From Capnocytophaga felis (lineage in GTDB: Bacteria; Bacteroidota; Bacteroidia; Flavobacteriales; Flavobacteriaceae), in assembly GCF_009684755.1 (NCBI RefSeq), contig NZ_BLBC01000008.1:1-64000 (forward strand): 64,000 bases of DNA, read 5' to 3'. Positions 1-64,000 of this stretch are shown one piece after another (the first letter of the stretch is position 1; each line of letters starts with the position of its first letter). Below the pieces are notes generated by a model. The model ran no database searches and was not told the DNA's origin. It saw only the letters and a program-made list of their open reading frames with translations. Position numbers and translations under genes: made by a program.

Positions 1-48
1 TTCCTTGATTTTCATTTTGTTTTGCATAACAAAATGAAAATCAAGGAA
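1..48. repeat. Perfect 21-bp inverted repeat (hairpin) at the window edge
   Basis: Positions 1-21 and 28-48 are exact reverse complements separated by the 6-nt loop TTGCAT. The plus strand continues into a T-rich stretch, so this may be the terminator of a gene lying before the window. The stem is longer and more perfect than the other terminators here and could extend beyond the left edge, so a palindromic repeat element is also possible. Confidence 0.8.
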
Positions 49-506
49 CTTTTACTTTTCCTATTAAAAAGTTTAGACAGGTTTAATAATAAAAAATTAA
101 GCCCCAATTAAGGAGCTTTGGATTAAATTCTTTTTTTTATTCTTATATTATTGGTATATCACACTACCTACCATACAGAGAAAACCAAAAATAGTTACAG
201 GAATAGAAAACTATAAAACATCTTTATGAAAAAAATAGTAAATTTTCTTTGTATGCCCAAACTAAATTCATCATAGGAAAGAAAAATATATAACTAATAA
301 GGTAAAAAATTATTTTCTTTTTAATAATTCTAAATATTATTACTTATAATATACTTCTAAGAGGGATTTCCTGCTTAAAATTTTAACTACAATTAGGTAA
401 CATTGGTGCTAAAATTTAGCCTTTGTAAGTAAGGGCTTTTAAAGTTTCGAAAAAATTCTGTTGTTCAATATTTCTTCTACTTTCAGTAGGCTACTAATTT
501 TTCTTC
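49..506. other. Non-coding AT-rich stretch
   Basis: No ORF of convincing composition, RNA gene or clear promoter is seen here. It holds many short A/T runs and lies downstream of the minus-strand membrane protein gene. Confidence 0.5.
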
Positions 507-821
507 TCATAATAAAGTCCAAAGATACCAAATAGTAATTACCGAACTAAAAAGTAAAAAAATGAGATTTAATTTTTTTAATAAATTTGTACTTTTTTTA
601 TAAGAAATGTAAAAGCAAAAAATAGCAATTAATCCTAAAAAGATACAAAAAAAAGTAATATCAATATTGTTTTGTATAATGCTGGGAACATTTTTATAAA
701 AAAAATAAACTGCTTCTTCTCTATTTTTTCGATAGGTACTAAAAATAGAAATCCATAACACAACAAAATAAGAAATAATTGAAGTAAGAATTACTCCTAC
801 TGTAAAATATAATTTATTCAT
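507..821 (-). CDS. Small hypothetical membrane protein
   Basis: A 104-residue protein with about three hydrophobic segments (roughly residues 5-27, 53-73 and 83-102) separated by short Lys/Arg-rich loops. I chose the start at 821 (MNKLYFTVG) because the longer frame would run into the upstream gene and adds an unlikely leader. It begins only 11 bp after the stop of the Cys-rich lipoprotein gene on the same strand, so the two are almost certainly co-transcribed. I do not recognise a family. The pairing of a small polytopic membrane protein with a Cys-rich exported protein would fit a partner or immunity role, but nothing in the sequence proves that. Confidence 0.6.
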   Translation of the reverse strand: MNKLYFTVGVILTSIISYFVVLWISIFSTYRKNREEAVYFFYKNVPSIIQNNIDITFFCIFLGLIAIFCFYISYKKSTNLLKKLNLIFLLFSSVITIWYLWTLL

Positions 822-832
822 AATCATTATAA

Positions 833-1885
833 TTAACAAGGTCCAGGAACACATTTCCAACCACACCACCAATCACAATTTACACAGGATACATCGTGTA
901 AAAGACAAGCTGGCGAACACCAAAAACAAGGACCTCTATAATTGCTACAACAACCACAATCACTTCCTTCCCATACTCCAAGTAATAGACAAAAAGGATC
1001 ATAAGGGAATTTACGATCATTTTTTGAATTTGCTACAGTTTGAAAACGCATTGTTTTTAAATTATTTAAAGAATTTTTAGGTAAAATACTCTGTAACTCT
1101 TTCCTCGTTAGTTTACTATCTAAAAATAATATAAATTCGTCTTTGACTAAACGGTCTATTTTGCTTGCGGGTAAGTATCTATTTTTATTGTGCTCAAGAT
1201 AATTTAATGTTTTATCCGCATCAAATTTCTTTCCTGCAAATCTTTTGCTTTCAGATAAATCTTTAATAAGAATTAACGCACTTGTAGCATTTATTGGTTT
1301 ATCTTCTTCGCAAAAGAATGGAGATTTTTCATCAAATGAATTTGCATAAAAACTACAATTACAATCATTTGTTTTATTCTCAAAGGAGCGTTTAGCAGAC
1401 TTTATGGAACTTAAATGATAAAATAAAGATAGAGTGCTTTCTTTGTAATATTCTTCTCTACTTACTTCCTCAAAAAGTTTTTCAGGAATTGCATCTAAAA
1501 TATTATCAATATTTCTTATTTTTTCGTAATCTAAATTCTTTTTTATAGAATTTCCTTCGATTTTCACATCCGAATATATACTTTCTATAAAGTCATCATT
1601 TCTGATTTTACTTTTAAAATTGCTTAATTTATTCCAAGAAGAAGAGTTATCGCGAAAAAACAATGTTGAATGTAAAATATCATCTTTTATAAATGCTTCA
1701 AATTTGACCCTTATGTTTTTATTTTTAGGACTAAAAACGAAAGATGTACTTTCTTCTAAATCAGATGATTTATAAAATGTAAATTCTCCATCTACACTCT
1801 CTGGCATATAAACATTATCTTCTCTGGCACAACTACTAATTCCAAGTGTAAGGATAATCCCAATTAAGAATGATATTTTTCTCAT
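833..1885 (-). CDS. Hypothetical lipoprotein with Cys-rich C-terminal module
   Basis: A 350-residue protein starting with a lipoprotein signal peptide (MRKISFLIGIILTLGISSC, lipobox ISSC), so probably exported and lipidated at Cys19. The middle (about residues 25-290) is charged, low in hydrophobicity and unrecognised. The last 60 or so residues are strikingly Cys-rich, with 12 cysteines in about 52 residues, including a CLLHDVSC stretch. That HD flanked by cysteines superficially recalls the phospholipase A2 active-site helix, but the surroundings do not match well enough to call an enzyme. The tail probably forms a compact disulfide-bonded domain outside the cytoplasm. The small membrane protein follows 11 bp downstream. 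Confidence 0.75.
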   Translation of the reverse strand: MRKISFLIGIILTLGISSCAREDNVYMPESVDGEFTFYKSSDLEESTSFVFSPKNKNIRVKFEAFIKDDILHSTLFFRDNSSSWNKLSNFKSKIRNDDFIESIYSDVKIEGNSIKKNLDYEKIRNIDNILDAIPEKLFEEVSREEYYKESTLSLFYHLSSIKSAKRSFENKTNDCNCSFYANSFDEKSPFFCEEDKPINATSALILIKDLSESKRFAGKKFDADKTLNYLEHNKNRYLPASKIDRLVKDEFILFLDSKLTRKELQSILPKNSLNNLKTMRFQTVANSKNDRKFPYDPFCLLLGVWEGSDCGCCSNYRGPCFWCSPACLLHDVSCVNCDWWCGWKCVPGPC

Positions 1886-2125
1886 TATTTTGTATATTTT
1901 AATTTATAAAAATTTTATTTTGCACTGATTCCGTATAAGGAAACAACTCGTAGCTTAGTTGTTATCTACTTATTGATAAGTTAGATGTAAATCCTTTTTG
2001 TGTTGTAAGTTTTTGATGTAAAAATTTAATTGATTAACGCTACAAATTTATTATGTTAATTTTTAAAAATCAATATTGACTTTTGAAAAAGTTTTTATTA
2101 ATTTGCAAAACTGTGTTGTGATTAT

Positions 2126-2401
2126 CTATTTGTTCAAAAGTGTTTTCATTTCTTCTTGCATTTCAAAGACAGCCATAGAAGGAACTTTTATAGGCATTTC
2201 CAATAGAATTTTAGCTTGTTGTTTTACTTTCTCTATGTTGCCTTCTTCTTGAAACATTTTGGCTAGTAAGTAATGTGGATACAATCTGTTTAGGATCATA
2301 TTAGAAGCTGTTTGGTAATGTTTTTCAGCATTTTTGTAATTATCTCCTAAAGAGGTTTGTATAATGTTGTTATTTAGGTAGTTTTCTGCTTGGTGGTGAT
2401 T
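2126..2401 (-). pseudogene. Truncated relic of an O-antigen-ligase-like protein C-terminal tail
   Basis: On the minus strand a frame ending with TAG at 2126-2128 encodes about 91 residues with a TPR-like helix pattern, including NRLYPHYLLAKMFQEEGN and IKVPSMAVFEMQEEMKTLL. This resembles the C-terminal helical tail of Bacteroidetes O-antigen ligase/polymerase-like membrane proteins. An in-frame TAA at 2402-2404 precedes it and no suitable start codon or membrane domain is present, so it is a leftover 3' end of a lost gene. The family assignment is from memory of the tail motif. Confidence 0.55.
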
Positions 2402-2500
2402 TTATGTTCTCTGCCAAAGGTACTAATTTTCCTTGTAAATATTTCCGATTTGAATTTATTGGGTAAAAATATTTTTTAGGTAGGAAGTTAAAATAATTCA

Positions 2501-2508
2501 TACATTTG
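2501..2508 (+). promoter_or_regulatory. Bacteroidetes -7 box upstream of ketoacyl synthase gene
   Basis: TACATTTG matches the TAnnTTTG consensus, 20 bp before the ATG at 2529. No clear -33 TTTG is seen at the expected distance. Confidence 0.5.
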
Positions 2509-2528
2509 CAAAATAATGTAAAGATAAA

Positions 2529-3662
2529 ATGAAAATCGCAATTACGGGAATGGGTTCAGTTTCAGCGTTAGGAAATTCTCCTTCCGAAATTACACAAGCC
2601 TATGAAAATAATCAAACACATATTTCTCTAAATGAATCCGTTCCGATGGCAAAATTATCAGAAAGTAGCCGGTTGGAAATAGAAAATATCAGAAAAACAG
2701 AAAGTTATAAAAATTTAGACGCTTCCGTTTTGTTTGCCATTTGTGCTTCACGCAAGGCTGTGGCACAGGCTGGCTGGCAAGATGTACAATTCGGTATAAA
2801 TATAGGCTCATCACGCGGGGCAACTTCACTCTTTGAGGAACATTATTTGTATTTTCTTCAAAATCAAGAATGTATGACGTTGGCTTCACCCACTACCACA
2901 CTCGGAAATATTGCCAGCTGGGTAGGGCAAGATTTAAAAAACACGGGGTTTGAAATGTCGCACTCCATCACTTGTTCCACCGCTTTGCACGCTGTGGCAA
3001 ATGGGGTGGCGTGGCTTAAAAGCGGAATGGAAAATCGTTTTTTAGTGGGCGGAAGCGAAGCACCCTTAACTCAATTTACGATTGCTCAGGCTCGAGCTTT
3101 GAAAATTTACAGCCATTTCACAGATGATTTTCCTTGTAGAGCTATGGATATTAATAAAAAGCAAAATACAATGGTTTTGGGAGAAGGTGCAGGTGTATTT
3201 TGTTTGGAAAAAGCTACAAAATCAAACCGATTGGCACTTATTACAGGGCTGGGATTTGTTACGGAACAAATCTCACACAGTGTTTCTCTGTCGGCAAATG
3301 GCGAATGTTTGCAAAAATCAATGCAAATGGCTTTGAAAGATACAAATTTGGAAGAAATTGATGTAATTGTAGCTCATACTCCGGGAACAATTAAAGGAGA
3401 TTTGGCTGAAATTACTGCAATTCGTGAGGTTTTTGGAGAAAAAAAACCCATTTTAACCAATAATAAATGGAAATTAGGACATACTTTTGGAGCAAGCGGA
3501 GCATTAAGCCTTGAAATGGCAATTTTGATGTTACAAAACCAAGCTTTTTATGGAGTTCCTTATCTTGAAAATCAAAAAAATATCCCTCAGAAAATCAAAA
3601 AGATATTGATAAATGCCGTAGGATTTGGCGGAAATGCAATAAGCCTACTTATTGAAAAGTAA
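2529..3662 (+). CDS. Beta-ketoacyl-ACP synthase family protein (FabF-like)
   Basis: A 377-residue condensing enzyme of the thiolase superfamily. The N-terminus MKIAITGMGSVSALG is typical of FabF/KAS II. The catalytic triad is complete: nucleophile Cys149 in SITCSTALHA, His283 in AHTPGTIKGD and His318 in KLGHTFGASGA. Such enzymes extend acyl-ACP chains by decarboxylative condensation. It is slightly shorter than housekeeping FabF (about 415 residues). Divergent KAS proteins of this size occur in aryl polyene/flexirubin pigment clusters of Bacteroidetes, but no ACP, ketoreductase or dehydratase gene lies next to it. A role in pigment or another specialised lipid is therefore only a guess. It has its own promoter, and a terminator overlaps its stop codon. 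Confidence 0.85.
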   Translation: MKIAITGMGSVSALGNSPSEITQAYENNQTHISLNESVPMAKLSESSRLEIENIRKTESYKNLDASVLFAICASRKAVAQAGWQDVQFGINIGSSRGATSLFEEHYLYFLQNQECMTLASPTTTLGNIASWVGQDLKNTGFEMSHSITCSTALHAVANGVAWLKSGMENRFLVGGSEAPLTQFTIAQARALKIYSHFTDDFPCRAMDINKKQNTMVLGEGAGVFCLEKATKSNRLALITGLGFVTEQISHSVSLSANGECLQKSMQMALKDTNLEEIDVIVAHTPGTIKGDLAEITAIREVFGEKKPILTNNKWKLGHTFGASGALSLEMAILMLQNQAFYGVPYLENQKNIPQKIKKILINAVGFGGNAISLLIEK

Positions 3663-3676
3663 TAAGTAGGCTTATT
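3638..3676 (+). terminator. Intrinsic terminator overlapping the ketoacyl synthase stop codon
   Basis: A perfect 16-bp inverted repeat (3638-3653 and 3661-3676, 7-nt loop) followed by a T-rich tract. The left arm lies inside the coding sequence, so the last codons and the stop form part of the stem. It may also serve the convergent minus-strand gene. Confidence 0.8.
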
Positions 3677-3698
3677 TTACCTATAAATAGATAATTAT

Positions 3699-4745
3699 TT
3701 ATTTTTCAAGTTCTTGCAACTTTCCGTCTTGCATAATTACAAGTGTTTTTCCTGAAAAAGGACTTTTAACGGATATATTCCAAAAATATGGATTGTCATT
3801 GAATGTTACGGTTATTTTCTTTGCGAAAATAGTTGTTCCTTTCTTTATTTTCTGGGTTAATGCAGATTTTGTATTTGATTTGCTTGAATGATACAAATCG
3901 TATAAATATCTTTTAATAGTTTCATCTTTCGGAACTTCAAAATGGTCTTTTTCTCCTACTTTTTTCTCCGAAAAATACACATATCCCCATAATTCGGGTT
4001 CGTGCATACTGATTTTCCATTGAGGTGACCAAACCCAGTTGTATTCAGGTAAATATTTTCCGTCAGTTCCTCGTTTTTTGTCGTATTTTCCATCAATCAA
4101 ATCAAAATCCCAATGCACACGCGAGAAATTTACTCGCCAAAATTTCTTCGTTGGGATATTATGCTGCATATGTGTTTCTCGCATTGCCGCCCACGGAATG
4201 GCTACTTCCACGCTCCAGAATTTGTCGGTATCGGCGGAGTTGTTAAGTGTCCCATTGATGTGCACAGCTGATTTTAGTCCGTTGATATCCCAGCCGTCAA
4301 GTACTTTGTTTGTTTCGCGATAAGGTTTGGTGAGAAACAAATCCCAAACGGTATTTAAAGCATTGATTTCAAATTCGTAATAATTATGTGAGTCGTTATC
4401 AGGGTCTAAAAAAATCTCGAAATCGTTGTTGTGAAAAATAACTGTATCACGTTGTTTAAGCGTTGCCCAGATGTGTGGGTCTTCCATTTTGGCAAAGAAA
4501 TAGAAATAATCATTGTCGTAAAGCATTTTTACGTTGGTTTTGAAATGCGGAATTTTTTCTCCTTCAATGTCGATAAAATCATCGGTAAAATTGGCTGACT
4601 TCCACGATTTTTCGTTATCTTTTCCGTCAATTTCTATTTTTTCATTAACCCGATACGCAATGTATGATTTTGGTTCAGGTTTCGTTTGAGCAAAAACGTT
4701 CAAACTAAATACAAAAACTAAAAGTGTAAAGATTTTTCTTTTCAT
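3699..4745 (-). CDS. Secreted carbohydrate-binding family 9-like (CBM9/DOMON-type) protein
   Basis: A 348-residue protein with a cleavable signal peptide (MKRKIFTLLVFVFSLNVFAQ). I chose the start at 4745 because the longer frame overlaps the upstream glycosyltransferase and only adds a non-signal leader. After the signal comes the pattern of CBM9-like domains: YRVNEKIEIDGKDNEKSW, then a beta-sandwich with DNDYFYFFAKMEDP, NNDFEIFLDPD and YYEFEINALNTVWD. This family is found in many Bacteroidetes as stand-alone exported proteins and in xylan- or chitobiose-related contexts. Its ligand here is unknown. It follows the glycosyltransferase gene by 16 bp, so the two probably form an operon. Confidence 0.8.
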   Translation of the reverse strand: MKRKIFTLLVFVFSLNVFAQTKPEPKSYIAYRVNEKIEIDGKDNEKSWKSANFTDDFIDIEGEKIPHFKTNVKMLYDNDYFYFFAKMEDPHIWATLKQRDTVIFHNNDFEIFLDPDNDSHNYYEFEINALNTVWDLFLTKPYRETNKVLDGWDINGLKSAVHINGTLNNSADTDKFWSVEVAIPWAAMRETHMQHNIPTKKFWRVNFSRVHWDFDLIDGKYDKKRGTDGKYLPEYNWVWSPQWKISMHEPELWGYVYFSEKKVGEKDHFEVPKDETIKRYLYDLYHSSKSNTKSALTQKIKKGTTIFAKKITVTFNDNPYFWNISVKSPFSGKTLVIMQDGKLQELEK

Positions 4746-4761
4746 AATATGAATAATTTGG

Positions 4762-5874
4762 TCAGATTTTCGTTTTATATACTTCCATAAGTTGCTTAAA
4801 AACAGATTTATCTGTGAATTTTTGAGCGTATTCAAAGCCTTTTTCACTCATCAATTTTCGTTTCTCTTCATTTGTGCTAATAGCTAAAATAGCTTGTTTT
4901 ATTTCTGCAGAGGCATTATTTAAATCAACATAAACAGAATGCTTTCCGCCTGCCTCAGCAAAACAACTTCCGGAAGAGGTAATTACAGGAACTTTTGAAA
5001 ATAAGGCTTCAATAATGGGAATTCCAAATCCTTCAAAAACAGAAGGATAGCAAAAAATAGTTGCCAATTGATAAATTATCGCCAAATCTTCCATTGAAAC
5101 ATTTTTCAAAACAAAAACGCGATTTTGCATCTTATTTTCAACGCAAAATTTTTCGATTTTCTCGAAATATTTCGTCTTTTTGCCTATCAAAACCAAAGAA
5201 ATATCCAAATCTTTAATCGCTTTTACAATTTCCAAAGCGTTTTTGCGAGGTTCTATGGCACCTACGTTTAGCACAAATTTTTCCGGAAGATTGTATTTTT
5301 GGCGAATTTCTTGTTTTTTTTCTTCAGGATAAAGTTGCTTAAAAGCTTTATGGCAACCCTGATACACTACAGAAATTTTTTCCGGAGGAATGCTGAAAAA
5401 TTCAACAATGTCTCGTTTTGTTTGTTCGCTAATTGCAATAATGTGATGTGATTTTAGTGCTGCATATAGGAATTTCCAATAATGGATTTTTCTGTCAAAA
5501 AACGAATACAAATGCGGATAACGAAGAAAAATCAAATCGTGAATGGTAACAATGGTTCGTGTGTTTTTATAAATGCCCAAGGGGATTTCACCCGAAAGCC
5601 CGTGATAAATATCTAATTTCTCTTTTTTAGATAAATAGCTTATTTTCAGTGTTCTCCAAATACTTTTTAGTTTTTTCCAGAAGAAAGATTTTGGCGTAAT
5701 TACTTTTGTTTTTTCAGTAAAATTTATACGTTCGTCCCTTTTCTCTTTCGGGTTGAACAAAACAAGTTCCCAATCACTTTGCTCTTGCAAAATGCGAATC
5801 AAATCACGGCTATAATTTCCCAATCCGCGATTATTGTGAAAAGCTCTTTTGGCATCAAAACCTATTTTCATCAC
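4762..5874 (-). CDS. Glycosyltransferase family 4-type (GT-B fold)
   Basis: A 370-residue GT-B glycosyltransferase. The N-terminal acceptor domain starts with IGFDAKRAFHNNRGLGNYSR, a glycine-rich loop common in GT4 enzymes. The C-terminal donor domain shows NVGAIEPRKN, FCYPSVFEGFGIPIIEAL (E-x7-E nucleotide-sugar binding motif) and VPVITS. It would transfer a sugar from a nucleotide donor to a cell-surface glycan, possibly LPS or capsule; the substrate cannot be read from sequence. Two Met codons begin the frame (5874 and 5871) and either could be used. It is the first gene of a two-gene unit with the CBM9-like protein. Confidence 0.85.
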   Translation of the reverse strand: MMKIGFDAKRAFHNNRGLGNYSRDLIRILQEQSDWELVLFNPKEKRDERINFTEKTKVITPKSFFWKKLKSIWRTLKISYLSKKEKLDIYHGLSGEIPLGIYKNTRTIVTIHDLIFLRYPHLYSFFDRKIHYWKFLYAALKSHHIIAISEQTKRDIVEFFSIPPEKISVVYQGCHKAFKQLYPEEKKQEIRQKYNLPEKFVLNVGAIEPRKNALEIVKAIKDLDISLVLIGKKTKYFEKIEKFCVENKMQNRVFVLKNVSMEDLAIIYQLATIFCYPSVFEGFGIPIIEALFSKVPVITSSGSCFAEAGGKHSVYVDLNNASAEIKQAILAISTNEEKRKLMSEKGFEYAQKFTDKSVFKQLMEVYKTKI

Positions 5875-6011
5875 TAAAAAATCAAATATTAATTTTTCTG
5901 AAAAATCCTGATAATATTGTCTTTCAGCTAAAATAACCGAAATTTTTTATCTATAATTTATTTGCGGATTAGTCAGCTACAAACATAATGAAATTTTTTA
6001 ACAAAATCTTA

Positions 6012-6042
6012 TTTGTTCGCTTTAAAAAAATCCGTACCTTTC
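6012..6042 (+). promoter_or_regulatory. Promoter of the alkaline phosphatase gene
   Basis: TTTG at 6012-6015, a 19-bp spacer, then TACCTTTC at 6035-6042 (7 of 8 to TAnnTTTG). The transcript would carry a leader of about 110 nt before the start at 6160. Confidence 0.6.
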
Positions 6043-6159
6043 GCAACCAATTGTTATTCACTGTTTTTTAAAAAATTATTTGTCAAATTAATGAGAAACA
6101 ATTAGTTGTATTTTGATGGGCAAACCATTGACGTACAAACTATTCAAAAAAATATTTGT

Positions 6160-7581
6160 ATGAAAAGAAGGTCATTTTTCAAAAAAGGAGCGTTAGCAAC
6201 TCTGGGAGGGATGCTAATATCTCCGTTTGATTTAAGAGCTAATGCTGTTAAAGAGGAATTTAGAGGCAAAAAAGCCAAAAACATCATCTATATGGTAAGT
6301 GATGGAATGAGTTCGGGAACGCTTACAATGGCTGATTTATACTCACGGAGGATTTTGGGCAAGCCTTCCAACTGGATAAACCTTTATCAACAAAATTTAG
6401 CCACGAAAGCCTTTATGGATATGCAGTCACTTAACTCTGTGGTAACGGATTCGGCTGCGGCAAGTTCGTCTTGGGGTGGCGGATATCGTGTCCCGAACGG
6501 CAGGCTTAACATAGGAGCTAACGGTGAAGTGTACACGCCCATCTTGCAGAAGTTTAAAGCAGGCGGAAAGAAAGTGGGTTGTGTTACTACCGTGATGATA
6601 ACCCACGCTACACCGGCGGGTTTCTGTGTGAACAGCAAAGCCAGAAACGCTCAACCTGAAATCGCTGAGAAATACTTGGACTTACGATTTGACGTAATGA
6701 TGGGCGGAGGTGACGATTACTTCAGTCCAGACCACCGAAAGGAAAAGAGAGACTTGTACAAAGAGTTTCTAAACAGTGGTTTTACCGTTGCCAGAGATAA
6801 AGTACAGATGCAAAAGGCACCTAAAAACAAGCCTCTGTTAGGCGTGTTTGATAGTCAAGGACTTCCGTATTCATTGGATTACAAGTATGACGAGGCTTTA
6901 CACAACCGTCCGACGTTGGCAGAGATGACCAGCAAGGCGATAGAACTAATGAAAGACCACAAAGAGGGCTTCGTGCTGCAAGTAGAAGGAGGTAAAGTGG
7001 ATTGGGCAGCTCACGGGAATGACATCGGGGCATTACTTTTCGACCAGTTAGCATTTGATGAAGCGGTGGGCGTAGCCATTGAGTTTGCGAAACAGGACAA
7101 AAACACACTCGTAGTGGTAACTACCGACCACGGTAACGCCAACCCCGGATTGATTTATGGTAAGAAATGCAATGACAACTTCGACAATATGCAGCATTTC
7201 AAACATACAAACGAATGGGTGCTTAATAATATTCTTCCCGACAGCTCAACGAGCTTCATAAAAGATATTATAGCAGAGAACTTCGGGAATATGAAACTCA
7301 CTGACGACCAAGCCAAAGCATTGCAAGCACACTATTTAAACAAAAGTAGGGAGGACGGGCTTTACAATTACAAAAATCTACCTTTCAAGCTATTGGCAGA
7401 GATACAGAAAGAACACACCTCTGTAGGCTGGATAAGTATGGATCACTCGTCGGATTATGTGGAGCTGGCAATGTTCGGACCTGGTAGCGAGAAACTAAAA
7501 CCTTTTATACATAATTATGAAATGCACAACTTTTTGTTAGAGGTAGCCGAAATGGAAAGCAAGTACTTCAATAAAAAGTAA
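6160..7581 (+). CDS. Alkaline phosphatase, Tat-exported
   Basis: A 473-residue protein of the PhoA-type alkaline phosphatase superfamily, which hydrolyses phosphomonoesters outside the cytoplasm. I chose the start at 6160 because it puts a twin-arginine signal at the N-terminus (MKRRSFFKKGALATLGGML), implying folded export by Tat. Metal- and substrate-binding residues are visible: Asp48 in YMVSDGMSSG, the phosphorylated Ser98 in VTDSAAASSS, the VEGGKVDWAAHGND region, Asp323-His324 in TTDHGNANPG, and His429 in MDHSSDY. The protein seems complete. The downstream CDF transporter follows by 23 bp, suggesting co-transcription and perhaps a link between metal supply and this metalloenzyme. Confidence 0.9.
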   Translation: MKRRSFFKKGALATLGGMLISPFDLRANAVKEEFRGKKAKNIIYMVSDGMSSGTLTMADLYSRRILGKPSNWINLYQQNLATKAFMDMQSLNSVVTDSAAASSSWGGGYRVPNGRLNIGANGEVYTPILQKFKAGGKKVGCVTTVMITHATPAGFCVNSKARNAQPEIAEKYLDLRFDVMMGGGDDYFSPDHRKEKRDLYKEFLNSGFTVARDKVQMQKAPKNKPLLGVFDSQGLPYSLDYKYDEALHNRPTLAEMTSKAIELMKDHKEGFVLQVEGGKVDWAAHGNDIGALLFDQLAFDEAVGVAIEFAKQDKNTLVVVTTDHGNANPGLIYGKKCNDNFDNMQHFKHTNEWVLNNILPDSSTSFIKDIIAENFGNMKLTDDQAKALQAHYLNKSREDGLYNYKNLPFKLLAEIQKEHTSVGWISMDHSSDYVELAMFGPGSEKLKPFIHNYEMHNFLLEVAEMESKYFNKK

Positions 7582-7604
7582 AATTATAGTTTTGTAACCA
7601 GTTG

Positions 7605-8588
7605 ATGCCTAAATCCCTTTCCTTTCAGAGACTTGTAGCCTTTGTCGGCGTTGTATTATTTATCGGGAAAATTATTGCCTGGCAGTTAACCAATTCTGAC
7701 GCTGTGTTTTCCGATGCTATGGAAAGTACCGTTAATATAGTCTCGGCGTTTATGGGGTTATATGCATTGTACTTGGCAGCCAAGCCCATAGATAATGACC
7801 ATCCGTATGGGCACGGCAAGGTAGAGTTCGTTACTGCAGGCATTGAGGGCGTTCTGATAGTAATTGCGGGACTGCTCATCATCATTCAGTCGGTACATTC
7901 CTTGCTTACCGGAATTTCGCTTCGGCAACTGGATTGGGGAATCGGTATTGTGAGTGCAACTGCCGTGATTAACTATATAATGGGCTATATATCCTGTAAG
8001 AAAGGAGAAAGGGAAAATTCCTTAGTGCTGATAAGCTCAGGAAAGCATTTACAGAGCGATACACTATCTACCTTAGGGGTTGTACTGAGCCTTCTGTTAG
8101 TATATTTGACTGACTGGCTTTGGTTGGACTCCGTAGTAGCAATGCTTTTCGGCGGGTACATTATGCTGGTGGGGTATAAAATCGTTCGCAAAGCCTTAGG
8201 CGGCATTATGGACGAGAAGGACGAGATTCTTTTTTCCGAAATCGTGAAGGTACTCAAAGAGAATCGGTGTGAAAAATGGATTGACATTCATAATATGAAG
8301 GTGCAACAATTTGGCTCGCATTTGCACATTGATGCACATATTACCCTTCCGTACTATTATTCCTTGCAGGAAGCACATCAGGAAATGGAAAAAGTAATTC
8401 GGTTACTGCTTAAAAATACTGACAGAACGGTTGAATTTAATTTTCATATGGATGATTGCAAGCCTTTCTCGTGTGAAATTTGCAATATGCAATGTGATTT
8501 TCGTAAAAGACCTTTTATAAAAAGAGTAGAATGGAATGAAAAGAGCATCTCACAAGTGCAAAAACATAAGTTGAGGGAAGAAAGTTAA
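7605..8588 (+). CDS. Cation diffusion facilitator (CDF) metal transporter
   Basis: A 327-residue CDF-family protein that exports divalent metals such as Zn2+ or Fe2+ in exchange for protons. ATG at 7605 is preferred over the TTG three bases earlier. About six membrane helices are followed by a cytoplasmic ferredoxin-like domain (about residues 205-295). Transport-site motifs are DAVFSDAMES in helix 2 and HLQSD in helix 5. The cytoplasmic PIDNDHPYGHGKVEF loop is typical. The C-terminal tail has a Cys cluster (DDCKPFSCEICNMQCDF) that may bind metal or sense it. It lies 23 bp after the alkaline phosphatase gene. The specific metal cannot be decided. Confidence 0.88.
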   Translation: MPKSLSFQRLVAFVGVVLFIGKIIAWQLTNSDAVFSDAMESTVNIVSAFMGLYALYLAAKPIDNDHPYGHGKVEFVTAGIEGVLIVIAGLLIIIQSVHSLLTGISLRQLDWGIGIVSATAVINYIMGYISCKKGERENSLVLISSGKHLQSDTLSTLGVVLSLLLVYLTDWLWLDSVVAMLFGGYIMLVGYKIVRKALGGIMDEKDEILFSEIVKVLKENRCEKWIDIHNMKVQQFGSHLHIDAHITLPYYYSLQEAHQEMEKVIRLLLKNTDRTVEFNFHMDDCKPFSCEICNMQCDFRKRPFIKRVEWNEKSISQVQKHKLREES

Positions 8589-8924
8589 GAATGTTTTTTT
8601 AAAGTTGTATTTTTTATGACGTCCGGTATCGCTGAATTATAGTATATAATGATTTGAATTATGTTTCAGTGGTGCCGGATTGTCTTTTAATATATATGAT
8701 GTGAATTAAAAACATTGTTGTATTGCTGTTTATGACTTTAAAATCTGTTGTCCAGTGGTGCTGGAATGTTGTTTTGATGTATTGTTGCTAAAAACTTCTA
8801 TTGCTGGATTATTGTTTTTGTAATTAAAGTTTTCCTAATGTATTTTCTGTATATAAATTTGCTTTATTGAAATTATCTTACTATATTTGTGGACATTAGT
8901 TAAATTCATTTAAAACGTAAAGAT
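8589..8924. other. Intergenic region with degenerate repeats
   Basis: Contains several imperfect copies of a motif like CAGTGGTGCYGGAWTG (near 8668 and 8751) and TGCTGGATTATTGTTTTTG (near 8802). The latter closely resembles segments of the repeat block at 11.6-11.98 kb on the other side of the next two genes. No gene is seen. Confidence 0.6.
8858..8889 (+). promoter_or_regulatory. Promoter of the 8925-11369 two-gene unit
   Basis: TTTG at 8858-8861, a 20-bp spacer and TATATTTG at 8882-8889 match the Bacteroidetes housekeeping promoter in full. The leader is about 30 nt. Confidence 0.75.
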
Positions 8925-9692
8925 ATGAAAACAATTTTGGAAGTAAAATCAGTGAAATTTGAGCAATTGAATAATGATGAGTATGCTCAATTTGTAAAAA
9001 GTGTATTGAATTTGGCTCAGAATGCTTCTCTGGAGAAATTGAGCTTGGAGCAAGAAGTATATGACAAGCTTCAAAAATACCACGAAGACCTTACGGAAGC
9101 CACACGCCAGAACCGTTTTAGCAGTGAAACCAAACGCATTGCCGATTTGGATAAGCAACGGTGTAATTATCTTGTTTTCCTGCTTTCCTCGTTTCGGTTT
9201 GAACAAAAAAATGCTATTGTAGAGCGTAAGGAGGCTGCCTCAATACTTCACAAAAATATGAGAACGTACTCCGGGATTCAGGCTTTACCTATTCGGCAGA
9301 AATCGCAAACTATCGAAGGCTTTCTAAAAGACATCAATAAGCCCGAGTTTGAGCAATATGTAAACACATTGGGAATAAAGCAAACAATTACATCACTTGC
9401 GGAGACTAACAAAGAATGTCAGAAACTCATCGAAGGACGTGCTGAAAGTCAGATTACCAATACGCTTATCAATACCAAGAAGGTGAGGAGGGAAGCTACG
9501 AAATTATATAGGTACTTGACCAAATGTGCAGTGAGTAGTCATATAGTGTTTCAATCGCCGGAAAGTGCTACATTTATTAAGTTACTTAACAAATTGGTAA
9601 CCGACACGATGAATGCTCATAAGCTACGAACCTTGCAACCCACAGCCAAGCCTGCTGAACCAGAGAATAAAACAGAGGAAACACAACGATAA
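8925..9692 (+). CDS. Uncharacterised protein, possibly DUF6261 family
   Basis: A 255-residue, predominantly alpha-helical soluble protein with no signal peptide or membrane segment. The layout (an N-terminal stretch of type ILEVKSVKFEQLNNDEYAQFVKSV, then long helices rich in Glu, Lys and Gln, then a low-complexity Pro/Glu tail) fits my memory of the Bacteroidetes family DUF6261, for which I know no function. It is transcribed from its own strong promoter, and the next gene starts 6 bp after its stop, so the two products likely act together. Function is unknown. Confidence 0.65.
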   Translation: MKTILEVKSVKFEQLNNDEYAQFVKSVLNLAQNASLEKLSLEQEVYDKLQKYHEDLTEATRQNRFSSETKRIADLDKQRCNYLVFLLSSFRFEQKNAIVERKEAASILHKNMRTYSGIQALPIRQKSQTIEGFLKDINKPEFEQYVNTLGIKQTITSLAETNKECQKLIEGRAESQITNTLINTKKVRREATKLYRYLTKCAVSSHIVFQSPESATFIKLLNKLVTDTMNAHKLRTLQPTAKPAEPENKTEETQR

Positions 9693-9698
9693 GATATT

Positions 9699-11369
9699 AT
9701 GAAAATAAAAGAAAGAAGCCGAGCTCAAGAGTCAACAAAGGCTATTGAGCGTATGTATGTTACGATGCGTCATCTCTTTGCACGCGGATTTTACAAACCG
9801 ATGGGTGTATCAGGAGAAGCCTTGCGTGAATCGTTATTATTACTTCGTCCTGAAATATACGGTACCATTGCTGAAAGCAAAGCGGAACTTAGTGGACTGA
9901 GCTATGTACTCGACCGCCTACCTGAAGGTATTGAACAATGTACGTACATTAACCTGATTTCCGATGAAGGGTATCGGAAGTCGCATTTCAAGCCTATTAT
10001 CCCTCCGAAAAGACGTCGCAATTGCTATCGCATTGATGAGCAGCAGATGAATATCGAAATCACACGCGGAAGGTCAGATATATATGATGCTCTCACACAC
10101 TTGACATTCTTGTTTATAGAGTCACATAAAATTGCCCGCAATGTATTAATAGAAGAGACAGGGGGGCTGTCACGCGATTGGGAGAAGCTGGAACAGGCAT
10201 TCAATAAAAACAAACTTACACAGGCAGAGCGTGAAACTACCCTCATACACATCGGGAATATCTTAGGACGTACTTTTGAAGAAGTTCTGGAAGTATATCA
10301 TTCCTTTGCGACACCTTCGCAGCCTGAGCGGTTTATCCATATCGTGTATTGGCTGGGTAAATTAGCATTGAATGAAATTCTGGAAGATAAGAAAAGGGTT
10401 ATTACCTTCAGTACCGTGCTTCGCGAACGATTAGGGCATCATCTGCACGGGGAGATTTGGGCTGATACTATCAAGAAAACCTTATACGCAAACGGATTGC
10501 TGACACGTCCGTTACATATTATCAGTGCCAATATGCACAGTGTAATGAACAGTATCTTTGCTGAAAAGGCATTGAAAACGGAAGTCAAGGGGAAGACGCG
10601 AATGGAAATCTTTGAGCTTTTGAGCAATCCTGATAGCGAACGACTTCGTAAAAAGGTCAAGGATTATGCTCACAATAACGGTATGATATCGATTCCGGAT
10701 ACCTCAGGAACCAACATTGATGTACAGATATTCGATACGGAGAAGATAGACCTTACGGGTACACCCTATTCCTTTGGTTCAGGAGCCAAACCCGTCATAT
10801 TTGTGATGGATTACGCATTCGGGGAACAAGCCTATGAGACCATCGATGAACTCTTGAAACCTTTCCGAACTGAACAAAACACCTATTTTATGAACGTGGA
10901 CTCTATTTCCATAATGGGGAAAGCAGGTATCTTGGAAGGTGGCAAAGGAGATTTGATGATTCCTACGGCACACATCTTTGAAGGGACTTCCGATAATTAT
11001 CCCTTTAACAATGAGCTAACGGCACAGGACTTTGAAAACAACGGGCTGAAGGTATTTGAAGGCTCTATGATTACGGTACTCGGAACTTCTTTGCAGAATA
11101 AAGACGTACTGAACTATTTCCTTCGTTCTACGTGGAATGTCGTCGGGCTTGAAATGGAAGGAGTTCACTATCAAAAAGCCATTCAGTCAGCATCAAAGAT
11201 ACGTAAAAGCATCCGTGAAGATGTAAAGGTACGTTATGCTTACTATGCGTCTGACAATCCGTTAGAGACAGGAAGTACATTGGCATCAGGAGGTTTAGGC
11301 ACCACAGGTGTTAAGCCTACATATCTGATAACGCTGAAAATATTAGAGCAAATATTTGCAAGTGAGTAA
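9699..11369 (+). CDS. Uncharacterised protein with nucleoside-phosphorylase-like C-terminal domain
   Basis: A 556-residue cytoplasmic protein, probably the family named DUF6909 (from memory, not certain). The N-terminal 330 or so residues are helical and unrecognised. The C-terminal region carries motifs in the order seen in purine nucleoside phosphorylase/MTA-SAH nucleosidase enzymes: a glycine loop MGKAGIL (about 406-412), KGDLMIPTAHIFEG (Gly417-Asp418), LEMEGVHYQKAI (Glu485-Met-Glu487) and YASDN (Ser518-Asp519). In that family the MEG/MEs segment contacts ribose and the Asp of the SD motif is the catalytic acid. This suggests binding or cleavage of a nucleoside or a nucleotide signal, by inference only. 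It is co-transcribed with the preceding gene. Confidence 0.7.
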   Translation: MKIKERSRAQESTKAIERMYVTMRHLFARGFYKPMGVSGEALRESLLLLRPEIYGTIAESKAELSGLSYVLDRLPEGIEQCTYINLISDEGYRKSHFKPIIPPKRRRNCYRIDEQQMNIEITRGRSDIYDALTHLTFLFIESHKIARNVLIEETGGLSRDWEKLEQAFNKNKLTQAERETTLIHIGNILGRTFEEVLEVYHSFATPSQPERFIHIVYWLGKLALNEILEDKKRVITFSTVLRERLGHHLHGEIWADTIKKTLYANGLLTRPLHIISANMHSVMNSIFAEKALKTEVKGKTRMEIFELLSNPDSERLRKKVKDYAHNNGMISIPDTSGTNIDVQIFDTEKIDLTGTPYSFGSGAKPVIFVMDYAFGEQAYETIDELLKPFRTEQNTYFMNVDSISIMGKAGILEGGKGDLMIPTAHIFEGTSDNYPFNNELTAQDFENNGLKVFEGSMITVLGTSLQNKDVLNYFLRSTWNVVGLEMEGVHYQKAIQSASKIRKSIREDVKVRYAYYASDNPLETGSTLASGGLGTTGVKPTYLITLKILEQIFASE

Positions 11370-11407
11370 AGTACTGGTATTTTATCAATATAAATGAAGT
11401 TAAAGCA

Positions 11408-11980
11408 TTACTCAATGTCAGTCTGAGCGTAGTCGAAGACTGAGCAAGTATAATTAGAATAAAAGGCTTCGACTTCGCTCAGCCTGACAAGTATTGCTAA
11501 AATAAAATGCTTCGACTTCGCTCAGCTTGACAAGTATTACGATGATAAAAGCTTCGACTTCGTTCAGTTTGACAAGTATCACTAAAATTATTTACAAGAA
11601 TGATTTATAAAATGCTTGTTATACTAGATTATCGTTTTTAGTAATCTGAATGGGGTTGAGGTGTTACTGAATGTCAGTCTGAGCGTAGTCGAAGACTGAG
11701 CAAGTATAATTAGAATAAAATGCTTCGACTTCGCTCAGCTTGACAAGTATCACTAAAATTATTTATAAAAATGATTTATAACGTGCTTGTTATGCTGGAT
11801 TATCGTTTTTAGTAATCTGAATGGGGTTGATGTGTTACTGAATGTCAGTCTGAGCGTAGTCGAAGACTCGGTAAGTATAATTAGAATAAAAACTTCGACT
11901 TCGCTCAGCTTGACAAGTATTACTAAAATTATGTACAAGAATAATTTATAAAGTGTTTGTTATGCCGGATTATTGTTTCA
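11408..11980. repeat. Nested tandem block of REP-like palindromes
   Basis: Three related units begin near 11408, 11664 and 11835. Units two and three have a 171-bp period. Each unit holds a left arm of type TGAGCGTAGTCGAAG and a right arm CTTCGACTTCGCTCAG that pair into a hairpin of about 22 bp. In unit one the right-arm segment is itself repeated three times (11467, 11510, 11552; about 42-bp steps), explaining its extra 85 bp. Units two and three also share ATCGTTTTTAGTAATCTGA downstream. No coding potential is seen. Palindromes with this TGAGCGAAGTCGAAG core are widespread intergenic repeats in Bacteroidetes. Confidence 0.85.
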
Positions 11981-11988
11981 GGCATAAA

Positions 11989-12029
11989 AAAAATTCTCCC
12001 TTAGGTAAAGCACTTAAGGGAGAATTTTT
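11989..12029. terminator. Bidirectional terminator between the 9699 gene and sprA
   Basis: A perfect 15-bp stem (11989-12003 and 12015-12029) with an 11-nt loop, flanked by an A-run on the left and a T-run on the right. It can stop both the plus-strand gene pair and the minus-strand sprA operon. Confidence 0.85.
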
Positions 12030-12064
12030 GTATAATGGTCTCGGATAATTAGCTTGTCGTTTCG

Positions 12065-15000
12065 TTAATTAAAAGTATATCGCACAGATAGCCCGGTTCT
12101 GATTGTAGTCATCGGGAACGCAGTGGATATAGCCGATTTCGAGAAATTATACTGCAGGTAATAAGAAGCCAGTAGGTTCTTACTGAGGTTATATTCTGCT
12201 GTGAAGTTCCCCAGCCAGTTCGTCTGACCTGCCGTTACCTGATTGTTAAATACCTCCATATTGCGGATTACGGTAAACTCATCACGATACGAAAGGGTTC
12301 CTTTGAGGATTAAGTCGCTTTTCAGTGTGGTTTTCACGCCACCTACCTTGGTAACAAATCGCAGGTCTTTGATACGGTATCCCAGTCCTAATTTATATTC
12401 CTTCCCGATGATTTCAGTTAAGTAATCGTTATCCAAGCTGATGGATACGGTACGGTCACGCGTTAGTTCAGCAAGCACGTTAATAGAGTTTTTCATCTCC
12501 ATATTGGCTCTGATAAGCGGATTAAATTGTTCCACTAAGGTAACATTGGTAAACAGCTTTTCACTTAGGAAGTTTCCGGCTGCATTTACCTTGTTCAAGT
12601 CATTCGGGTCGTATTCCAAATTAGTTCTGAAATCACTCAATGAATAGCTGGCTCGATAACTATGGTCTAAAGTAAATCTCCTGAATGCCTTTTTGATAGG
12701 TTCCAGACGCATTAACCCCGTGTATGTGATGCTCCATTCGGGTATGGGAATATTCTTGAAAGCTCCCAGTGATACTTTATCGGGGTTTTGCCCTGAGTAA
12801 GCCGCTAAAAATGCCGGTATCATCACACGCTGGCTGGTTTTGCCGTAGCCTTTGGGGAATCCCTCGCTATCCAAGTTATTGGGGTCATTAAGGTTGATAC
12901 CTCTTTCAGCTGCCAAACGATTGGCAATATTCAGCCTGTACTGCTTGAAACGTTCAAAGCCTTCCGAATTGTATTCGTCCACCTTATCGAACGAAGTGGC
13001 AAGCAAGTTGGTAGATATGTTGAAATTCCCTGTTTGATTACCAATAAGTTTGTTATACACGAAGTTTTGTACCTCGAAGGTTTCCGTATAGTTGTCGGTA
13101 TATTGCCGTAGGGCTTTCAGGGTGATTTGCAAATCGGGAATGGGTTGCAAGTTTGCCGTGATGGTTAGGTTTCTTTCTTTGGACTGTAAGAATGGGTCGT
13201 TAAAGTCCGCAAAATTGGTCAGGTACCCTCTTTTTGCCATCTCGTAACGTACATCAGACTGGTCTCCGAACATAAATCCGAATGAAGGCTTCGTGGTTCC
13301 TAAGAATCCAACGCGTTGCGTGTAGCCCGGGAGCGTTTTTCCGTTAGTCTCGGAGTAATTTACGCTGATGTTTTTAATCATCGTTGCCAATGATTTCCAT
13401 AGTTTCTGTTTCTCTGTCCTTGCACTTGGCTTAATGCCAACGTAGCGATAGAGTTGGTCGAAGGTCATATTCGCTGTCAGATTGTGCGTGTTAGCGTTCT
13501 GTAACGTGTTGATATCGTGCTTGGCGAGCTGTAACAGTGTTTGCGAACCGCGTTGCCAATCAAAGTCACCTGAGTACGTGTAGTTCGCTTTGATGAATTG
13601 CAGGAACGGAAACTTGGAGAATGGAAGCTCGTAATTCAATTGGAACTTCGAGAAGAAATGATCCGGATCTCCTAAATCCCAGAAATTATCCCATAAACCT
13701 ACGTCCTTGCGTACGCCGGAAACATCTCCGTTGGCATCATACGCATAGTAATTACGTATGATACTGTTATTCGTGGCATTGAAATTCACACGCAGTGAAC
13801 GAGTCAGGTTGTAATTGATGCCTATTTGGTAGTCCATCAGGTAATTTCTCTGCTGAAGCTCAGGCATAGCCTTCTGTTTTGTGATATCGACTCCTTCAAA
13901 GTACACGTCTCGGAAGAGTTGTTTTGAGAATGACCTTGTGATATTGGAAGAAAACATCACGCTGGTAGGAAGCAAGTTGAGGTTTAGGTCAGATAGCCAT
14001 TGCCAGTATCTTTTGCCTTCCAAGCGTTTTATCTTCTTGAAAGGCTCTAACGGCTTAGCATCAAAGGCGTAATTATATAACAGACCTGCCCGCACGTTTT
14101 GCTCGTTTTCATATTTCAGTTCGTAATCCCTGTGGTTTACTTCATTGTAAGCATAATTCAGCGTCAGGTTTTCAATGTTATAGAATCGTTTCTTTTGTCC
14201 TTCGGATAGGTTTTTCTTCACCCCGATTAGGTTTACGCCCCTTCGTACGGTAACATTCTCGGCTTGTTCTTTAATGGCTTCCCGTTCCTGAGCAGTTTGG
14301 GCTACGCTAAGCCTGTCTTCCAAGCGAATATCCTGATAAACAGGGTCGTATTCGGGCGTTGATACTTTCTGTGAATGGTTCAAAGCGAGTGGAATTTGCA
14401 TATTCCACTTGGTAGGGAGTAGCTTTCCGGCATTGATGTTCATCACTACATCGTATTCCTTAGTGCTTTCAATGGCTCGCTGGTTAGGAGCTTGGTCAAC
14501 GGCACCAAAGCCAACGGTATTCATACGTCCCGTGGCTGAGAGATTCATAAGCTCAGAAGCATTGGCATCTAAGGCACCTACCATTGCCCACCCTCCGGAA
14601 TTGGAGAGTTCGGCTACACGCAGTTCGTTAAACCAAAATTCACCGCTTGCAGTATGCCCTGATACGTTCTTCACGCCTATCATTACGGAACGTATGCTAC
14701 CCAGTGAAGGGTTTCCTTTTATTGCATATCGGTTTTCACCAAACACATACGGCGTATTTTCAGATACTGTATTGAGATTTGCATCATAATACGTGGCGTT
14801 ATTCAATGTCTGATTTCTCAGCCCGATGGCTTTGATTTTTGTCAGAATTTCCATTGGGACTATCAGTTCGTTCTCCTTTGGCCAAATAAGTCCTTGCGAT
14901 GATGTTCCTATGGGGGTTACTCGCAGTGGGATTTCTACCTGATAATAGTTTTCGTTAAAGTCCGTACCGATACGTATAAAGGCAACCATCTGTCCGTCAT

Positions 15001-18000
15001 TCAATGACTTGTTATTGTAAGCCTCAGCGTGCGTGAACATCTTGATGTACTTGTACTGCCTCAAATCGATACTCATTACTTTGTAAACAGCCCTACTGTC
15101 ATAAGATTCCAAATTATCAACAATGTATGACAGGGATTGCTCATTTTGTTCTATTAGCGTGTTATTGGTGTTGATTCTTTCCCGATAAACTCCCGGAGGC
15201 ATCACGTACGGAATGGGTGTACGGGTTTCATTCTCGATGAGGTTCACTGAATTGATTTCAGTATGAGTGTTATCATCTGTCGGATCATCCAAATCGCTAC
15301 TCAGAGTGTAGTTATAATAACGCCAATCGCCACGTACCAAATCCAGCGTCCCGAATCGCAATAGCATATCTTGCGAGAATCCGGTCATATACATTCGCAT
15401 ATGCGTTATGGAATTGATGATGTCAATTTCATCATTGGGACTTACGGGAAATGTGTATCCTTCACGTACCATTTTCCCTTCGGCAATGGGGATTTTAAAC
15501 TGAATCCAGCGTGCCGAGACGTTCCTTCCGTTAGGAGCTTCCACCGAAACCGTACGAATGTCATTTACGTACCTATCGCTGCGTGAAATGTTAGGCTTTA
15601 TAGGAAGTCGATACTCGTAGTAATTGTTTGCCGTATTCATTGTGAAATCGGCATTAATATCTTCGTAATCGGGAACCGTTGTTGAACCCCTATCGTTGTT
15701 GCCTACTGCAACGGGGGAGTTGCCCTCTGTTCCGTTATAGTTGTAATAACGATTTAAAATACCGCCACTTCGTGCTAAATAGTATTCGTAATTATCCAAA
15801 GCGGGGTCGTTAGGTGATTCGGAAATATTATTCGTGTAAATGCTTGCTTCTTGTGCGTTTTGCAATCCGTCTAACCCAACATCTTGCAGCGTTCTGTTTT
15901 CGCTACTTGCATCGAAGGCATATAACAATGATTGTGCTCCCGGAGTTCTTCCCCAAGAAGAGGTATTAACAGTTGATGAAGATGAAAGCCCCGGCAATCC
16001 GTTTTCGTACTGTTTACGTCCGTCTTTCAAAACATCTTCGGAAATATTCCCTAAGTTGAAAACCAGTTCTCCTGTTCCTGAGTATTCTCCTGAGGTATAA
16101 GGGTCAAGCATCCAAAACTGGATGTATTCAATGTTACTTTCCTGAAAGTCGGAGTAGGTCATTCCTCGCATAATTCCAGCCCATTTTTCATCGGCGTTGG
16201 CAGCTCCAAATGCAGGATTATTGTTGTACTGTCCTTTGGCGTTAGGATAATACGCAAGGTCTAAAGTTGGCTGTACAAGTGTTTGTCCCTGTGCTACTTG
16301 CTGTTCTGGAAAGATTTCTTCGATATAAATGCGTCGTGTGCTGTTCTTTGAAATCTCATCACTGCTCACATCCGAAGGTTTTTGCGATGAGTAGAATATA
16401 GGGTCAATTGTGTACCAAGCCATTTTGGCACGTCCGTAACCGTTTTTCAAATTTTCAGGATCATCGGGCGATGTTCCGTACAAGGTTCTCGGTTGTGTTC
16501 CGCTTCCGGAACCAAATTCAAGTGGGGTGCTGGCAAGTTTCCAAGCCAACGGAGAGCGGATGTCAATGGTTGTCTGAGCTGATTCAAAATCGTCCAAATA
16601 AACCGTTGTTTCTCCGTCAAAATTATCACCTTTGGGCGTTTCCGGAATAAGGTAGGCAAACTCACCACGCACAGAAAGGTTTGAGGCAACATCGGATTTT
16701 ATCGTAGGAATACGATTTACTAAGCGAGTGAGGAAAGGAAGTTCTGTTGAGTAGGTTCCGCCAAAGCCAAAAATGGTATTATTAACCGATTCTTGTCCGT
16801 AACTTGTTTTCTGGGTGTAAGGACGTTCGCGAAGATTGACCACAGAAGCTCCCATTATGAATTTGTCGCTGAATTTATGTTCAACGTTCAATCCCATAAA
16901 ACGTGTGGTTTGTCCTCCGAAAATCAGATTATTTTCTACCGATACTTGAATTGGCAAATTTGAAGCCTCCAAACTTGGATTGGTGATTTCAACAATTCCT
17001 GATTGATAATCAACTAAATAATCAATCCCTTCAACCAAAATACGTCCGCCTGCGGTAACTGTTACCGAACCACGGGGTACGTTAAAAGCTCCCAATGATA
17101 TTCCTCGTCTGCCCGATGACTTGTAGCGTCCTTTCATTTGGAATTTGTTTTTGTTTCCATCCATTTGGGCTTGCGTTTTGGTGTTTGAGTACAGGCTCGG
17201 ATAAACGTATTTTCGTTGGTTTTCGTTGTAAGTGGTTGGGTCAGAGTAGTTGCCTCCTCCTAAGGTTTTGTGCAGAAATTCCCCAAAAGGTTCTACTTTT
17301 GTAAAGAAAATTTTCCCGTATTGTTCATCAACCGTAATTTCGGGAAGAAAGTCGAAAAATCCATCTCCTCCGGGTTGTGGGTCGTTGTACTTGTTTAAAC
17401 GGTCGAAGTTAAATAAGTTCAGCAATATTTTGTCTTCCAGCCCCGAAGGCCAGCCAACGTCAGATACTTTTGTAATGTAGTTGATAGGAGATGGGTCAGA
17501 ATAATAGATGTTCATTCTGAAATCTTCGGGGTCCAACTGAGCCGTACCTAAGGAATAGACATTTTTCATCATCAAATCCCATATAGGGTCCTTGACACTC
17601 AGTCGATTACTTTTTAACATCTTTAAAACTAATAAATTGTTGGTAATGGCATTATTTGCTGCCGAGATGTTATAACTTGTTGCCGAAATTCCGTCGTTGG
17701 CAAATTCGCCCACCTGATGCACTTGGTTTCCGTAGGTGTACTGATATGCTACTGCAAGCACTTCATCACTGCTCAGGGCGATGTTAAGTGAGATGTATCC
17801 TAATTTTGTATCAACTTTGTAATCAGTACCTTCTTCTAATTTTCGGGCGTTTTCAATCACAGCATAATCGTAACCTTGACTAACGATGTTTGAAAGACTT
17901 CCGAAACCTTGCTGTAAAGTTGCCACATCGCGAATGGCTTCCGAAAGTACCGATGTTTTTCCTATTTGTGTAGGGTCATAGTCGTTTGCCGTGTTGCTTG

Positions 18001-19117
18001 GCATATTATTGTTTGTTGTGTGAAAGAAACCCGCAGGAGCATTTTGATTGATACGTGTGTTTTCGGGTTTTGATTCTCCTAAATCTTGTAGAGCCAATAT
18101 GTTACGAATATTTCCTGTACGGTTGTTGCGGTTGGTTACCCATACTTCCAAACGTGTAATTTGTACTTTACTGTTGATGAAGGGATAATTTTCCAAGGCT
18201 TTGTCATATTGGTCACGGAAGAATTGTGCCAGAAAGAAGTTTCGGTTTTCGTCATAATCCAAAGCTGTAAAATCAAATTCGGTTACAGTACCTCCGCCTT
18301 GTGCCGTTACGGTTTTTCGTTCCGATTTTTGCTCAGAAAATACTCCGGTGATGGTTGTCCGCCCGAATTTTAATTCTGTTTTCACTCCAAATAGACTTTG
18401 AGAACCCGTAATCAATGAGTTAGACATTGGCATTGAGATATTCCCCAACTCTATTTTTTGAATAATATCGTCTTCATTGGGTTCATATTCGAGTTTAAAA
18501 ACGTTCTGAAAATCAAATGAAGCCTGTGTGTCATATTGGGCGTTGAGTGAAAGCCTCGTCCCGATTTTTCCGGTAAGTCCCAAGCTGATTCGTTGGTCAA
18601 AGTCTAACCCCCAAGTGCTTCTGTTTCGGGGTGTTATGGCGGGATTGTCGTTCTTGTTGTAACGTATGCCCAAATCAATTCCCACGCTTCCCTGAGGAAT
18701 TAAATCAATATTTCTTCCGCCGAAAATACTTTCAAAAAAATCAGAATTTACGTACAAATCCGGAAGTAAATCACGTTGTACTTTTTTCTTGTTTTCACCC
18801 GTTTTGCTATCATCAACTGCGTCCCATTTTTCTTTGTAGTAAGCTCGCATTCGTTCACGAAGTACCAAATTTTCATATTCCTTAACAGTCAGAAACATAG
18901 GAACGGAAAGGTCATACTCACCCAGCTTTTCTGTGTAAACGTACTTGTTTATTTGCGGATCGTAGGTGTACTTATGAATGATGTTTTCAGGTTTTTTCAA
19001 CCCGATTTTTGGTATGTTGTTTTTGACCACAATGCTATCTTTTGGCTCATTTTGCCCAAAGAGTTGCATCGCTGTTAAAAGGAGTAGTAGATTTAGAATT
19101 TTCAAGGATTTCTTCAT
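12065..19117 (-). CDS. sprA: SprA, type IX secretion outer-membrane translocon
   Basis: A 2350-residue protein, the size expected for SprA (also called SOV), the giant 36-stranded outer-membrane barrel through which type IX secretion substrates cross. I chose the start at 19117 because it gives a clean signal peptide (MKKSLKILNLLLLLTAMQLFG); the longer frame overlaps the upstream gene. Typical SprA features are the N-terminal segment with SVGIDLGIRYNKNDNPAITPRNR and the repeated LEPNEDDIIQKIELGN and SLFGVKTELKFG signatures, followed by long stretches of alternating polar and aromatic residues. SprA is needed for gliding adhesin and enzyme secretion. It lies 28 bp after the LRR-like gene and 1.45 kb after ruvA on the same strand. 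Confidence 0.95.
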   Translation of the reverse strand: MKKSLKILNLLLLLTAMQLFGQNEPKDSIVVKNNIPKIGLKKPENIIHKYTYDPQINKYVYTEKLGEYDLSVPMFLTVKEYENLVLRERMRAYYKEKWDAVDDSKTGENKKKVQRDLLPDLYVNSDFFESIFGGRNIDLIPQGSVGIDLGIRYNKNDNPAITPRNRSTWGLDFDQRISLGLTGKIGTRLSLNAQYDTQASFDFQNVFKLEYEPNEDDIIQKIELGNISMPMSNSLITGSQSLFGVKTELKFGRTTITGVFSEQKSERKTVTAQGGGTVTEFDFTALDYDENRNFFLAQFFRDQYDKALENYPFINSKVQITRLEVWVTNRNNRTGNIRNILALQDLGESKPENTRINQNAPAGFFHTTNNNMPSNTANDYDPTQIGKTSVLSEAIRDVATLQQGFGSLSNIVSQGYDYAVIENARKLEEGTDYKVDTKLGYISLNIALSSDEVLAVAYQYTYGNQVHQVGEFANDGISATSYNISAANNAITNNLLVLKMLKSNRLSVKDPIWDLMMKNVYSLGTAQLDPEDFRMNIYYSDPSPINYITKVSDVGWPSGLEDKILLNLFNFDRLNKYNDPQPGGDGFFDFLPEITVDEQYGKIFFTKVEPFGEFLHKTLGGGNYSDPTTYNENQRKYVYPSLYSNTKTQAQMDGNKNKFQMKGRYKSSGRRGISLGAFNVPRGSVTVTAGGRILVEGIDYLVDYQSGIVEITNPSLEASNLPIQVSVENNLIFGGQTTRFMGLNVEHKFSDKFIMGASVVNLRERPYTQKTSYGQESVNNTIFGFGGTYSTELPFLTRLVNRIPTIKSDVASNLSVRGEFAYLIPETPKGDNFDGETTVYLDDFESAQTTIDIRSPLAWKLASTPLEFGSGSGTQPRTLYGTSPDDPENLKNGYGRAKMAWYTIDPIFYSSQKPSDVSSDEISKNSTRRIYIEEIFPEQQVAQGQTLVQPTLDLAYYPNAKGQYNNNPAFGAANADEKWAGIMRGMTYSDFQESNIEYIQFWMLDPYTSGEYSGTGELVFNLGNISEDVLKDGRKQYENGLPGLSSSSTVNTSSWGRTPGAQSLLYAFDASSENRTLQDVGLDGLQNAQEASIYTNNISESPNDPALDNYEYYLARSGGILNRYYNYNGTEGNSPVAVGNNDRGSTTVPDYEDINADFTMNTANNYYEYRLPIKPNISRSDRYVNDIRTVSVEAPNGRNVSARWIQFKIPIAEGKMVREGYTFPVSPNDEIDIINSITHMRMYMTGFSQDMLLRFGTLDLVRGDWRYYNYTLSSDLDDPTDDNTHTEINSVNLIENETRTPIPYVMPPGVYRERINTNNTLIEQNEQSLSYIVDNLESYDSRAVYKVMSIDLRQYKYIKMFTHAEAYNNKSLNDGQMVAFIRIGTDFNENYYQVEIPLRVTPIGTSSQGLIWPKENELIVPMEILTKIKAIGLRNQTLNNATYYDANLNTVSENTPYVFGENRYAIKGNPSLGSIRSVMIGVKNVSGHTASGEFWFNELRVAELSNSGGWAMVGALDANASELMNLSATGRMNTVGFGAVDQAPNQRAIESTKEYDVVMNINAGKLLPTKWNMQIPLALNHSQKVSTPEYDPVYQDIRLEDRLSVAQTAQEREAIKEQAENVTVRRGVNLIGVKKNLSEGQKKRFYNIENLTLNYAYNEVNHRDYELKYENEQNVRAGLLYNYAFDAKPLEPFKKIKRLEGKRYWQWLSDLNLNLLPTSVMFSSNITRSFSKQLFRDVYFEGVDITKQKAMPELQQRNYLMDYQIGINYNLTRSLRVNFNATNNSIIRNYYAYDANGDVSGVRKDVGLWDNFWDLGDPDHFFSKFQLNYELPFSKFPFLQFIKANYTYSGDFDWQRGSQTLLQLAKHDINTLQNANTHNLTANMTFDQLYRYVGIKPSARTEKQKLWKSLATMIKNISVNYSETNGKTLPGYTQRVGFLGTTKPSFGFMFGDQSDVRYEMAKRGYLTNFADFNDPFLQSKERNLTITANLQPIPDLQITLKALRQYTDNYTETFEVQNFVYNKLIGNQTGNFNISTNLLATSFDKVDEYNSEGFERFKQYRLNIANRLAAERGINLNDPNNLDSEGFPKGYGKTSQRVMIPAFLAAYSGQNPDKVSLGAFKNIPIPEWSITYTGLMRLEPIKKAFRRFTLDHSYRASYSLSDFRTNLEYDPNDLNKVNAAGNFLSEKLFTNVTLVEQFNPLIRANMEMKNSINVLAELTRDRTVSISLDNDYLTEIIGKEYKLGLGYRIKDLRFVTKVGGVKTTLKSDLILKGTLSYRDEFTVIRNMEVFNNQVTAGQTNWLGNFTAEYNLSKNLLASYYLQYNFSKSAISTAFPMTTIRTGLSVRYTFN

Positions 19118-19145
19118 AATTCTATATTTTTTCCGATGATTTTTC

Positions 19146-20570
19146 TTAGAAATCACGATGATTTTCAAAAATGGTTTCAATTTCTTTGTCATTGAGCGGG
19201 GTCAATTGGGCAAGTTGCGTGAAAGCTTCCCAGATTTCTTCTCGCTCTAAGGTATCAATGGAATGTTTTTTATCAATTTGATTAAAAATCTGAATAAAAT
19301 CAATCAATAAAGCTTCTTTTTCTTCAGGTTTGAGGTCTTTTTTGTCTAATTTTTTATAGAAATTCGTATAGGCAGCCATTGCTTTTTTGGCAATAGTAGC
19401 AGAGGTTCCGTCTCGTCCGTCCCAAGCAGAAAACGGGTTGCCTAAATTGGCTTTCAGCCAACTTTCTGAACGCAATTGTTTTGCTTCAAAATCAGGGAGT
19501 TTCGAAAATTCTTTTTTGATTTTATCGCCTACCGTTTTCGGAATGCTCCACACCCAAAGTTTTTCCAGCAGCGGAAAATCCACTGGTTGTGGGAAATCAT
19601 TAAAACCATAAGCATTGGTAATCCAAAGGCTTTTTATATTTTTTAGTTCTTTGAAAGATAACACGTTATGTAGGGTTGCGTTTTGTCCGTTGATTAACAT
19701 ATCTTCTACTTGTGGCAGACACTCAATGATATTTTGCCCATCGACTGCATTTTTTTGGTTAGAAAAAATCCGAACCTTTTTCACTTGTTCCAAACCCGAA
19801 AAATGAAACTGTGAATTTTCTAAATTCAGTTGTAAGTCCAGCAATTTTCCGCCGAACGGACATTCAATCGTTTTCAATGTTGAAAAATCACCCGTTAAAA
19901 CCAAATCAACAAGTAGCGGATTTAAAATTAACTTTTCTACATTGCTGATATTCAGGTGCAAATCACGAAGATGTGTTTTTGAAATATCTACCACTTTGAG
20001 ATTTTGTTTCTGTGGAAGATTTAAACAGATAATCATCGGTGTAATTTCCAAATAATCAATGAGTTCCGAAGAGAAAAAATCACTTTCAATTTCGTAACTA
20101 TATCGATGTTTTTCTGCCAAATCCTTGAAAAAATTATTAGTGGGAGGCTCTTTTATCCAAATTTTTGAATACTTCTGTGCCTTGAAATTCTTTTGTATTT
20201 CCGTGTCAAGTTGTTGCCAAAGGTATTGTGATTCAATTTGTTGTGTATTGTGAACCGTCCATTTGTCAATTTCCTTTTCTGCCGGAATGGAAGTGGTGGG
20301 GACATTTCCTAAAAAAACAGGATTAAGTTGCTCAAAATCAGATATCCAACCGCAAAAAAATTCTTTTTTCCAATAGTGATGGTCATTGTACAGCGGCTGC
20401 CAATTTTTGATATTTTCTATTTTTGGAATTTCTGACTGAAAGTTATTGAAAACCAACACCAAAAGTCCTTTATCTTCATTTTTTTCAAGGATTTGGCACG
20501 GAAAAAAGAGGTTAAACCGCTCTAACCATATCTTAAACACATCACCTACCGAAAATAATAACTCACTCAT
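19146..20570 (-). CDS. Hypothetical protein with leucine-rich-repeat-like centre
   Basis: A 474-residue protein without signal peptide or membrane segment. Residues about 180-370 show an irregular leucine-rich pattern (LRDLHLNISNVEKLILNPLLVDLVLTG, then LKNIKSLWITNAYGFNDFP), consistent with a curved protein-binding surface. The C-terminal part contains FSAWDGRDGTSATIAKKAMAAY and a charged helical tail. Its start overlaps the ruvA stop by one base (TAATG), so the two are translationally coupled, and sprA starts 28 bp after it. In Flavobacterium ruvA is usually next to sprA, so this gene looks inserted between them. Function is unknown; the neighbourhood alone does not make it a secretion gene. 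Confidence 0.7.
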   Translation of the reverse strand: MSELLFSVGDVFKIWLERFNLFFPCQILEKNEDKGLLVLVFNNFQSEIPKIENIKNWQPLYNDHHYWKKEFFCGWISDFEQLNPVFLGNVPTTSIPAEKEIDKWTVHNTQQIESQYLWQQLDTEIQKNFKAQKYSKIWIKEPPTNNFFKDLAEKHRYSYEIESDFFSSELIDYLEITPMIICLNLPQKQNLKVVDISKTHLRDLHLNISNVEKLILNPLLVDLVLTGDFSTLKTIECPFGGKLLDLQLNLENSQFHFSGLEQVKKVRIFSNQKNAVDGQNIIECLPQVEDMLINGQNATLHNVLSFKELKNIKSLWITNAYGFNDFPQPVDFPLLEKLWVWSIPKTVGDKIKKEFSKLPDFEAKQLRSESWLKANLGNPFSAWDGRDGTSATIAKKAMAAYTNFYKKLDKKDLKPEEKEALLIDFIQIFNQIDKKHSIDTLEREEIWEAFTQLAQLTPLNDKEIETIFENHRDF

Positions 20571-21154
20571 TATAAATTCTTTAATGCTTGTTTTATAATT
20601 TCTTCCACAGAAATTTCTTCTGAAGCTGATTTTACAATTTTGTCCACCACTTTTTCGGCTTGTTTTCTGGCAAACCCTAATACTTCCAGAGCGGCAAGCG
20701 CTTCTTCTTTGTTGGTATTGACTTCATTATAAGGTACATCGTCAAAATCTTGAAGCTTCATCATCTTATCTTTCAAGTCCAAAATAACACGTTGTGCGGT
20801 TTTGGCACCAATCCCTTTAACGGATTGAATTGTAGATACATCCCCGTTGATTATCGCACTGCGAACGTGCGTCGCTGTGAGTGAAGAAAGCATTGTGCGT
20901 GCCGTGCTTGCTCCAACTCCCGAAACCGATAGTAATAGCACAAAAACTTCACGTTCTGCCTTGGTTAAAAAGCCATAAAGTGTGTGAGCATCTTCTTTAA
21001 TTTGCAGATACGTGTACAGCTTAATATTTTCATTTTCAAGAAGTGATGAGAAAGTATGCAATGTAATATTTACAAAATATCCCACTCCACCACAGTCAAT
21101 AACTACATAGGTCGGATTTTTTTCGATAAGTTTTCCTTGTAATTGGGTAATCAT
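20570..21154 (-). CDS. ruvA: Holliday junction branch migration protein RuvA
   Basis: A 194-residue RuvA, which binds four-way DNA junctions as a tetramer and loads the RuvB motor during recombinational repair. The start at 21154 (MITQLQGKLIEKNPTYVVID) matches the conserved N-terminus; the longer frame adds a nine-residue leader. Domain I is the OB fold (YVVIDCGGVGYFVNI). The two helix-hairpin-helix motifs appear as LLSVSGVGASTA and IQSVKGIGAKTAQRVILDLKDK. The C-terminal UBA-like domain III follows (EALAALEVLGFARKQAEKVVDKI). Translation of the next gene is coupled to it by TAATG. Confidence 0.95.
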   Translation of the reverse strand: MITQLQGKLIEKNPTYVVIDCGGVGYFVNITLHTFSSLLENENIKLYTYLQIKEDAHTLYGFLTKAEREVFVLLLSVSGVGASTARTMLSSLTATHVRSAIINGDVSTIQSVKGIGAKTAQRVILDLKDKMMKLQDFDDVPYNEVNTNKEEALAALEVLGFARKQAEKVVDKIVKSASEEISVEEIIKQALKNL

Positions 21155-21341
21155 TTTTATAAATTCTGATTTTCTTGCCAAACTGAACCGCTAAGGTATG
21201 AAATATATTTTTATGTAGAAATATTTTTAATAAAAACGATTTTTTTTTAAGATTTAATCCTAAAAATTTAACAATATCACATAAAGAAAGATTGTTTAAA
21301 AATAGAATTATTGTTTTTGTAAAGAGAATATATGAAAATAA

Positions 21342-21373
21342 AAAAAGCCTTAACAAATTTGTTAAGGCTTTTT
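21342..21373 (-). terminator. Terminator of the first FGE-like lipoprotein gene
   Basis: A perfect 13-bp stem (21342-21354 and 21361-21373) with loop AAATTT, 20 bp downstream of the minus-strand stop, with a U-run on the transcript. Confidence 0.85.
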
Positions 21374-21392
21374 GTTTTACAAAACTTTTATA

Positions 21393-22250
21393 TTATTTCG
21401 CTGGGAAAACCACACGGAATCCGATGTTTCCTTGTCCATCACGAGCTATGTAAGTTCCACGATTAGCGATACGGCACTTATCGTGTAGGCAAGAGAAACT
21501 TGCTCCACGACGAACGCGGTAAGTTCCACTTTCAGCTCCAGTAGGGTTTGTTTGGTCAGTACTTGGGTAAGTTCCATACCAATCAGCAGTCCACTCCCAA
21601 ACATTTCCGTTAACATCATATAATCCTAACTCATTAGGTTTCTTCTCTCCAACCGGGTGTAATTTACCTCCTGAATTGTCTCTGTACCAAGCATAATCAC
21701 CAATGTTATCACCTACACCATCTTCATCAGCAAAAATTCCATCTTGGTTCAATCTTTTATTTCCTCCTCTCAGGATATACTCAAATTCAGCTTCAGTAGG
21801 TAATTTACCGCCTACCCATTCAGCATACGCTTTAGCTCCATACCAAGAAACGAGAACTACCGGAAGATTTTCTGTACCCGCTTTTGGAATAAAAACCTCT
21901 CCTTTTTGTTCAATATCTCTACCTTGATACCATTTTTTTCTGTCTTCTGTTTGGTTACCTTTTGCAGTTAAGAATTTTGCATACTGAGCATTCGTGATTT
22001 CGTATTTACTAACTTTAAAATCGCTCAATGTTACATTATGTTGAGGTCTTTCATCCCATTGACTTTGTTTATCTTTAGTAGGACTTCCCATAAGGAAAGT
22101 TCCTCCTTCAACGAATACCACAGTATTTTCAATTATTGGTTTTTGTGTTATCTCTTCTTCTTTTTTATTACAGCTAACCAATGAAATCATTGCTATTGAT
22201 ACTGAAACTGTGACAACACCTTTTGCTAACTTTACGATGTTTTTCTTCAT
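21393..22250 (-). CDS. FGE-sulfatase-domain lipoprotein, paralogue 1
   Basis: A 285-residue lipoprotein (signal ending SLVSC, Cys27) with one formylglycine-generating-enzyme/SUMF1 domain from about residue 45 (VFVEGGTFLMGS) to the C-terminus (NIGFRVVFPAK). The Cys pair that binds copper in true FGE is present: Cys254 and Cys259 in RRGASFSCLHDKCR. Domain landmarks include YEITNAQYAKFL, LPVVLVSWYGAKAYAEWVGGKLPTEAEFEY and NVWEWTADW. Related domains occur in the gliding lipoproteins GldJ and GldK, which are larger. No sulfatase is encoded nearby, and true FGE acts on unfolded chains before export, so the role of an exported copy is unclear. It forms its own transcription unit. Confidence 0.85.
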   Translation of the reverse strand: MKKNIVKLAKGVVTVSVSIAMISLVSCNKKEEEITQKPIIENTVVFVEGGTFLMGSPTKDKQSQWDERPQHNVTLSDFKVSKYEITNAQYAKFLTAKGNQTEDRKKWYQGRDIEQKGEVFIPKAGTENLPVVLVSWYGAKAYAEWVGGKLPTEAEFEYILRGGNKRLNQDGIFADEDGVGDNIGDYAWYRDNSGGKLHPVGEKKPNELGLYDVNGNVWEWTADWYGTYPSTDQTNPTGAESGTYRVRRGASFSCLHDKCRIANRGTYIARDGQGNIGFRVVFPAK

Positions 22251-22381
22251 AAGTAATAGTATTAAATTATTAATCTTTTATTTGTAAACCACTGTTATTG
22301 AAATAATCTCATTACTATAAAAGCATATAAATTTCTTTTAATTTATTGAAATACAGCTTCAAAAACATTAGTTTGAGGGTG

Positions 22382-22389
22382 CAAATATA
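22382..22389 (-). promoter_or_regulatory. -7 box for FGE-like paralogue 1
   Basis: The minus strand reads TATATTTG, a full match to TAnnTTTG, giving a leader of about 125 nt. A -33 element at ideal spacing is not evident. Confidence 0.5.
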
Positions 22390-22536
22390 CAAATTAATGT
22401 TACACAAAAAACAGTTCAATCATAAAAAAGATATAAACTTTAAGTTTATAAAGTTAAAATGTTCAAAAAAATATAAGGAGAGAATTGTTTTTACGATGTT
22501 TTGCATTGAAATACGACTTGCTTTAAGTGAATAAAA

Positions 22537-22565
22537 AAATCCACCTATATATAAGAGGTGGATTT
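22537..22565 (-). terminator. Terminator of FGE-like paralogue 2
   Basis: A 10-bp stem (22537-22546 and 22556-22565) with a 9-nt loop and a U-run on the minus-strand transcript, 20 bp after the stop of paralogue 2. Confidence 0.8.
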
Positions 22566-22584
22566 ATATTATAATTCTCTAAGT

Positions 22585-23478
22585 TTATCTCGCAGGGAAA
22601 ACAACACGGAAACCTAAGTTGTGACGTACGCCATTGGGAGCACGTTTACTGCGATATGTAGTACGGCAAGTTGCTGGTGTACAGAAGGCACTGGCTCCGC
22701 GTCTTACTCGTAAACTTCCTTGATTAGCACCTTTGGGATTTGTTTGCTGAGTTCTTGGTAGAGACCCGAACCAATCTGCAGTCCATTCCCAAGCATTTCC
22801 GCTCATATCATAAATTCCTAATTCATTAGCTTTTTTTGTTCCTACGGGATGCATTCTTCCTCCTGAATTTTTCACATACCAAGCAACTTCATCAATGTTG
22901 TTGCTTCCACTCCACATATAACCTTTACTTTTTTTACCTCCACGAGCAGCATATTCCCATTCTGCTTCGGTAGGGATCCTTCCTCCTGCCCATTCTGCGT
23001 ATGCTTTTGCTCCGTTCCAAGTAACAAAAATTACAGGATGTTTTTCTTTACCAGCTCGGACTTTGAATGTTTTTCCTTCTTGAATGATGTCTTTTCCTTG
23101 ATACCATCTGGCTCCATTTTCAATTCTGTTTTCTTTTTTTGAATTTAAAAAATTTGCATACTCGGTATTGGTAATTTCCCATTTGGTAATTCTGAAATTG
23201 CTCAAAGTTACTTTATGAGCTTTTCCTGTTCCCATATAGAAAGTTCCTCCTTCCACAAACACAGTGTTGTCTTTTATTGATTTTGAAAAAAGATTGGGAG
23301 AAATTTCCGGTTGTGTTTCTACAGCTACTGTATCAGAGGGAGTGAAGTCCTGCTCCTCCTTATTACAACTCATCAGTGTAGTTGTTGCCATTACTGTTAA
23401 TACAGCGATACCTTTAGAAAATTTTTGCAGTTTAAAAGCATCCCACTTTTTTACTGCGGTCTGAACATTTTTTTTCAT
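22585..23478 (-). CDS. FGE-sulfatase-domain lipoprotein, paralogue 2
   Basis: A 297-residue lipoprotein. The N-terminus is long and Lys-rich before the hydrophobic stretch, with the lipobox in TTLMSCNKEE (Cys38). The FGE/SUMF1 domain runs from about residue 71 (VFVEGGTFYMGTG) to LGFRVVFPAR. The copper-site cysteines are kept as Cys266 and Cys271 in GASAFCTPATCR. It is closer to paralogue 3 than to paralogue 1 in the C-terminal half: both have KSKGYMWSGSNNIDEVAWYV-like and RAPNGVRHNLGFRVVF segments. It has its own -7 box about 95 bp upstream and its own terminator, so it is transcribed alone. Confidence 0.85.
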   Translation of the reverse strand: MKKNVQTAVKKWDAFKLQKFSKGIAVLTVMATTTLMSCNKEEQDFTPSDTVAVETQPEISPNLFSKSIKDNTVFVEGGTFYMGTGKAHKVTLSNFRITKWEITNTEYANFLNSKKENRIENGARWYQGKDIIQEGKTFKVRAGKEKHPVIFVTWNGAKAYAEWAGGRIPTEAEWEYAARGGKKSKGYMWSGSNNIDEVAWYVKNSGGRMHPVGTKKANELGIYDMSGNAWEWTADWFGSLPRTQQTNPKGANQGSLRVRRGASAFCTPATCRTTYRSKRAPNGVRHNLGFRVVFPAR

Positions 23479-23572
23479 ACTATATTTAATTTGTTTTAAT
23501 TAATCCAGAGGAATTATTGTGACCAATAGTTTTTTAATCGGTCTTATGTATTACATAGTCTTTTTCGGGAGG

Positions 23573-23580
23573 CAAAACTA
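23573..23580 (-). promoter_or_regulatory. -7 box for FGE-like paralogue 2
   Basis: The minus strand reads TAGTTTTG, a full TAnnTTTG match, about 95 bp before the start codon. Confidence 0.45.
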
Positions 23581-23784
23581 TAAAAGAAAGTTGTTTTGAA
23601 AAATATTTATGCAGACTTTATAAGAAGTTAATAAAAATTAGAAGTGTGTGTATTCCTTTTAGAAGTCTTATTTATAATGATTTAATATAAGAATATCTTC
23701 TATATGAATAGAATTTATTATCGGATATTGATAATATATATAGTTAAATCGTTTATTTTTTATGAGATAGATGATAATTATGTT

Positions 23785-23821
23785 AAAAATCCCGCTTATC
23801 GTTATGATAAACGGGATTTTT
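23785..23821 (-). terminator. Terminator of FGE-like paralogue 3
   Basis: A 16-bp stem with one mismatch (23785-23800 and 23806-23821), loop GTTAT, 25 bp downstream of the stop, with a U-run on the minus-strand transcript. Confidence 0.85.
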
Positions 23822-23845
23822 TTAAGTTAAGAAATATTTCTGTTG

Positions 23846-24760
23846 TTAGTCGAAAACAACACGAAAACCTAAATTGTGACGTACTCCATTGGGGGCTCTG
23901 TTACTACGATTTGCAGAACGGTTGTTGTGAGCGGTACAGAAAGCACTGGCTCCACGTCGTGAACGGGCTTTACCTGTAGCAGGACCTTTAGGATTTGTTT
24001 GAGCTTCTTTTTTGTAAGGACCGTACCAGTCAGCAGTCCATTCCCATACATTTCCGCTCATATCGTAAATTCCTAATTCATTTGGTTTTTTTTCACCTAC
24101 ATTGTGAAGTCTTTGTCCGGAGTTACCAACATACCAAGCAACTTCATTGATGTTGTTGCTTCCACTCCAAGTGTATCCTTTACTTTTTTTCCCTCCTCTT
24201 GCTGCGTATTCCCATTCGGCTTCAGTTGGGATTCTTCCTTTTGCCCATTTGGCATAGGCAGCAGCTCCATTCCAGCTGACGAATCGTACAGGCATCCTTT
24301 CTTTCCCTTTTTTGGCTGTGTACTTTTTACCTGTTATGTCAAAATCTGTTCCTTGATACCATTTCACTCCGTTTTCAGTCTGATTTCCTCTTTCAGATAA
24401 AAATTTAGCATACTGCTCGTTGGTAATTTCGTACTTAGTGATTTTGAAGCTTTTAAGGGTTACTTTGTGTTGTGGACGTTCGTCTCCATCGCCCGAGCCG
24501 GCAGGGCTTCCCATCAGGAATGTGCCTCCTTCTACAAAAACTAAATCTGAATCGGGCTTGGAGTTAGTTCCTCCAGAATTGGATTTCCCCCCTCCTGAAG
24601 ATGAAGACTTTGAATTTGTTGTAGGATTGATTAATTCTTCTTGTTCCTTCTTACAACTTGTTAATGAAATCATTCCTACTATTGCAGTGTAGGAAAGGAA
24701 TCTGAAAAGATTCTGTTTTTGAATTAAACTCCGTAGAGTAAACGTAGCGTTGTTTTTCAT
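23846..24760 (-). CDS. FGE-sulfatase-domain lipoprotein, paralogue 3 (lost one site Cys)
   Basis: A 304-residue lipoprotein (signal ending ISLTSC, Cys36), followed by a flexible Ser/Gly linker (SKSSSSGGGKSNSGGTNSK) and an FGE/SUMF1 domain from about residue 73 (VFVEGGTFLMGSPAG) to LGFRVVFD. Of the two copper-site positions only Cys275 remains; the second is Asn280 (GASAFCTAHNNR), so copper-dependent FGE chemistry is unlikely. The rest of the domain is well kept (YEITNEQYAKFL, MPVRFVSWNGAAAYAKW, NVWEWTADWYGP). It has its own -7 box and terminator. With the other two it forms a tandem family that arose by duplication. Confidence 0.85.
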   Translation of the reverse strand: MKNNATFTLRSLIQKQNLFRFLSYTAIVGMISLTSCKKEQEELINPTTNSKSSSSGGGKSNSGGTNSKPDSDLVFVEGGTFLMGSPAGSGDGDERPQHKVTLKSFKITKYEITNEQYAKFLSERGNQTENGVKWYQGTDFDITGKKYTAKKGKERMPVRFVSWNGAAAYAKWAKGRIPTEAEWEYAARGGKKSKGYTWSGSNNINEVAWYVGNSGQRLHNVGEKKPNELGIYDMSGNVWEWTADWYGPYKKEAQTNPKGPATGKARSRRGASAFCTAHNNRSANRSNRAPNGVRHNLGFRVVFD

Positions 24761-24904
24761 GACTATATTTGAGTTGATTTATTCTTGCTGCTATATATTG
24801 TATTTAAAATTAATCAGATAAGGACTAATTTTTAGAGATTGCAAACTGAAAGCAAGTGTTAAAAAAAATTAAAAAAAACTAAAAAACATTTACTTATCTG
24901 GGGA

Positions 24905-24912
24905 CAAAAATA
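24905..24912 (-). promoter_or_regulatory. -7 box for FGE-like paralogue 3
   Basis: The minus strand reads TATTTTTG, matching TAnnTTTG, giving a leader of about 145 nt. Confidence 0.45.
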
Positions 24913-25111
24913 TAAATAAGTTTTATATGAAAAACATTTTTTTGAAAAAATTGATACACAATTACAAATAATTTAACAAGCTGAAATGGTGTGTGTTATA
25001 AAAATTAAATTTTAAATCATTGATTGTTAGTGTTTTATATTTTTGTTTTGACAGAATAAAAAATAAAGACAATTTTGTCATATAATGCTTCTAAATCTCG
25101 CAAAAATAAAA

Positions 25112-25137
25112 AAGAAGATACTTTTGGGTATCTTCTT
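25112..25137 (-). terminator. Probable terminator of the SPFH-like gene
   Basis: A 10-bp stem (25112-25121 and 25128-25137), loop TTTTGG, with a U-rich stretch on the minus-strand transcript. It lies about 100 bp after the stop of the 25240-25920 gene. Confidence 0.65.
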
Positions 25138-25239
25138 GAGAAGTGGTAGTACATAATGTTAAGCTCCTAAATATTGAAAGTGAATATATAATATTGATTA
25201 AAAATGCTACGTAATGGATGGAGCTTAGAAGTTTTTCTT

Positions 25240-25920
25240 TTAATTTTTGTAAACTGTGAAGTTATCTATTTGAAATTCATCTAATATGATATCAAAATCT
25301 AAAAGGTCATTTTTAAGAGTGAGCATTAAATCGTTCGAAAATCGGTGAGGTTCTTTTACAATGCTCAGTAAATCAACACCCGATGTTTCCAAATAGTTTC
25401 TAAATCGTTTAATAATGAAGTTGTTAAACCATCTTTCTTGAGAATCAACTTCTTGGTCTTTTATTAAATTTTCTATAAAAGCAGAAGGATTCGGTTTTAC
25501 ACAGAAACTGTATGTACCTGAGGTTTCGATGGCTACAGATTTTAACTTTTCATCCTCAAGTGGAAAAGGATAAAGAGTAGACCAATTTTGGTTATGGAAC
25601 GTTGCGGTATTTATGAAATAAACTTCTGCTTCAAACGGTGAGGTGTGATTGTATTTCCACCCTTTGAGTGTCGCGAAAATGGGCATATTGGAAGCAACCA
25701 ATTCGTGTTGACCACAACTGTACATATCCGCCAATCGACCACCGCTCACAAGGGCTGCAACGTGTGTTTTATCAACAACAAGTTTCGCTCCATTTTTGAT
25801 GGTTGTTGGGGAAGAAAAAACATTCCACAATTTGTCATTGTTTTCCAGACATTTTATTACATCAATATTCCGATGTAAAAATTTGAAATCCATAGATTTA
25901 ATTTTGTTAAGGAAATTCAT
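25240..25920 (-). CDS. SPFH/virion-core-like domain protein
   Basis: A 226-residue soluble protein resembling the SPFH-domain proteins of the YdjI/virion-core type. Recognisable stretches are a KLVVDKTHVAALVSGGRLADMYSCGQHELV segment (an oligomerisation-type beta region), then AEVYFINTATFHNQNW and a C-terminal SIVKEPHRFSNDLMLTLKNDLLDFDIILDEFQI helix-sheet segment. Many relatives have a C-terminal zinc ribbon, which is absent here. The second Met (start at 25893) is an alternative start. It is divergent from the hybrid sensor gene; a minus-strand -7 box at 26102-26109 and a direct repeat pair upstream suggest regulation by an activator. The biochemical role of this family is unsettled. Confidence 0.65.
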   Translation of the reverse strand: MNFLNKIKSMDFKFLHRNIDVIKCLENNDKLWNVFSSPTTIKNGAKLVVDKTHVAALVSGGRLADMYSCGQHELVASNMPIFATLKGWKYNHTSPFEAEVYFINTATFHNQNWSTLYPFPLEDEKLKSVAIETSGTYSFCVKPNPSAFIENLIKDQEVDSQERWFNNFIIKRFRNYLETSGVDLLSIVKEPHRFSNDLMLTLKNDLLDFDIILDEFQIDNFTVYKN

Positions 25921-26551
25921 AACCCCAAAAATTTAATAGTTATTAGTTAATCAAAATCTATAGTTCGTAGTTGTGGCTGTGGTACAATCATTACAACCAC
26001 AACTCAGAACCATAATTACGCAATGTGAAAAATAAATTTTATAAAATTACCCTCTCAACTCATTTAGTCTTTTAGTTAATTCAGGTGCTAATCTCTCGAG
26101 GCAAAATTATGTTACCGAGCAGAGAAATCTTTGTAAAAAGTGAGCGTTTATTTGTATGTATCACGCATTAACATTTTTCAGATTTGTATATATCACGCAT
26201 AATTTTTATGTAACTTATTGAAAATGATAAATAAAAAAATACAAGTAAATCTTTTAATCCGATTTATGTAAAATGAAAGGGAATTGTACGTTTTTTTGAA
26301 TTAAAAAGATTATAAAAACACGAAAATAATCAAGGCTGAAAATGATTTGGAAGAATATTGTTTGATTATTCTCAGCAAGAGTGTTTTTTTCTAATGTTTT
26401 GGTGGATTTTAATTTTGTATGATTTTAACGTTTTTATGCTCTCGATTTTCTTTGATAATCAATTGTTTATATACGGAACTATTTTTTTTGTTAAATTTCA
26501 TAAATTATTCATAGCTATTATATATTTTTGTTATCTGTTAATTTTGTTTAT
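25921..26551. other. Divergent regulatory region with direct repeats
   Basis: Between the SPFH-like gene and the hybrid sensor. It contains a direct repeat TTTGTATRTATCACGCATWA at 26151-26170 and 26183-26202 (32 bp apart, about three helical turns), a minus-strand -7 box TAATTTTG at 26102-26109, and an imperfect inverted repeat AGTTGTGG/CCACAACT near 25967-26002. There is no coding potential. Confidence 0.6.
26151..26202. promoter_or_regulatory. Direct repeat pair, candidate AraC-type activator sites
   Basis: Two 20-bp copies differing at two positions, with the core TATCACGCAT. They lie about 45-95 bp upstream of the minus-strand -7 box of the SPFH-like gene, where an activator would bind. 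The adjacent hybrid sensor ends in an AraC-type DNA-binding domain, a family that often recognises such direct repeats. Confidence 0.5.
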
Positions 26552-29401
26552 ATGGATATTTTCGCTGGAATAAGGATATCATTTCTGTTGATATGTACTT
26601 TTATCTTTCTTAATGTTTGTTCCCCCAAAAAAGAACAAGTAAAAAAGAGTATTTCAAAAAAAGAATATTTGGAAATACTTGATGGCATTTCAAAAAAGGA
26701 AGATTCTTTGAAAATTATGCTTCAAAAACAAATTGCAGCAGAAGATGATGTCGGTATGATGCTGTCATACAAGTATTTGGGTAAAAATCAGCGAGAAAAT
26801 GCAAAATTTTCAGAAGCAATTGAGTCTCATCAAGAGTATTTAGAACTTGCTTTAAAAATAAAAGACACGGTTGAAATTATTCAGGCATTTAATGATTTAG
26901 GAACTGATTTTAGGCGTATTGGAGCAACATCTGAGGCTTCAAACTATCATTACGAGGCACTTCGGTATGCAGATGCTTTTTCAGATTTGAAAAACAGCGG
27001 AAGGAAAGCTCGTGTTGTGGCTTTAAACGGAATAGGGAATATCAGTCAGCAACTTGGTTATTTGTCTGATGCCGAGAGATATTTCCGTGAAGCTCTTGCT
27101 GAAGAAACAGCTTTAGGCAGCGAAGTAGGACAGGCAATAAATTACGCAAATATAGGTTCTGTTTTTAGAGGTAGGCAGGAATATGATTCTGCAAGAGTGT
27201 ATTATCAATATTCATTGGAAAAAAATATCAAAGCTAATTCCAAAGTAGGCATAGGATTATGTTATATTCATCTTGGAAACTTGTACAAAATTGAACAAAA
27301 ATATGACCTTGCAGAAAAAGAATATCAAAAGGCATATGACTTAATGGATAAGTTTGCCGATAAATGGCATTGGCTTAATGCGTGTGTTGCTCTTGCTACT
27401 GTATATCAACAACAAGGTAACATCAAAAAATACAAGAAATACATTCGACTTGCCGAAGAAACTGCAACCCAAATTGGTTCTATGGGGCATATTTCGGAGG
27501 TGAACGAACTAAAATATAATCAAGCCATAAAGCAACGTAATTTCCGAGAAGCACTTGACTGCTACAAAGAAAGCATCATAATGCGTGATAGCGTGCAGGG
27601 AATTAAAAATGCAAATCATTATATGGATTTGCGTGTAAATTATGAAAGGCAGCAAAATTCGCGTAGGCTTAAGCAAGTTGAGGCTGAAAGCATAATCAAA
27701 GAAAGAGAAAGACAATTTTTACTGAAGATATCTTGGGCGGTAGTTTTGGTGGTTGTAATCATATCAGGGCTTTTGTATTATGCTTATCGGCAACGTGCCA
27801 TTAGCAACCGAATACTCAAAAATGTAGAAAAAGCCAGAACGGACTTTTTTACAAATCTTACCCACGAATTCCGAACGCCTCTTACAGTAATTCAAGGGCT
27901 TAACCGTCAGTTGCAAAAACGAAAAGACCTTTCGGAAAAAGAGAAAGCAAAATTTATGGATGCCATCGCTCGGCAGAGTAGTAATTTGCTTAATTTAGTT
28001 AATCAGCTTTTGGATTTTGCAAAACTTAAAAGCGGAACCGAAAAACCGGAATGGAGAAGAGATGACATTATTCCCTACTTGCGAATGACGGCAGAAACTT
28101 TTCGGTTGTATGCTAAGGAAAGAAATATAAATCTGATTTTTTACACCGATAACACCAAACAAGAAATGGATTTTGTTCCTTTCTATATTGACAAAATAGT
28201 CGGAAATTTACTCTCCAATGCTATCAAACATACCGAAGATGGCGACAAAATTGATTTTATCGTTCTAAAAGGGTCAAAACCAGATACTATTGTTATTCGT
28301 GTTAGAGATAACGGAGTGGGAATTCCAAAAGAGGAATTAAAACACATTTTTGAGCTATTCTACCAAAGTCCAAGCACAAAAAGTATGTCAGGAACGGGCA
28401 TTGGGCTGGCATTTACCAAAATGTTAGTTGATAAAATGCACGGAAAAATTACCGTAGAAAGCGAAATCGGAAAAGGAACAACATTTACAGTTATTTTACC
28501 TTTAAAAAATAAAAATGTAAAAATCACTCCAATTTCAGAAAATATTGGAAAAGAATTGATTACACTACCAAAAACAATGGAAAGTGATCTGGAGGAAGAT
28601 GCTGTTTGTGATGATAATATAAAAAATTCTGAGCTACCTACGATATTACTTGTGGAAGACAATAAAGATGTAACATTGTACATAAAATCCTTATTAGAAG
28701 CTAATTACAATATTATTACAGCTAAAAACGGAAAAGAGGGAATGGAACTGGCTGAGAAATGCGTACCCGATTTGGTAATTACAGACGTGATGATGCCCAT
28801 TAAAAACGGATATGAATTGTGCAAGGAAATGAAAGAGAGTGTGTTACTAAATCATATTCCTATTATTATGCTTACTGCAAAAACTTTGAAAGAAGACCGC
28901 TTGCAAGGATTGAAATACGGAATAGAAGCCTATATAGAAAAACCTTTTTCTTCCAAAGAATTATTACTTCGTGTTCATAATATTCTGGAAAACAGAAAAA
29001 TATTGAAAGAAAAGTATTTGAACATTACCGACAGTAACTCTCAAGCTCGTTTGCATAATGATGAAAATTTGAAGTTTTTACAAAAAGTGATTGAAATAAT
29101 TCATTCCGAATTGAATAATCCTAATTTCAATGCGGCTTTTGTTGCAGATAAAATGGCGGTAAGCCCTTCACAATTAAGCAGAAAGCTAAATCAAATAACA
29201 GGATTTTCTACATCTTCGTATATTCTTAAAGTGAAACTTAACAAAGCCAAAAAAATGCTTCACGATACATCAATCAGTTTGGGCGAGGTGGCAGACGTTT
29301 GCGGTTTCTATGATTTGAGCTATTTTTCAAGGGTATTTAAAAAAGAATTTGGCATCACGCCAAGCCAATATCAGAAAAATGTTTCGATGAATGTGAAGTA
29401 A
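26552..29401 (+). CDS. Hybrid two-component sensor/AraC regulator with TPR sensor region
   Basis: A 949-residue one-protein signalling system. I chose the ATG at 26552 over the upstream TTG. An N-terminal hydrophobic segment ends in NVC (a weak lipobox or membrane anchor). Next come about five TPR-like helix pairs (residues about 60-370), one membrane helix (WAVVLVVVIISGLLYYAY), the histidine kinase with phospho-accepting His438 in NLTHEFRTPL, a HATPase domain (NLLSNAIKHT, RDNGVGI, GTGIGLAF), a receiver with phospho-acceptor Asp745 in VITDVMMP, and a C-terminal AraC HTH (DLSYFSRVFKKEFGITPSQY). Bacteroidetes use this architecture to turn an envelope signal into transcription. The divergent SPFH-like gene is the obvious candidate target. 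Confidence 0.9.
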   Translation: MDIFAGIRISFLLICTFIFLNVCSPKKEQVKKSISKKEYLEILDGISKKEDSLKIMLQKQIAAEDDVGMMLSYKYLGKNQRENAKFSEAIESHQEYLELALKIKDTVEIIQAFNDLGTDFRRIGATSEASNYHYEALRYADAFSDLKNSGRKARVVALNGIGNISQQLGYLSDAERYFREALAEETALGSEVGQAINYANIGSVFRGRQEYDSARVYYQYSLEKNIKANSKVGIGLCYIHLGNLYKIEQKYDLAEKEYQKAYDLMDKFADKWHWLNACVALATVYQQQGNIKKYKKYIRLAEETATQIGSMGHISEVNELKYNQAIKQRNFREALDCYKESIIMRDSVQGIKNANHYMDLRVNYERQQNSRRLKQVEAESIIKERERQFLLKISWAVVLVVVIISGLLYYAYRQRAISNRILKNVEKARTDFFTNLTHEFRTPLTVIQGLNRQLQKRKDLSEKEKAKFMDAIARQSSNLLNLVNQLLDFAKLKSGTEKPEWRRDDIIPYLRMTAETFRLYAKERNINLIFYTDNTKQEMDFVPFYIDKIVGNLLSNAIKHTEDGDKIDFIVLKGSKPDTIVIRVRDNGVGIPKEELKHIFELFYQSPSTKSMSGTGIGLAFTKMLVDKMHGKITVESEIGKGTTFTVILPLKNKNVKITPISENIGKELITLPKTMESDLEEDAVCDDNIKNSELPTILLVEDNKDVTLYIKSLLEANYNIITAKNGKEGMELAEKCVPDLVITDVMMPIKNGYELCKEMKESVLLNHIPIIMLTAKTLKEDRLQGLKYGIEAYIEKPFSSKELLLRVHNILENRKILKEKYLNITDSNSQARLHNDENLKFLQKVIEIIHSELNNPNFNAAFVADKMAVSPSQLSRKLNQITGFSTSSYILKVKLNKAKKMLHDTSISLGEVADVCGFYDLSYFSRVFKKEFGITPSQYQKNVSMNVK

Positions 29402-29453
29402 ATCAATATTATGAAGTATTTTTGTATTTCATTTATTACGTTAAAGATTTTTT

Positions 29454-29867
29454 ATGATTACATTTAATTACGAAACCGATTTTGAACTTCCTAAGCAAGA
29501 AGCTGTTTTTCAGGCGTGGATTGAAAAAATAATCGCTTCCGAAGAAAAGCAGTTAGGCGAGTTGAATTACATTTTCTGTGATGATGCGTATTTGCATCAA
29601 ATCAACGTGCAATATCTTGACCACGACACACTTACCGATATTATAACGTTTGATTATACGGAAGATGAAACAATTTCAGGAGATATTTTTATTTCGGTGG
29701 AACGCGTTGCTGATAACGCCCAAGATTTCAGGGTAGATTTTCAAACCGAATTGTTGCGAGTGATGGCTCACGGCGTGTTACATTTATGCGGTTACAAAGA
29801 TAAAACCGATGCAGAAAGCCAGCAAATGCGTAACAAAGAAGAAGAAAAAATGATTCTTTTTAAATAA
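29454..29867 (+). CDS. ybeY: rRNA maturation endoribonuclease YbeY
   Basis: A 137-residue YbeY, the zinc metallo-RNase for 16S rRNA 3'-end maturation and ribosome quality control. Landmarks are LNYIFCDDAYLHQINVQYLDHDTLTDIITFDY and the metal site HGVLHLCGYKDKT. The third metal ligand, His in many bacteria (GYDH), appears as Asp here, a variation I recall in Flavobacteriia. It starts 52 bp after the sensor kinase gene and ends 26 bp before the SGNH hydrolase gene. Confidence 0.92.
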   Translation: MITFNYETDFELPKQEAVFQAWIEKIIASEEKQLGELNYIFCDDAYLHQINVQYLDHDTLTDIITFDYTEDETISGDIFISVERVADNAQDFRVDFQTELLRVMAHGVLHLCGYKDKTDAESQQMRNKEEEKMILFK

Positions 29868-29893
29868 AATATAACCATTTAATTTCAAGAACT

Positions 29894-30544
29894 ATGAAAA
29901 AGATTATTGTTTTATTCGCTGTAATGCTTTCATTTTCTGCTTTTTCGCAAGAGATAAAACATTCCCATTTTTATTATCAACGTGCCGACTTTTTCGATAA
30001 GTTTCCCATTACTTCAAAAGATATTGTTTTCTTAGGAAACAGCATTACCAACGGATGTGAATGGGCAGAACTTTTCGGAAAGGAAAACATAAAAAACAGA
30101 GGTATTAGCGGCGATATTTCGCAAGGAGTTTATGAAAGATTGGATAACATCGTAAACGGAAAACCTAAAAAAATATTTCTACTTATTGGGGTAAATGATA
30201 TTGCCCGAAAAATTCCGGTTGAAACCACTTCGCAAAACATCGAAAAAATTGTGATGAAAATACAGCAAGTTTCGCCAAAAACCAAGATTTATTTGCAAAG
30301 TGTTCTGCCAGTAAATTCTGATTTTAAGATGTTTGAAGGGCATCAACAACCCGAAAAAATACACGAGCTTAATGCTGAAATCCGCCGAATATGCCAGCAA
30401 TACAGAGTTACATATGTGGATTTGTACTCGCATTTTATCGTACCTAATACTGACAAGCTAAAACCCGAACTCACCAACGACGGGCTTCACCTAATGGCGG
30501 AGGGATACTTGCTGTGGAAGAAAATCGTTTTGCCTTATTTGTAG
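29894..30544 (+). CDS. Secreted SGNH/GDSL-type hydrolase
   Basis: A 216-residue protein with a cleavable signal peptide (MKKIIVLFAVMLSFSAFSQ) and the SGNH hydrolase fold. Block I is FLGNSITNG with the nucleophilic Ser, block II is the Gly in NRGISGD, block III is LLIGVNDIA with the oxyanion Asn, and block V is NDGLHLMAEGY with the catalytic Asp and His. These enzymes remove acetyl or acyl groups from sugars or lipids in the periplasm or outside the cell. Its gene follows ybeY by 26 bp and may share its transcript. The substrate is unknown. Confidence 0.88.
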   Translation: MKKIIVLFAVMLSFSAFSQEIKHSHFYYQRADFFDKFPITSKDIVFLGNSITNGCEWAELFGKENIKNRGISGDISQGVYERLDNIVNGKPKKIFLLIGVNDIARKIPVETTSQNIEKIVMKIQQVSPKTKIYLQSVLPVNSDFKMFEGHQQPEKIHELNAEIRRICQQYRVTYVDLYSHFIVPNTDKLKPELTNDGLHLMAEGYLLWKKIVLPYL

Positions 30545-30637
30545 TTTAAGGCTCGTAACTTCCTTAAAAAACGTAATTTCTTTCAGCTAAAAATCAACAA
30601 GATTTTTAGACAGTAATTCTTTTTCTCTAAATTATCG

Positions 30638-30645
30638 TATTTTTG
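30638..30645 (+). promoter_or_regulatory. -7 box upstream of mnmG
   Basis: TATTTTTG matches TAnnTTTG, about 100 bp before the mnmG ATG. A -33 box is not clear. Confidence 0.4.
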
Positions 30646-30740
30646 TCGCCCTAATTGTAAAGTTATTAGGAATTAAGCCAGTGGAATTTTTAATCACAAT
30701 TGCCCATTGCCTAATCCCTATTACCTAAAAAAAGAAAAAA

Positions 30741-32612
30741 ATGTTTCAAGAAAAATACGACGTTATCGTAGTTGGGGGCGGACACGCAGGAGCCGAAGCC
30801 GCCGCCGCCGCTGCCAATATGGGAGCAAAAACCTTGCTCATCACAATGCAATTACAAAATATCGCACAAATGTCGTGCAACCCAGCCATTGGTGGAATTG
30901 CCAAGGGGCAAATCGTTCGTGAGATTGACGCTTTGGGCGGATACACGGGCATCATTACTGACAAAACCGCCATTCAGTTTAAAATGCTCAATCAGTCCAA
31001 AGGACCGGCAATGTGGAGTCCGCGAGCTCAGTCCGACCGTATGCGATTTGCCGAAGAATGGCGTCTCCAACTCGAAAGATTGCCCAATCTCGACTTCTAT
31101 CAGGATATGGTTTCCGACCTCATTATCGAAAATCATCAGGTAAAAGGTGTGAAAACTTCGCTCGGGATTTCCATTTTTGCCAAAACGGTAATTCTCACTA
31201 ACGGAACTTTCCTAAATGGAGTTATTCACATCGGGATGAAGCAATTTGGAGGTGGAAGAGCAGGAGAAAAGGCTTCCAGAGGAATTACCGAATGCCTTGT
31301 TAATCACGGATTTGAATCAGGAAGAATGAAAACGGGAACGCCACCGCGTGTGGACAGTCGTTCGTTGGATTATTCCAAAATGATTCCGCAACCCGGTGAT
31401 GAAAATCCAGAGAAATTTTCCTTTTCGGAAGAAACGCAACCGCTTCAAATTCAGAAAGATTGTCATATGACCTACACCAGCGAGGAGGTACACGACTTGC
31501 TCCGAACGGGGTTTGACCGTTCTCCGATGTTCAATGGTAGAATTCAGGGTGTAGGACCGCGTTACTGCCCGTCCATCGAGGATAAAATCAATCGTTTTGC
31601 CGACAAAGACCGCCATCAGATTTTTGTAGAACCCGAAGGATGGCACACGGTAGAGGTTTATGTAAACGGATTTTCAACTTCGCTCCCAGAAGAAGTTCAG
31701 TTCCAGGCACTTCGTAAAGTAGAAGGTTTTGAGAATGTGAAGTTTTTCCGTCCGGGGTACGCCATCGAGTACGATTATTTTCCGCCAACACAGCTCAAAC
31801 ATACATTGGAAACAAAACTTGTTGAAAATCTGTATTTTGCAGGGCAAATCAACGGTACTACGGGCTATGAAGAAGCTGCCGCACAAGGGCTAATGGCAGG
31901 AATTAATGCGGTACGGAAAATCCGTGAGCAAGAGGAAGTTATCTTGAAAAGAAGCGAAGCCTACATTGGGGTTTTGATTGACGATTTAATTACCAAAGGC
32001 ACGGAAGAACCTTACCGAATGTTCACTTCACGAGCAGAATATCGCACCCTTTTGCGTCAAGACAATGCCGATGCAAGGCTTACGCCACTTGGTTTTTCAT
32101 TAGGATTGGCATCACAAAAACGAATGGACGTTTTGGAGCGAAAACAAACAAAAACAAATGCTTTTGTGGAGTTTTTTAAGGAAACGAGTATCAAACCTGA
32201 AGAGGCGAACCCGATTTTGGAGAAATACGATTCGTCCCCAATGAAACAAGGCGACAAGATGTTCAAAGTGCTTTCACGTCCGAACATTACCATTGCCGAT
32301 TTGCAACAATTGGAGAGCGTAAAATCATTCGTGGAAGCTAATGAAATTGACAGAGAAATCATCGAACAGACGGAAATTGAGGTGAAATACGCAGGATACA
32401 TCGAAAAAGAGAAAAACAATGCCGACAAACTCAATCGCTTGGAAGACATCCGCATACCTGAAAATTTCAATTACGACAAACTGACTTCTATTTCGTTTGA
32501 GTCTCGCGAAAAGTTGAAAAAAATCCGCCCAACAACACTCTCACAAGCCTCGCGTATCAGTGGTGTTTCCCCCGCGGATATTAGTATTTTATTGGTGTAT
32601 ATGGGGAGGTAG
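30741..32612 (+). CDS. mnmG: tRNA uridine-5-carboxymethylaminomethyl modification enzyme MnmG (GidA)
   Basis: A 623-residue full-length MnmG. With MnmE it makes the 5-carboxymethylaminomethyl group on wobble uridine of certain tRNAs, using FAD. Visible are the N-terminal FAD motif DVIVVGGGHAGAEAA, the CNPAIGGIAKGQIVREIDALGG signature, GRAGEKAS, RMKTGTPPRVD and LYFAGQINGTTGYEEAAAQG. The C-terminal helical MnmE-binding domain ends ISGVSPADISILLVYMGR. The 3'-terminal 50 bp are duplicated at 34144-34193, beyond an inserted Fic module; the copy kept in this gene differs in its last codons but encodes the same peptide. Confidence 0.95.
   Translation: MFQEKYDVIVVGGGHAGAEAAAAAANMGAKTLLITMQLQNIAQMSCNPAIGGIAKGQIVREIDALGGYTGIITDKTAIQFKMLNQSKGPAMWSPRAQSDRMRFAEEWRLQLERLPNLDFYQDMVSDLIIENHQVKGVKTSLGISIFAKTVILTNGTFLNGVIHIGMKQFGGGRAGEKASRGITECLVNHGFESGRMKTGTPPRVDSRSLDYSKMIPQPGDENPEKFSFSEETQPLQIQKDCHMTYTSEEVHDLLRTGFDRSPMFNGRIQGVGPRYCPSIEDKINRFADKDRHQIFVEPEGWHTVEVYVNGFSTSLPEEVQFQALRKVEGFENVKFFRPGYAIEYDYFPPTQLKHTLETKLVENLYFAGQINGTTGYEEAAAQGLMAGINAVRKIREQEEVILKRSEAYIGVLIDDLITKGTEEPYRMFTSRAEYRTLLRQDNADARLTPLGFSLGLASQKRMDVLERKQTKTNAFVEFFKETSIKPEEANPILEKYDSSPMKQGDKMFKVLSRPNITIADLQQLESVKSFVEANEIDREIIEQTEIEVKYAGYIEKEKNNADKLNRLEDIRIPENFNYDKLTSISFESREKLKKIRPTTLSQASRISGVSPADISILLVYMGR
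32556..32605 (+). repeat. Left copy of the 50-bp mnmG 3'-end direct repeat (attL-like)
   Basis: 49 of 50 bases are identical to 34144-34193. It is the 3' end of the mnmG coding sequence. Beyond it the two copies differ (GGGAGGTAG versus GGGACGATAG context) but both complete the frame to Met-Gly-Arg-stop. Confidence 0.9.
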
Positions 32613-32714
32613 GTTTTTATCAGAGATGTTACAGTTCTCCCTTTATTTCTGTAGTAACTATATGGAATAATTTCATTTTGATAATAATTTTTCATTACAA
32701 GATATAATGCTGTG

Positions 32715-33009
32715 TTTGTAATCAAAGTGGTTTGATGTGTATTTTTTGTAAACAAAGAAGTTTGATTACAAAATTTTCTTTATATTTGCAATCAAGAGGA
32801 TTTGATATATATTTTTTATAAACAAAATATTTTGATGACAAAATTAGATGCACACTTGTAATCAAAATGATTTGATATATATTTTTTATAAACAAACCAT
32901 CTTGATTACAAAATTTGATTAATTTTTGTAATTAAAATGGTTTGGTATATGTTTTTTATAAACAAAGTGATTTGATTTTAAAATTTACTTTATTATTGTA
33001 AACAAATTA
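32715..33009. repeat. Exact 70-bp-period array of eight 16-bp palindromes
   Basis: Sites of consensus AWCAAAnnnnTTTGAT occur at 32721, 32751, 32791, 32821, 32861, 32891, 32931 and 32961, with a partial ninth at 33001. Spacing alternates 30 and 40 bp without a single indel, i.e. four 70-bp units. Arms are kept while the central 4-5 bp vary. In unit one the outer arms TTTGTAATCAAA (32715) and TTTGATTACAAA (32761) also form a larger nested palindrome; this decays in later units. The array abuts the Fic start codon. It could be a multi-copy operator, an iteron-like array or a repeated RNA structure. Confidence 0.85.
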
Positions 33010-33014
33010 GATTT

Positions 33015-34130
33015 ATGGACTATAATTTAGATAATGCAGTAAAGTATCATTATGAATGCTTTCCACCAGAAAAAGTTAACTATGAAATATTCATAAATGA
33101 ATATTCAAAAGCAATAGAGGCATTGTCTCGCTTTGATCAAATGTTGAAAAACTTACATAATAATGAGATTCTATTGGCTCCTTTACGTAATCAAGAAGCC
33201 TTAATGTCTTCTCGAATAGAAGGAACTATAAGTACAATGGATGAGATATTGCAGTATGAAGCAGACAATGATAAAAAAGATAATTCGAATGCAAAAGCAG
33301 ATGTGATAGAAACTATATTGTATCAAAGGGCCCTAAAAAATTCTCAAAAAGCTCTGGAAGACGGATATGAGATATCTTTAAGTTTTTTGAAACAAATGCA
33401 CCAACAATTGCTTTATTTGGGGAGAGGTGCAAATAAGTCTCCCGGAGAGTTTAAGACTGAACAAAATTATTTGGCAGACAGAAGAAGAAAAGAGATACAA
33501 TTTATTCCTATTAGTCCTGAAAAATTAGTTGAAGGTCTCGAAAATTTATTTGATTTTATTAACAAAAGTAAATTTCCGCCCCTAATAAAGGTAGCTTTAA
33601 TGCATTTGGAGTTTGAAGCCTTACACCCGTTTAAAGATGGAAATGGAAGAATAGGTAGAATGTTGATTCCTATAACTTTATGGAAGGAAAAATTATTGTC
33701 TCAACCCCATTTTTATATCAGTGGTTTTTTTGAAGAAAATAAAGAGGAGTATATAGATACGATGAGAAATGTATCAATTACAAAAAAATGGGATGAATGG
33801 ATTAAGTTTTTTTTGATTGCTGTAGAGCATCAAGCAGTTGAAAACTTAAAAATAGCACAAAGTATAAAGGACTTATACGAAAAAACAAAAATTGAATTTT
33901 CAGAAATTCTATCCTCTAAATGGAATATGGAAATTTTGGATTTTATATTTACATACCCTATGTTCAGAAATAATAAGTTTGTAAGCACAACCAATATTCC
34001 AAATGCTACAGCTGTTTTGATAATAAAAAAGCTATTAGATAATAATTATTTGATTTTGAAAGAGGAAGCCTCTGGGAGAAGGGCAGCCTTGTACTCTTTT
34101 GAGCCTTTGATGGAATTAGTGAGGGTATAA
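33015..34130 (+). CDS. Fic family protein with N-terminal inhibitory helix and C-terminal winged-helix region
   Basis: A 371-residue Fic protein. The catalytic loop HPFKDGNGRIGR (His204 to Arg215) matches the HPFxxGNGR motif of enzymes that transfer AMP, or another nucleoside phosphate, to target proteins. An N-terminal inhibitory helix motif SSRIEGT (residues 65-71) fits the class that blocks its own ATP site with a Glu. The C-terminal 75 or so residues (NMEILDFIFTYPMFRN, then TTNIPNATAVLIIKKLLDNNYLI) look like a winged helix, which could bind the palindromes directly upstream. It is the only gene in the module between the mnmG-end repeats. Such proteins are often self-regulating toxins or signalling modifiers; the target is unknown. 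Confidence 0.9.
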   Translation: MDYNLDNAVKYHYECFPPEKVNYEIFINEYSKAIEALSRFDQMLKNLHNNEILLAPLRNQEALMSSRIEGTISTMDEILQYEADNDKKDNSNAKADVIETILYQRALKNSQKALEDGYEISLSFLKQMHQQLLYLGRGANKSPGEFKTEQNYLADRRRKEIQFIPISPEKLVEGLENLFDFINKSKFPPLIKVALMHLEFEALHPFKDGNGRIGRMLIPITLWKEKLLSQPHFYISGFFEENKEEYIDTMRNVSITKKWDEWIKFFLIAVEHQAVENLKIAQSIKDLYEKTKIEFSEILSSKWNMEILDFIFTYPMFRNNKFVSTTNIPNATAVLIIKKLLDNNYLILKEEASGRRAALYSFEPLMELVRV

Positions 34131-34143
34131 CAACACATTACAA

Positions 34144-34193
34144 ATCAGTGGTGTTTCCCCCGCGGATATCAGTATTTTATTGGTGTATATGGG
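34144..34193 (+). repeat. Right copy of the 50-bp mnmG 3'-end direct repeat (attR-like)
   Basis: Same 50 bp as 32556-32605 with one substitution. It is followed by a stop codon in the mnmG frame and, 22 bp on, by the TPR gene. This copy may be the original mnmG end, because it adjoins the gene that probably followed mnmG before insertion. Confidence 0.9.
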
Positions 34194-34221
34194 ACGATAG
34201 TAAATGTAAAACTTCAAAACT

Positions 34222-34983
34222 ATGACAAAAGAACAATTCATAACACAGTATGAAAAAGCAATCAAGTTACGAGATACAAATAACACGCAAGACGCAATAA
34301 CTTTGTTCAGAGGAATTCTTTCCGAAATGGAAAAAAATCCTGAGATATTGACCGATGACGAAGTTGTCCTAACTGAATACGGAACGCTTATTTGCAAAGC
34401 CTTGCTTTACAGCGAGTTCGCTTGTGCTCTTGATGATAGCGGGGATTTGAAAGGAGCCTTACAGATGGAAGGTCGTGCTTTGGAACAACTCTCAAAAATG
34501 AAAAATAGAGATTATTTGGGGATTATTTATTTTAATTATTCCGATTATTCTATGCAATCAGGAGATTTTCAAGAGGCACTTTCGGTACTTCAAAAAGGAA
34601 TTGATGATATTGAAAAAGAGGATTTTAAACAAAGAATTGAAATCATAACAGGAATTTACATCAACACAGGGCTTTGTAATTATTTCTTGGGGAATAAAAA
34701 CGAAGCAGAAAAATATTTGGAAATAGCAGTTGATTATTTGAGAACAGCGAAAGAAGAACTAAACTTTGTGTATGAAGAAATTGACCAAGATTATTTTGAG
34801 GTAAATTATTTCTTGAGCGAAATCCACAAAGAAAAAGGGAATGATTCTGATTATGAGAGATATAGAAATGAAACCATAGAGATAACATCATTTATTTCAA
34901 ACGATGATGTGGAATATTTCACTACCATTTATCCAGACGAAATAAAACAAAAACTTAAAGAATTTTATTCAAATAACAAATAA
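34222..34983 (+). CDS. Tetratricopeptide-repeat protein
   Basis: A 253-residue soluble helical protein with TPR-type repeats over most of its length (for example DDSGDLKGALQMEGRALEQL, MQSGDFQEALSVLQKGIDDI, YFLGNKNEAEKYLEIAVDYL). No signal peptide or catalytic domain is seen, so it is probably a protein-protein interaction scaffold. It starts 22 bp after the duplicated mnmG 3' end and is followed 58 bp on by the MutS homologue, so mnmG, this gene and the MutS gene may have formed one operon before the Fic module was inserted. Function is unknown. Confidence 0.75.
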   Translation: MTKEQFITQYEKAIKLRDTNNTQDAITLFRGILSEMEKNPEILTDDEVVLTEYGTLICKALLYSEFACALDDSGDLKGALQMEGRALEQLSKMKNRDYLGIIYFNYSDYSMQSGDFQEALSVLQKGIDDIEKEDFKQRIEIITGIYINTGLCNYFLGNKNEAEKYLEIAVDYLRTAKEELNFVYEEIDQDYFEVNYFLSEIHKEKGNDSDYERYRNETIEITSFISNDDVEYFTTIYPDEIKQKLKEFYSNNK

Positions 34984-35041
34984 ATTCAAAAAACTATCCG
35001 AAATTTGTAGAGAAAATTCACAAACATTCTCTTTAATAATT

Positions 35042-36817
35042 ATGATTTCTATTTACAAAGAAAAACTACAAGAAGCGACCACCAACTATCAAAAACTAAC
35101 CAAAAAATACAATCTGATTAGCTTTTTAAGGCTCGTTGTTGCGGTATTTGTCGTGGTCTTGATTTACTTCTGTTTTCAAGATTTTAATATAAAATCTGTT
35201 TTTGGAGTTGCTTTTTTGGTTGTTTTGTTCTTATTTCTTGTCGTTTGGCATAAAAAAATCTCTTTTTTTCGTAAATTGGAGAAGTCAAAGATAGAAATTA
35301 ATGCAAAAGAGATTCGTTTTTTGGAGAAAAATGAATATTTTTCAGATAATGGAACTGAATTTCAGGAAGAATCACATTCTTATGCGTATGATTTGGATGT
35401 TTTTGGTGAAAAATCTTTGTATCATCATATTAATCGGGCTAAAACGTTTCTTGGTAAAAAGCGTTTAGCCTCTTGTTTTTTAAATCCGGAAATGGAAAAT
35501 ATTTCTGAAAATCAGCAAAGTATTTCTGAATTATCAGAAAAAATAGATTGGAGGCAAAATTTTTTCGCACTGACTTCACAGGTAAGTGATTCCGCTGATT
35601 TTTACGAAAAAATTGAGATGTGGATTCAAAAAAAGGAAACTTCTTTTCCAAAATGGATGCAATTTTTTACGTACATATCTTCTTTGTTATTAGTAAGTTG
35701 CATTGTTTTAGGTTTTATTTCAGAAAATTTTCCGTTTCATAATTGGGCAAAATTGTTGTTTCTGATAAATTTAGTTGCTTTTGGTTACATATTCGGAGTT
35801 ATCCAACGCAATAAAATAAGTTTTGAAGGAGCGTACAAAATTTTATATTCCTACAGAAAAAGTATTGCTTTTGTTGAAAATTCGGACTTTAAATCGGATA
35901 AATTAAATGAAATTCGGAAAAAATTATCACAAAAAGAGGAAAAAGCAAGTGTTTTAATTCAAAAACTATCTAATTTACTTGATGATTTGGATAATTTAGG
36001 CAATGTTTTAGTATCAATTCCATTAAATTGCCTTACTTTTTATCATTTTCACGTGTATATTCAATTAATTCGTTGGAAAAACCAGTATGCAATTCATATA
36101 AAAGATTGGTTGGACGTTGTTGGAGAGATGGAAGCACTTGGTAGTTTCGCTAATTTTAAGTATAACAATCCGAAATATGTTTTTCCCGAAATAAATTCAG
36201 ATTATCAAATATATTTTGAAGAAGTTGGTCATCCGCTTATTTCTGAAAAACAAAGAGTTACAAATTCAATTTCCTTTGTTGAAAACCCGTTTGTAATTTT
36301 AACAGGTTCAAATATGTCAGGGAAAAGCACCTTTTTGCGAACGTTGGGCGTAAATATGCTTTTGACGGCAATGGGTTTGCCTGTTTGTGCCAAGAAGGCG
36401 GTTGTCCATCCTATGAAAATATTGGTTTCTATGCGGTTATCTGATTCTCTGAACGACGGAAAATCGTACTTTTTTGCAGAAATACGTAGGATTCAGGGGA
36501 TTATACAAAGTCTTGAGAATCAGATTTCTTTTGTGCTTTTGGATGAGCTTTTACGTGGAACAAATTCAGAAGATAAACAATTGGGAACCATCAAGATAAT
36601 TGAGAAAATCATCCGCTTGAATGCCATTGGTGTTGTTGCTACACACGATGTTGAGGTTTGTCAGCTTGTAAAAAAATATCCGCAAACGCTTCAAAATAAA
36701 TGCTTTGAAGTCCAAATTGAAAATGATGAACTCCATTTTGACTATAAAATCAGAGATGGAGTTTGCCAGAATAAAAATGCTACTTTTTTGATGAAAAAAT
36801 TGGGAATAATTGATTAA
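35042..36817 (+). CDS. Membrane-anchored MutS-family ATPase
   Basis: A 591-residue protein with the MutS core and ATPase domains but without the mismatch-recognition domain I. Two membrane helices at the N-terminus (about 26-46 and 53-70) and two more in the middle (about 205-227 and 233-253) suggest membrane attachment, unlike MutS1 or MutS2. The ATPase part has Walker A TGSNMSGKSTFLRTLG, a signature region SLNDGKSYFFAEIRRI, Walker B FVLLDELLRGTNSEDK and ATHDVEV. The family is common in Bacteroidetes and annotated as a mismatch repair protein. Lack of the mismatch domain makes a canonical repair role doubtful. Confidence 0.85.
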   Translation: MISIYKEKLQEATTNYQKLTKKYNLISFLRLVVAVFVVVLIYFCFQDFNIKSVFGVAFLVVLFLFLVVWHKKISFFRKLEKSKIEINAKEIRFLEKNEYFSDNGTEFQEESHSYAYDLDVFGEKSLYHHINRAKTFLGKKRLASCFLNPEMENISENQQSISELSEKIDWRQNFFALTSQVSDSADFYEKIEMWIQKKETSFPKWMQFFTYISSLLLVSCIVLGFISENFPFHNWAKLLFLINLVAFGYIFGVIQRNKISFEGAYKILYSYRKSIAFVENSDFKSDKLNEIRKKLSQKEEKASVLIQKLSNLLDDLDNLGNVLVSIPLNCLTFYHFHVYIQLIRWKNQYAIHIKDWLDVVGEMEALGSFANFKYNNPKYVFPEINSDYQIYFEEVGHPLISEKQRVTNSISFVENPFVILTGSNMSGKSTFLRTLGVNMLLTAMGLPVCAKKAVVHPMKILVSMRLSDSLNDGKSYFFAEIRRIQGIIQSLENQISFVLLDELLRGTNSEDKQLGTIKIIEKIIRLNAIGVVATHDVEVCQLVKKYPQTLQNKCFEVQIENDELHFDYKIRDGVCQNKNATFLMKKLGIID

Positions 36818-37119
36818 ATTACTTTGCAATTTTTTGTAAGAAATACTTCCATATTCCAGTTTTATAAAATAGAATTATTATAAATAGCGCTTTTCATTGT
36901 AAAAATTTCAATTGTTAAAATCTGCTGAATAGTATTGTTTTTATAATACTTAATCGAATTGTTTGATAAAAAGAAATTTTGTGAAAAGCGTCTTTGATAA
37001 AGTGGTAAATAATTCTAAAATATTGATGAAATAATAGAATGATTATTTGATTGAATATTTTTTATTTCGTTAAAACATTTCGTATATTTGCAAGTACATA
37101 AAACAAAAAAATTACATTT
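36818..37119. other. Intergenic region upstream of aconitase
   Basis: AT-rich and non-coding. A full -7 match TATATTTG at 37083-37090 lies 30 bp before the aconitase start; no -33 element is seen at standard spacing. Confidence 0.55.
37083..37090 (+). promoter_or_regulatory. -7 box of the aconitase gene
   Basis: TATATTTG, an exact TAnnTTTG match with a leader of about 23 nt. Confidence 0.55.
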
Positions 37120-39387
37120 ATGGCATTTGATATTGAAATGATAAAAAAAGTGTACGAACGTATGCCCGAAAGGATTTCAAAAGCACGTGAGCTTGTGGGA
37201 CGTCCGTTAACACTTTCTGAAAAGATTCTTTACGCTCACCTTTGGGACGGAATGCCTCAAAAAGCGTACGGGCGTGCAAAGGATTATGTGGATTTTGCTC
37301 CTGACCGTATTGCTTGCCAGGATGCAACTGCCCAGATGGCTTTGTTGCAGTTTATGCACGCTGGAAAATCAAAAGTTGCGGTGCCTACAACGGTACACTG
37401 TGACCACCTTATTCAAGCCAGAGTTGGGGCAGAACAAGATTTGAAAGTTGCTCAAGAGCAATCCAAAGAGGTTTTTGATTTTCTGTCTTCAGTATCAAAT
37501 AAATACGGAATTGGTTTCTGGAAGCCCGGGGCGGGAATCATTCACCAAGTAGTTTTGGAGAATTATGCATTTCCCGGCGGAATGATGATAGGTACAGATT
37601 CACACACGCCCAATGCCGGTGGTCTTGGAATGGTCGCTATCGGGGTAGGTGGTGCCGATGCCGTAGATGTAATGGCGGGAATGCCGTGGGAGCTTAAATT
37701 CCCAAAAGTAATTGGGGTAAAACTCACAGGAGAACTCAATGGTTGGACAGCCCCGAAAGATATCATTTTACGTGTCGCCGACATTCTTACAGTAAAGGGA
37801 GGAACGGGAGCGATAATTGAATACTTCGGAGAAGGAGCTAAGTCCATTTCGTGTACTGCAAAAGGAACAATTTGTAATATGGGGGCAGAAATAGGGGCAA
37901 CAACTTCTACTTTCGGGTATGATGATTCAATGAGAAGATATTTGCGTGCCACAGGTCGTGAAGATGTAGTGCTTGAGGCTGATAAAGTAGCGAGCCATCT
38001 TACGGCTGATGCTGAAGTATATGCAAATCCTGAAAAATATTTCGACCAATTAATTGAGATAAATCTTTCTGAATTAGAGCCTTACATAAATGGTCCTTTT
38101 ACTCCGGACAGAGGAACGCCGGTTTCAAAAATGAAAAAAGTTGCCGTTGAAAATGGCTGGCCATTGAAGGTAGAGTGGGGCTTGATAGGTTCTTGTACAA
38201 ACTCTTCATACGAGGATATGACACGAGCTGTTTCTATCGTGGAGCAAGCCTTGGACTTGGGAATCACACCAAAAGCAGAACTTGGTATAAATCCTGGTTC
38301 TCAGCAAATTAAATACACTATTGAACGTGACGGAATTATCGATGCATTCAAAAAACTTGGCACAAAAGTTTTTACCAATGCTTGTGGTCCTTGCATCGGT
38401 CAGTGGGATAGAGAAGGAGCTGAAAAACAAGAAAAAAACACGATTATTCACTCTTTCAACCGTAACTTTTCTAAAAGAGCAGACGGGAATCCGAACACGC
38501 ACGCATTTGTTACTTCACCTGAAATGGTTGCTGCTTTGGCAATTGCAGGGCGTTTGGATTTTAACCCAATGACAGATAAACTGTTAAACGATAAAGGAGA
38601 AGAAGTTATGTTCAAGCCTCCTTTTGGGGAAGAACTTCCGGAGAAAGGATTCGATGTTGATGACCCTGGCTATCAATCTCCTGCAGCAGACGGTTCATCT
38701 GTTCAGGTGGTAGTTCGTCCTGACTCACAGCGTTTACAACTACTTGAGCCTTTCCAACCTTGGGACGGAAAAAATATTACAGGAGCCAAATTACTTATCA
38801 AAGCCGAAGGAAAATGCACCACAGACCATATTTCAATGGCAGGACCTTGGTTGCGTTTCCGTGGGCATTTGGACAATATTTCAAACAATATGCTTATTGG
38901 GGCGGTAAATGCTTTCAATTCAAAAACCAATTCTGTAAAAAATCAGCTTACTGGAACATACGGTGAAGTGCCGGCGGTACAACGTCAATACAAAGCTGAA
39001 AACATTCCTACCATTGTAGTGGGAGACCAGAACTACGGAGAGGGATCGTCACGTGAACACGCAGCTATGGAACCTCGTCATTTGGGAGTTCGGGCAGTTT
39101 TAGTAAAATCATTTGCACGTATTCACGAAACGAATTTGAAAAAGCAAGGAATGCTTGCCTTAACTTTTGCTAACGAAGCTGATTACGATAAAATTCAAGA
39201 AGATGACACAATTAACTTTTTGGATTTGACTGAATTCGCTCCAAACAAGCCATTACATTTGGAATTTGTTCACGCTGACGGAACAAAAGACGTTATCATA
39301 GCAAATCATACTTATAATGATAGCCAAATTGAATGGTTTAAGGCAGGGAGTGCTTTGAACTTAATAGCGGCAAGTGCAACAAAATAA
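37120..39387 (+). CDS. Aconitate hydratase
   Basis: A 755-residue aconitase of the mitochondrial-like type (A family by layout), which interconverts citrate and isocitrate in the TCA cycle with a 4Fe-4S cluster. Cluster ligands lie in [14 protein letters not shown] and [14 protein letters not shown]. Other landmarks are [23 protein letters not shown], the [19 protein letters not shown] segment, and the C-terminal swivel domain with [22 protein letters not shown]. It is transcribed alone, with a terminator 43 bp downstream. A citrate synthase or isocitrate dehydrogenase is not in the window. Confidence 0.93.
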
Positions 39388-39430
39388 ATAGCTGAAGACT
39401 AATTACCATAATATTTATTTTTTAGTGAAG

Positions 39431-39455
39431 AAGCAGGCTCTTTAAGAGTCTGCTT
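39431..39455 (+). terminator. Terminator of the aconitase gene
   Basis: A 12-bp stem with one G-T pair (39431-39442 and 39444-39455; a few inner pairs open to form the loop) followed by a T-run. Confidence 0.75.
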
Positions 39456-39493
39456 TTTAGTTACTGAAAGGTAAAATAAATTTTATTTCCTCT

Positions 39494-39524
39494 TTTGCTC
39501 TTTATGTTAAAATTCATACTTTTG
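39494..39524 (+). promoter_or_regulatory. Promoter of pheS
   Basis: TTTG at 39494-39497, a 19-bp spacer and TACTTTTG at 39517-39524: an ideal Bacteroidetes promoter with a leader of about 25 nt. Confidence 0.8.
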
Positions 39525-39556
39525 TGCTTTCAAAATTGAGAAAAAATATTCAACAG

Positions 39557-40576
39557 ATGATAAACAAAATTAAAGAACATATTGCCGAAATTGAGAATTT
39601 TAATGCTTCAACAAAGGAAGAAATAGAACAATTACGAATTCAATATTTAGGAAAAAAAGGAATTTTAAACGATTTTTTTGCGGCGTTTAAGCAAGTTCCT
39701 AATGAAGAAAAGAAAGCATTTGGGCAAGTTATAAACGAACTTAAAAGTAAGGTAGAAAATAAAGTACAAAAACTCCGTGAGGCTTTGGAGCAAAAGCAGG
39801 AAAGCAAAGGTGTTTACGGCGATTTGACGCGTCCGGCAACTCCTATTGCTATCGGGGCGAGACATCCAATATCACTGGTAAAAAACCAAATCGTGGAAAT
39901 CTTTTCCAATATTGGATTTAATGTTTCCGAAGGTCCTGAAATTGAGGACGATTGGCACAACTTTACGGCATTGAATTTGCCTGAGTATCACCCTGCTCGT
40001 GATATGCAGGATACGTTTTTCATTCAAACCAATCCCGATATTTTGCTCAGAACACATACCAGTTCGGTGCAAGTTCGTTATATGGAGAATCACAAACCGC
40101 CAATTCGTACCATTTCTCCGGGACGTGTGTTCCGCAACGAAGCCATTTCGGCACGTTCACACTGTTTATTCCATCAGGTTGAAGGACTTTATATTGACAA
40201 AGATGTATCATTTGCCGATTTGAAACAAACGCTTTTGTATTTCACCAAAGAAATGTTTGGAAAATCGAAAATCCGTTTGCGTCCGTCGTATTTTCCGTTT
40301 ACAGAGCCTTCTGCAGAAGTGGATATTTATTGGGGATTGAATAACGAAATCGATTATCGTATCACCAAAGGAACGGGTTGGCTCGAAATTATGGGATGTG
40401 GAATGGTTGACCCTAATGTGTTGAAAAACTGCAATATAAATAGTGAAGAGTACAGCGGTTTTGCTTTCGGAATGGGGGTAGAACGTATAGCGATGTTGCT
40501 TTATCAAATAGGAGATATTCGTATGTTTTATGAGAATGATGTCCGTTTTTTAGAGCAGTTCAAAAGTTCTTTTTAG
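39557..40576 (+). CDS. pheS: Phenylalanine--tRNA ligase alpha subunit
   Basis: A 339-residue PheS, the catalytic subunit of the (alpha beta)2 phenylalanyl-tRNA synthetase. I chose ATG at 39557 because the promoter -7 box overlaps the longer frame's start. The N-terminal coiled coil (residues 1-85) is followed by the class II catalytic core: motif 2 region [64 protein letters not shown] and motif 3 [16 protein letters not shown]. pheT is not adjacent, as is common in Bacteroidetes. It is monocistronic with its own terminator. Confidence 0.95.
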
Positions 40577-40585
40577 AATGACAAT

Positions 40586-40617
40586 AAAAAAGCAAGTTCT
40601 AAAAAACTTGCTTTTTT
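40586..40617 (+). terminator. Terminator of pheS, probably bidirectional
   Basis: A 13-bp stem (40586-40598 and 40605-40617), loop CTAAAA, with a T-run. It also lies 24 bp beyond the stop of the convergent M56 peptidase gene. Confidence 0.85.
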
Positions 40618-40640
40618 TGTTATTTCTTTACAGAGGAATA

Positions 40641-42032
40641 TTACTTCTTTTTGGAAGATGTTGGAGGAGGAGGTGGAACTAACAACTCCATATCATATTT
40701 TTTAGCAAAGGCAGCTCTTTCTTTCTTGCTGTAGATGTCTAATTTTTCTACAATTCTATTCCCTTCTTTATCTTCTAAGACAATGATAGTGTTTCCGTCT
40801 TTCCGACTGGGCACTACTTCCATATCTATCATTTTGTATTTATCAGAAGAAAGCAAATATATTTTTGGATCTTCGTTGATAGGTAATGGCGGAGGTGGTA
40901 ATTCCTCAGCTTTCTTCACTCTGATAGCAGATGGCGGAGGTGGTGGCGGAGGTGGCAATTGTAAACCATACTTCTTAGTAAAAGCCTCTCTTTCTGATTT
41001 ATTGGTAATTTGCTCCACGATTTCATTACCTGCCTCATCTGTCAGAGTAACAGTCGTTTTTTCTCCTTTTCCGTTAGGAAGACCTACCCCTTGCACTTTT
41101 ATTATTTTATATTTGGTAGATGTTTGTAAGGGAGAAACTTCTTTTTGTTTTTTTACCTCTTGGGCGTACGTTTTTTCGGCAAAGATGAATAAAAACAAAA
41201 CACTTACCGGAATAAGCAACGCCACTTTGCATAAATTACGAAAATGATTTACTTTTGTTTGTAACATAATCAGACGTTTTTTTGTGTTGTAAAAATTGAA
41301 ATAATTATAAATCGGGACATTTGCAGAAGCAGCTCTTTTTAGTATAAGCATCTGATATTCTGCAATATTTGTGTGTTTAGAAATCACACAAGCATCGGCT
41401 AAAAACTCGTGATTGATTCGGATAGCTTTCCCAAACAAATGCACCACAGGGTGAAACCAAAACACGATTTTCAAAAGCTCGACAAAAAGCAAATCAATGG
41501 AATGTTTTTGCCGAATGTGGGTCAGTTCGTGAAGTAAAACTTTCTGTTCATAGGCATCTTTTTTATTGATAAAAATGTAATTCCAAAACGAATGAGGAGC
41601 ACATTCCTCTTCTAAAATCACCAAATAAGCTCCTTGATAGCTCTGTTTAGGATGTTTTTTAATTCTGTTGAAGATTTTAAGCAAGTTACGCAAGAAACGA
41701 AATAACATCAGAAATGCAACTAATCCGTATAATGATATGATAATCAATTCAGTAAAGTTGCGGGTTTCTGTAATGGGTTGTTCTGTTGTAGGGTTTACGT
41801 AGAATGTAGAAGTGCTAACCTCTTGCGTTGGGGCTATTTGCTCGAATGTTTTTTCGAATATCGGCTCAAAAGGCATTTCGATAGCAATCAGCGGAAAAAC
41901 AAACGACGCCACTAAAGCCAAAATTAAGAAAAACCTATTGAATATCAGCATTTTTTCTCGCGATAACAGAAAGTGATAAAACGAGTAAAAACACATACCA
42001 CATAATAACGTTTTGATAAGATACGGTGTCAT
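40641..42032 (-). CDS. M56-family (BlaR1-type) membrane metallopeptidase with repeated polyproline tail
   Basis: A 463-residue BlaR1/MecR1-like protein. Membrane helices lie near residues 2-22, 33-52, 92-112 and 270-288. The zinc peptidase motif is LLHELTHIRQKHS, followed by a downstream Glu in VELLKIVFWFHP. In BlaR1 systems a signal triggers this protease, leading to loss of the paired BlaI repressor. Instead of a penicillin-binding sensor domain, the C-terminal 170 or so residues contain two related blocks of about 70 residues (KYKIIKVQGVGL..., KYKMIDMEVVPS...), each ending in a proline run. It lies one base after blaI, so translation is probably coupled. The signal is unknown. Confidence 0.88.
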   Translation of the reverse strand: MTPYLIKTLLCGMCFYSFYHFLLSREKMLIFNRFFLILALVASFVFPLIAIEMPFEPIFEKTFEQIAPTQEVSTSTFYVNPTTEQPITETRNFTELIIISLYGLVAFLMLFRFLRNLLKIFNRIKKHPKQSYQGAYLVILEEECAPHSFWNYIFINKKDAYEQKVLLHELTHIRQKHSIDLLFVELLKIVFWFHPVVHLFGKAIRINHEFLADACVISKHTNIAEYQMLILKRAASANVPIYNYFNFYNTKKRLIMLQTKVNHFRNLCKVALLIPVSVLFLFIFAEKTYAQEVKKQKEVSPLQTSTKYKIIKVQGVGLPNGKGEKTTVTLTDEAGNEIVEQITNKSEREAFTKKYGLQLPPPPPPPPSAIRVKKAEELPPPPLPINEDPKIYLLSSDKYKMIDMEVVPSRKDGNTIIVLEDKEGNRIVEKLDIYSKKERAAFAKKYDMELLVPPPPPTSSKKK

Positions 42033-42033
42033 T

Positions 42034-42402
42034 TTATTCTTTTTTAAGGTTTGAATCTACTATTTTTTTCAATTCTTCCCATTGCTCGGGCGTCATTGAA
42101 ATTTCCTTTGCAAAAAAGGAAGCAAACTGAAAGGCTGAATTACCAAAATAATCGCTGATAATGGTTTTCATCTTTCGGGAAAAATAAGCATTTTTAGAAA
42201 CTTTCGGATAATACTCACGTGAATTTCCCCGCTGATGATATCCTACCATCTCCTTGTCAATCATTCGTTTAAGAAGCGTGGCGATGGTTGTACTTGCAGG
42301 CTTAGGGTCGGGATAAGCCTCCAATAAATCTTTCATATAAGCGGTTTGCTTCTGCCATAAATATTCCATAAGTTGTTCTTCCGTTTTCGATAATTTCTTC
42401 AT
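42034..42402 (-). CDS. BlaI/MecI/CopY-family transcriptional repressor
   Basis: A 122-residue winged-helix repressor. The N-terminal DNA-binding domain contains LSKTEEQLMEYLWQKQTAYMKDLLEAYPDPKPASTTIATLLKRMIDKEMV, typical of the family, and the C-terminal helices serve dimerisation. It is the first gene of a two-gene operon with the M56 peptidase, which would cleave it or trigger its cleavage on signal. A TACAnnTGTA operator sits on its own promoter. No beta-lactamase is present, so the pair probably governs another envelope response in addition to itself. Confidence 0.9.
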   Translation of the reverse strand: MKKLSKTEEQLMEYLWQKQTAYMKDLLEAYPDPKPASTTIATLLKRMIDKEMVGYHQRGNSREYYPKVSKNAYFSRKMKTIISDYFGNSAFQFASFFAKEISMTPEQWEELKKIVDSNLKKE

Positions 42403-42407
42403 ATTTC

Positions 42408-42437
42408 TACAAAGTTAGATTTTACACTACAAATGTA
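42408..42437 (-). promoter_or_regulatory. BlaI-type operator overlapping the blaI promoter
   Basis: TACAAATGTA at 42428-42437 is a perfect TACAnnTGTA BlaI/MecI site. On the minus strand the same bases form the -7 box TACATTTG (42437 to 42430). A second, imperfect site TACAAAGTTA lies at 42408-42417, 20 bp away (two helical turns). Binding would block RNA polymerase directly. Confidence 0.7.
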
Positions 42438-42538
42438 GAAACAAATTTTTGATAGAAAAAATTTTTCACCAACTTTTTTCAAAATAATTTTTATTCGTCC
42501 AAAAAATCGGTTTATAAGTGTTTGATTTTGTGTAAGTA

Positions 42539-42569
42539 TTGCGGTTTTAGTTATTTCCTATTATATTTG
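42539..42569 (+). promoter_or_regulatory. Promoter of the ABC ATPase gene
   Basis: TTG at 42539-42541, a 20-bp spacer and TATATTTG at 42562-42569, with a very short leader before the ATG at 42584. Confidence 0.65.
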
Positions 42570-42583
42570 CCTTTTTTTAGACA

Positions 42584-43510
42584 ATGCTCGAAGTTAATAA
42601 CATATCATATACACACGATAGCTCGGATGCAGGTTTTCGTAACATTTCTTTTCAACTCAAACAAGGTGAACATTTGTCGGTTATGGGCGAGAGTGGCTGC
42701 GGTAAAAGTACCTTACTGAAAGCCATTTACGGATTATTCGACCTGCCTGAAGGCACGATTTTTTTCAACGAAAAGAAAGTGGTAGGACCTTCGCGTCAGT
42801 TAGTTCCCGGATTCGAGAAGATGAAATATTTGGCACAAGATTTTGGCTTGAGTCCGTATCATACTGTTGCTGAGAATGTTGGTAAATTCCTGTCAAACAT
42901 TGATTTGGAATATAAAAAACAACGTGTAAGCGAGTTGCTTTCGTTGGTGGAAATGGAAAGTTTTGCAAACAGAAAAGCTCTTCTGCTTAGTGGCGGCGAA
43001 AAGCAACGCATCGGTTTGGCAATGACTTTGGCACAAGAGCCTGAACTGCTGATACTTGATGAGCCTTTCAGCCAAATCGATAATTTCAGAAGAAGCAATT
43101 TACAACGAACGCTCTTTTCCTATTTGAAAGCCAAAAAAATCAGCTGTGTTGTTGCTACACACGACGGAAAGGAAGCGTTATCTTTTTCTGATAAAGCTCT
43201 GATAATGAGAGATGGAAATCTGCTGATGTTTGGAGATTTATTAGATGTATATAACCAGAAAGATGATTTTTACACAGCTTCACTCTTTGGGGACGTCAGC
43301 AAATATACGGAAAACGGAAAAACGACTTTTTTAAAACCGTATCAAATTGAAGTTGTTGAAAAATCGGGTTGGGAAGCATCGGTTGAAAATTGTTATTTTC
43401 AGGGAGAAAAATTTCTGATAATTGGTGTTTCTAACGGAGAAAAGGTTTGTTTTTTGAATAATTTCCCGTTAGAAATTGGGCAAAAAGTTTATTTATCTAA
43501 AAAGAATTAA
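42584..43510 (+). CDS. ABC transporter ATP-binding protein
   Basis: A 308-residue ABC ATPase. Walker A is MGESGCGKSTLLK, the Q-loop region is KYLAQDFGLSPYHT, the signature is LLSGGEKQRIGLA, Walker B is LLILDEPF and the H-loop is VVATHDGKEAL. An extra C-terminal region of about 70 residues (after residue 240; TTFLKPYQIEVVEKSGW) resembles a TOBE-like regulatory domain found in importers of the MalK/molybdate class. No permease or binding-protein gene is adjacent, so the substrate is unknown and the partner must be encoded elsewhere. The small membrane protein gene follows 41 bp downstream. Confidence 0.85.
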   Translation: MLEVNNISYTHDSSDAGFRNISFQLKQGEHLSVMGESGCGKSTLLKAIYGLFDLPEGTIFFNEKKVVGPSRQLVPGFEKMKYLAQDFGLSPYHTVAENVGKFLSNIDLEYKKQRVSELLSLVEMESFANRKALLLSGGEKQRIGLAMTLAQEPELLILDEPFSQIDNFRRSNLQRTLFSYLKAKKISCVVATHDGKEALSFSDKALIMRDGNLLMFGDLLDVYNQKDDFYTASLFGDVSKYTENGKTTFLKPYQIEVVEKSGWEASVENCYFQGEKFLIIGVSNGEKVCFLNNFPLEIGQKVYLSKKN

Positions 43511-43551
43511 TATCTTTGCCCGAAAAGTAATACTGTTAAAAACAATAAGCT

Positions 43552-43782
43552 ATGAAAGCATTTTTTGAAGCTATACAATATCTTTTTGAAGAAATTTTAT
43601 TTATCCCGTTGGATTTTTTACGCAATTTGGAACTTGAAAATTGGTGGACAGCCAACCTGATAAGTTGGGTTTTTATTTTGGTCGCCATCGTGTTTTTCGT
43701 GTATTGGTTAGGTCAGTTGCGTAAATATGACAAAAAGAACGATGAACGAACAGATGTTGTTTCGCATTCATTTTTCAAATAG
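43552..43782 (+). CDS. Small single-pass membrane protein, Flavobacteriia family (possibly DUF6341)
   Basis: A 76-residue protein with one strong membrane helix (about residues 35-55, NLISWVFILVAIVFFVYWLGQL). The N-terminal FEAIQYLFEEILFIPLDFLRNLELENWW is amphipathic and the C-terminal tail charged. The pattern matches a small conserved Flavobacteriia family I recall as DUF6341, of unknown function. It probably shares a transcript with the ABC ATPase gene. Confidence 0.75.
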   Translation: MKAFFEAIQYLFEEILFIPLDFLRNLELENWWTANLISWVFILVAIVFFVYWLGQLRKYDKKNDERTDVVSHSFFK

Positions 43783-43794
43783 ACTTAAAACATA

Positions 43795-43832
43795 AAAAAA
43801 GAGCGATTAGAAATTTCTAATCGCTCTTTTTT
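43795..43832. terminator. Bidirectional terminator between the small membrane protein gene and aspA
   Basis: A symmetrical 38-bp palindrome (stem GAGCGATTAG/CTAATCGCTC with loop AAATTT) flanked by A- and T-runs, between two converging genes. It ends 4 bp before the aspA stop. Confidence 0.85.
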
Positions 43833-43835
43833 GTT

Positions 43836-45227
43836 CTAAATCCCCAGCATATTTTTCGGGTCTAAAATTTCGTCTAATTTTTCTTGTGAAAGCAAATTAT
43901 GTTCCAAAACCAAATCATACACCGATTTTCCTGATTGTAAGGCTTCTTTGGCAATTTTGGTACTGCTCTTATAACCGATATATGGATTGAGTGCCGTTAC
44001 AATTCCGATACTGTTTTTTACCATATTCAAACATACTTCACGATTGGCGGTAATGCCCACAATACATTTCTCGCGGAGCGTATCCAAAGCCCTTTCCAAA
44101 AATACGATAGACTCGATAATTGACTGACAAATAACAGGCTCCATTACATTAAGCTGTAACTGACCGGCTTCGGCAGCAAAGGTTACCGTCAAATCATTTC
44201 CGAACACTTTAAAACATACTTGATTTACAACTTCGGGAATTACTGGATTTACTTTTCCTGGCATAATGGACGAGCCGGGTTGCATTGCCGGAAGATTAAT
44301 CTCGTTCAAGCCGGCACGTGGTCCGGAAGAAAGCAAACGCAAATCATTACAGATTTTTGAAAGTTTCACAGCCATACGTTTTAATGCCGATGAATAAATT
44401 ACATATGAACCTGTATCAGGCGTGGCTTCTACTAAATCGGCAGCGGGAACGAAGGCTTCACCTGTGATGTTTGCCAACTTTTCTGCACAAATTTTCGGAA
44501 ATCCTTTCGGAGCGTTTAATCCCGTTCCAATGGCAGTTCCTCCCATATTGATTTCTAAAAATAAATCGGAAAGGTTGTTCAAACGTGTAATTTCTTCTTC
44601 CAAAGTGGCTGCAAAAGCTTCAAATTCTTGTCCGAGTGTCATCGGAACGGCATCTTGCAGTTGTGTACGTCCCATTTTGATGACATCAGCAAACTCTTTT
44701 CCCTTACTGCGGAAAGCCTCCACAAGCTGTTTTAAATGTTGCACCAATGAGTCATTCATTCGGATAATTGCCAATTTAATGGTAGTTGGATACGCATCAT
44801 TGGTTGATTGAGAGAGATTTACGTGGTCATTAGGCGAACAATGTTGATAATCACCACGTTCATAACCCATAATTTCCAAAGCTCGGTTGGCAATTACCTC
44901 ATTAGCATTCATATTTACAGAGGTTCCTGCTCCACCTTGAATCATATCCACAGGGAATTGCTTGTGCATTTTGCCTTCAATCAATTCGTTACAAGCCTGT
45001 GTGATGGAAGTCAAAAGTTCGGTAGGGAGCAAACCCAGTTCGTGATTGGTTTGAGCGGCAGCCAGTTTCACATAAGCAATTGCTTTTACAAATTCGGGGA
45101 ATTCACTCATTTTGCTTCCCGAAATATAAAAGTTATCAATAGCTCGCTGTGTTTGTACGCCGTAGTAGGCATCTGCCGGAACTTGCAAATCTCCTAATAA
45201 ATCTGATTCTGTTCTAAATTTTGACAT
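43836..45227 (-). CDS. aspA: Aspartate ammonia-lyase
   Basis: A 463-residue enzyme of the fumarase/aspartase superfamily that converts aspartate to fumarate and ammonia. The N-terminus [29 protein letters not shown] is aspartase-like. The mobile loop [22 protein letters not shown] has the aspartase version of the signature (fumarases read differently after NPV/NPT). [20 protein letters not shown] and [12 protein letters not shown] carry the substrate-binding residues. In a fermentative capnophile it would feed fumarate for anaerobic respiration. It is monocistronic, with a terminator just downstream. Confidence 0.92.
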
Positions 45228-45802
45228 ATTGTTAAAATTTTATTGAGTTTCTTTGAATGTTTTATATTATCTGGCAAATTTGACAATTATTTAATTTTTT
45301 ATTGTTGCAATGAGCAGATAAAATTTCCGTAAAAGTATGAAAATATTTTATATTGAGAAATAAAAAACATTTCTTTATTTGATGAATATATAAAAATGAT
45401 GTGGTTATTTTTCGAAAATGAAAAAATATTGCCTTCAAAAATCGCTATATCAGAAAAATACATTGAATTTTGAAGAGTTGATTAATTTGGTGTTGATAAG
45501 TTTGTGCATAACTATTTTTTATTTTAAGATTTATTAGTCTTTTATTTGTTTAGTTTCGCAACACGTAAATCTTAAGAAAGTTTTTCTTTTAAGCGATTGA
45601 ATAACAAATATTAATAGTTTGTATTACAAAAAACTCAATCTTGTTTTCTGATAATTTCAGAAATTGAATTACTTCACTAACTATATTTTATATAAGAAAA
45701 ATCTTAAGCAGAATTTAACTCAAAAAAGTTACTCTAATACAAGTATTTTTATTTTAATAACCCCAGACTTCACCGCTATTGTGGAGCAAAAAACAATTTA
45801 TT
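45228..45802. other. Intergenic region between aspA and nrdD (divergent promoters expected)
   Basis: 575 bp, very AT-rich, no coding potential. It must hold the promoters of both divergent genes, but I find no full promoter and no clear FNR-like or NrdR site. Short inverted sequence AAGAAAGTTTTTCTT lies near 45574-45588. Confidence 0.5.
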
Positions 45803-47593
45803 ATGTCAAAATTCACAAAATTAACACCAGAACAACTAAAAACGAAGCGTAATTTTATTGAAAATTACCTAAAATCACTTAATGCAGCGAGCGGCTCACT
45901 ATTTGATTCAAATGCAAATGTTTCCAACAAAAATGTTGCAACAATGGAAGCTGAACTCAATAAAGATATTAATATTCAAGTAAATAGAGCATTGGTGTCA
46001 CACAAAATTGCCCAGTTTTTCGGTCAGGAATTAGCAGATGAATACATCCGTCAGATTGAGGAACACGAAATTTATGTTCACGATGAAACCAGTTTGAAGC
46101 CTTATTGTGTGAGTGTTTCGATGTATCCGCTTTTGCTTGATGGGCTTTTAAAACTCGGCGGAGAGTCCAAAGCTCCGAAACATTTGGCAAGTTTTTGCGG
46201 TTCGTTTGTAAATTTCTTATTTTCAGTGTCTTCTCAATTTGCGGGAGCTGTGGCAACAGTTGAGTTTTTGATGTATTTCGATTACTTTGCCCGAAAAGAC
46301 TATGGAATCAATTACTTACAAACACACGGAAAAATAGTGGAGAACGAAATGCAACACGTGGTTTATGCTATCAATCAGCCTGCTGCAGCCCGCGGATATC
46401 AATCTGTATTTTGGAATATTTCATTGTATGACAGACCTTATTTTGATTCAATGTTCGGAAATTTTGTTTTTCCGGATGGAAGTAAACCCATTTATGAATC
46501 ATTGGACAGACTTCAGAAATATTTTATGAAATGGTTTAACAATGAACGAACCAAAGCCATTTTAACATTTCCGGTGGTTACGGCGGCAATGCTGACGAAA
46601 GACAAAAAAGTTTATGACTGGCAGTTTGCCGACTTCTGTGCCGAAGAACTCAGCGAAGGAAACGCATTCTTTATTTACCAATCTGATAATGCCGACTCGT
46701 TGGCAAGTTGTTGCCGCTTGCGAAATGAAATTTCGGATAACACATTCAGCTACTCACTGGGTGCAGGCGGCGTTTCTACAGGAAGCATTAATGTTATTAC
46801 CATCAATATGAATCGGTTGTATCAAAAAGGACTTTCTTTGGAAGAAATGATAGATAAGATTCATAAATATCAAGTAGCGTATCGTGCTATTATTCAGGAT
46901 TATAAAGATGCCCGAATGCTTCCCGTGTACGATGCCGGATTTATTTCGCTTGATAAACAATTTCTTACCATTGGCATAAACGGAATGGTGGAAGCTGCGG
47001 AATATCTGGGAATGAAAATATCTGATAATGAAGAATATAAGGCGTTTATCAATAAAAATTTGAAATTAATTTACAACAAAAATAAAGAAGCCAAAGCAAA
47101 GTACGGCTATATGTTCAACACGGAATTTGTTCCTGCGGAAAATTTGGGCGTGAAAAATGCCAATTGGGATAAGGCAGACGGGCTTTTCGTTCCAAGAGAT
47201 TGCTATAATTCTTATTTTTATATTGTTGAAGATGAATCTGTTAATATAATAGATAAGTTTTATATGCACGGACACGAGTATATTCAGTTTTTAGATGGTG
47301 GTTCGGCATATCATTGTAATTTAGAGGAATATCCAACTAAAGAAGGATTTTTAAAACTACTGAATGTGGCAGCAAAAACGGGTTGTAACTACTTCTGCTT
47401 TAATATAAAAGTAACGTATTGTAACAGTTGTGGTTACATAAATAAACATACTTCCGGACATTGCGTGAAATGCCATTCAACAGACGTTGATTACGCAACA
47501 CGCATCATTGGATATTTAAAACGAATAACCAATTTTTCAAAAGACAGACAAAAGGAAGCAAAGAAAAGATATTACGGAAATGCTGAGGTATAG
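45803..47593 (+). CDS. nrdD: Anaerobic ribonucleoside-triphosphate reductase NrdD
   Basis: A 596-residue class III ribonucleotide reductase, which makes deoxynucleotides without oxygen using a glycyl radical. I chose ATG at 45803 over the upstream GTG. The glycyl radical site is Gly570 in TRIIGYLKR, preceded by a zinc site of two CxxC pairs (YCNSCGY and HCVKCHS). Active-site cysteines are near DSLASCCRLRNEI. It lacks the N-terminal ATP-cone of the about 710-residue E. coli enzyme, so the usual dATP feedback site is missing. Its end overlaps nrdG by 14 bp, so the enzyme and its activase are co-translated. Confidence 0.95.
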   Translation: MSKFTKLTPEQLKTKRNFIENYLKSLNAASGSLFDSNANVSNKNVATMEAELNKDINIQVNRALVSHKIAQFFGQELADEYIRQIEEHEIYVHDETSLKPYCVSVSMYPLLLDGLLKLGGESKAPKHLASFCGSFVNFLFSVSSQFAGAVATVEFLMYFDYFARKDYGINYLQTHGKIVENEMQHVVYAINQPAAARGYQSVFWNISLYDRPYFDSMFGNFVFPDGSKPIYESLDRLQKYFMKWFNNERTKAILTFPVVTAAMLTKDKKVYDWQFADFCAEELSEGNAFFIYQSDNADSLASCCRLRNEISDNTFSYSLGAGGVSTGSINVITINMNRLYQKGLSLEEMIDKIHKYQVAYRAIIQDYKDARMLPVYDAGFISLDKQFLTIGINGMVEAAEYLGMKISDNEEYKAFINKNLKLIYNKNKEAKAKYGYMFNTEFVPAENLGVKNANWDKADGLFVPRDCYNSYFYIVEDESVNIIDKFYMHGHEYIQFLDGGSAYHCNLEEYPTKEGFLKLLNVAAKTGCNYFCFNIKVTYCNSCGYINKHTSGHCVKCHSTDVDYATRIIGYLKRITNFSKDRQKEAKKRYYGNAEV

Positions 47594-48047
47594 TGATTAT
47601 AATATTGTTTTACAGGAAATTCCCAATGAAATTTCGTTATGCTTTACAATAACGGGCTGCCCGTTAGCTTGCAAAGGTTGCCATTCCGAGTACCTTTGGA
47701 ATCCCAATTCGGGTGGGCCCTTAACTGTGAATTTGCTGGAAAAACTTCTTGATAAATATGAAGATACTATCAGTTGTGTACTTTTTATGGGAGGCGAATG
47801 GGACATTCAGGAATTGCTTGATTTTATTGCGGTGGCAAAAAGAAAAGATTTAAAAACAGCTCTTTATACCGGATTGAATATTAAGCAAGTACACCGAAAA
47901 TATCCCGAACTCTTACAACAATTGGACTATATAAAAACAGGCAAATGGATTCCGTCATTGGGCGGTCTTGACAGCAAAACCACTAACCAGCACTTATTGG
48001 AACTCAAAACGGGGAAAATATTGAATCATTTCTTTTGGAAGCAATAA
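47580..48047 (+). CDS. nrdG: Anaerobic ribonucleotide reductase activating protein NrdG
   Basis: A 155-residue radical-SAM activase. The cluster motif CPLACKGCHSEYLW (CxxxCxxC) binds a 4Fe-4S cluster and SAM to place the radical on NrdD. GGEWD is the SAM-binding GGE-type motif. It overlaps the 3' end of nrdD by 14 bp in another frame, ensuring paired expression. Length is normal for the family. Confidence 0.93.
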   Translation: MLRYSDYNIVLQEIPNEISLCFTITGCPLACKGCHSEYLWNPNSGGPLTVNLLEKLLDKYEDTISCVLFMGGEWDIQELLDFIAVAKRKDLKTALYTGLNIKQVHRKYPELLQQLDYIKTGKWIPSLGGLDSKTTNQHLLELKTGKILNHFFWKQ

Positions 48048-48053
48048 ACTTTG

Positions 48054-49379
48054 TTATTTCCTTTCTCTGCTAAAAACAGCAAAAATCACAAAAGTAACCA
48101 ACGAAGGAATCACCCATTCCAAATGATAGTTATTCAAAGGTAGGGAGTCCTTTATTTGAAACAAAAAATCCAAATTCCAATTTAAGTTTAGGTTTTTCAA
48201 CACGGAAATGAGAGATACCAAAGCAGTTGCTATAATGCTGGCAATGAAAGGAGTTCGTGTTTCTACAAACCTTCCGAAAAGTAATATGTACAGAATAAGT
48301 GTAAAAACAATCGGGTAAATGAACAAAAGAATGTTGATGGCGTAATTTATAATGCTGTCAACACTGTTCACAGATATAAAGGCAGAAATAAACGTACATA
48401 AAGTAACTCCCAATTTGTACGGAATTCTTCCTTTTGACATTTTTTCAAAAATGGAGCCTGTGGCAGAGGTCAAAGCGATGGCTGTTGTTAAGCAAGCAAA
48501 GGCGATGGCTATTGCCATAACATATGTTCCTCCTTTCCCTAATATTGAAGTTGAAATATGAAGCAATAGATTTGTTCTTGAAATTTCAGATGGAGAAACT
48601 CCGGTTGCCTCCAAATAATCCGAAGTAGCACCCAAATAAATCAACCCTCCGTAGATAAGAAGCAAAGCCAAAGTGGATATCATTCCTGCCGATATGGTTA
48701 TTTTAACCCGCTCTCTAACAGAAGTATATCCGTCACTAACCACAGCCGAAATGATAATTCCTGCGAAAATAACGGAAGCCAAAACGTCCAAAGTTTGATA
48801 ACCTTCCGCAAATCCTACACTGAATGCCTTTGAACTGTACAATCCTTCTATTCCTTGCTCAATAGGCTTCACGGGGTATAAAATCCCTAAAATAATTAAG
48901 GCAAATAGCGATAACAACAAAATTGGGGTTAAAAACTTCCCAATGATGTTCACGATTGTTGTTCGTGAAATTGACAAAACCCAAACAATTGCAAAAAATA
49001 TGATTGCAAAAACAATATTGCTTAATTCTGGAAAAGAAGGACTTATGCCAACCTCAAAGGTAGTTGCTCCTGTGCGAGGAATCGCAACCAAAGGTCCAAT
49101 ACATAAAATTATTAGAACAGACAGAATATTAATAAGTTTTGGGTGTATTTTCTTTCCTAAGTCAGTAAACGAAGTTCCTGATTTTGTAACTACAAGAATT
49201 CCTAAAAAAGGAGCTATAATTGCCGATATAAAAAATCCGATTAATGCCTCTCCCCAATCCTTTCCAGTGCCTAATCCTATCAGAGGAGGCAAGATAAGAT
49301 TTCCTGCTCCGAAAAACATTGCAAACAGTGCGAAACCTACTGTGGTGATTGTAACAATTTTGCTTTTATGAGTTTTCAT
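48054..49379 (-). CDS. brnQ: Branched-chain amino acid transporter BrnQ family
   Basis: A 441-residue polytopic membrane protein with about 12 helices, a sodium-coupled importer of Leu, Ile and Val by family. The N-terminal signature GFALFAMFFGAGNLILPPLIGLGTG is diagnostic, along with GPLVAIPRTGATTFEVGI and ITSAT-like segments in the C-terminal half (AFACLTTAIALTSATGSIFE). It is convergent with nrdG, 6 bp apart, with no terminator obvious between them. A minus-strand promoter is found 75-107 bp upstream. Confidence 0.92.
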   Translation of the reverse strand: MKTHKSKIVTITTVGFALFAMFFGAGNLILPPLIGLGTGKDWGEALIGFFISAIIAPFLGILVVTKSGTSFTDLGKKIHPKLINILSVLIILCIGPLVAIPRTGATTFEVGISPSFPELSNIVFAIIFFAIVWVLSISRTTIVNIIGKFLTPILLLSLFALIILGILYPVKPIEQGIEGLYSSKAFSVGFAEGYQTLDVLASVIFAGIIISAVVSDGYTSVRERVKITISAGMISTLALLLIYGGLIYLGATSDYLEATGVSPSEISRTNLLLHISTSILGKGGTYVMAIAIAFACLTTAIALTSATGSIFEKMSKGRIPYKLGVTLCTFISAFISVNSVDSIINYAINILLFIYPIVFTLILYILLFGRFVETRTPFIASIIATALVSLISVLKNLNLNWNLDFLFQIKDSLPLNNYHLEWVIPSLVTFVIFAVFSRERK

Positions 49380-49454
49380 TAATAATTTAGTTTTGTAGTT
49401 AAAGTAAGGGATAATTGTACTGAAAAATTTAGATTATTTTTCATATTGATTGAT

Positions 49455-49486
49455 GCAAAGATAATGGTTTTTGTCAAAACTACCCA
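49455..49486 (-). promoter_or_regulatory. Promoter of brnQ
   Basis: On the minus strand TTG (49486-49484), a 21-bp spacer and TATCTTTG (49462-49455). Confidence 0.5.
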
Positions 49487-49624
49487 ATTTCTTTTTTTGT
49501 GTTGATTTTCGTTTTAGGGAGAAATATGAATAATTTAATTAATTGTAATTCAACAGAATTGTTTTTAGTGAAATACAGAAGCTTTAATTTATAAAATAAG
49601 GCTAGGGGATTAGGAGAAAAAATT

Positions 49625-49661
49625 AAGCCTTAAAATGTTGTTTATCAACAAATTAAGGCTT
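49625..49661 (-). terminator. Terminator of tRNA-Leu
   Basis: Stem AAGCCTTAA/TTAAGGCTT (49625-49633 and 49653-49661) with an inner GTTG/CAAC pairing and a U-run on the minus-strand transcript, 9 bp from the tRNA end. Confidence 0.75.
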
Positions 49662-49670
49662 TTGATTTGT

Positions 49671-49751
49671 GCGGGTGAAGGGACTCGAACCCCCACGCCG
49701 TGAAGCACCAGATCCTAAGTCTGGCGTGTCTACCAATTTCACCACACCCGC
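49671..49751 (-). tRNA. tRNA-Leu (anticodon UAG)
   Basis: An 81-nt cloverleaf on the minus strand. The acceptor stem is GCGGGTG/CACCCGC, the D arm contains GGTAGACAC, the anticodon loop CTTAGGA reads UAG, and the long variable arm (TGCTTCACGGCGT) is typical of class II leucine tRNA. The T loop is TTCGAGT. CCA is not encoded. Confidence 0.95.
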
Positions 49752-50138
49752 CAGTGATGAGCGTTTTGAGGTTGCAAATATACGCAAGTTTTTGTAATAA
49801 AAAATATTTTCCAACAAAAAATGATAAAAAATCTTTTATTGATAATTTAATTAATTCAATTATAATTATTTACAAATAATGAGATTTTTTAGGAATAAAT
49901 ATTACGGGTGAAATTAAATACGCAACTTATAAAAAGAAACAGGTTTAGGTTTTTGTCTAAAAAGTGTTAAATATAAAATCTTTCAGAAATGTTAAAAAAA
50001 CTCGAATATGTTAAATCTATGTAGGAAAATAAAAAAAAAATAGGAAAAGAGAAAAAAAGTAAAGATATTTGTCGAAATTTTGTGTGTTGCCTCACATAGT
50101 CGTATATAAAACAAGATTTATATTTTACATATAACTTT
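49752..50138. other. Intergenic region with tRNA-Leu promoter
   Basis: Minus-strand -7 box TATATTTG at 49775-49782, about 25 bp before the tRNA. The rest is AT-rich and must include the promoter of the PorP/SprF gene, which I cannot place clearly. Confidence 0.55.
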
Positions 50139-51098
50139 ATGACAATGAAGAAAATATTATTAATCCTTACAATTTTTATTTTTGGAGGAAAGTCCTATGC
50201 TCAGGAATTACACTTGCCTCAGATGAATCAGTATTTGGCAGATAGTGAGTTTTTAATCACATCTACTTATGCGGGGATTGGTGACTTTGTTAAGTTGCGA
50301 TTTAGTGGGGTTTCCCAATGGGTGGGGATTAAAGATGCACCTGATTATCAATCGCTTTCTGGAGATATTAGGATAGGAGAACGAAGCGGAGCAGGCTTGA
50401 TTCTTTACAATGATAAAAATGGAAATACCAAGCAAATGGGAGGGAAGGCAAGTTTTGCTCACCATTTAACGTTAGATCGTTATGAGAATCATTTCGTATC
50501 CTTTGGTATTTCGTATGCACTGAATTCTTTCCGAATTGATATTGATAAGTTTGACCAATCGGCAGGGGCAGACCCTTCCGTTACGAACAATCGTTCACAA
50601 ATAAATCACAACTTTGATGTAGGATTTTTGTATCGTTACAAAGGATGGTTCTTAAGTTTGAATGCGTTAAATATTTTGAATAAAGATATTGATGTTTTTG
50701 CAACAAACGAGCCTAAAGCGTTACGCAACTACACTTTATATACTGGATACAGATATAAAAGAGATCGTAACAGTAGTTTTGAAATAGAACCTTCCATTTT
50801 CGCCCAATTTTACGAAAGTGACAGGCGTTCTTCAACGGACGTTAACCTCAAATTCCGATGGAGAGATTTGGAGGATTACTACTGGGTAGGGCTGAATTAT
50901 CGATTTTTGAATGATAAAATATTTGTGCCACTAAATGCAGGTCCTATGGCGGGTATAAAAAGAGGACATTTTTATTTTGCATATTCATATCAGTTGATGC
51001 TGAACAATATAATAAAATACAATTCAGGAACACACGTTATTACTTTAGGGCTTGATTTATTCCAAGGAGTAAGTAATTGTAGATGTACTCACCAATAA
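50139..51098 (+). CDS. PorP/SprF-family type IX secretion membrane protein
   Basis: A 319-residue outer-membrane barrel-type protein with a signal peptide (MKKILLILTIFIFGGKSYAQ; the second ATG, at 50145, is an equally good start). The pattern LPQMNQYLADSEFLITSTYAGIGDFVKLRFSGVSQWVGIKDAP is typical of the PorP/SprF family, and the rest alternates as a beta barrel (GWFLSLNALNILNKD, YYWVGLNYRFLNDK). SprF helps export and anchor the gliding adhesin SprB, and PorP is a type IX component. The large adhesin partner usually encoded next to SprF is absent here. folB follows after one base. Confidence 0.85.
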   Translation: MTMKKILLILTIFIFGGKSYAQELHLPQMNQYLADSEFLITSTYAGIGDFVKLRFSGVSQWVGIKDAPDYQSLSGDIRIGERSGAGLILYNDKNGNTKQMGGKASFAHHLTLDRYENHFVSFGISYALNSFRIDIDKFDQSAGADPSVTNNRSQINHNFDVGFLYRYKGWFLSLNALNILNKDIDVFATNEPKALRNYTLYTGYRYKRDRNSSFEIEPSIFAQFYESDRRSSTDVNLKFRWRDLEDYYWVGLNYRFLNDKIFVPLNAGPMAGIKRGHFYFAYSYQLMLNNIIKYNSGTHVITLGLDLFQGVSNCRCTHQ

Positions 51099-51099
51099 T

Positions 51100-51462
51100 A
51101 TGGGGCAAATTATTTTAAAAAACATACGAATTCACACAAATCACGGGTGTTTGAATGAGGAAAAGCTAATAGGAAGCGATTATCGTGTTGATTTGAAAGT
51201 TAAATTAGGTTTGGAAAAATCAATAACTTCAGATGACTTATCTGACACAGTAAATTACGTTCATTTAAACAGAATAGTGAAGGAAGAAATGGCAATTCGC
51301 TCAAAACTTCTGGAACACGTTGCAGGGAGAATATCTGACAGAATATTTAAGGAATTACTTCGAACAGAGAAAGTTGTAGTGAAAATTTCTAAATTAAATC
51401 CACCAATAGGAGGAGATGTTGAAGCTGTAAGCATAAAAATAAAACGAAAAAGATTTTGTTAA
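51100..51462 (+). CDS. folB: Dihydroneopterin aldolase
   Basis: A 120-residue FolB, which splits 7,8-dihydroneopterin in folate synthesis and works as an octamer of small subunits. The N-terminus GQIILKNIRIHTNHGCLNEEKLIGSDYRVDLKV is typical, with the catalytic-region Glu (NHGCLNEE) and the C-terminal KVVVKISKLNPPIGGDVEAVSI containing the catalytic Lys. It starts one base after the PorP/SprF gene stop, so it shares its transcript. tRNA-Cys follows. Confidence 0.9.
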   Translation: MGQIILKNIRIHTNHGCLNEEKLIGSDYRVDLKVKLGLEKSITSDDLSDTVNYVHLNRIVKEEMAIRSKLLEHVAGRISDRIFKELLRTEKVVVKISKLNPPIGGDVEAVSIKIKRKRFC

Positions 51463-51485
51463 TATTAGAAAAGATTGTACATTTG
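51455..51485 (+). promoter_or_regulatory. Promoter of tRNA-Cys
   Basis: TTTG at 51455-51458, a 19-bp spacer and TACATTTG at 51478-51485. The -33 box lies in the last codons of folB. Initiation would fall about 10 bp before the tRNA. Confidence 0.8.
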
Positions 51486-51502
51486 CGACCTGAGTAAAAA
51501 AA

Positions 51503-51573
51503 GGCATCGTGGCCGAGTGGCTAGGCAGAGGTCTGCAAAACCTTGTACAGCGGTTCGAATCCGCTCGATGCCT
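51503..51573 (+). tRNA. tRNA-Cys (anticodon GCA)
   Basis: A 71-nt cloverleaf: acceptor GGCATCG/CGATGCC, D arm with GAGTGGCTAGGC, anticodon loop CTGCAAA reading GCA, and T arm GCGGTTCGAATCCGC. The discriminator is T and CCA is not encoded. Confidence 0.95.
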
Positions 51574-51624
51574 CTAACTTAGTTCAAGTACTTAGTATAG
51601 AAACAACACTAAAAAATAAATAAT

Positions 51625-51999
51625 ATGACAAACGTATTAGATAAGTTTATTCAGGATATGAGAAATAATGTTCCTGGATTTATTGCAGTATCTGTTACAG
51701 AGGTAAGATCTGGAGTATCTTATGGCTCTGATACGGTAGACCCTAATTTTGACCCTAGCTTAGCTTCTGCCTATCACTTGGAAGTTGTTAAGTCGGAGCA
51801 AAGTGCACTTCAAGTTTTAGGATTAAAAGATAAGATTGAAGATATTTTGATTACTTTGGCAAATCAAATTCATATTATAGACATCTCTGCCAACGGAAGT
51901 TATTTTATTTATCTGGCAGTAGATTCTACAAAAGCTAACCTTGGATTAACGAGAGCGTTGCTTGCTAAATATAAAAAAGATTTAGCAGCTGTTTTCTAA
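51625..51999 (+). CDS. Roadblock/LC7-like small protein
   Basis: A 124-residue soluble protein with alternating helix and strand pattern like the roadblock/LC7 fold: VLDKFIQDMRNNVPGFIAVSVTEVRSGVSYGS (helix, then strand and turn), a central SEQSALQVLGLKDKIEDILITLANQIHII segment and the closing strand GSYFIYLAVDSTKANLGLTRALLAKY. In other bacteria such proteins act with small GTPases in polarity or motility control (for example MglB). No GTPase gene is adjacent, and the assignment is from pattern only. It has its own terminator at 52022-52047. Confidence 0.7.
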   Translation: MTNVLDKFIQDMRNNVPGFIAVSVTEVRSGVSYGSDTVDPNFDPSLASAYHLEVVKSEQSALQVLGLKDKIEDILITLANQIHIIDISANGSYFIYLAVDSTKANLGLTRALLAKYKKDLAAVF

Positions 52000-52021
52000 A
52001 AAATATACTTTTAAGATTTTG

Positions 52022-52047
52022 AAACCTGAACAATTTTGTTCAGGTTT
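52022..52047 (+). terminator. Terminator of the roadblock-like gene
   Basis: An 11-bp stem (52022-52032 and 52037-52047), loop ATTT, followed by a T-run. Confidence 0.85.
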
Positions 52048-52144
52048 TTTATTTCAGTTTTTTAAAATGAAAATTCAGTAAAGATACAAAAAAGAAATTT
52101 AAAAGCCAATGATTTTGGTCATACTTTCTTAGCGATTTTAGAGA

Positions 52145-52152
52145 TAACTTTG
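52145..52152 (+). promoter_or_regulatory. -7 box of the CBS-domain gene
   Basis: TAACTTTG, a full TAnnTTTG match 37 bp before the start. A -33 box is not clear. Confidence 0.45.
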
Positions 52153-52189
52153 TTTCGTAGAAATCATTCAAAATAAAAAAGAAAACACT

Positions 52190-52606
52190 ATGAAACAGCG
52201 AGTTCCCATATCTCAAATTATGTCGAGGAAGTTGATAACATTAACCCCGACACAGTCTTTGTACGATGCAGAAAGGCTTTTTAAAAAGCACAAAATTCGT
52301 CATATTCCTGTGGTGGAAAATGACAGAATTGTTGGTATTGTTAGTTATTCCGATTTGTTGCGAATCAGTTTTGCAGATATGACCGATAACGAAGATGAGG
52401 TGACTTCTGTGGTTTATGATATGTACACCATTCCACAAATAATGGCAAAGACACCTCTGACGGTAAATTCCGATGCAACAATTAAGGAAGTGGCTGAAAT
52501 ACTATCAAAGCAAAGTTTTCATTCCATTCCCGTTTTGGAAAATGATAAACTGGTAGGAATTGTAACAACAACCGATTTGATTAACTATTTGTTGGAGCAA
52601 TATTAA
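52190..52606 (+). CDS. CBS-domain pair protein
   Basis: A 138-residue protein made of two CBS motifs (ISQIMSRKLITLTPTQSLYDAERLFKKHKIRHIPVVENDRIVGIVSYSDLLR and IMAKTPLTVNSDATIKEVAEILSKQSFHSIPVLENDKLVGIVTTTDLINYL). Such Bateman modules bind adenine nucleotides and act as energy or redox sensors. No effector domain is attached, so it probably regulates another protein. It is monocistronic, with promoter and terminator visible. Confidence 0.9.
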   Translation: MKQRVPISQIMSRKLITLTPTQSLYDAERLFKKHKIRHIPVVENDRIVGIVSYSDLLRISFADMTDNEDEVTSVVYDMYTIPQIMAKTPLTVNSDATIKEVAEILSKQSFHSIPVLENDKLVGIVTTTDLINYLLEQY

Positions 52607-52622
52607 AGGTGAATTCAAACAT

Positions 52623-52649
52623 AAAAAGCTGAGAATTTCTCAGCTTTTT
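52623..52649 (+). terminator. Terminator of the CBS-domain gene
   Basis: An 11-bp stem (52623-52633 and 52639-52649), loop AATTT, with T-runs. It may also act for the convergent receptor gene. Confidence 0.85.
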
Positions 52650-52688
52650 CTTTTTTTGCAGATATTATAAAAATAGGTTTACTAAGTT

Positions 52689-55064
52689 TTACTTCTGATT
52701 GTTAAACTGATATTTCACAGAGAAAGCCACATAAGGATGATAGCGTGTTTGCGTTTTTAAGGCGAATTTATCACTGTTTCTTTGTTGGATTTGTCGGTGT
52801 GAATCGAATATGTTCCAGCTCGAAAGTGTCAGTTGCCAACGATTGCGTTTAAAACTTTTGGTAATTGACGCCGAAGCCGAGAAAATTCCGTCGTTCTCAA
52901 ATTGCAAACCCGTAACAGGTGATTGAAATGCCAAATTCAATCGGGCAGAAACATCTTTCGGAAATTTGAACGTATTGTTCATCTTTCCGTGGAAACGCCA
53001 CTGCGAAAAACGATTTTCAATGTTATCTACACTCGTTTTTTGGTCGAAATAAAAACCACTTAATGATGCGTTTACATTCCACCACGAAAAAACATCAAGT
53101 CCTGTCATCAATTCCGAACCTACCGACCACGAATCGCCTAAGTTTTCCTGAGTAATGAGTAAAATATTATCACGAAACGGACGGCGATAATCTCCAAAGA
53201 AATCGTGCTGATTACGTGCGAAAATCTCTGCCGAAACAAAATCCTTGCCCCACGATTTTTTAAAATTCATTTCGTAAGCATCGGTGTAACTGAATCGCAA
53301 ACGGCTGTTTCCATTGATATAAGTGTACCTGTCTTCCATTTTGAAGACGGAAGTAATTGTCCAATATTCAGGGCGTTGTATGCGTCTGCTGTAACTGGTT
53401 GCCAATTGCGTATCGTCCGAGAAACTATACAACAAATGCACGGACGGAAACCAATCGGTAAAGTTCTTTTTGTACTTATCGGTTACTCTTTGCTCTGCTG
53501 CTTTGTTGTAAGCGTACGAAACATCACGCCGTGTATGCTCTACCCGAAGCCCCAATTTGTACTCGAATTTCTTCCAACTACTTTTAAAGGTGGTGTAAGC
53601 AGCGTACTCATTCTGTTCGTATTTAATTTTCTGATTACTCGGGAAATCGGGGGAAGGAATGCCTATTTTATTGCCTTGAAAAATTCCGCTTTCGCTGGTA
53701 ATTTCAGGAATGAAGTCCGTTTTTATGGCAATTCCTGCTTCCAAATTGCTTTTTTCGGTCAGAGGCAACTCGTAAGCCAATTCCGTAGAAGTAAAGATTT
53801 CATTTTTTTCTGCTTCTATGCTTCCAAAAACGATGGTTTCTGACGGACGCGTCCACACGTTTCGAGATTCCGTATCAGAGCTTCCTATAAACACATCGTA
53901 TCCCGAAGTTAGTTTCAGCGAGTGCGATTTATCCTTATTGAAAAAGTGATTGTATTCCAAATTCACGCCCACCATCTGATAATCAAAAGTATAACTATTG
54001 TCGCTGGTTGATTTTTCCGAAGTGATTAGGTTTCGGTTTAGGTCGAATATGTTTTCAACGGTTTGGATGTAGGAAGTTTCTTTTTCGCGGTCGCGTAAAG
54101 GTTTCAGAATTACTGAAAAATCAATAAAATCATTATCAGTTACATCATAATTGAACCCAAATTCAAAGAAATTACTTCTGTTTCGCTTTTTGGAATTGTT
54201 TATTTCGTGTATTTCAAAGAATTTATTATCAGATTGCAGCTGGTTGAACGTTTCCATATCCGTTTTTGTTCTGGTGGAATGCCCCAAATATGCAGAGGTG
54301 TGCCAACCGCCTTGTTTTCCCTTTTTATCTACCGAAAAATTGATTTGACTTGTGCCGAGGGAGTTTCCCAACACGGAGGAATTGATGGCATACCCTTCCA
54401 AGCGGTTCTTTTTGAGCAAAACACGGATAATTCCTGCCGTTCCGCTTGAACTGTATCGGGCGGACGGATTGGTAATGATTTCAATCTTTTCAATTTGCGA
54501 AGCCTCAAGTGTACGCAAGCGTTCCTCGCCATTTTTCACGGCGATTCCGTTAATATACACGGCGAACGAGCCTCCTTCGCGATAACTTATCTTCCCATCG
54601 ACGCTGATTTGAATTGATGGCACATTGGTGAGCAAATCAATAGCGTTGGAAGCCTCCGGAAAGGCAGCCGCATTGATGGTTTTTCGGTCAACGCTGTAAG
54701 AAAGTGCCGCACGTTTGCCTTCCACCACCACTTCTCCCAGATTTTCGGAGGTCATCTTCAGCGAAATCACGCCTAAGTCGGTTTTATTATGCGTGAGGTC
54801 GATTTCTTTTGTCAGTTTTTCATATCCCACAAAATGAACTTTCATTAAATATTTTCCTTTTTGCAGGTTTTTTATCTGAAAATAGCCTTTTTCGTTCGAA
54901 ACTACGCCGATTTCAACCGATTCGTTGGATATTCCTTGAAGAGCTACTTCTGCAAAAGGCATTTCTTCTTTTGTTTGGGCATCAATTACCTTGCCCGAGA
55001 GCGAAAGATGTTGCCCGTAAGAAAGCGTACTTAAAAAAGATAAAATGATAAGGAGTTTTTTCAT
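52689..55064 (-). CDS. TonB-dependent-receptor-like outer membrane protein
   Basis: A 791-residue outer-membrane protein with a signal peptide (MKKLLIILSFLSTLSYGQ), an N-terminal carboxypeptidase-regulatory-like domain (LSGKVIDAQTKEEMPFAEVALQG, residues about 20-105), a plug domain (SNAIDLLTNVPSIQISVDGKISYREGGSFAVYINGI, then KIEIITNPSARYSSSGTAGIIRV) and a long beta-barrel ending in aromatic residues (AFSVKYQFNNQK). It resembles the outer-membrane-beta-barrel (OMP_b-brl_3) group. No SusD partner is adjacent, so a glycan role is not indicated; peptide, metal or other ligand uptake is equally possible. It has its own -7 box upstream. Confidence 0.85.
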   Translation of the reverse strand: MKKLLIILSFLSTLSYGQHLSLSGKVIDAQTKEEMPFAEVALQGISNESVEIGVVSNEKGYFQIKNLQKGKYLMKVHFVGYEKLTKEIDLTHNKTDLGVISLKMTSENLGEVVVEGKRAALSYSVDRKTINAAAFPEASNAIDLLTNVPSIQISVDGKISYREGGSFAVYINGIAVKNGEERLRTLEASQIEKIEIITNPSARYSSSGTAGIIRVLLKKNRLEGYAINSSVLGNSLGTSQINFSVDKKGKQGGWHTSAYLGHSTRTKTDMETFNQLQSDNKFFEIHEINNSKKRNRSNFFEFGFNYDVTDNDFIDFSVILKPLRDREKETSYIQTVENIFDLNRNLITSEKSTSDNSYTFDYQMVGVNLEYNHFFNKDKSHSLKLTSGYDVFIGSSDTESRNVWTRPSETIVFGSIEAEKNEIFTSTELAYELPLTEKSNLEAGIAIKTDFIPEITSESGIFQGNKIGIPSPDFPSNQKIKYEQNEYAAYTTFKSSWKKFEYKLGLRVEHTRRDVSYAYNKAAEQRVTDKYKKNFTDWFPSVHLLYSFSDDTQLATSYSRRIQRPEYWTITSVFKMEDRYTYINGNSRLRFSYTDAYEMNFKKSWGKDFVSAEIFARNQHDFFGDYRRPFRDNILLITQENLGDSWSVGSELMTGLDVFSWWNVNASLSGFYFDQKTSVDNIENRFSQWRFHGKMNNTFKFPKDVSARLNLAFQSPVTGLQFENDGIFSASASITKSFKRNRWQLTLSSWNIFDSHRQIQQRNSDKFALKTQTRYHPYVAFSVKYQFNNQK

Positions 55065-55106
55065 AAATGATTATTCTGATTGGTGTTGTTATATGAGATA
55101 TGCAAT

Positions 55107-55114
55107 CAAACGTA
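55107..55114 (-). promoter_or_regulatory. -7 box of the outer-membrane receptor gene
   Basis: The minus strand reads TACGTTTG, a TAnnTTTG match about 45 bp before the start codon at 55064. Confidence 0.4.
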
Positions 55115-55189
55115 GTAATTTTTTTAAGATAAAATCAAAGATTTTTTAAAACCTTTGATTTTATTCAATTTGATATAGCGAACTCACTT

Positions 55190-55306
55190 TAGATTGTCAT
55201 TTTACAAAATCCTCCTTTGAAGGAGGTGTCCGAAGGACGGAGGATGTTTTCTTAAGATTTACATCTCCCTAACCCCCTTCAAAGGGGGAATTAGTATGAC
55301 AAACTA
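55190..55306. repeat. REP/MITE-like palindromic element
   Basis: A 117-bp element with imperfect terminal inverted repeats (TAGATTGTCAT at 55190 and ATGACAAACTA at 55296). Inside are two G/C-rich hairpins, TCCTCCTTTGAAGGAGG and CCCCCTTCAAAGGGGG, of a kind I recall scattered in Flavobacteriia genomes. There is no coding potential. It separates the receptor gene from the head-GIN genes. Confidence 0.65.
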
Positions 55307-55333
55307 TCTTAGGTTGGCTATAATGTCATATTT

Positions 55334-56056
55334 CTACCTAAAATGAATCTCCCCGCTGCCTGAAACGTGCGTATCCTGCAATTCGGGATTTCCTTTTACC
55401 GAGATGTCGCCCGAACCGGACACTCTTGCCTTAATGGATTTAGAAGCATATACATCTATGTCTCCCGAACCGGAAAGTTGTGCCGTTACGTGTTCGGCTC
55501 GAATGCCATCGGTGGTAATATCCCCCGAACCGACCAATTTTATACTAATTTCCGGACAATTTCCCTTGGCGATAAGGTCGCCCGAACCGCTTAAAGATAA
55601 ATCCAATCGGATGGCGTCAAAATTGATGGAAATATCACCCGAACCTGACAGCATACACTTCAAATTCGCTACTTTTATCTGTTCTTTCATTGAAATATCA
55701 CCCGAACCCGATAGTGAAACCTGTTCCAAGCGTTCGTTTACAGGTACATATACATTAACCTTATGCTTAAAGTTGTAACTATAACCTTCTTGCAACTCGA
55801 TGGTGATTTCTCCGCCTTTAACCGTGGTTAAAATGTAAGGTTCTACGTTATCCGAAGCCTCGATGCGTACTTTCCCCACTTCGCCTTTGAGCAAAATCAC
55901 ATCGATGAAGCCTTTCAGTTTAACGGAATTGTAATCCCCAACCTGACGTTCTTTATTTACAATGTTTCCGTTGTCTTTTATGGTCTTTTTTCCAAACCAT
56001 TGCCCATAACTTACTGAAAATGTAACCAAAAATAGAATTGTTGCTAATCGTTTCAT
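55334..56056 (-). CDS. Secreted head-GIN domain (DUF2807) protein, paralogue A
   Basis: A 240-residue exported protein (signal MKRLATILFLVTFSVSYG) with the auto-transporter adhesin head GIN domain. A beta-helix is visible as seven or so short strands each closed by SGSGDI (LSGSGDISMK, LSGSGDISIN, LSGSGDLIAK, LVGSGDITTD, LSGSGDIDVY, VSGSGDISVK, VSGSGEIHFR). It is very similar to the next gene upstream on the same strand but keeps a cleavable signal, where that protein has a lipobox. Both lie downstream of an ECF sigma operon on the same strand and may belong to its regulon. Molecular role is unknown. Confidence 0.85.
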   Translation of the reverse strand: MKRLATILFLVTFSVSYGQWFGKKTIKDNGNIVNKERQVGDYNSVKLKGFIDVILLKGEVGKVRIEASDNVEPYILTTVKGGEITIELQEGYSYNFKHKVNVYVPVNERLEQVSLSGSGDISMKEQIKVANLKCMLSGSGDISINFDAIRLDLSLSGSGDLIAKGNCPEISIKLVGSGDITTDGIRAEHVTAQLSGSGDIDVYASKSIKARVSGSGDISVKGNPELQDTHVSGSGEIHFR

Positions 56057-56170
56057 AATATTATCTTTTAAATGTTATTATTTTTATATCTGTTTTTTTA
56101 ATTTTTCTGTCGGATTATCCTCTGACTGATTCAAAAATAGCTTAATTTCAATGTATTTTCCCTTGATTTC

Positions 56171-56893
56171 TTACCTGAATTCAATATTTCCGGCACCGAG
56201 AACCGAAGTATCTCTCTTTTCAGGGTTTCCTTCTACAATAATATTGCCTGCTCCTGTAATTTTTGCCTTAATTTCTTTCGAAGCATACACACTTATGTCC
56301 CCTGCTCCTGATATTTTAGCCGTAACTACTTCTGATTTATTCTGATGAGCATTAATATGACCCGAGCCTGTGATAGAAGCACTTAACTTATGAGAATTTC
56401 CTTCAGCTTTAAAATTTCCGCTACCGATAAGTGATAATTCCAATTCATTGGCATCAATATTAATTTCAATATTGCCTGCTCCCGTTGAACTGCACTTCAA
56501 ATGATGCACGTTGAGTCTTTCTTTTAAAAAGATATGCCCAGCTCCGACTGATTTTATCTCATTTAATTGTTCGTTTACAGGAACATACACTACGGCTTTG
56601 TGATTAATGTCATAGTTGTAATTATCATCTAAGTCGATAACCAATGAATTCCCCTCAGTTGTTATGGAAATGTAAGGTTCTAAGTTATCCGAGACTTCGA
56701 TACGCACTTTCCCCATTTCGCCTTTGCTTAAAATCACTTCCAGACTGCCAACATTTACCACTTTGGAGTATTCCCCAACTACAAATTCCTTAGTTACAAT
56801 GTTTCCGTTATCTTTTATGGTCTCTTTCATAAACCATCGGATACAACTTACCGAAAATACCGCTAAAAATAGCATTACTACAAATCGTTTCAT
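56171..56893 (-). CDS. Head-GIN domain (DUF2807) lipoprotein, paralogue B
   Basis: A 240-residue lipoprotein (MKRFVVMLFLAVFSVSC). I chose the start at 56893 because it opens directly with the signal. The beta-helix repeats read VGAGHIFLK, TGAGNIEIN, IGSGNFKAE, TGSGHINAH, SGAGDISVY, TGAGNIIVE and LGAGNIEFR, a G-A-G variant of the SGSGDI repeats of paralogue A. The two genes share nearly the same KETIKDNGNIVTKE/GKKTIKDNGNIVNKE start and clearly arose by duplication. One is lipid-anchored and the other free after signal cleavage. Confidence 0.85.
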   Translation of the reverse strand: MKRFVVMLFLAVFSVSCIRWFMKETIKDNGNIVTKEFVVGEYSKVVNVGSLEVILSKGEMGKVRIEVSDNLEPYISITTEGNSLVIDLDDNYNYDINHKAVVYVPVNEQLNEIKSVGAGHIFLKERLNVHHLKCSSTGAGNIEINIDANELELSLIGSGNFKAEGNSHKLSASITGSGHINAHQNKSEVVTAKISGAGDISVYASKEIKAKITGAGNIIVEGNPEKRDTSVLGAGNIEFR

Positions 56894-57230
56894 ATTTATT
56901 ATTTTTTTATAATTAATCATTTTATGCAATTTTCTTTCTTTTATTACAGAAAGAAAGTATTTTTCAAGCCAAGAATGTGAAAATTCAATTGTCTTTTATA
57001 GAATTTTATGCTTATTTGAGATGAAAATTATATTTTTAAGTATTTTTTTATTATATTATGTGCTATTTCTGTCAGATGGTGTGTGATTTCTGTCAGATGA
57101 TGTTTCATTTCCATTAGATGGTGTATGATTTCCATTGGATGACGTATGATTTCTATCAGATGGAGCATTATTTCTTATGGATTGTCTTTCATTTCTGATA
57201 GATGATGCAAAATTTTAAATGTTTTGAGCG
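56894..57230. other. Intergenic region with a 21-bp tandem repeat
   Basis: Mostly the heptameric repeat at 57065-57211. No promoter match is clear for the head-GIN genes. Confidence 0.6.
57065..57211. repeat. Seven exact-period 21-bp tandem repeats
   Basis: Units start at 57065, 57086, 57107, 57128, 57149, 57170 and 57191 with no indels; consensus ATTTCTGTCAGATGRTGTRTG. The minus-strand frame is open through all seven units (heptapeptide pattern like PSDRNHT) but has no start codon and is preceded by a stop, so it is either non-coding or a decayed coding repeat. It lies 19 bp after the DUF4097-like gene stop. Confidence 0.85.
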
Positions 57231-58334
57231 TTAATTTTCATAGATTTTAATTCCTGCATATTTACTTGATATGATGAAAGTATTTTTTCCGCTACCTTTT
57301 TTCCCGCTGACGGTCGTTTCCATCATTTTTACGTTCTTTTTGGTGTAAGGGAGGTTCTCCGGCACTGAGATTTTTCCGTAAGAATTGAAAAACTCGTATT
57401 GAAATTCCCAATTTGGATGATATCCTAATGAAATTCCTGCATATTCTGCATTGATTTTCACCAAATTTGTATGAGGAAGGATTTCTTTTAGTTTGATTCC
57501 GCCATAATCGGAGTCAATAGTGATATTTTCGGACACTTTTCCGACACTTACCCCACAATAACTGGCATAAATCTGTCCTTTTTCAAGTTCACTTATCGAG
57601 ATTCCGTTATAATCCATATTCGCGACAATTTCTTTAACTCGGTCGATGCTCAAATTTGTGTAATCGCAATTTGCTTTGATATAGTTTGCCTTTCCGATGT
57701 TCATTTTGGAGTAATCCGCATTCAAATTTAGGTTTTTAATCTGGTCGATAGAAGAATTTGGACTGTATTCAAGGTTAATTTCGGCATCACTAAGGATATC
57801 TCCCAAATTGACGGAGCCATAGTCGGCATTGATTTTGAGAAAACTTTGTGTTTTATTGATAAAAATATCTCCGTACTCGTTTTCCAGCGATATTTTTATC
57901 TTTTCCGGAAGCGAAATGGTGTAGTTTATCTGAAAACTGATGGATTTTTTCTGTCCGAAACTCTTAAAAAACGATGAATTGTTGTCAATAATGGTTTTTG
58001 CCGATACATAATTGCTTCCTGAATTGGAAAAATCCACAGAGATTTGCTTTATCCGTTCCTGAACATCGCTCGGATTGTTGCTACTTACTTTAATTTGTAC
58101 TTCAATGTTTATTTTATTGGTATTGTTTTCATCAGTTATCAGCGTGATTGTGCCGTATTTGTTCGCTACGAAAAGCGAAGCCGATTCGTTTACCTTAAAT
58201 TCCTTTCGGATAGTTTTTGTTTCGGTGTGTTTGTATTGTATGAATGAATCGTTTTTTCCTATTTCGGGAGAATTTTTCATCGCCAAGACAGCTACACTCC
58301 ATAAAAATACGATGATTAGAGATATTTTTTTCAT
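57231..58334 (-). CDS. Exported DUF4097-like beta-helix protein
   Basis: A 367-residue protein with a signal peptide (MKKISLIIVFLWSVAVLA) and a repetitive region from about residue 150 to 320. There, short strands end in DYG/DYS/EYG/SYG motifs (LENEYGDIFI, INADYGSVNL, LNADYSKMNI, ANMDYNGISI, IDSDYGGIKL, NAEYAGISL), the mark of the DUF4097/adhesin-head beta-helix proteins. The gene is third in a likely operon after the ECF sigma factor and the putative anti-sigma factor, a layout common in Bacteroidetes. It may be an envelope sensor or an effector of the sigma factor. Function is not established. Confidence 0.8.
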   Translation of the reverse strand: MKKISLIIVFLWSVAVLAMKNSPEIGKNDSFIQYKHTETKTIRKEFKVNESASLFVANKYGTITLITDENNTNKINIEVQIKVSSNNPSDVQERIKQISVDFSNSGSNYVSAKTIIDNNSSFFKSFGQKKSISFQINYTISLPEKIKISLENEYGDIFINKTQSFLKINADYGSVNLGDILSDAEINLEYSPNSSIDQIKNLNLNADYSKMNIGKANYIKANCDYTNLSIDRVKEIVANMDYNGISISELEKGQIYASYCGVSVGKVSENITIDSDYGGIKLKEILPHTNLVKINAEYAGISLGYHPNWEFQYEFFNSYGKISVPENLPYTKKNVKMMETTVSGKKGSGKNTFIISSKYAGIKIYEN

Positions 58335-58377
58335 ATTTATTTGATTTTGTGTGTTATTTTTGCCATTTTTGATTTCA

Positions 58378-58851
58378 TTATAGTATCATTTCTACAATAT
58401 TGTTTGAAAATTCAAGCTGTGTATCAAAGTTTATGACCATTGCATACAATAATTGCTTGTTTTGTCCTTCTTTAATGATTTTATTTCGTATGACAAGATA
58501 ATCGGCATTCATTTTTTCGAGCTGTTGGAGGGCATCTTTCACCATTTTTTCATTTTTCGTATGGCTTTTGATGATTTTTATATTCTCCTGAATCATAGGT
58601 AAATAGTATTGCTCGGAACGATACGCCGTTTCCGATATGTTTTCAAGGCTTACGGGTTTTTGTGCCACCCAGAGAAGTACCGCCACCACCGATGCGGCTA
58701 CGGATATGCTCCAATAGATAATTTTTTTGAGCGTTTGGCGTTTGATTTCGGGACGTTTTTCGGGTTCTGACTGCCGTTTTTGCATTTTTTCGAGGAATCG
58801 GGCTTCGTGTCCGTCCGGAAGTTCGTATATGTCAAAAATATTTTCTTTCAT
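58378..58851 (-). CDS. Putative anti-sigma factor, single membrane helix
   Basis: A 157-residue protein with a cytoplasmic N-terminal part (ENIFDIYELPDGHEARFLEKMQKR), one membrane helix (about residues 45-63, IIYWSISVAASVVAVLLWVA) and an extracytoplasmic helical C-terminus. Its start overlaps the 3' end of the ECF sigma gene by 20 bp, so the products are co-translated, as for sigma/anti-sigma pairs. No zinc-binding ZAS motif is visible, so the assignment rests on topology and position. Confidence 0.7.
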   Translation of the reverse strand: MKENIFDIYELPDGHEARFLEKMQKRQSEPEKRPEIKRQTLKKIIYWSISVAASVVAVLLWVAQKPVSLENISETAYRSEQYYLPMIQENIKIIKSHTKNEKMVKDALQQLEKMNADYLVIRNKIIKEGQNKQLLYAMVINFDTQLEFSNNIVEMIL

Positions 58852-59386
58852 TTTTTAGTTTTTCTATGGTTTCACGTAATGCTTTTTTGGCTCTGGAAAT
58901 CGTTGTTCGGCAATTTGCGTCGGATATATGTAGAATTTCACAGATTTCTTCATTATCAAAGCCTTCAATGAGCGAAAGATTCAGGATAACGCGTAATTTT
59001 TCGGGGAGCAAACCCAGTGCGTGCAGTAATACTTTTACTTCGCTTTCTTGAAAGTCGTATTGTTCTTGGTTGTTGTCGTCAATTTGGTCGATGGAGCTGT
59101 CTTCCAACGAGATGATGTTTCTTTCTTGCCGAATCATCATTAAACTCTCGTTGATTACGATGCGTTTGAGCCAACTCCCGAAGCTGCTCTCTCCCCGAAA
59201 CTCGCCCAGCTTTTGGAACGCCTTTATGAAAGCTTCCTGAGTGGCATCTTCGGCTTTGTCCTGCTGTTGAAGCATACGCAAGGCGGTGTTATACATCGCT
59301 TTGGCGTACTGCCTGTACAGCTCCAACTGTGCTTTGGGGTCGTTTCGGCGACAAGCCTCGATGAGTATGTCGGTTGAGGTGGTCAA
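58832..59386 (-). CDS. ECF-type RNA polymerase sigma factor (sigma-70 family)
   Basis: A 184-residue ECF sigma factor. Region 2 is YNTALRMLQQQDKAEDATQEAFIKAFQKLGEFRGESSFGSWLKRIVIN, which binds the -10 element and core enzyme. Region 4 is LPEKLRVILNLSLIEGFDNEEICEILHISDANCRTTISRAKKAL, containing the -35 helix-turn-helix. The linker between them is acidic. It is the first gene of an operon with the putative anti-sigma and DUF4097-like genes and possibly the head-GIN genes. It likely answers an envelope signal. Confidence 0.93.
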   Translation of the reverse strand: MTTSTDILIEACRRNDPKAQLELYRQYAKAMYNTALRMLQQQDKAEDATQEAFIKAFQKLGEFRGESSFGSWLKRIVINESLMMIRQERNIISLEDSSIDQIDDNNQEQYDFQESEVKVLLHALGLLPEKLRVILNLSLIEGFDNEEICEILHISDANCRTTISRAKKALRETIEKLKNERKYF

Positions 59387-59541
59387 AATCGTTCTTTTTG
59401 TTATAAAGATGCACGAAAAAAGGAATTGTTACAAAATTCGGTAATTTTTTTCAAAAAGGTTTGTTTTTTTGAGGGATAAATTCCGTATAGGTCAATAATA
59501 TTGTTTTCCGTTAGATACTATTAGTTTGTTTGAAAAGAAAA

Positions 59542-59572
59542 AGCAATGTAAATAAATTATTTACATTGCTTA
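59542..59572 (-). terminator. Terminator of the glycan-locus operon
   Basis: A 13-bp stem (59542-59554 and 59560-59572), loop AAATT, about 50 bp after the last gene of the minus-strand operon. Confidence 0.75.
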
Positions 59573-59620
59573 ATTCATTTCTGTTTAGTTCTGTATTATT
59601 TTTTCAAAACGAAGAAAAAA

Positions 59621-60697
59621 TTACCATCCCGACACATTAATAAACATTTCCCGCTTGGTAGCTCCTTTCTTTTTCTCTATCTTGCCATTTACAAGCTCAC
59701 CTTGATAAACATCAAAGACACGAATTGTTTGATTAACTTTTGTGTTGATTAGTCCGTTAAGAGTTAGTGAAAGGACTCCTTTTTGTTCAGGGTTCAAGTT
59801 GTATTCTTCAATTAATTCATTGTTGACATTATCAATAAAAATGTGTTCCTCCTGTTCCATAAAAGTATAGAAATTAAGTTCTTTGTTAAGCTCATCAAAC
59901 CCTATATAATGTGAAAAGGTATCGGGAAGAGACTGAGACCACCATTCTGTACTTTTGTAATATGGAGCTGTTTCCCCTATAAATGTAATTTCTCCTATTT
60001 GTTCTCCTTTTTGGTCATTAATAAGTGAATAGATGGGTAATTGCACTGAACCTCCGCCTTTTAATTTTGTAGCGTTTACTGTTATTCTGTATTTGGCACT
60101 ATCACCCTGTTTTTGAACCGCAATCACTTGTGTTCCTTCCTGTGTCAAATTCTCCAAAAATACGGGACCCAAAAACTCCATATCAACAACAGCTCTTTCG
60201 CTCGTTTCGTTTGTATTTAAGACCCATACGGTTTTTTTATCATCATCTGTGTAAATAAAACTTCCTTCTGTTTCCAACAGATTTTTTACATCTATGTAAA
60301 AGTTAGGAACGACCTTTTCTTGTACGATTTGCAGAACAAAATCATTGTAACCTTTTTTCTTGAAAGTTACTTTTTCAGAGATTTTGTTAATGTTTCGTCC
60401 GTAAAAATCGGCATAAAATTCACGTGGATTTTTTGCTTTCATTTTTAGAAACTCTCCTTTTTGTAGTTCTACATCTTCTGAAAAAGAAACGCTTACCCGA
60501 TAATTTTTGCCTTGCTCCAAAGTTATTTTTCCTTCTTTTACAGCATCTGTAAGGGTATTTTCTCCTTGTTTTATCACAATTTCTGTCGGGATTAAATCTT
60601 TTTTGACGTCAACTATAGGGTTTTCGTCCTTGTCGTCATCGTTTTTGGTACACCCTACAATTAATAATGCACTTATTAAATATACAATATTTTTCAT
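59621..60697 (-). CDS. Hypothetical surface lipoprotein of the glycan locus
   Basis: A 358-residue lipoprotein (signal MKNIVYLISALLIVGC, lipobox IVGC) made mainly of beta-strands. I recognise no enzyme motif. It is the last gene of the minus-strand operon that also encodes the GH18 enzyme and the LamG lipoprotein, 17 bp after the GH18 stop. By analogy with Sus/Gpd-type loci it is probably exposed on the cell surface and may bind glycans or glycoproteins. The acidic run KNDDDKDENP just after the lipidated Cys resembles the lipoprotein export signals that send Capnocytophaga lipoproteins to the surface. Confidence 0.75.
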   Translation of the reverse strand: MKNIVYLISALLIVGCTKNDDDKDENPIVDVKKDLIPTEIVIKQGENTLTDAVKEGKITLEQGKNYRVSVSFSEDVELQKGEFLKMKAKNPREFYADFYGRNINKISEKVTFKKKGYNDFVLQIVQEKVVPNFYIDVKNLLETEGSFIYTDDDKKTVWVLNTNETSERAVVDMEFLGPVFLENLTQEGTQVIAVQKQGDSAKYRITVNATKLKGGGSVQLPIYSLINDQKGEQIGEITFIGETAPYYKSTEWWSQSLPDTFSHYIGFDELNKELNFYTFMEQEEHIFIDNVNNELIEEYNLNPEQKGVLSLTLNGLINTKVNQTIRVFDVYQGELVNGKIEKKKGATKREMFINVSGW

Positions 60698-60714
60698 TTT
60701 ACTTTCACTTTAAA

Positions 60715-62121
60715 TTAGTCTTTGGGTCCGTTATGATATTTTCCTTCGAAAATACATTCTTCTCCGTAAAAAAGTTTGGTTGCTTCACTCAAAGCAGAAG
60801 TAGCATAACCACTCTTTATCGTTCTTCCGTTTATGTTGAAAATCATTAACAAGCCCATACAATCTTGAAGATTTTGCTCTGCCCTATATCTGGCATTATG
60901 CGTATTTAACCCTCCTTGTGCAGCTTCTATTGATAATTTTCCGTAACGTTCATCAGGAATTCCGGCAAAAGAGCTGTGGTCTTCACTGTAATTTGCCCAA
61001 CTGTAATCCAAGTAATCCTTAGGTTTTTTGCCTATTTCATCGACGGAATCATATCTCAGATTGTGTCCGTAATCGTACAAAGTCAATAATTTATTAGGCA
61101 TCACTTCTTTCATTGCCCTCATAAACCACAAAAGAGACTGATTGCCTTTTTCAGGTTTTTCCGGAAGTACATCATATCTTGCGTACTCCTCGTCAATATC
61201 CCAACCATCAATGCCTAATTTATCAGAGTAATGCTTGCATTGACGGGCAAAATCAAGGGCTTCCTCGTAATTTTGGAAATTGTAATATCCTACTCCCTGA
61301 TGGTTTGGCAATATGTCTATGAGTACTTTTATACCTCTGTCTGTTAAAGGTTTAATATATTTTTCAGGGTCGTTTACAATTGGTTGCAGCTTATCGTTGA
61401 AGTGTAGTACACGTCTTCCCGCCTTTGCATCATAATTCATATTTGCTGCAAAGAGGATTACCATATCAAAGACTGGTTTTTTGCTTTCTTTCAAAATAAA
61501 TTGCCCCATATTGCGAATGTCCCAATCGTTGGTTTCCACGTAAGCCACCATTTTCATTGGTTCTGTGCGATTTGAGCAAGAATATGTACCAGAAGGCAAT
61601 GGTTTTTTGTTTGTTTCCGAAAGGGGAACATATTTGGCATCTTTACGAATAAATACCGGATGCATCAGTTTTTTTCCTCCTGCATTTACAATCAAAGGCA
61701 AGATATAATCCCCTTGTTCCAAACTTTCATATTCCTTGATTTTTAACTGAATCTCGGTCGAATTGTCTCCTTTTTTGAAAGTCCCTTCCACAAAATCATA
61801 ATGAGTTTCCGGAAAAAGCGTATAATCCGATACACCTTTGAAATCATTGTAATCTTTTACCAATTTACCAAAATCGGATTTAACTAAGGTAACAATGCCA
61901 TCTTCTTTTGCGACGTATCCTAATTTAACTATAAATATATATGTTCCATCTGCTGAAAAGTTGGATGAGGATGCTTGAGGGCTCATCTTATTAACCAATC
62001 CTCCTTCCGAAAATTCTCCAGAAGGAGATTGCGGCTTTGGAAGTTCAAATTTAGGGTCTAATTGTGATTCACAAGCAGTTAAGAAAGCTACTGTTGCAAA
62101 TGCTAAAATTATCTTTTTCAT
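60715..62121 (-). CDS. GH18 endo-beta-N-acetylglucosaminidase lipoprotein
   Basis: A 468-residue lipoprotein (MKKIILAFATVAFLTAC). An N-terminal DUF1735/BT_3987-like beta domain (residues about 20-165) is followed by a GH18 barrel. The catalytic motif DGWDIDEE (residues 305-312, with Glu312 as acid and Asp310 as helper) is complete in DGxDxDxE form. This enzyme type cuts between the two core GlcNAc residues of N-linked glycans. It would release glycans from host glycoproteins at the cell surface, as known for the Gpd complex of Capnocytophaga canimorsus and EndoBT-type enzymes of Bacteroides. It sits third in the visible part of the operon. Confidence 0.88.
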   Translation of the reverse strand: MKKIILAFATVAFLTACESQLDPKFELPKPQSPSGEFSEGGLVNKMSPQASSSNFSADGTYIFIVKLGYVAKEDGIVTLVKSDFGKLVKDYNDFKGVSDYTLFPETHYDFVEGTFKKGDNSTEIQLKIKEYESLEQGDYILPLIVNAGGKKLMHPVFIRKDAKYVPLSETNKKPLPSGTYSCSNRTEPMKMVAYVETNDWDIRNMGQFILKESKKPVFDMVILFAANMNYDAKAGRRVLHFNDKLQPIVNDPEKYIKPLTDRGIKVLIDILPNHQGVGYYNFQNYEEALDFARQCKHYSDKLGIDGWDIDEEYARYDVLPEKPEKGNQSLLWFMRAMKEVMPNKLLTLYDYGHNLRYDSVDEIGKKPKDYLDYSWANYSEDHSSFAGIPDERYGKLSIEAAQGGLNTHNARYRAEQNLQDCMGLLMIFNINGRTIKSGYATSALSEATKLFYGEECIFEGKYHNGPKD

Positions 62122-62140
62122 CTTGAATACAAATTAAAAA

Positions 62141-63331
62141 TTAATCGACTTTTACAGGGGTATCTTCCTCAAAAACAGTCATCTTAATGGTTTGACCATC
62201 TACAGAACCTTTTTGTCCTTTCATTACTAAATCTCTTCCTTTGCCTGTAAGGTCTTTGATTTTGTTATCAACTACTTCGTTCATTTTCCAATATGCATAC
62301 AAATCAGGATTTTTTTCATCAGTTTCATACATACTATCACTTATCTGTGTACCGGAGCGTGCCACGTTCCAAATTCTGACTTCGGAGAAATGAGCATTAA
62401 TTCCTCGATTTCCGTTATAGCTTCGTCCTATGTAAAAGCCATCGCCGTAAGAAGAACTCAGGTCTTTAGTTGCACCGAATTCTGTTATTTTTTTGCCATC
62501 TACATATATTGTTGTTTTTGAATTGTCAACCACCATAGCGATGTGATACCATTTTTTTGTTTTGAATTTGATTCCTATATCTGTGCCGCTGGCTTGCAGG
62601 TGGTCGGAGTCGACACCTGAATCTCCGAAACGCATCAGGGCTTTCCCTTCTATTCCCATAAATGTGCTGATATTAGCCTCTGTTGGTGAGAATTCATCAA
62701 TGTAAATAAGTCCTTCCATAGTAAAAGGCTTGCCAACAGAAAGTCTTTCTCCCGTAGGTTCCAGATATGCATCTGATTTTATGCGTATGGTTCTGTTAAT
62801 TTGACCTTTTACCAATTCAACGGTGTAGAACAGCGTCTTTGAAACGTTCATTATATTGGCTCCACTTGCAGAATTCATCGTTACGGCAAACATATAAGGT
62901 GTATTTTCTTTTAATTCTGGTGAAATGCTCATCTTTACGCTTCCCTCATCAGAGGTTACACTTCCCGCCTTAATGTTCAAAACGGAAGAGAGTTCAATGT
63001 CTTTTTCAGGAAATGGTAAAAATTCGGTTCCGTAGGTTTTGTTGTATTTTTCAACCTCTTGAAAATCCAACCCTAAATGTACGGAAACATCACGCATATT
63101 TTCTTTTGCCAATGCTACTACGAATTTTTCCTCTTTTTGCGTTCCCACATCGCTGATAGAGGCGGAAACGGAAGTTTTCTGAGAAAAATCGGCCTGCTTT
63201 CGGCTTGTACCCTCCAATTTATAAAGAATTGCCTGTTGCTCAAACACTTCGCCTCCTTCTTTTTCCTCATTTGAGCAAGATATTACAGAGAGGCATCCTA
63301 TTGTTATAAATATTAATTTTATGAATTTCAT
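62141..63331 (-). CDS. DUF1735 plus LamG-like surface glycan-binding lipoprotein
   Basis: A 396-residue lipoprotein (MKFIKLIFITIGCLSVISC, Cys19). The first part (about residues 25-175) is a DUF1735/BT_3987-type beta domain with VSVHLGLDFQEVEKYNKTYGTEFLPFP. The second (about 180-370) is a LamG/concanavalin-like domain: FTMEGLIYIDEFSP, WYHIAMVVDNSKTTIYVDGKKI, FYIGRSYNGNRGINAHFSEVRIWN, ending YAYWKMNE. It has the layout of BT3985-type proteins in the Bacteroides N-glycan locus, which bind the substrate for the GH18 enzyme. It lies 19 bp before the GH18 gene and 17 bp after the GH18-like gene at the window edge. Confidence 0.82.
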   Translation of the reverse strand: MKFIKLIFITIGCLSVISCSNEEKEGGEVFEQQAILYKLEGTSRKQADFSQKTSVSASISDVGTQKEEKFVVALAKENMRDVSVHLGLDFQEVEKYNKTYGTEFLPFPEKDIELSSVLNIKAGSVTSDEGSVKMSISPELKENTPYMFAVTMNSASGANIMNVSKTLFYTVELVKGQINRTIRIKSDAYLEPTGERLSVGKPFTMEGLIYIDEFSPTEANISTFMGIEGKALMRFGDSGVDSDHLQASGTDIGIKFKTKKWYHIAMVVDNSKTTIYVDGKKITEFGATKDLSSSYGDGFYIGRSYNGNRGINAHFSEVRIWNVARSGTQISDSMYETDEKNPDLYAYWKMNEVVDNKIKDLTGKGRDLVMKGQKGSVDGQTIKMTVFEEDTPVKVD

Positions 63332-63348
63332 TTCCGTTAATTTTTTAA

Positions 63349-64000
63349 TTAATTCCGTGATTGTAATTTACTGATGGCATTTCGTAAGGTTTTGAAAGTT
63401 ACATCGCCTTGCTTATCATAGTAATTTTTTTCGATGTGATAATACGCCACTCCTGCTTTGTTGTCTGCCTGCCAGTTTAATACGTCCATCGTACGGTTTA
63501 ATCTTCCGCCTGGAACAAAAAGTTGCGAATCGGCAAAACCTTCCGCCAAATCTTCTTCCGTGAAATCCACCGAAGGCACGTATTTGAAAGAAGCCCATTT
63601 TTGTGATTGCTCGTCAAAATTTTTAAACGATTGTTTTCCTTTTTGGCGATATACTATCCAATTGGCAGAATCAACAGGTTTAACAACCGCCGCATCATCT
63701 TTGTTATACGGATTCTCAACTACCAAAAGAAGCTTTTTTCCTTTACCTGCTTCTTTTGTGATTTCCCTTAGAAATTTATCAAAATTTTCAGCAGGATAAG
63801 CCTCGTTTAATTTCTGAGGAAACTCAATGCTGATTCCGTCAAATCCGTTTGATTTTGCAATATCAAGCAACTCATCAGCTTGCTTTTCTAACTTCTGAAT
63901 CACTGTGCTTGCTAAGTTCTCTGCAACTTCTCGTTCAAGTTCAGCAAGAATTTTTGTCTTTTCCTGATTTGTCAATCGTTCGTTGGATAGTTTCCATTCC
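63349..64000 (-). CDS. GH18-like protein without catalytic residues (partial, runs off window)
   Basis: The C-terminal 217 or so residues of a protein whose frame is open to the right edge, so the start lies outside. The visible part has the back half of a GH18-type barrel: SNGFDGISIEF aligns with the DGxDxDxE motif, but Asp is replaced by Ser, the next Asp by Glu, and the catalytic Glu by Pro. It is therefore probably a glycan-binding pseudo-enzyme like BT3986. LLLVVENPYNKDDAAVV, SANWIVYRQKGKQSF and AYYHIEKNYYDKQGDVTF are later strands. The genes upstream on this strand, beyond the window, are expected to be a SusC/SusD pair. Confidence 0.75.
   Translation of the reverse strand, partial: EWKLSNERLTNQEKTKILAELEREVAENLASTVIQKLEKQADELLDIAKSNGFDGISIEFPQKLNEAYPAENFDKFLREITKEAGKGKKLLLVVENPYNKDDAAVVKPVDSANWIVYRQKGKQSFKNFDEQSQKWASFKYVPSVDFTEEDLAEGFADSQLFVPGGRLNRTMDVLNWQADNKAGVAYYHIEKNYYDKQGDVTFKTLRNAISKLQSRN

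What the first reader, a model, noticed from the sequence alone, without database searches (positions are those of the whole stretch)
32715..33009. Eight palindromes on an exact 70-bp period before a Fic gene
Sites AWCAAAnnnnTTTGAT alternate at 30 and 40 bp with no indels over 280 bp, with conserved arms and a variable centre. Strict phasing with arm conservation suggests selection for protein binding on defined faces of the helix, or for repeated RNA hairpins. The array ends within 40 bp of the Fic start, and the Fic protein has a winged-helix-like C-terminus, so cooperative self-repression is the simplest model. An RNA antitoxin-like repeat upstream of a toxin gene (as in type III systems) is a second possibility, and a plasmid-type iteron origin a third.
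Basis: partly seen in the sequence, partly recalled or inferred. Interest (0 to 1): 0.82.

Follow-up and report, generated by a model that had tools for sequence, protein, structure and literature searches.

The report
Phased DNA sites before Fic gene
A toxin-like Fic enzyme gene carries in front of it a row of short mirror-image DNA sites set at rigid 30- and 40-base steps, a layout that related Fic genes in distant bacteria keep although the surrounding letters have changed, which is best explained as a landing strip for the enzyme's own DNA-binding end that keeps the gene silent.

Summary
Nine sites (eight clear, one degenerate over the start codon) lie at strict 30/40-bp steps; seven have the exact core CAAN6TTG. 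The layout follows the Fic gene: of 24 non-redundant loci of this Fic subfamily (45% identity or more; Bacteroidota, alphaproteobacterial plasmids and others), 22 have three or more such cores in the 300 bp upstream, and 115 of 125 core pairs fall on a 30/40/70/100/110/140-bp lattice. None of 78 more distant Fic loci and none of 84 other upstream regions has three. Fic is the only gene found in all 24 loci. Its predicted C-terminus is a winged helix.

Best reading: operators for Fic's own winged helix, giving tight autorepression. Precedent: CccR, a class II Fic that represses itself through one inverted pair. Binding was not tested. RNA hairpins are disfavoured: mates do not compensate for each other, though wobble pairs are somewhat in excess.

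New: the subfamily-wide lattice, and arrays behind the gene in Myroides and, with other motifs, two distant loci, which suggest a role beyond promoter repression.

The parts
32715..33006 (+). Array: 4.2 tandem 70-bp units, each holding one 30-bp-spaced inverted pair of CAAN6TTG sites
   Evidence: TRF and repeat finder; lattice fit
32721..32736 (.). Site 1 ATCAAAGTGGTTTGAT, centre -286 from the Fic ATG
32751..32766 (.). Site 2 AACAAAGAAGTTTGAT, centre -256
32791..32806 (.). Site 3 ATCAAGAGGATTTGAT, centre -216
32821..32836 (.). Site 4 AACAAAATATTTTGAT, centre -186
32861..32876 (.). Site 5 ATCAAAATGATTTGAT, centre -146
32891..32906 (.). Site 6 AACAAACCATCTTGAT, centre -116
32931..32946 (.). Site 7 ATTAAAATGGTTTGGT, one core mismatch, centre -76
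32961..32976 (.). Site 8 AACAAAGTGATTTGAT, centre -46; its right TTG arm (32972-32974) is the candidate -33 promoter element
33001..33016 (.). Site 9, degenerate (AACAAATTAGATTTAT), one core mismatch, centre -6, overlaps the start codon
32991..32998 (+). Candidate -7 promoter element TATTATTG, 16 bp after the TTG (Bacteroidota-type consensus TAnnTTTG is recalled, not from a call)
   Evidence: better matches near the same place in relatives (TATCTTTG L094, TATATTTG L086, TATTTTTG L042)
33015..34130 (+). Fic gene, 371 aa: Fic_N and Fic domains, FIC motif HPFKDGNGRIGR, inhibitory motif SSRIEGT, C-terminal winged helix
   Evidence: Pfam, PADLOC SoFic E 1.7e-106, AlphaFold2 mean pLDDT 91.3, Foldseek to 3eqx TM 0.84
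33924..34100 (+). Part of the Fic gene that codes for the winged helix (residues 304-362; recognition helix 330-342)
   Evidence: secondary structure of the model
32556..32612 (+). 3' end of mnmG, left copy of a direct repeat that flanks array and Fic gene
34144..34200 (+). Second copy of the mnmG 3' end, after the Fic gene; G003 of the same genus has the site without the insert

Best explanation
The array is the operator region of the Fic gene, read as double-stranded DNA by the Fic protein's own C-terminal winged helix. Each 70-bp unit holds one 30-bp-spaced inverted pair of sites, the likely footprint of one Fic dimer; units are stacked in fixed register so that several dimers sit side by side and repress cooperatively. 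The last clear site covers the candidate -33 promoter element and the next covers the start region, so bound protein excludes RNA polymerase. The purpose is to hold an AMP-transferring toxin, of the SoFic anti-phage kind, at a very low level until an unknown trigger. Shown: the lattice, its conservation with this Fic subfamily, its near-absence in the controls, the predicted winged helix. Inferred: that Fic binds, that binding represses, cooperativity, the dimer-per-pair stoichiometry, the anti-phage role.
For: 24 subfamily loci: 88 exact cores, 115 of 125 pairs on the lattice, 22 of 24 loci with three or more, against 0 of 78 distant Fic loci and 0 of 84 other upstream regions. Lattice kept between Bacteroidota and Pseudomonadota while the flanks differ. 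Fic is the only gene in all 24 loci; of the 14 most widely shared frame clusters listed, those outside Fic (judged by the coordinates of one example each) are in 3 and 2 loci. Predicted winged helix, residues 304-362, whole-chain match to SoFic 3eqx. A promoter-like box was found in 9 of 24 loci; in 7 of these 9 the nearest fitted upstream site lies at -46 to -48, over the -33 position (in L086 its arm reads TAG, not TTG). The extended core is almost confined to the Fic locus: 4 of 4 matches in the own genome, 9 of 10 and 7 of 8 in two Myroides genomes. Precedent: CccR represses its own gene through an inverted pair, as a dimer, through the HTH (passages of PMC9755527). Need for tight control: wild-type SoFic could not be cloned behind one lac operator but could behind three (PMC12249575 part 1 of 4).
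Against: No binding or repression was tested. In Myroides the large array lies downstream of the gene, between convergent genes, with one exact core and half-sites upstream, which plain promoter repression does not explain. The operator geometry is not that of CccR (AGATAATCAT-N26-ATGATAATCT). Half-site flanks track the winged helix, but equally the FIC domain (partial Mantel 0.36 each), so co-evolution cannot be told from common descent. The core is not wholly private: in the 78 distant loci 20 exact cores occur, and the only 3 pairs among them are at lattice distances too. TRF finds a tandem array upstream in only 4 of 25 subfamily loci; in the rest the units have diverged and only cores and spacing remain. 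15 of 24 loci gave no promoter-like box, and chance matches of that loose pattern in A+T-rich DNA were not controlled. At 10.5 bp per turn (recalled) neither 30 nor 40 bp is a whole number of turns.
Confidence: 0.78

Rival explanations
1. The array is more than an operator: it is a DNA depot that holds many Fic dimers in a DNA-bound, non-toxic state, so that loss, replication or degradation of this DNA, for example by a phage, frees the toxin. Promoter repression is then one result of the array, not its whole purpose.
For: Myroides carries a 69-bp x 6.1 array with the same half-site directly after the Fic stop, in a convergent gap; two distant Fic genes, L147 and L141, have 40-bp palindromic arrays directly after the stop and no TRF array upstream. 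Nine sites seem more than repression needs (judgement). A Coxiella Fic with a C-terminal HTH is proposed to switch from AMPylating monomer to deAMPylating dimer on DNA binding (abstract and passages of PMC10628234).
Against: Of 25 subfamily loci scanned, TRF finds a downstream array only in the two Myroides twins, and only these and L062 (two cores, off the lattice) have two or more exact cores in up to 700 bp downstream; some contigs end sooner. No data here on activity of bound protein. L147 and L141 belong to other Fic clades with other motifs, and their palindromes could be terminators or other elements.
Confidence: 0.18
2. The repeats act as RNA: hairpins in a transcript, as an antitoxin RNA of type III kind or a leader regulator.
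For: The strand folds better than shuffles (z -2.96; 1 of 200 shuffles as good). As RNA the outer arms of one 58-base unit pair with each other (-12.7 kcal/mol). Wobble-type G-T pairs between own arms exceed arm-exchange shuffles (113 against 100.4, sd 5.3; 3 of 500 as high). Downstream arrays in Myroides and L147 could be transcribed with Fic. On review I raised this from 0.05 to 0.06 for the wobble excess.
Against: Arms of one site are less complementary to each other than to arms of other sites of the locus (358 Watson-Crick pairs against 390, sd 9.5; 500 of 500 shuffles as high or higher). Mates of one 30-bp pair match no better than exchanged mates: outer 343 against 345.3, inner 288 against 286.0. 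In the 9 loci with a promoter-like box it lies at -23 to -32 (L086 and L087 each have a second match), downstream of nearly all sites. No Rfam family reached its curated score there; two microRNA families matched the array far below it.
Confidence: 0.06
3. A host repressor or nucleoid protein, not Fic, binds the array.
For: Binding by Fic is inferred, not shown; wHTH domains can lose DNA binding.
Against: The lattice follows the Fic gene across phyla and contexts and no other gene was found in all loci; extended cores are almost confined to the Fic locus in three genomes.
Confidence: 0.07
4. Iterons of a replication origin, or arm sites of a site-specific recombinase, left by a mobile element.
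For: Fic and array sit between copies of the mnmG 3' end; the Myroides copy lies beside a tyrosine recombinase, with relaxase and primase genes further on; eight of the 20 plasmid records listed carry subfamily members at 45-70% identity.
Against: The five genes from the GDSL-lipase-like gene through the MutS-like gene, Fic among them, include no replication or recombinase gene. No recombinase or replication gene is shared by all loci while the lattice stays.
Confidence: 0.03

Closest known systems
CccR of Yersinia pseudotuberculosis (Nat Commun 2022, PMC9755527; passages seen)
   Same: Class II Fic with C-terminal HTH; negative autoregulation by binding inverted repeats in its own promoter; dimer needed
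   Different: One pair of half-sites (AGATAATCAT-N26-ATGATAATCT, 46-nt footprint) instead of several pairs on a 30/40-bp lattice; its solved structure, which I take to be 7xux, aligns weakly to our model (TM 0.55-0.57)
SoFic / Sofic single-protein anti-phage system (PMC12249575, part 1 of 4 and passages read; PDB 3eqx, 3zcn)
   Same: Same fold along the whole chain including the C-terminal domain (TM 0.84); PADLOC SoFic model E 1.7e-106; FIC and inhibitory motifs
   Different: NCBIfam SoFic equivalog cut-off not reached (160.6 against 550 bits); 24-26% identity; the 91-bp gap after the Fic stop cannot hold a 47-codon AS1-like gene without overlap, but ORFs below 60 aa were not searched in the window; no operator array of its own gene is mentioned in the parts of that paper that I saw
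CbFic2 of Coxiella burnetii (PMC10628234; abstract and passages; PDB 8cil)
   Same: Class II Fic with C-terminal HTH whose activity is changed by DNA binding
   Different: Studied as a host-directed effector; bound the random DNA sequences used; no array reported in the passages seen
Type III toxin-antitoxin arrays (ToxIN kind; recalled)
   Same: Tandem repeat next to a toxin gene
   Different: Toxin is Fic, not an endoRNase; mates do not compensate as RNA pairs

Membership tests
SoFic-type class II Fic | FIC motif HPFx[D/E]GNGRxxR (definition recalled; one search gives one example) | tested here: met
   HPFKDGNGRIGR; H204, P205, F206, D208, N210, G211, R212, G214, R215 invariant in 65 and in 58 aligned sequences
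SoFic-type class II Fic | N-terminal inhibitory motif [S/T]xxxE[G/N] (definition recalled; one search gives one example) | tested here: met
   SSRIEGT at 65-71 in the window protein; E69 invariant
SoFic-type class II Fic | C-terminal winged helix and whole-chain SoFic fold | tested here: met
   predicted model only
SoFic-type class II Fic | NCBIfam equivalog cut-off for SoFic | tested here: not met
   160.6 bits against 550; so it is SoFic-like, not the SoFic equivalog
SoFic-type class II Fic | AMP transfer and phage protection | not testable with these tools
   -
Self-repressing Fic with HTH (CccR kind) | Inverted repeats in own promoter region | tested here: met
Self-repressing Fic with HTH (CccR kind) | Single operator pair with N26 between half-sites | tested here: not met
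   30/40-bp lattice; 2 to 9 fitted sites per locus, 9 in the window
Self-repressing Fic with HTH (CccR kind) | Protein binds and represses | not testable with these tools
   -
Type III toxin-antitoxin | Repeat RNA with paired structure kept by compensation | tested here: not met
   no compensation between mates and own arms less complementary than exchanged ones; wobble excess is a result in its favour
Type III toxin-antitoxin | ToxN-like endoRNase | tested here: not met
   Pfam finds Fic_N and Fic only
Iteron origin | Replication initiator gene beside the repeats | tested here: not met
   genes tested beside it: GDSL-lipase-like, mnmG, Fic, TPR protein, MutS-like

The most novel reading that the evidence does not exclude
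The array is a DNA-borne antitoxin: a lattice on which Fic dimers are parked in an inactive or reverse-acting state, so that the array both silences the gene and stores the enzyme, and loss or damage of this DNA is the trigger of the toxin. This would explain why the array may sit before or behind the gene, why it has many more sites than repression needs, and how SoFic-like single-gene defence systems could manage without a protein antitoxin.
Probability: 0.17. Interest if true: 0.88.

Novelty: new variant of a known kind. Interest (0 to 1): 0.64.

Why it matters
What activates SoFic, a single-protein anti-phage system, on infection is called elusive in PMC12249575 (passage), and its auto-inhibition incomplete. 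A rigid multi-site operator that follows one Fic subfamily across phyla gives a concrete, cheap test of what the C-terminal winged helix does. It also offers a sequence signature to find members, and the downstream arrays raise the testable idea that DNA itself serves as the antitoxin.

Tried and rejected
Rejected: RNA hairpin or type III reading (points in its favour are told above); iteron reading; a second array in the own genome (none found). Co-evolution of half-site and recognition helix is inconclusive: Mantel r 0.74 with the helix and 0.74 with the FIC domain, partial 0.36 each. A general word-repeat test found four or more copies in 48 of 71 Fic upstreams against 79 of 1025 control windows, but base composition confounds it and for many loci own shuffles reach the same count. 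A sigma-70-type scan was uninformative (15 sites, shuffles 10.8). Phage records: 5 with a match at E 1e-10, all under 30% identity. Viral contigs: none with the single sequence, 71 loci with alignment A3. Minus-strand loci were printed in the wrong orientation (L014-L016); corrected, the faulty prints not used.

Rows dropped before the main count: of 158 loci with a tblastn hit, 47 for short coverage or a start too near an end, 8 as near-identical upstreams (7 of them subfamily); 103 kept, 25 of them at 44% identity or more; L043 left out as twin of L042, giving 24 and 78. One of the 24, L102, is an N-terminally truncated Fic (from about residue 78 on). Subtracting its row leaves 23 loci, 85 cores, 112 of 122 pairs on the lattice, 21 with three or more. 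L062 has two exact cores and L042 one; L097 has three but no lattice pair among them. L014 has an internal stop and was counted by its upstream DNA only. Searches used sites chosen by the lattice fit (at least 4 of 6 core letters), L102 included; one search was also run without it, with the same outcome.

Full report
What is there. The region 32715-33006 is a tandem array of 70 bp x 4.2 copies without indels. Its sites lie at 30/40-bp steps, with centres -286, -256, -216, -186, -146, -116, -76, -46 and -6 from the ATG of the Fic gene at 33015; seven of these nine have the exact core CAAN6TTG.

The gene. It encodes 371 aa with Fic_N and Fic domains, a FIC motif, an N-terminal inhibitory motif and, in an AlphaFold2 model with mean pLDDT 91.3, a C-terminal winged helix: helices 304-313, 319-326 and 330-342, strands 346-350 and 359-362. 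The best structural match is SoFic of Shewanella, TM 0.84. PADLOC calls it SoFic (E 1.7e-106), but the NCBIfam SoFic equivalog cut-off is not reached.

Relatives. Homologues came from genome searches, plasmids and viral contigs. Among loci that pass the coverage rule, identity to the window protein falls into a subfamily at 45-77% and the rest below 40%. The window's own organism was not told; I take it for a flavobacterium from these matches.

The lattice follows the subfamily. In the first 13 loci there were 45 exact cores against 2.5 expected from shuffles, with 53 of 57 pairs on lattice distances. In the enlarged set of 24 there were 88 cores and 115 of 125 pairs on 30/40/70/100/110/140 bp (each +-1), 28 of them at exactly 30 and 20 at exactly 40; 22 of 24 loci had three or more cores. 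The lattice distances make up 14% of the distances considered. The 78 more distant Fic loci had 20 cores, none of them three in one locus; their only 3 pairs were at lattice distances. Of 84 other ORF upstreams in the same loci none had three cores and none a lattice pair; 300 shuffles gave at most one lattice pair. In an earlier control with 592 windows, the only one with three or more cores was the Myroides downstream array. In nine loci at 45-47% identity (three named alphaproteobacterial plasmids, six viral-collection contigs) the fitted positions are -26, -56, -96, -126, two of them with one more at -166.

Only Fic is shared. An all-against-all comparison of reading frames around the 24 genes shows Fic in all 24. 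Of the 14 most widely shared clusters listed, most are shadow frames inside the Fic gene by the coordinates of their example; outside it one is in 3 loci, and the recombinase of Myroides recurs in L086. Flanks held were 1.5-6 kb upstream and 0.2-6 kb downstream. So the binding protein is most likely Fic itself.

Fine structure. Outer arms of the 30-bp pair fit the locus consensus better than inner arms in 18 of 23 loci (Wilcoxon p 0.007), and the two classes often differ in sequence, for example CTGTTATCAA and tTGgCatCAA in L098. The elementary unit therefore looks like an inverted pair with its axis in the 30-bp gap, repeated every 70 bp. I read this as one Fic dimer per pair; that is inference. 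Half-site flanks differ by clade (TGTAATCAA for window and kin, TGAAnACAA for L086 and L094, GATaaTCAA, TGtCatCAA) and track relatedness; the helix cannot be singled out.

DNA or RNA. Own arms of a site form fewer Watson-Crick pairs than exchanged arms of the locus (358 against 390; 500 of 500 shuffles as high or higher), though more wobble pairs (113 against 100.4; 3 of 500 as high). Mates of one 30-bp pair match no better than exchanged mates (outer 343 against 345.3, inner 288 against 286.0), so the arms behave as independent copies of one half-site. In 9 of 24 loci, all Bacteroidota by kinship or name, a loose promoter-like box of the TAnnTTTG kind (consensus recalled) lies at -23 to -32, and in 7 of the 9 the nearest fitted upstream site is at -46 to -48, over the -33 position. 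Most of the array would thus lie upstream of the start point.

Arrays behind the gene. Myroides has one exact core and half-sites upstream, but a 69-bp x 6.1 array with the same half-site TGTAATCAA directly after the Fic stop, in a convergent gap before a radC-like gene. Around it lie tyrosine recombinase, relaxase, NikA-like, primase and VapE-like genes. Two distant Fic genes, L147 and L141, have 40-bp palindromic arrays directly after the stop. Other SoFic-like genes have arrays of 40-44 bp upstream (L015, L068, L021, L084, L092, L093), and L113 has 70 bp x 3; in all, TRF finds an upstream array in 11 of 78 distant loci and a downstream one in 2, against 11 of 554 other windows. In the subfamily it finds 4 of 25 upstream and 2 of 25 downstream, against 8 of 330 other windows. 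Simple promoter repression does not explain the downstream ones; a depot, DNA looping or an unrelated role of these palindromes are open.

Literature. CccR is a class II Fic with HTH that represses its own gene by binding one inverted pair, as a dimer (PMC9755527, passages; also told in a review, PMC12894286, passages). CbFic2 is proposed to change from AMPylation to deAMPylation on DNA binding (PMC10628234, abstract and passages). For Sofic the activation mechanism is called elusive and leaky expression is toxic (PMC12249575, part 1 of 4 and passages). Searches for such arrays with Fic found no paper that describes one: searches returned none, only the CccR and CbFic2 papers; searches showed nothing further to the point by title and start of abstract, the lists of 25, 29 and 65 being capped. 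The library lacks most subscription papers.

Mobility. Array and Fic gene (32613-34143) lie between two copies of the last 57 bp of mnmG. A genome of the same genus (G003, L048) has mnmG followed directly by the TPR gene; in G009 further partial mnmG ends follow mnmG. The cassette thus looks like an insertion at the mnmG 3' end; the only gene recognised in it is Fic.

Verdict. Self-repression by Fic is the best reading (0.78), unproven. New variant of a known kind: known are Fic self-repressors with one operator; new, as far as these searches reach, are the conserved 30/40-bp lattice and the arrays behind the gene.

Noticed in passing
window 32556-32612 and 34144-34200: The last 57 bp of mnmG are present twice, flanking array and Fic gene; L048 (G003) shows the site without the insert, and G009 has further partial mnmG ends after its mnmG (L045, L060, L061). 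The mnmG 3' end looks like an insertion hot spot in this genus.
   Followed up: partly
L043 7117-7515 and the same place in L042: 69-bp x 6.1 array with the Fic half-site directly behind the Myroides Fic gene, near recombinase, relaxase and primase genes.
   Followed up: partly
L147 and L141, first 200 bp after the Fic stop: 40-bp palindromic arrays directly behind Fic genes of other clades (viral-collection contigs), no TRF array upstream; L147 has a terminator-like stem-loop after the array by eye.
   Followed up: partly
L021 (same genus), upstream of its Fic gene, -254 to -18: A second, distant SoFic-like gene in the same genus has a 41-bp x 5.8 tandem array directly upstream.
   Followed up: partly
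L102, around the Fic start: A 77%-identical Fic that lacks about the first 77 residues, inhibitory motif included, with array sites directly before the remaining frame.
   Followed up: no
L013, L015, L068, upstream of Fic: By eye, frames before these Fic genes resemble the C-terminal end of type I restriction HsdS subunits (recalled, not tested).
   Followed up: no
window 11445-11978 and 57065-57195: Other tandem repeats: 43/171-bp periods and a 21-bp x 5.3 array.
   Followed up: no
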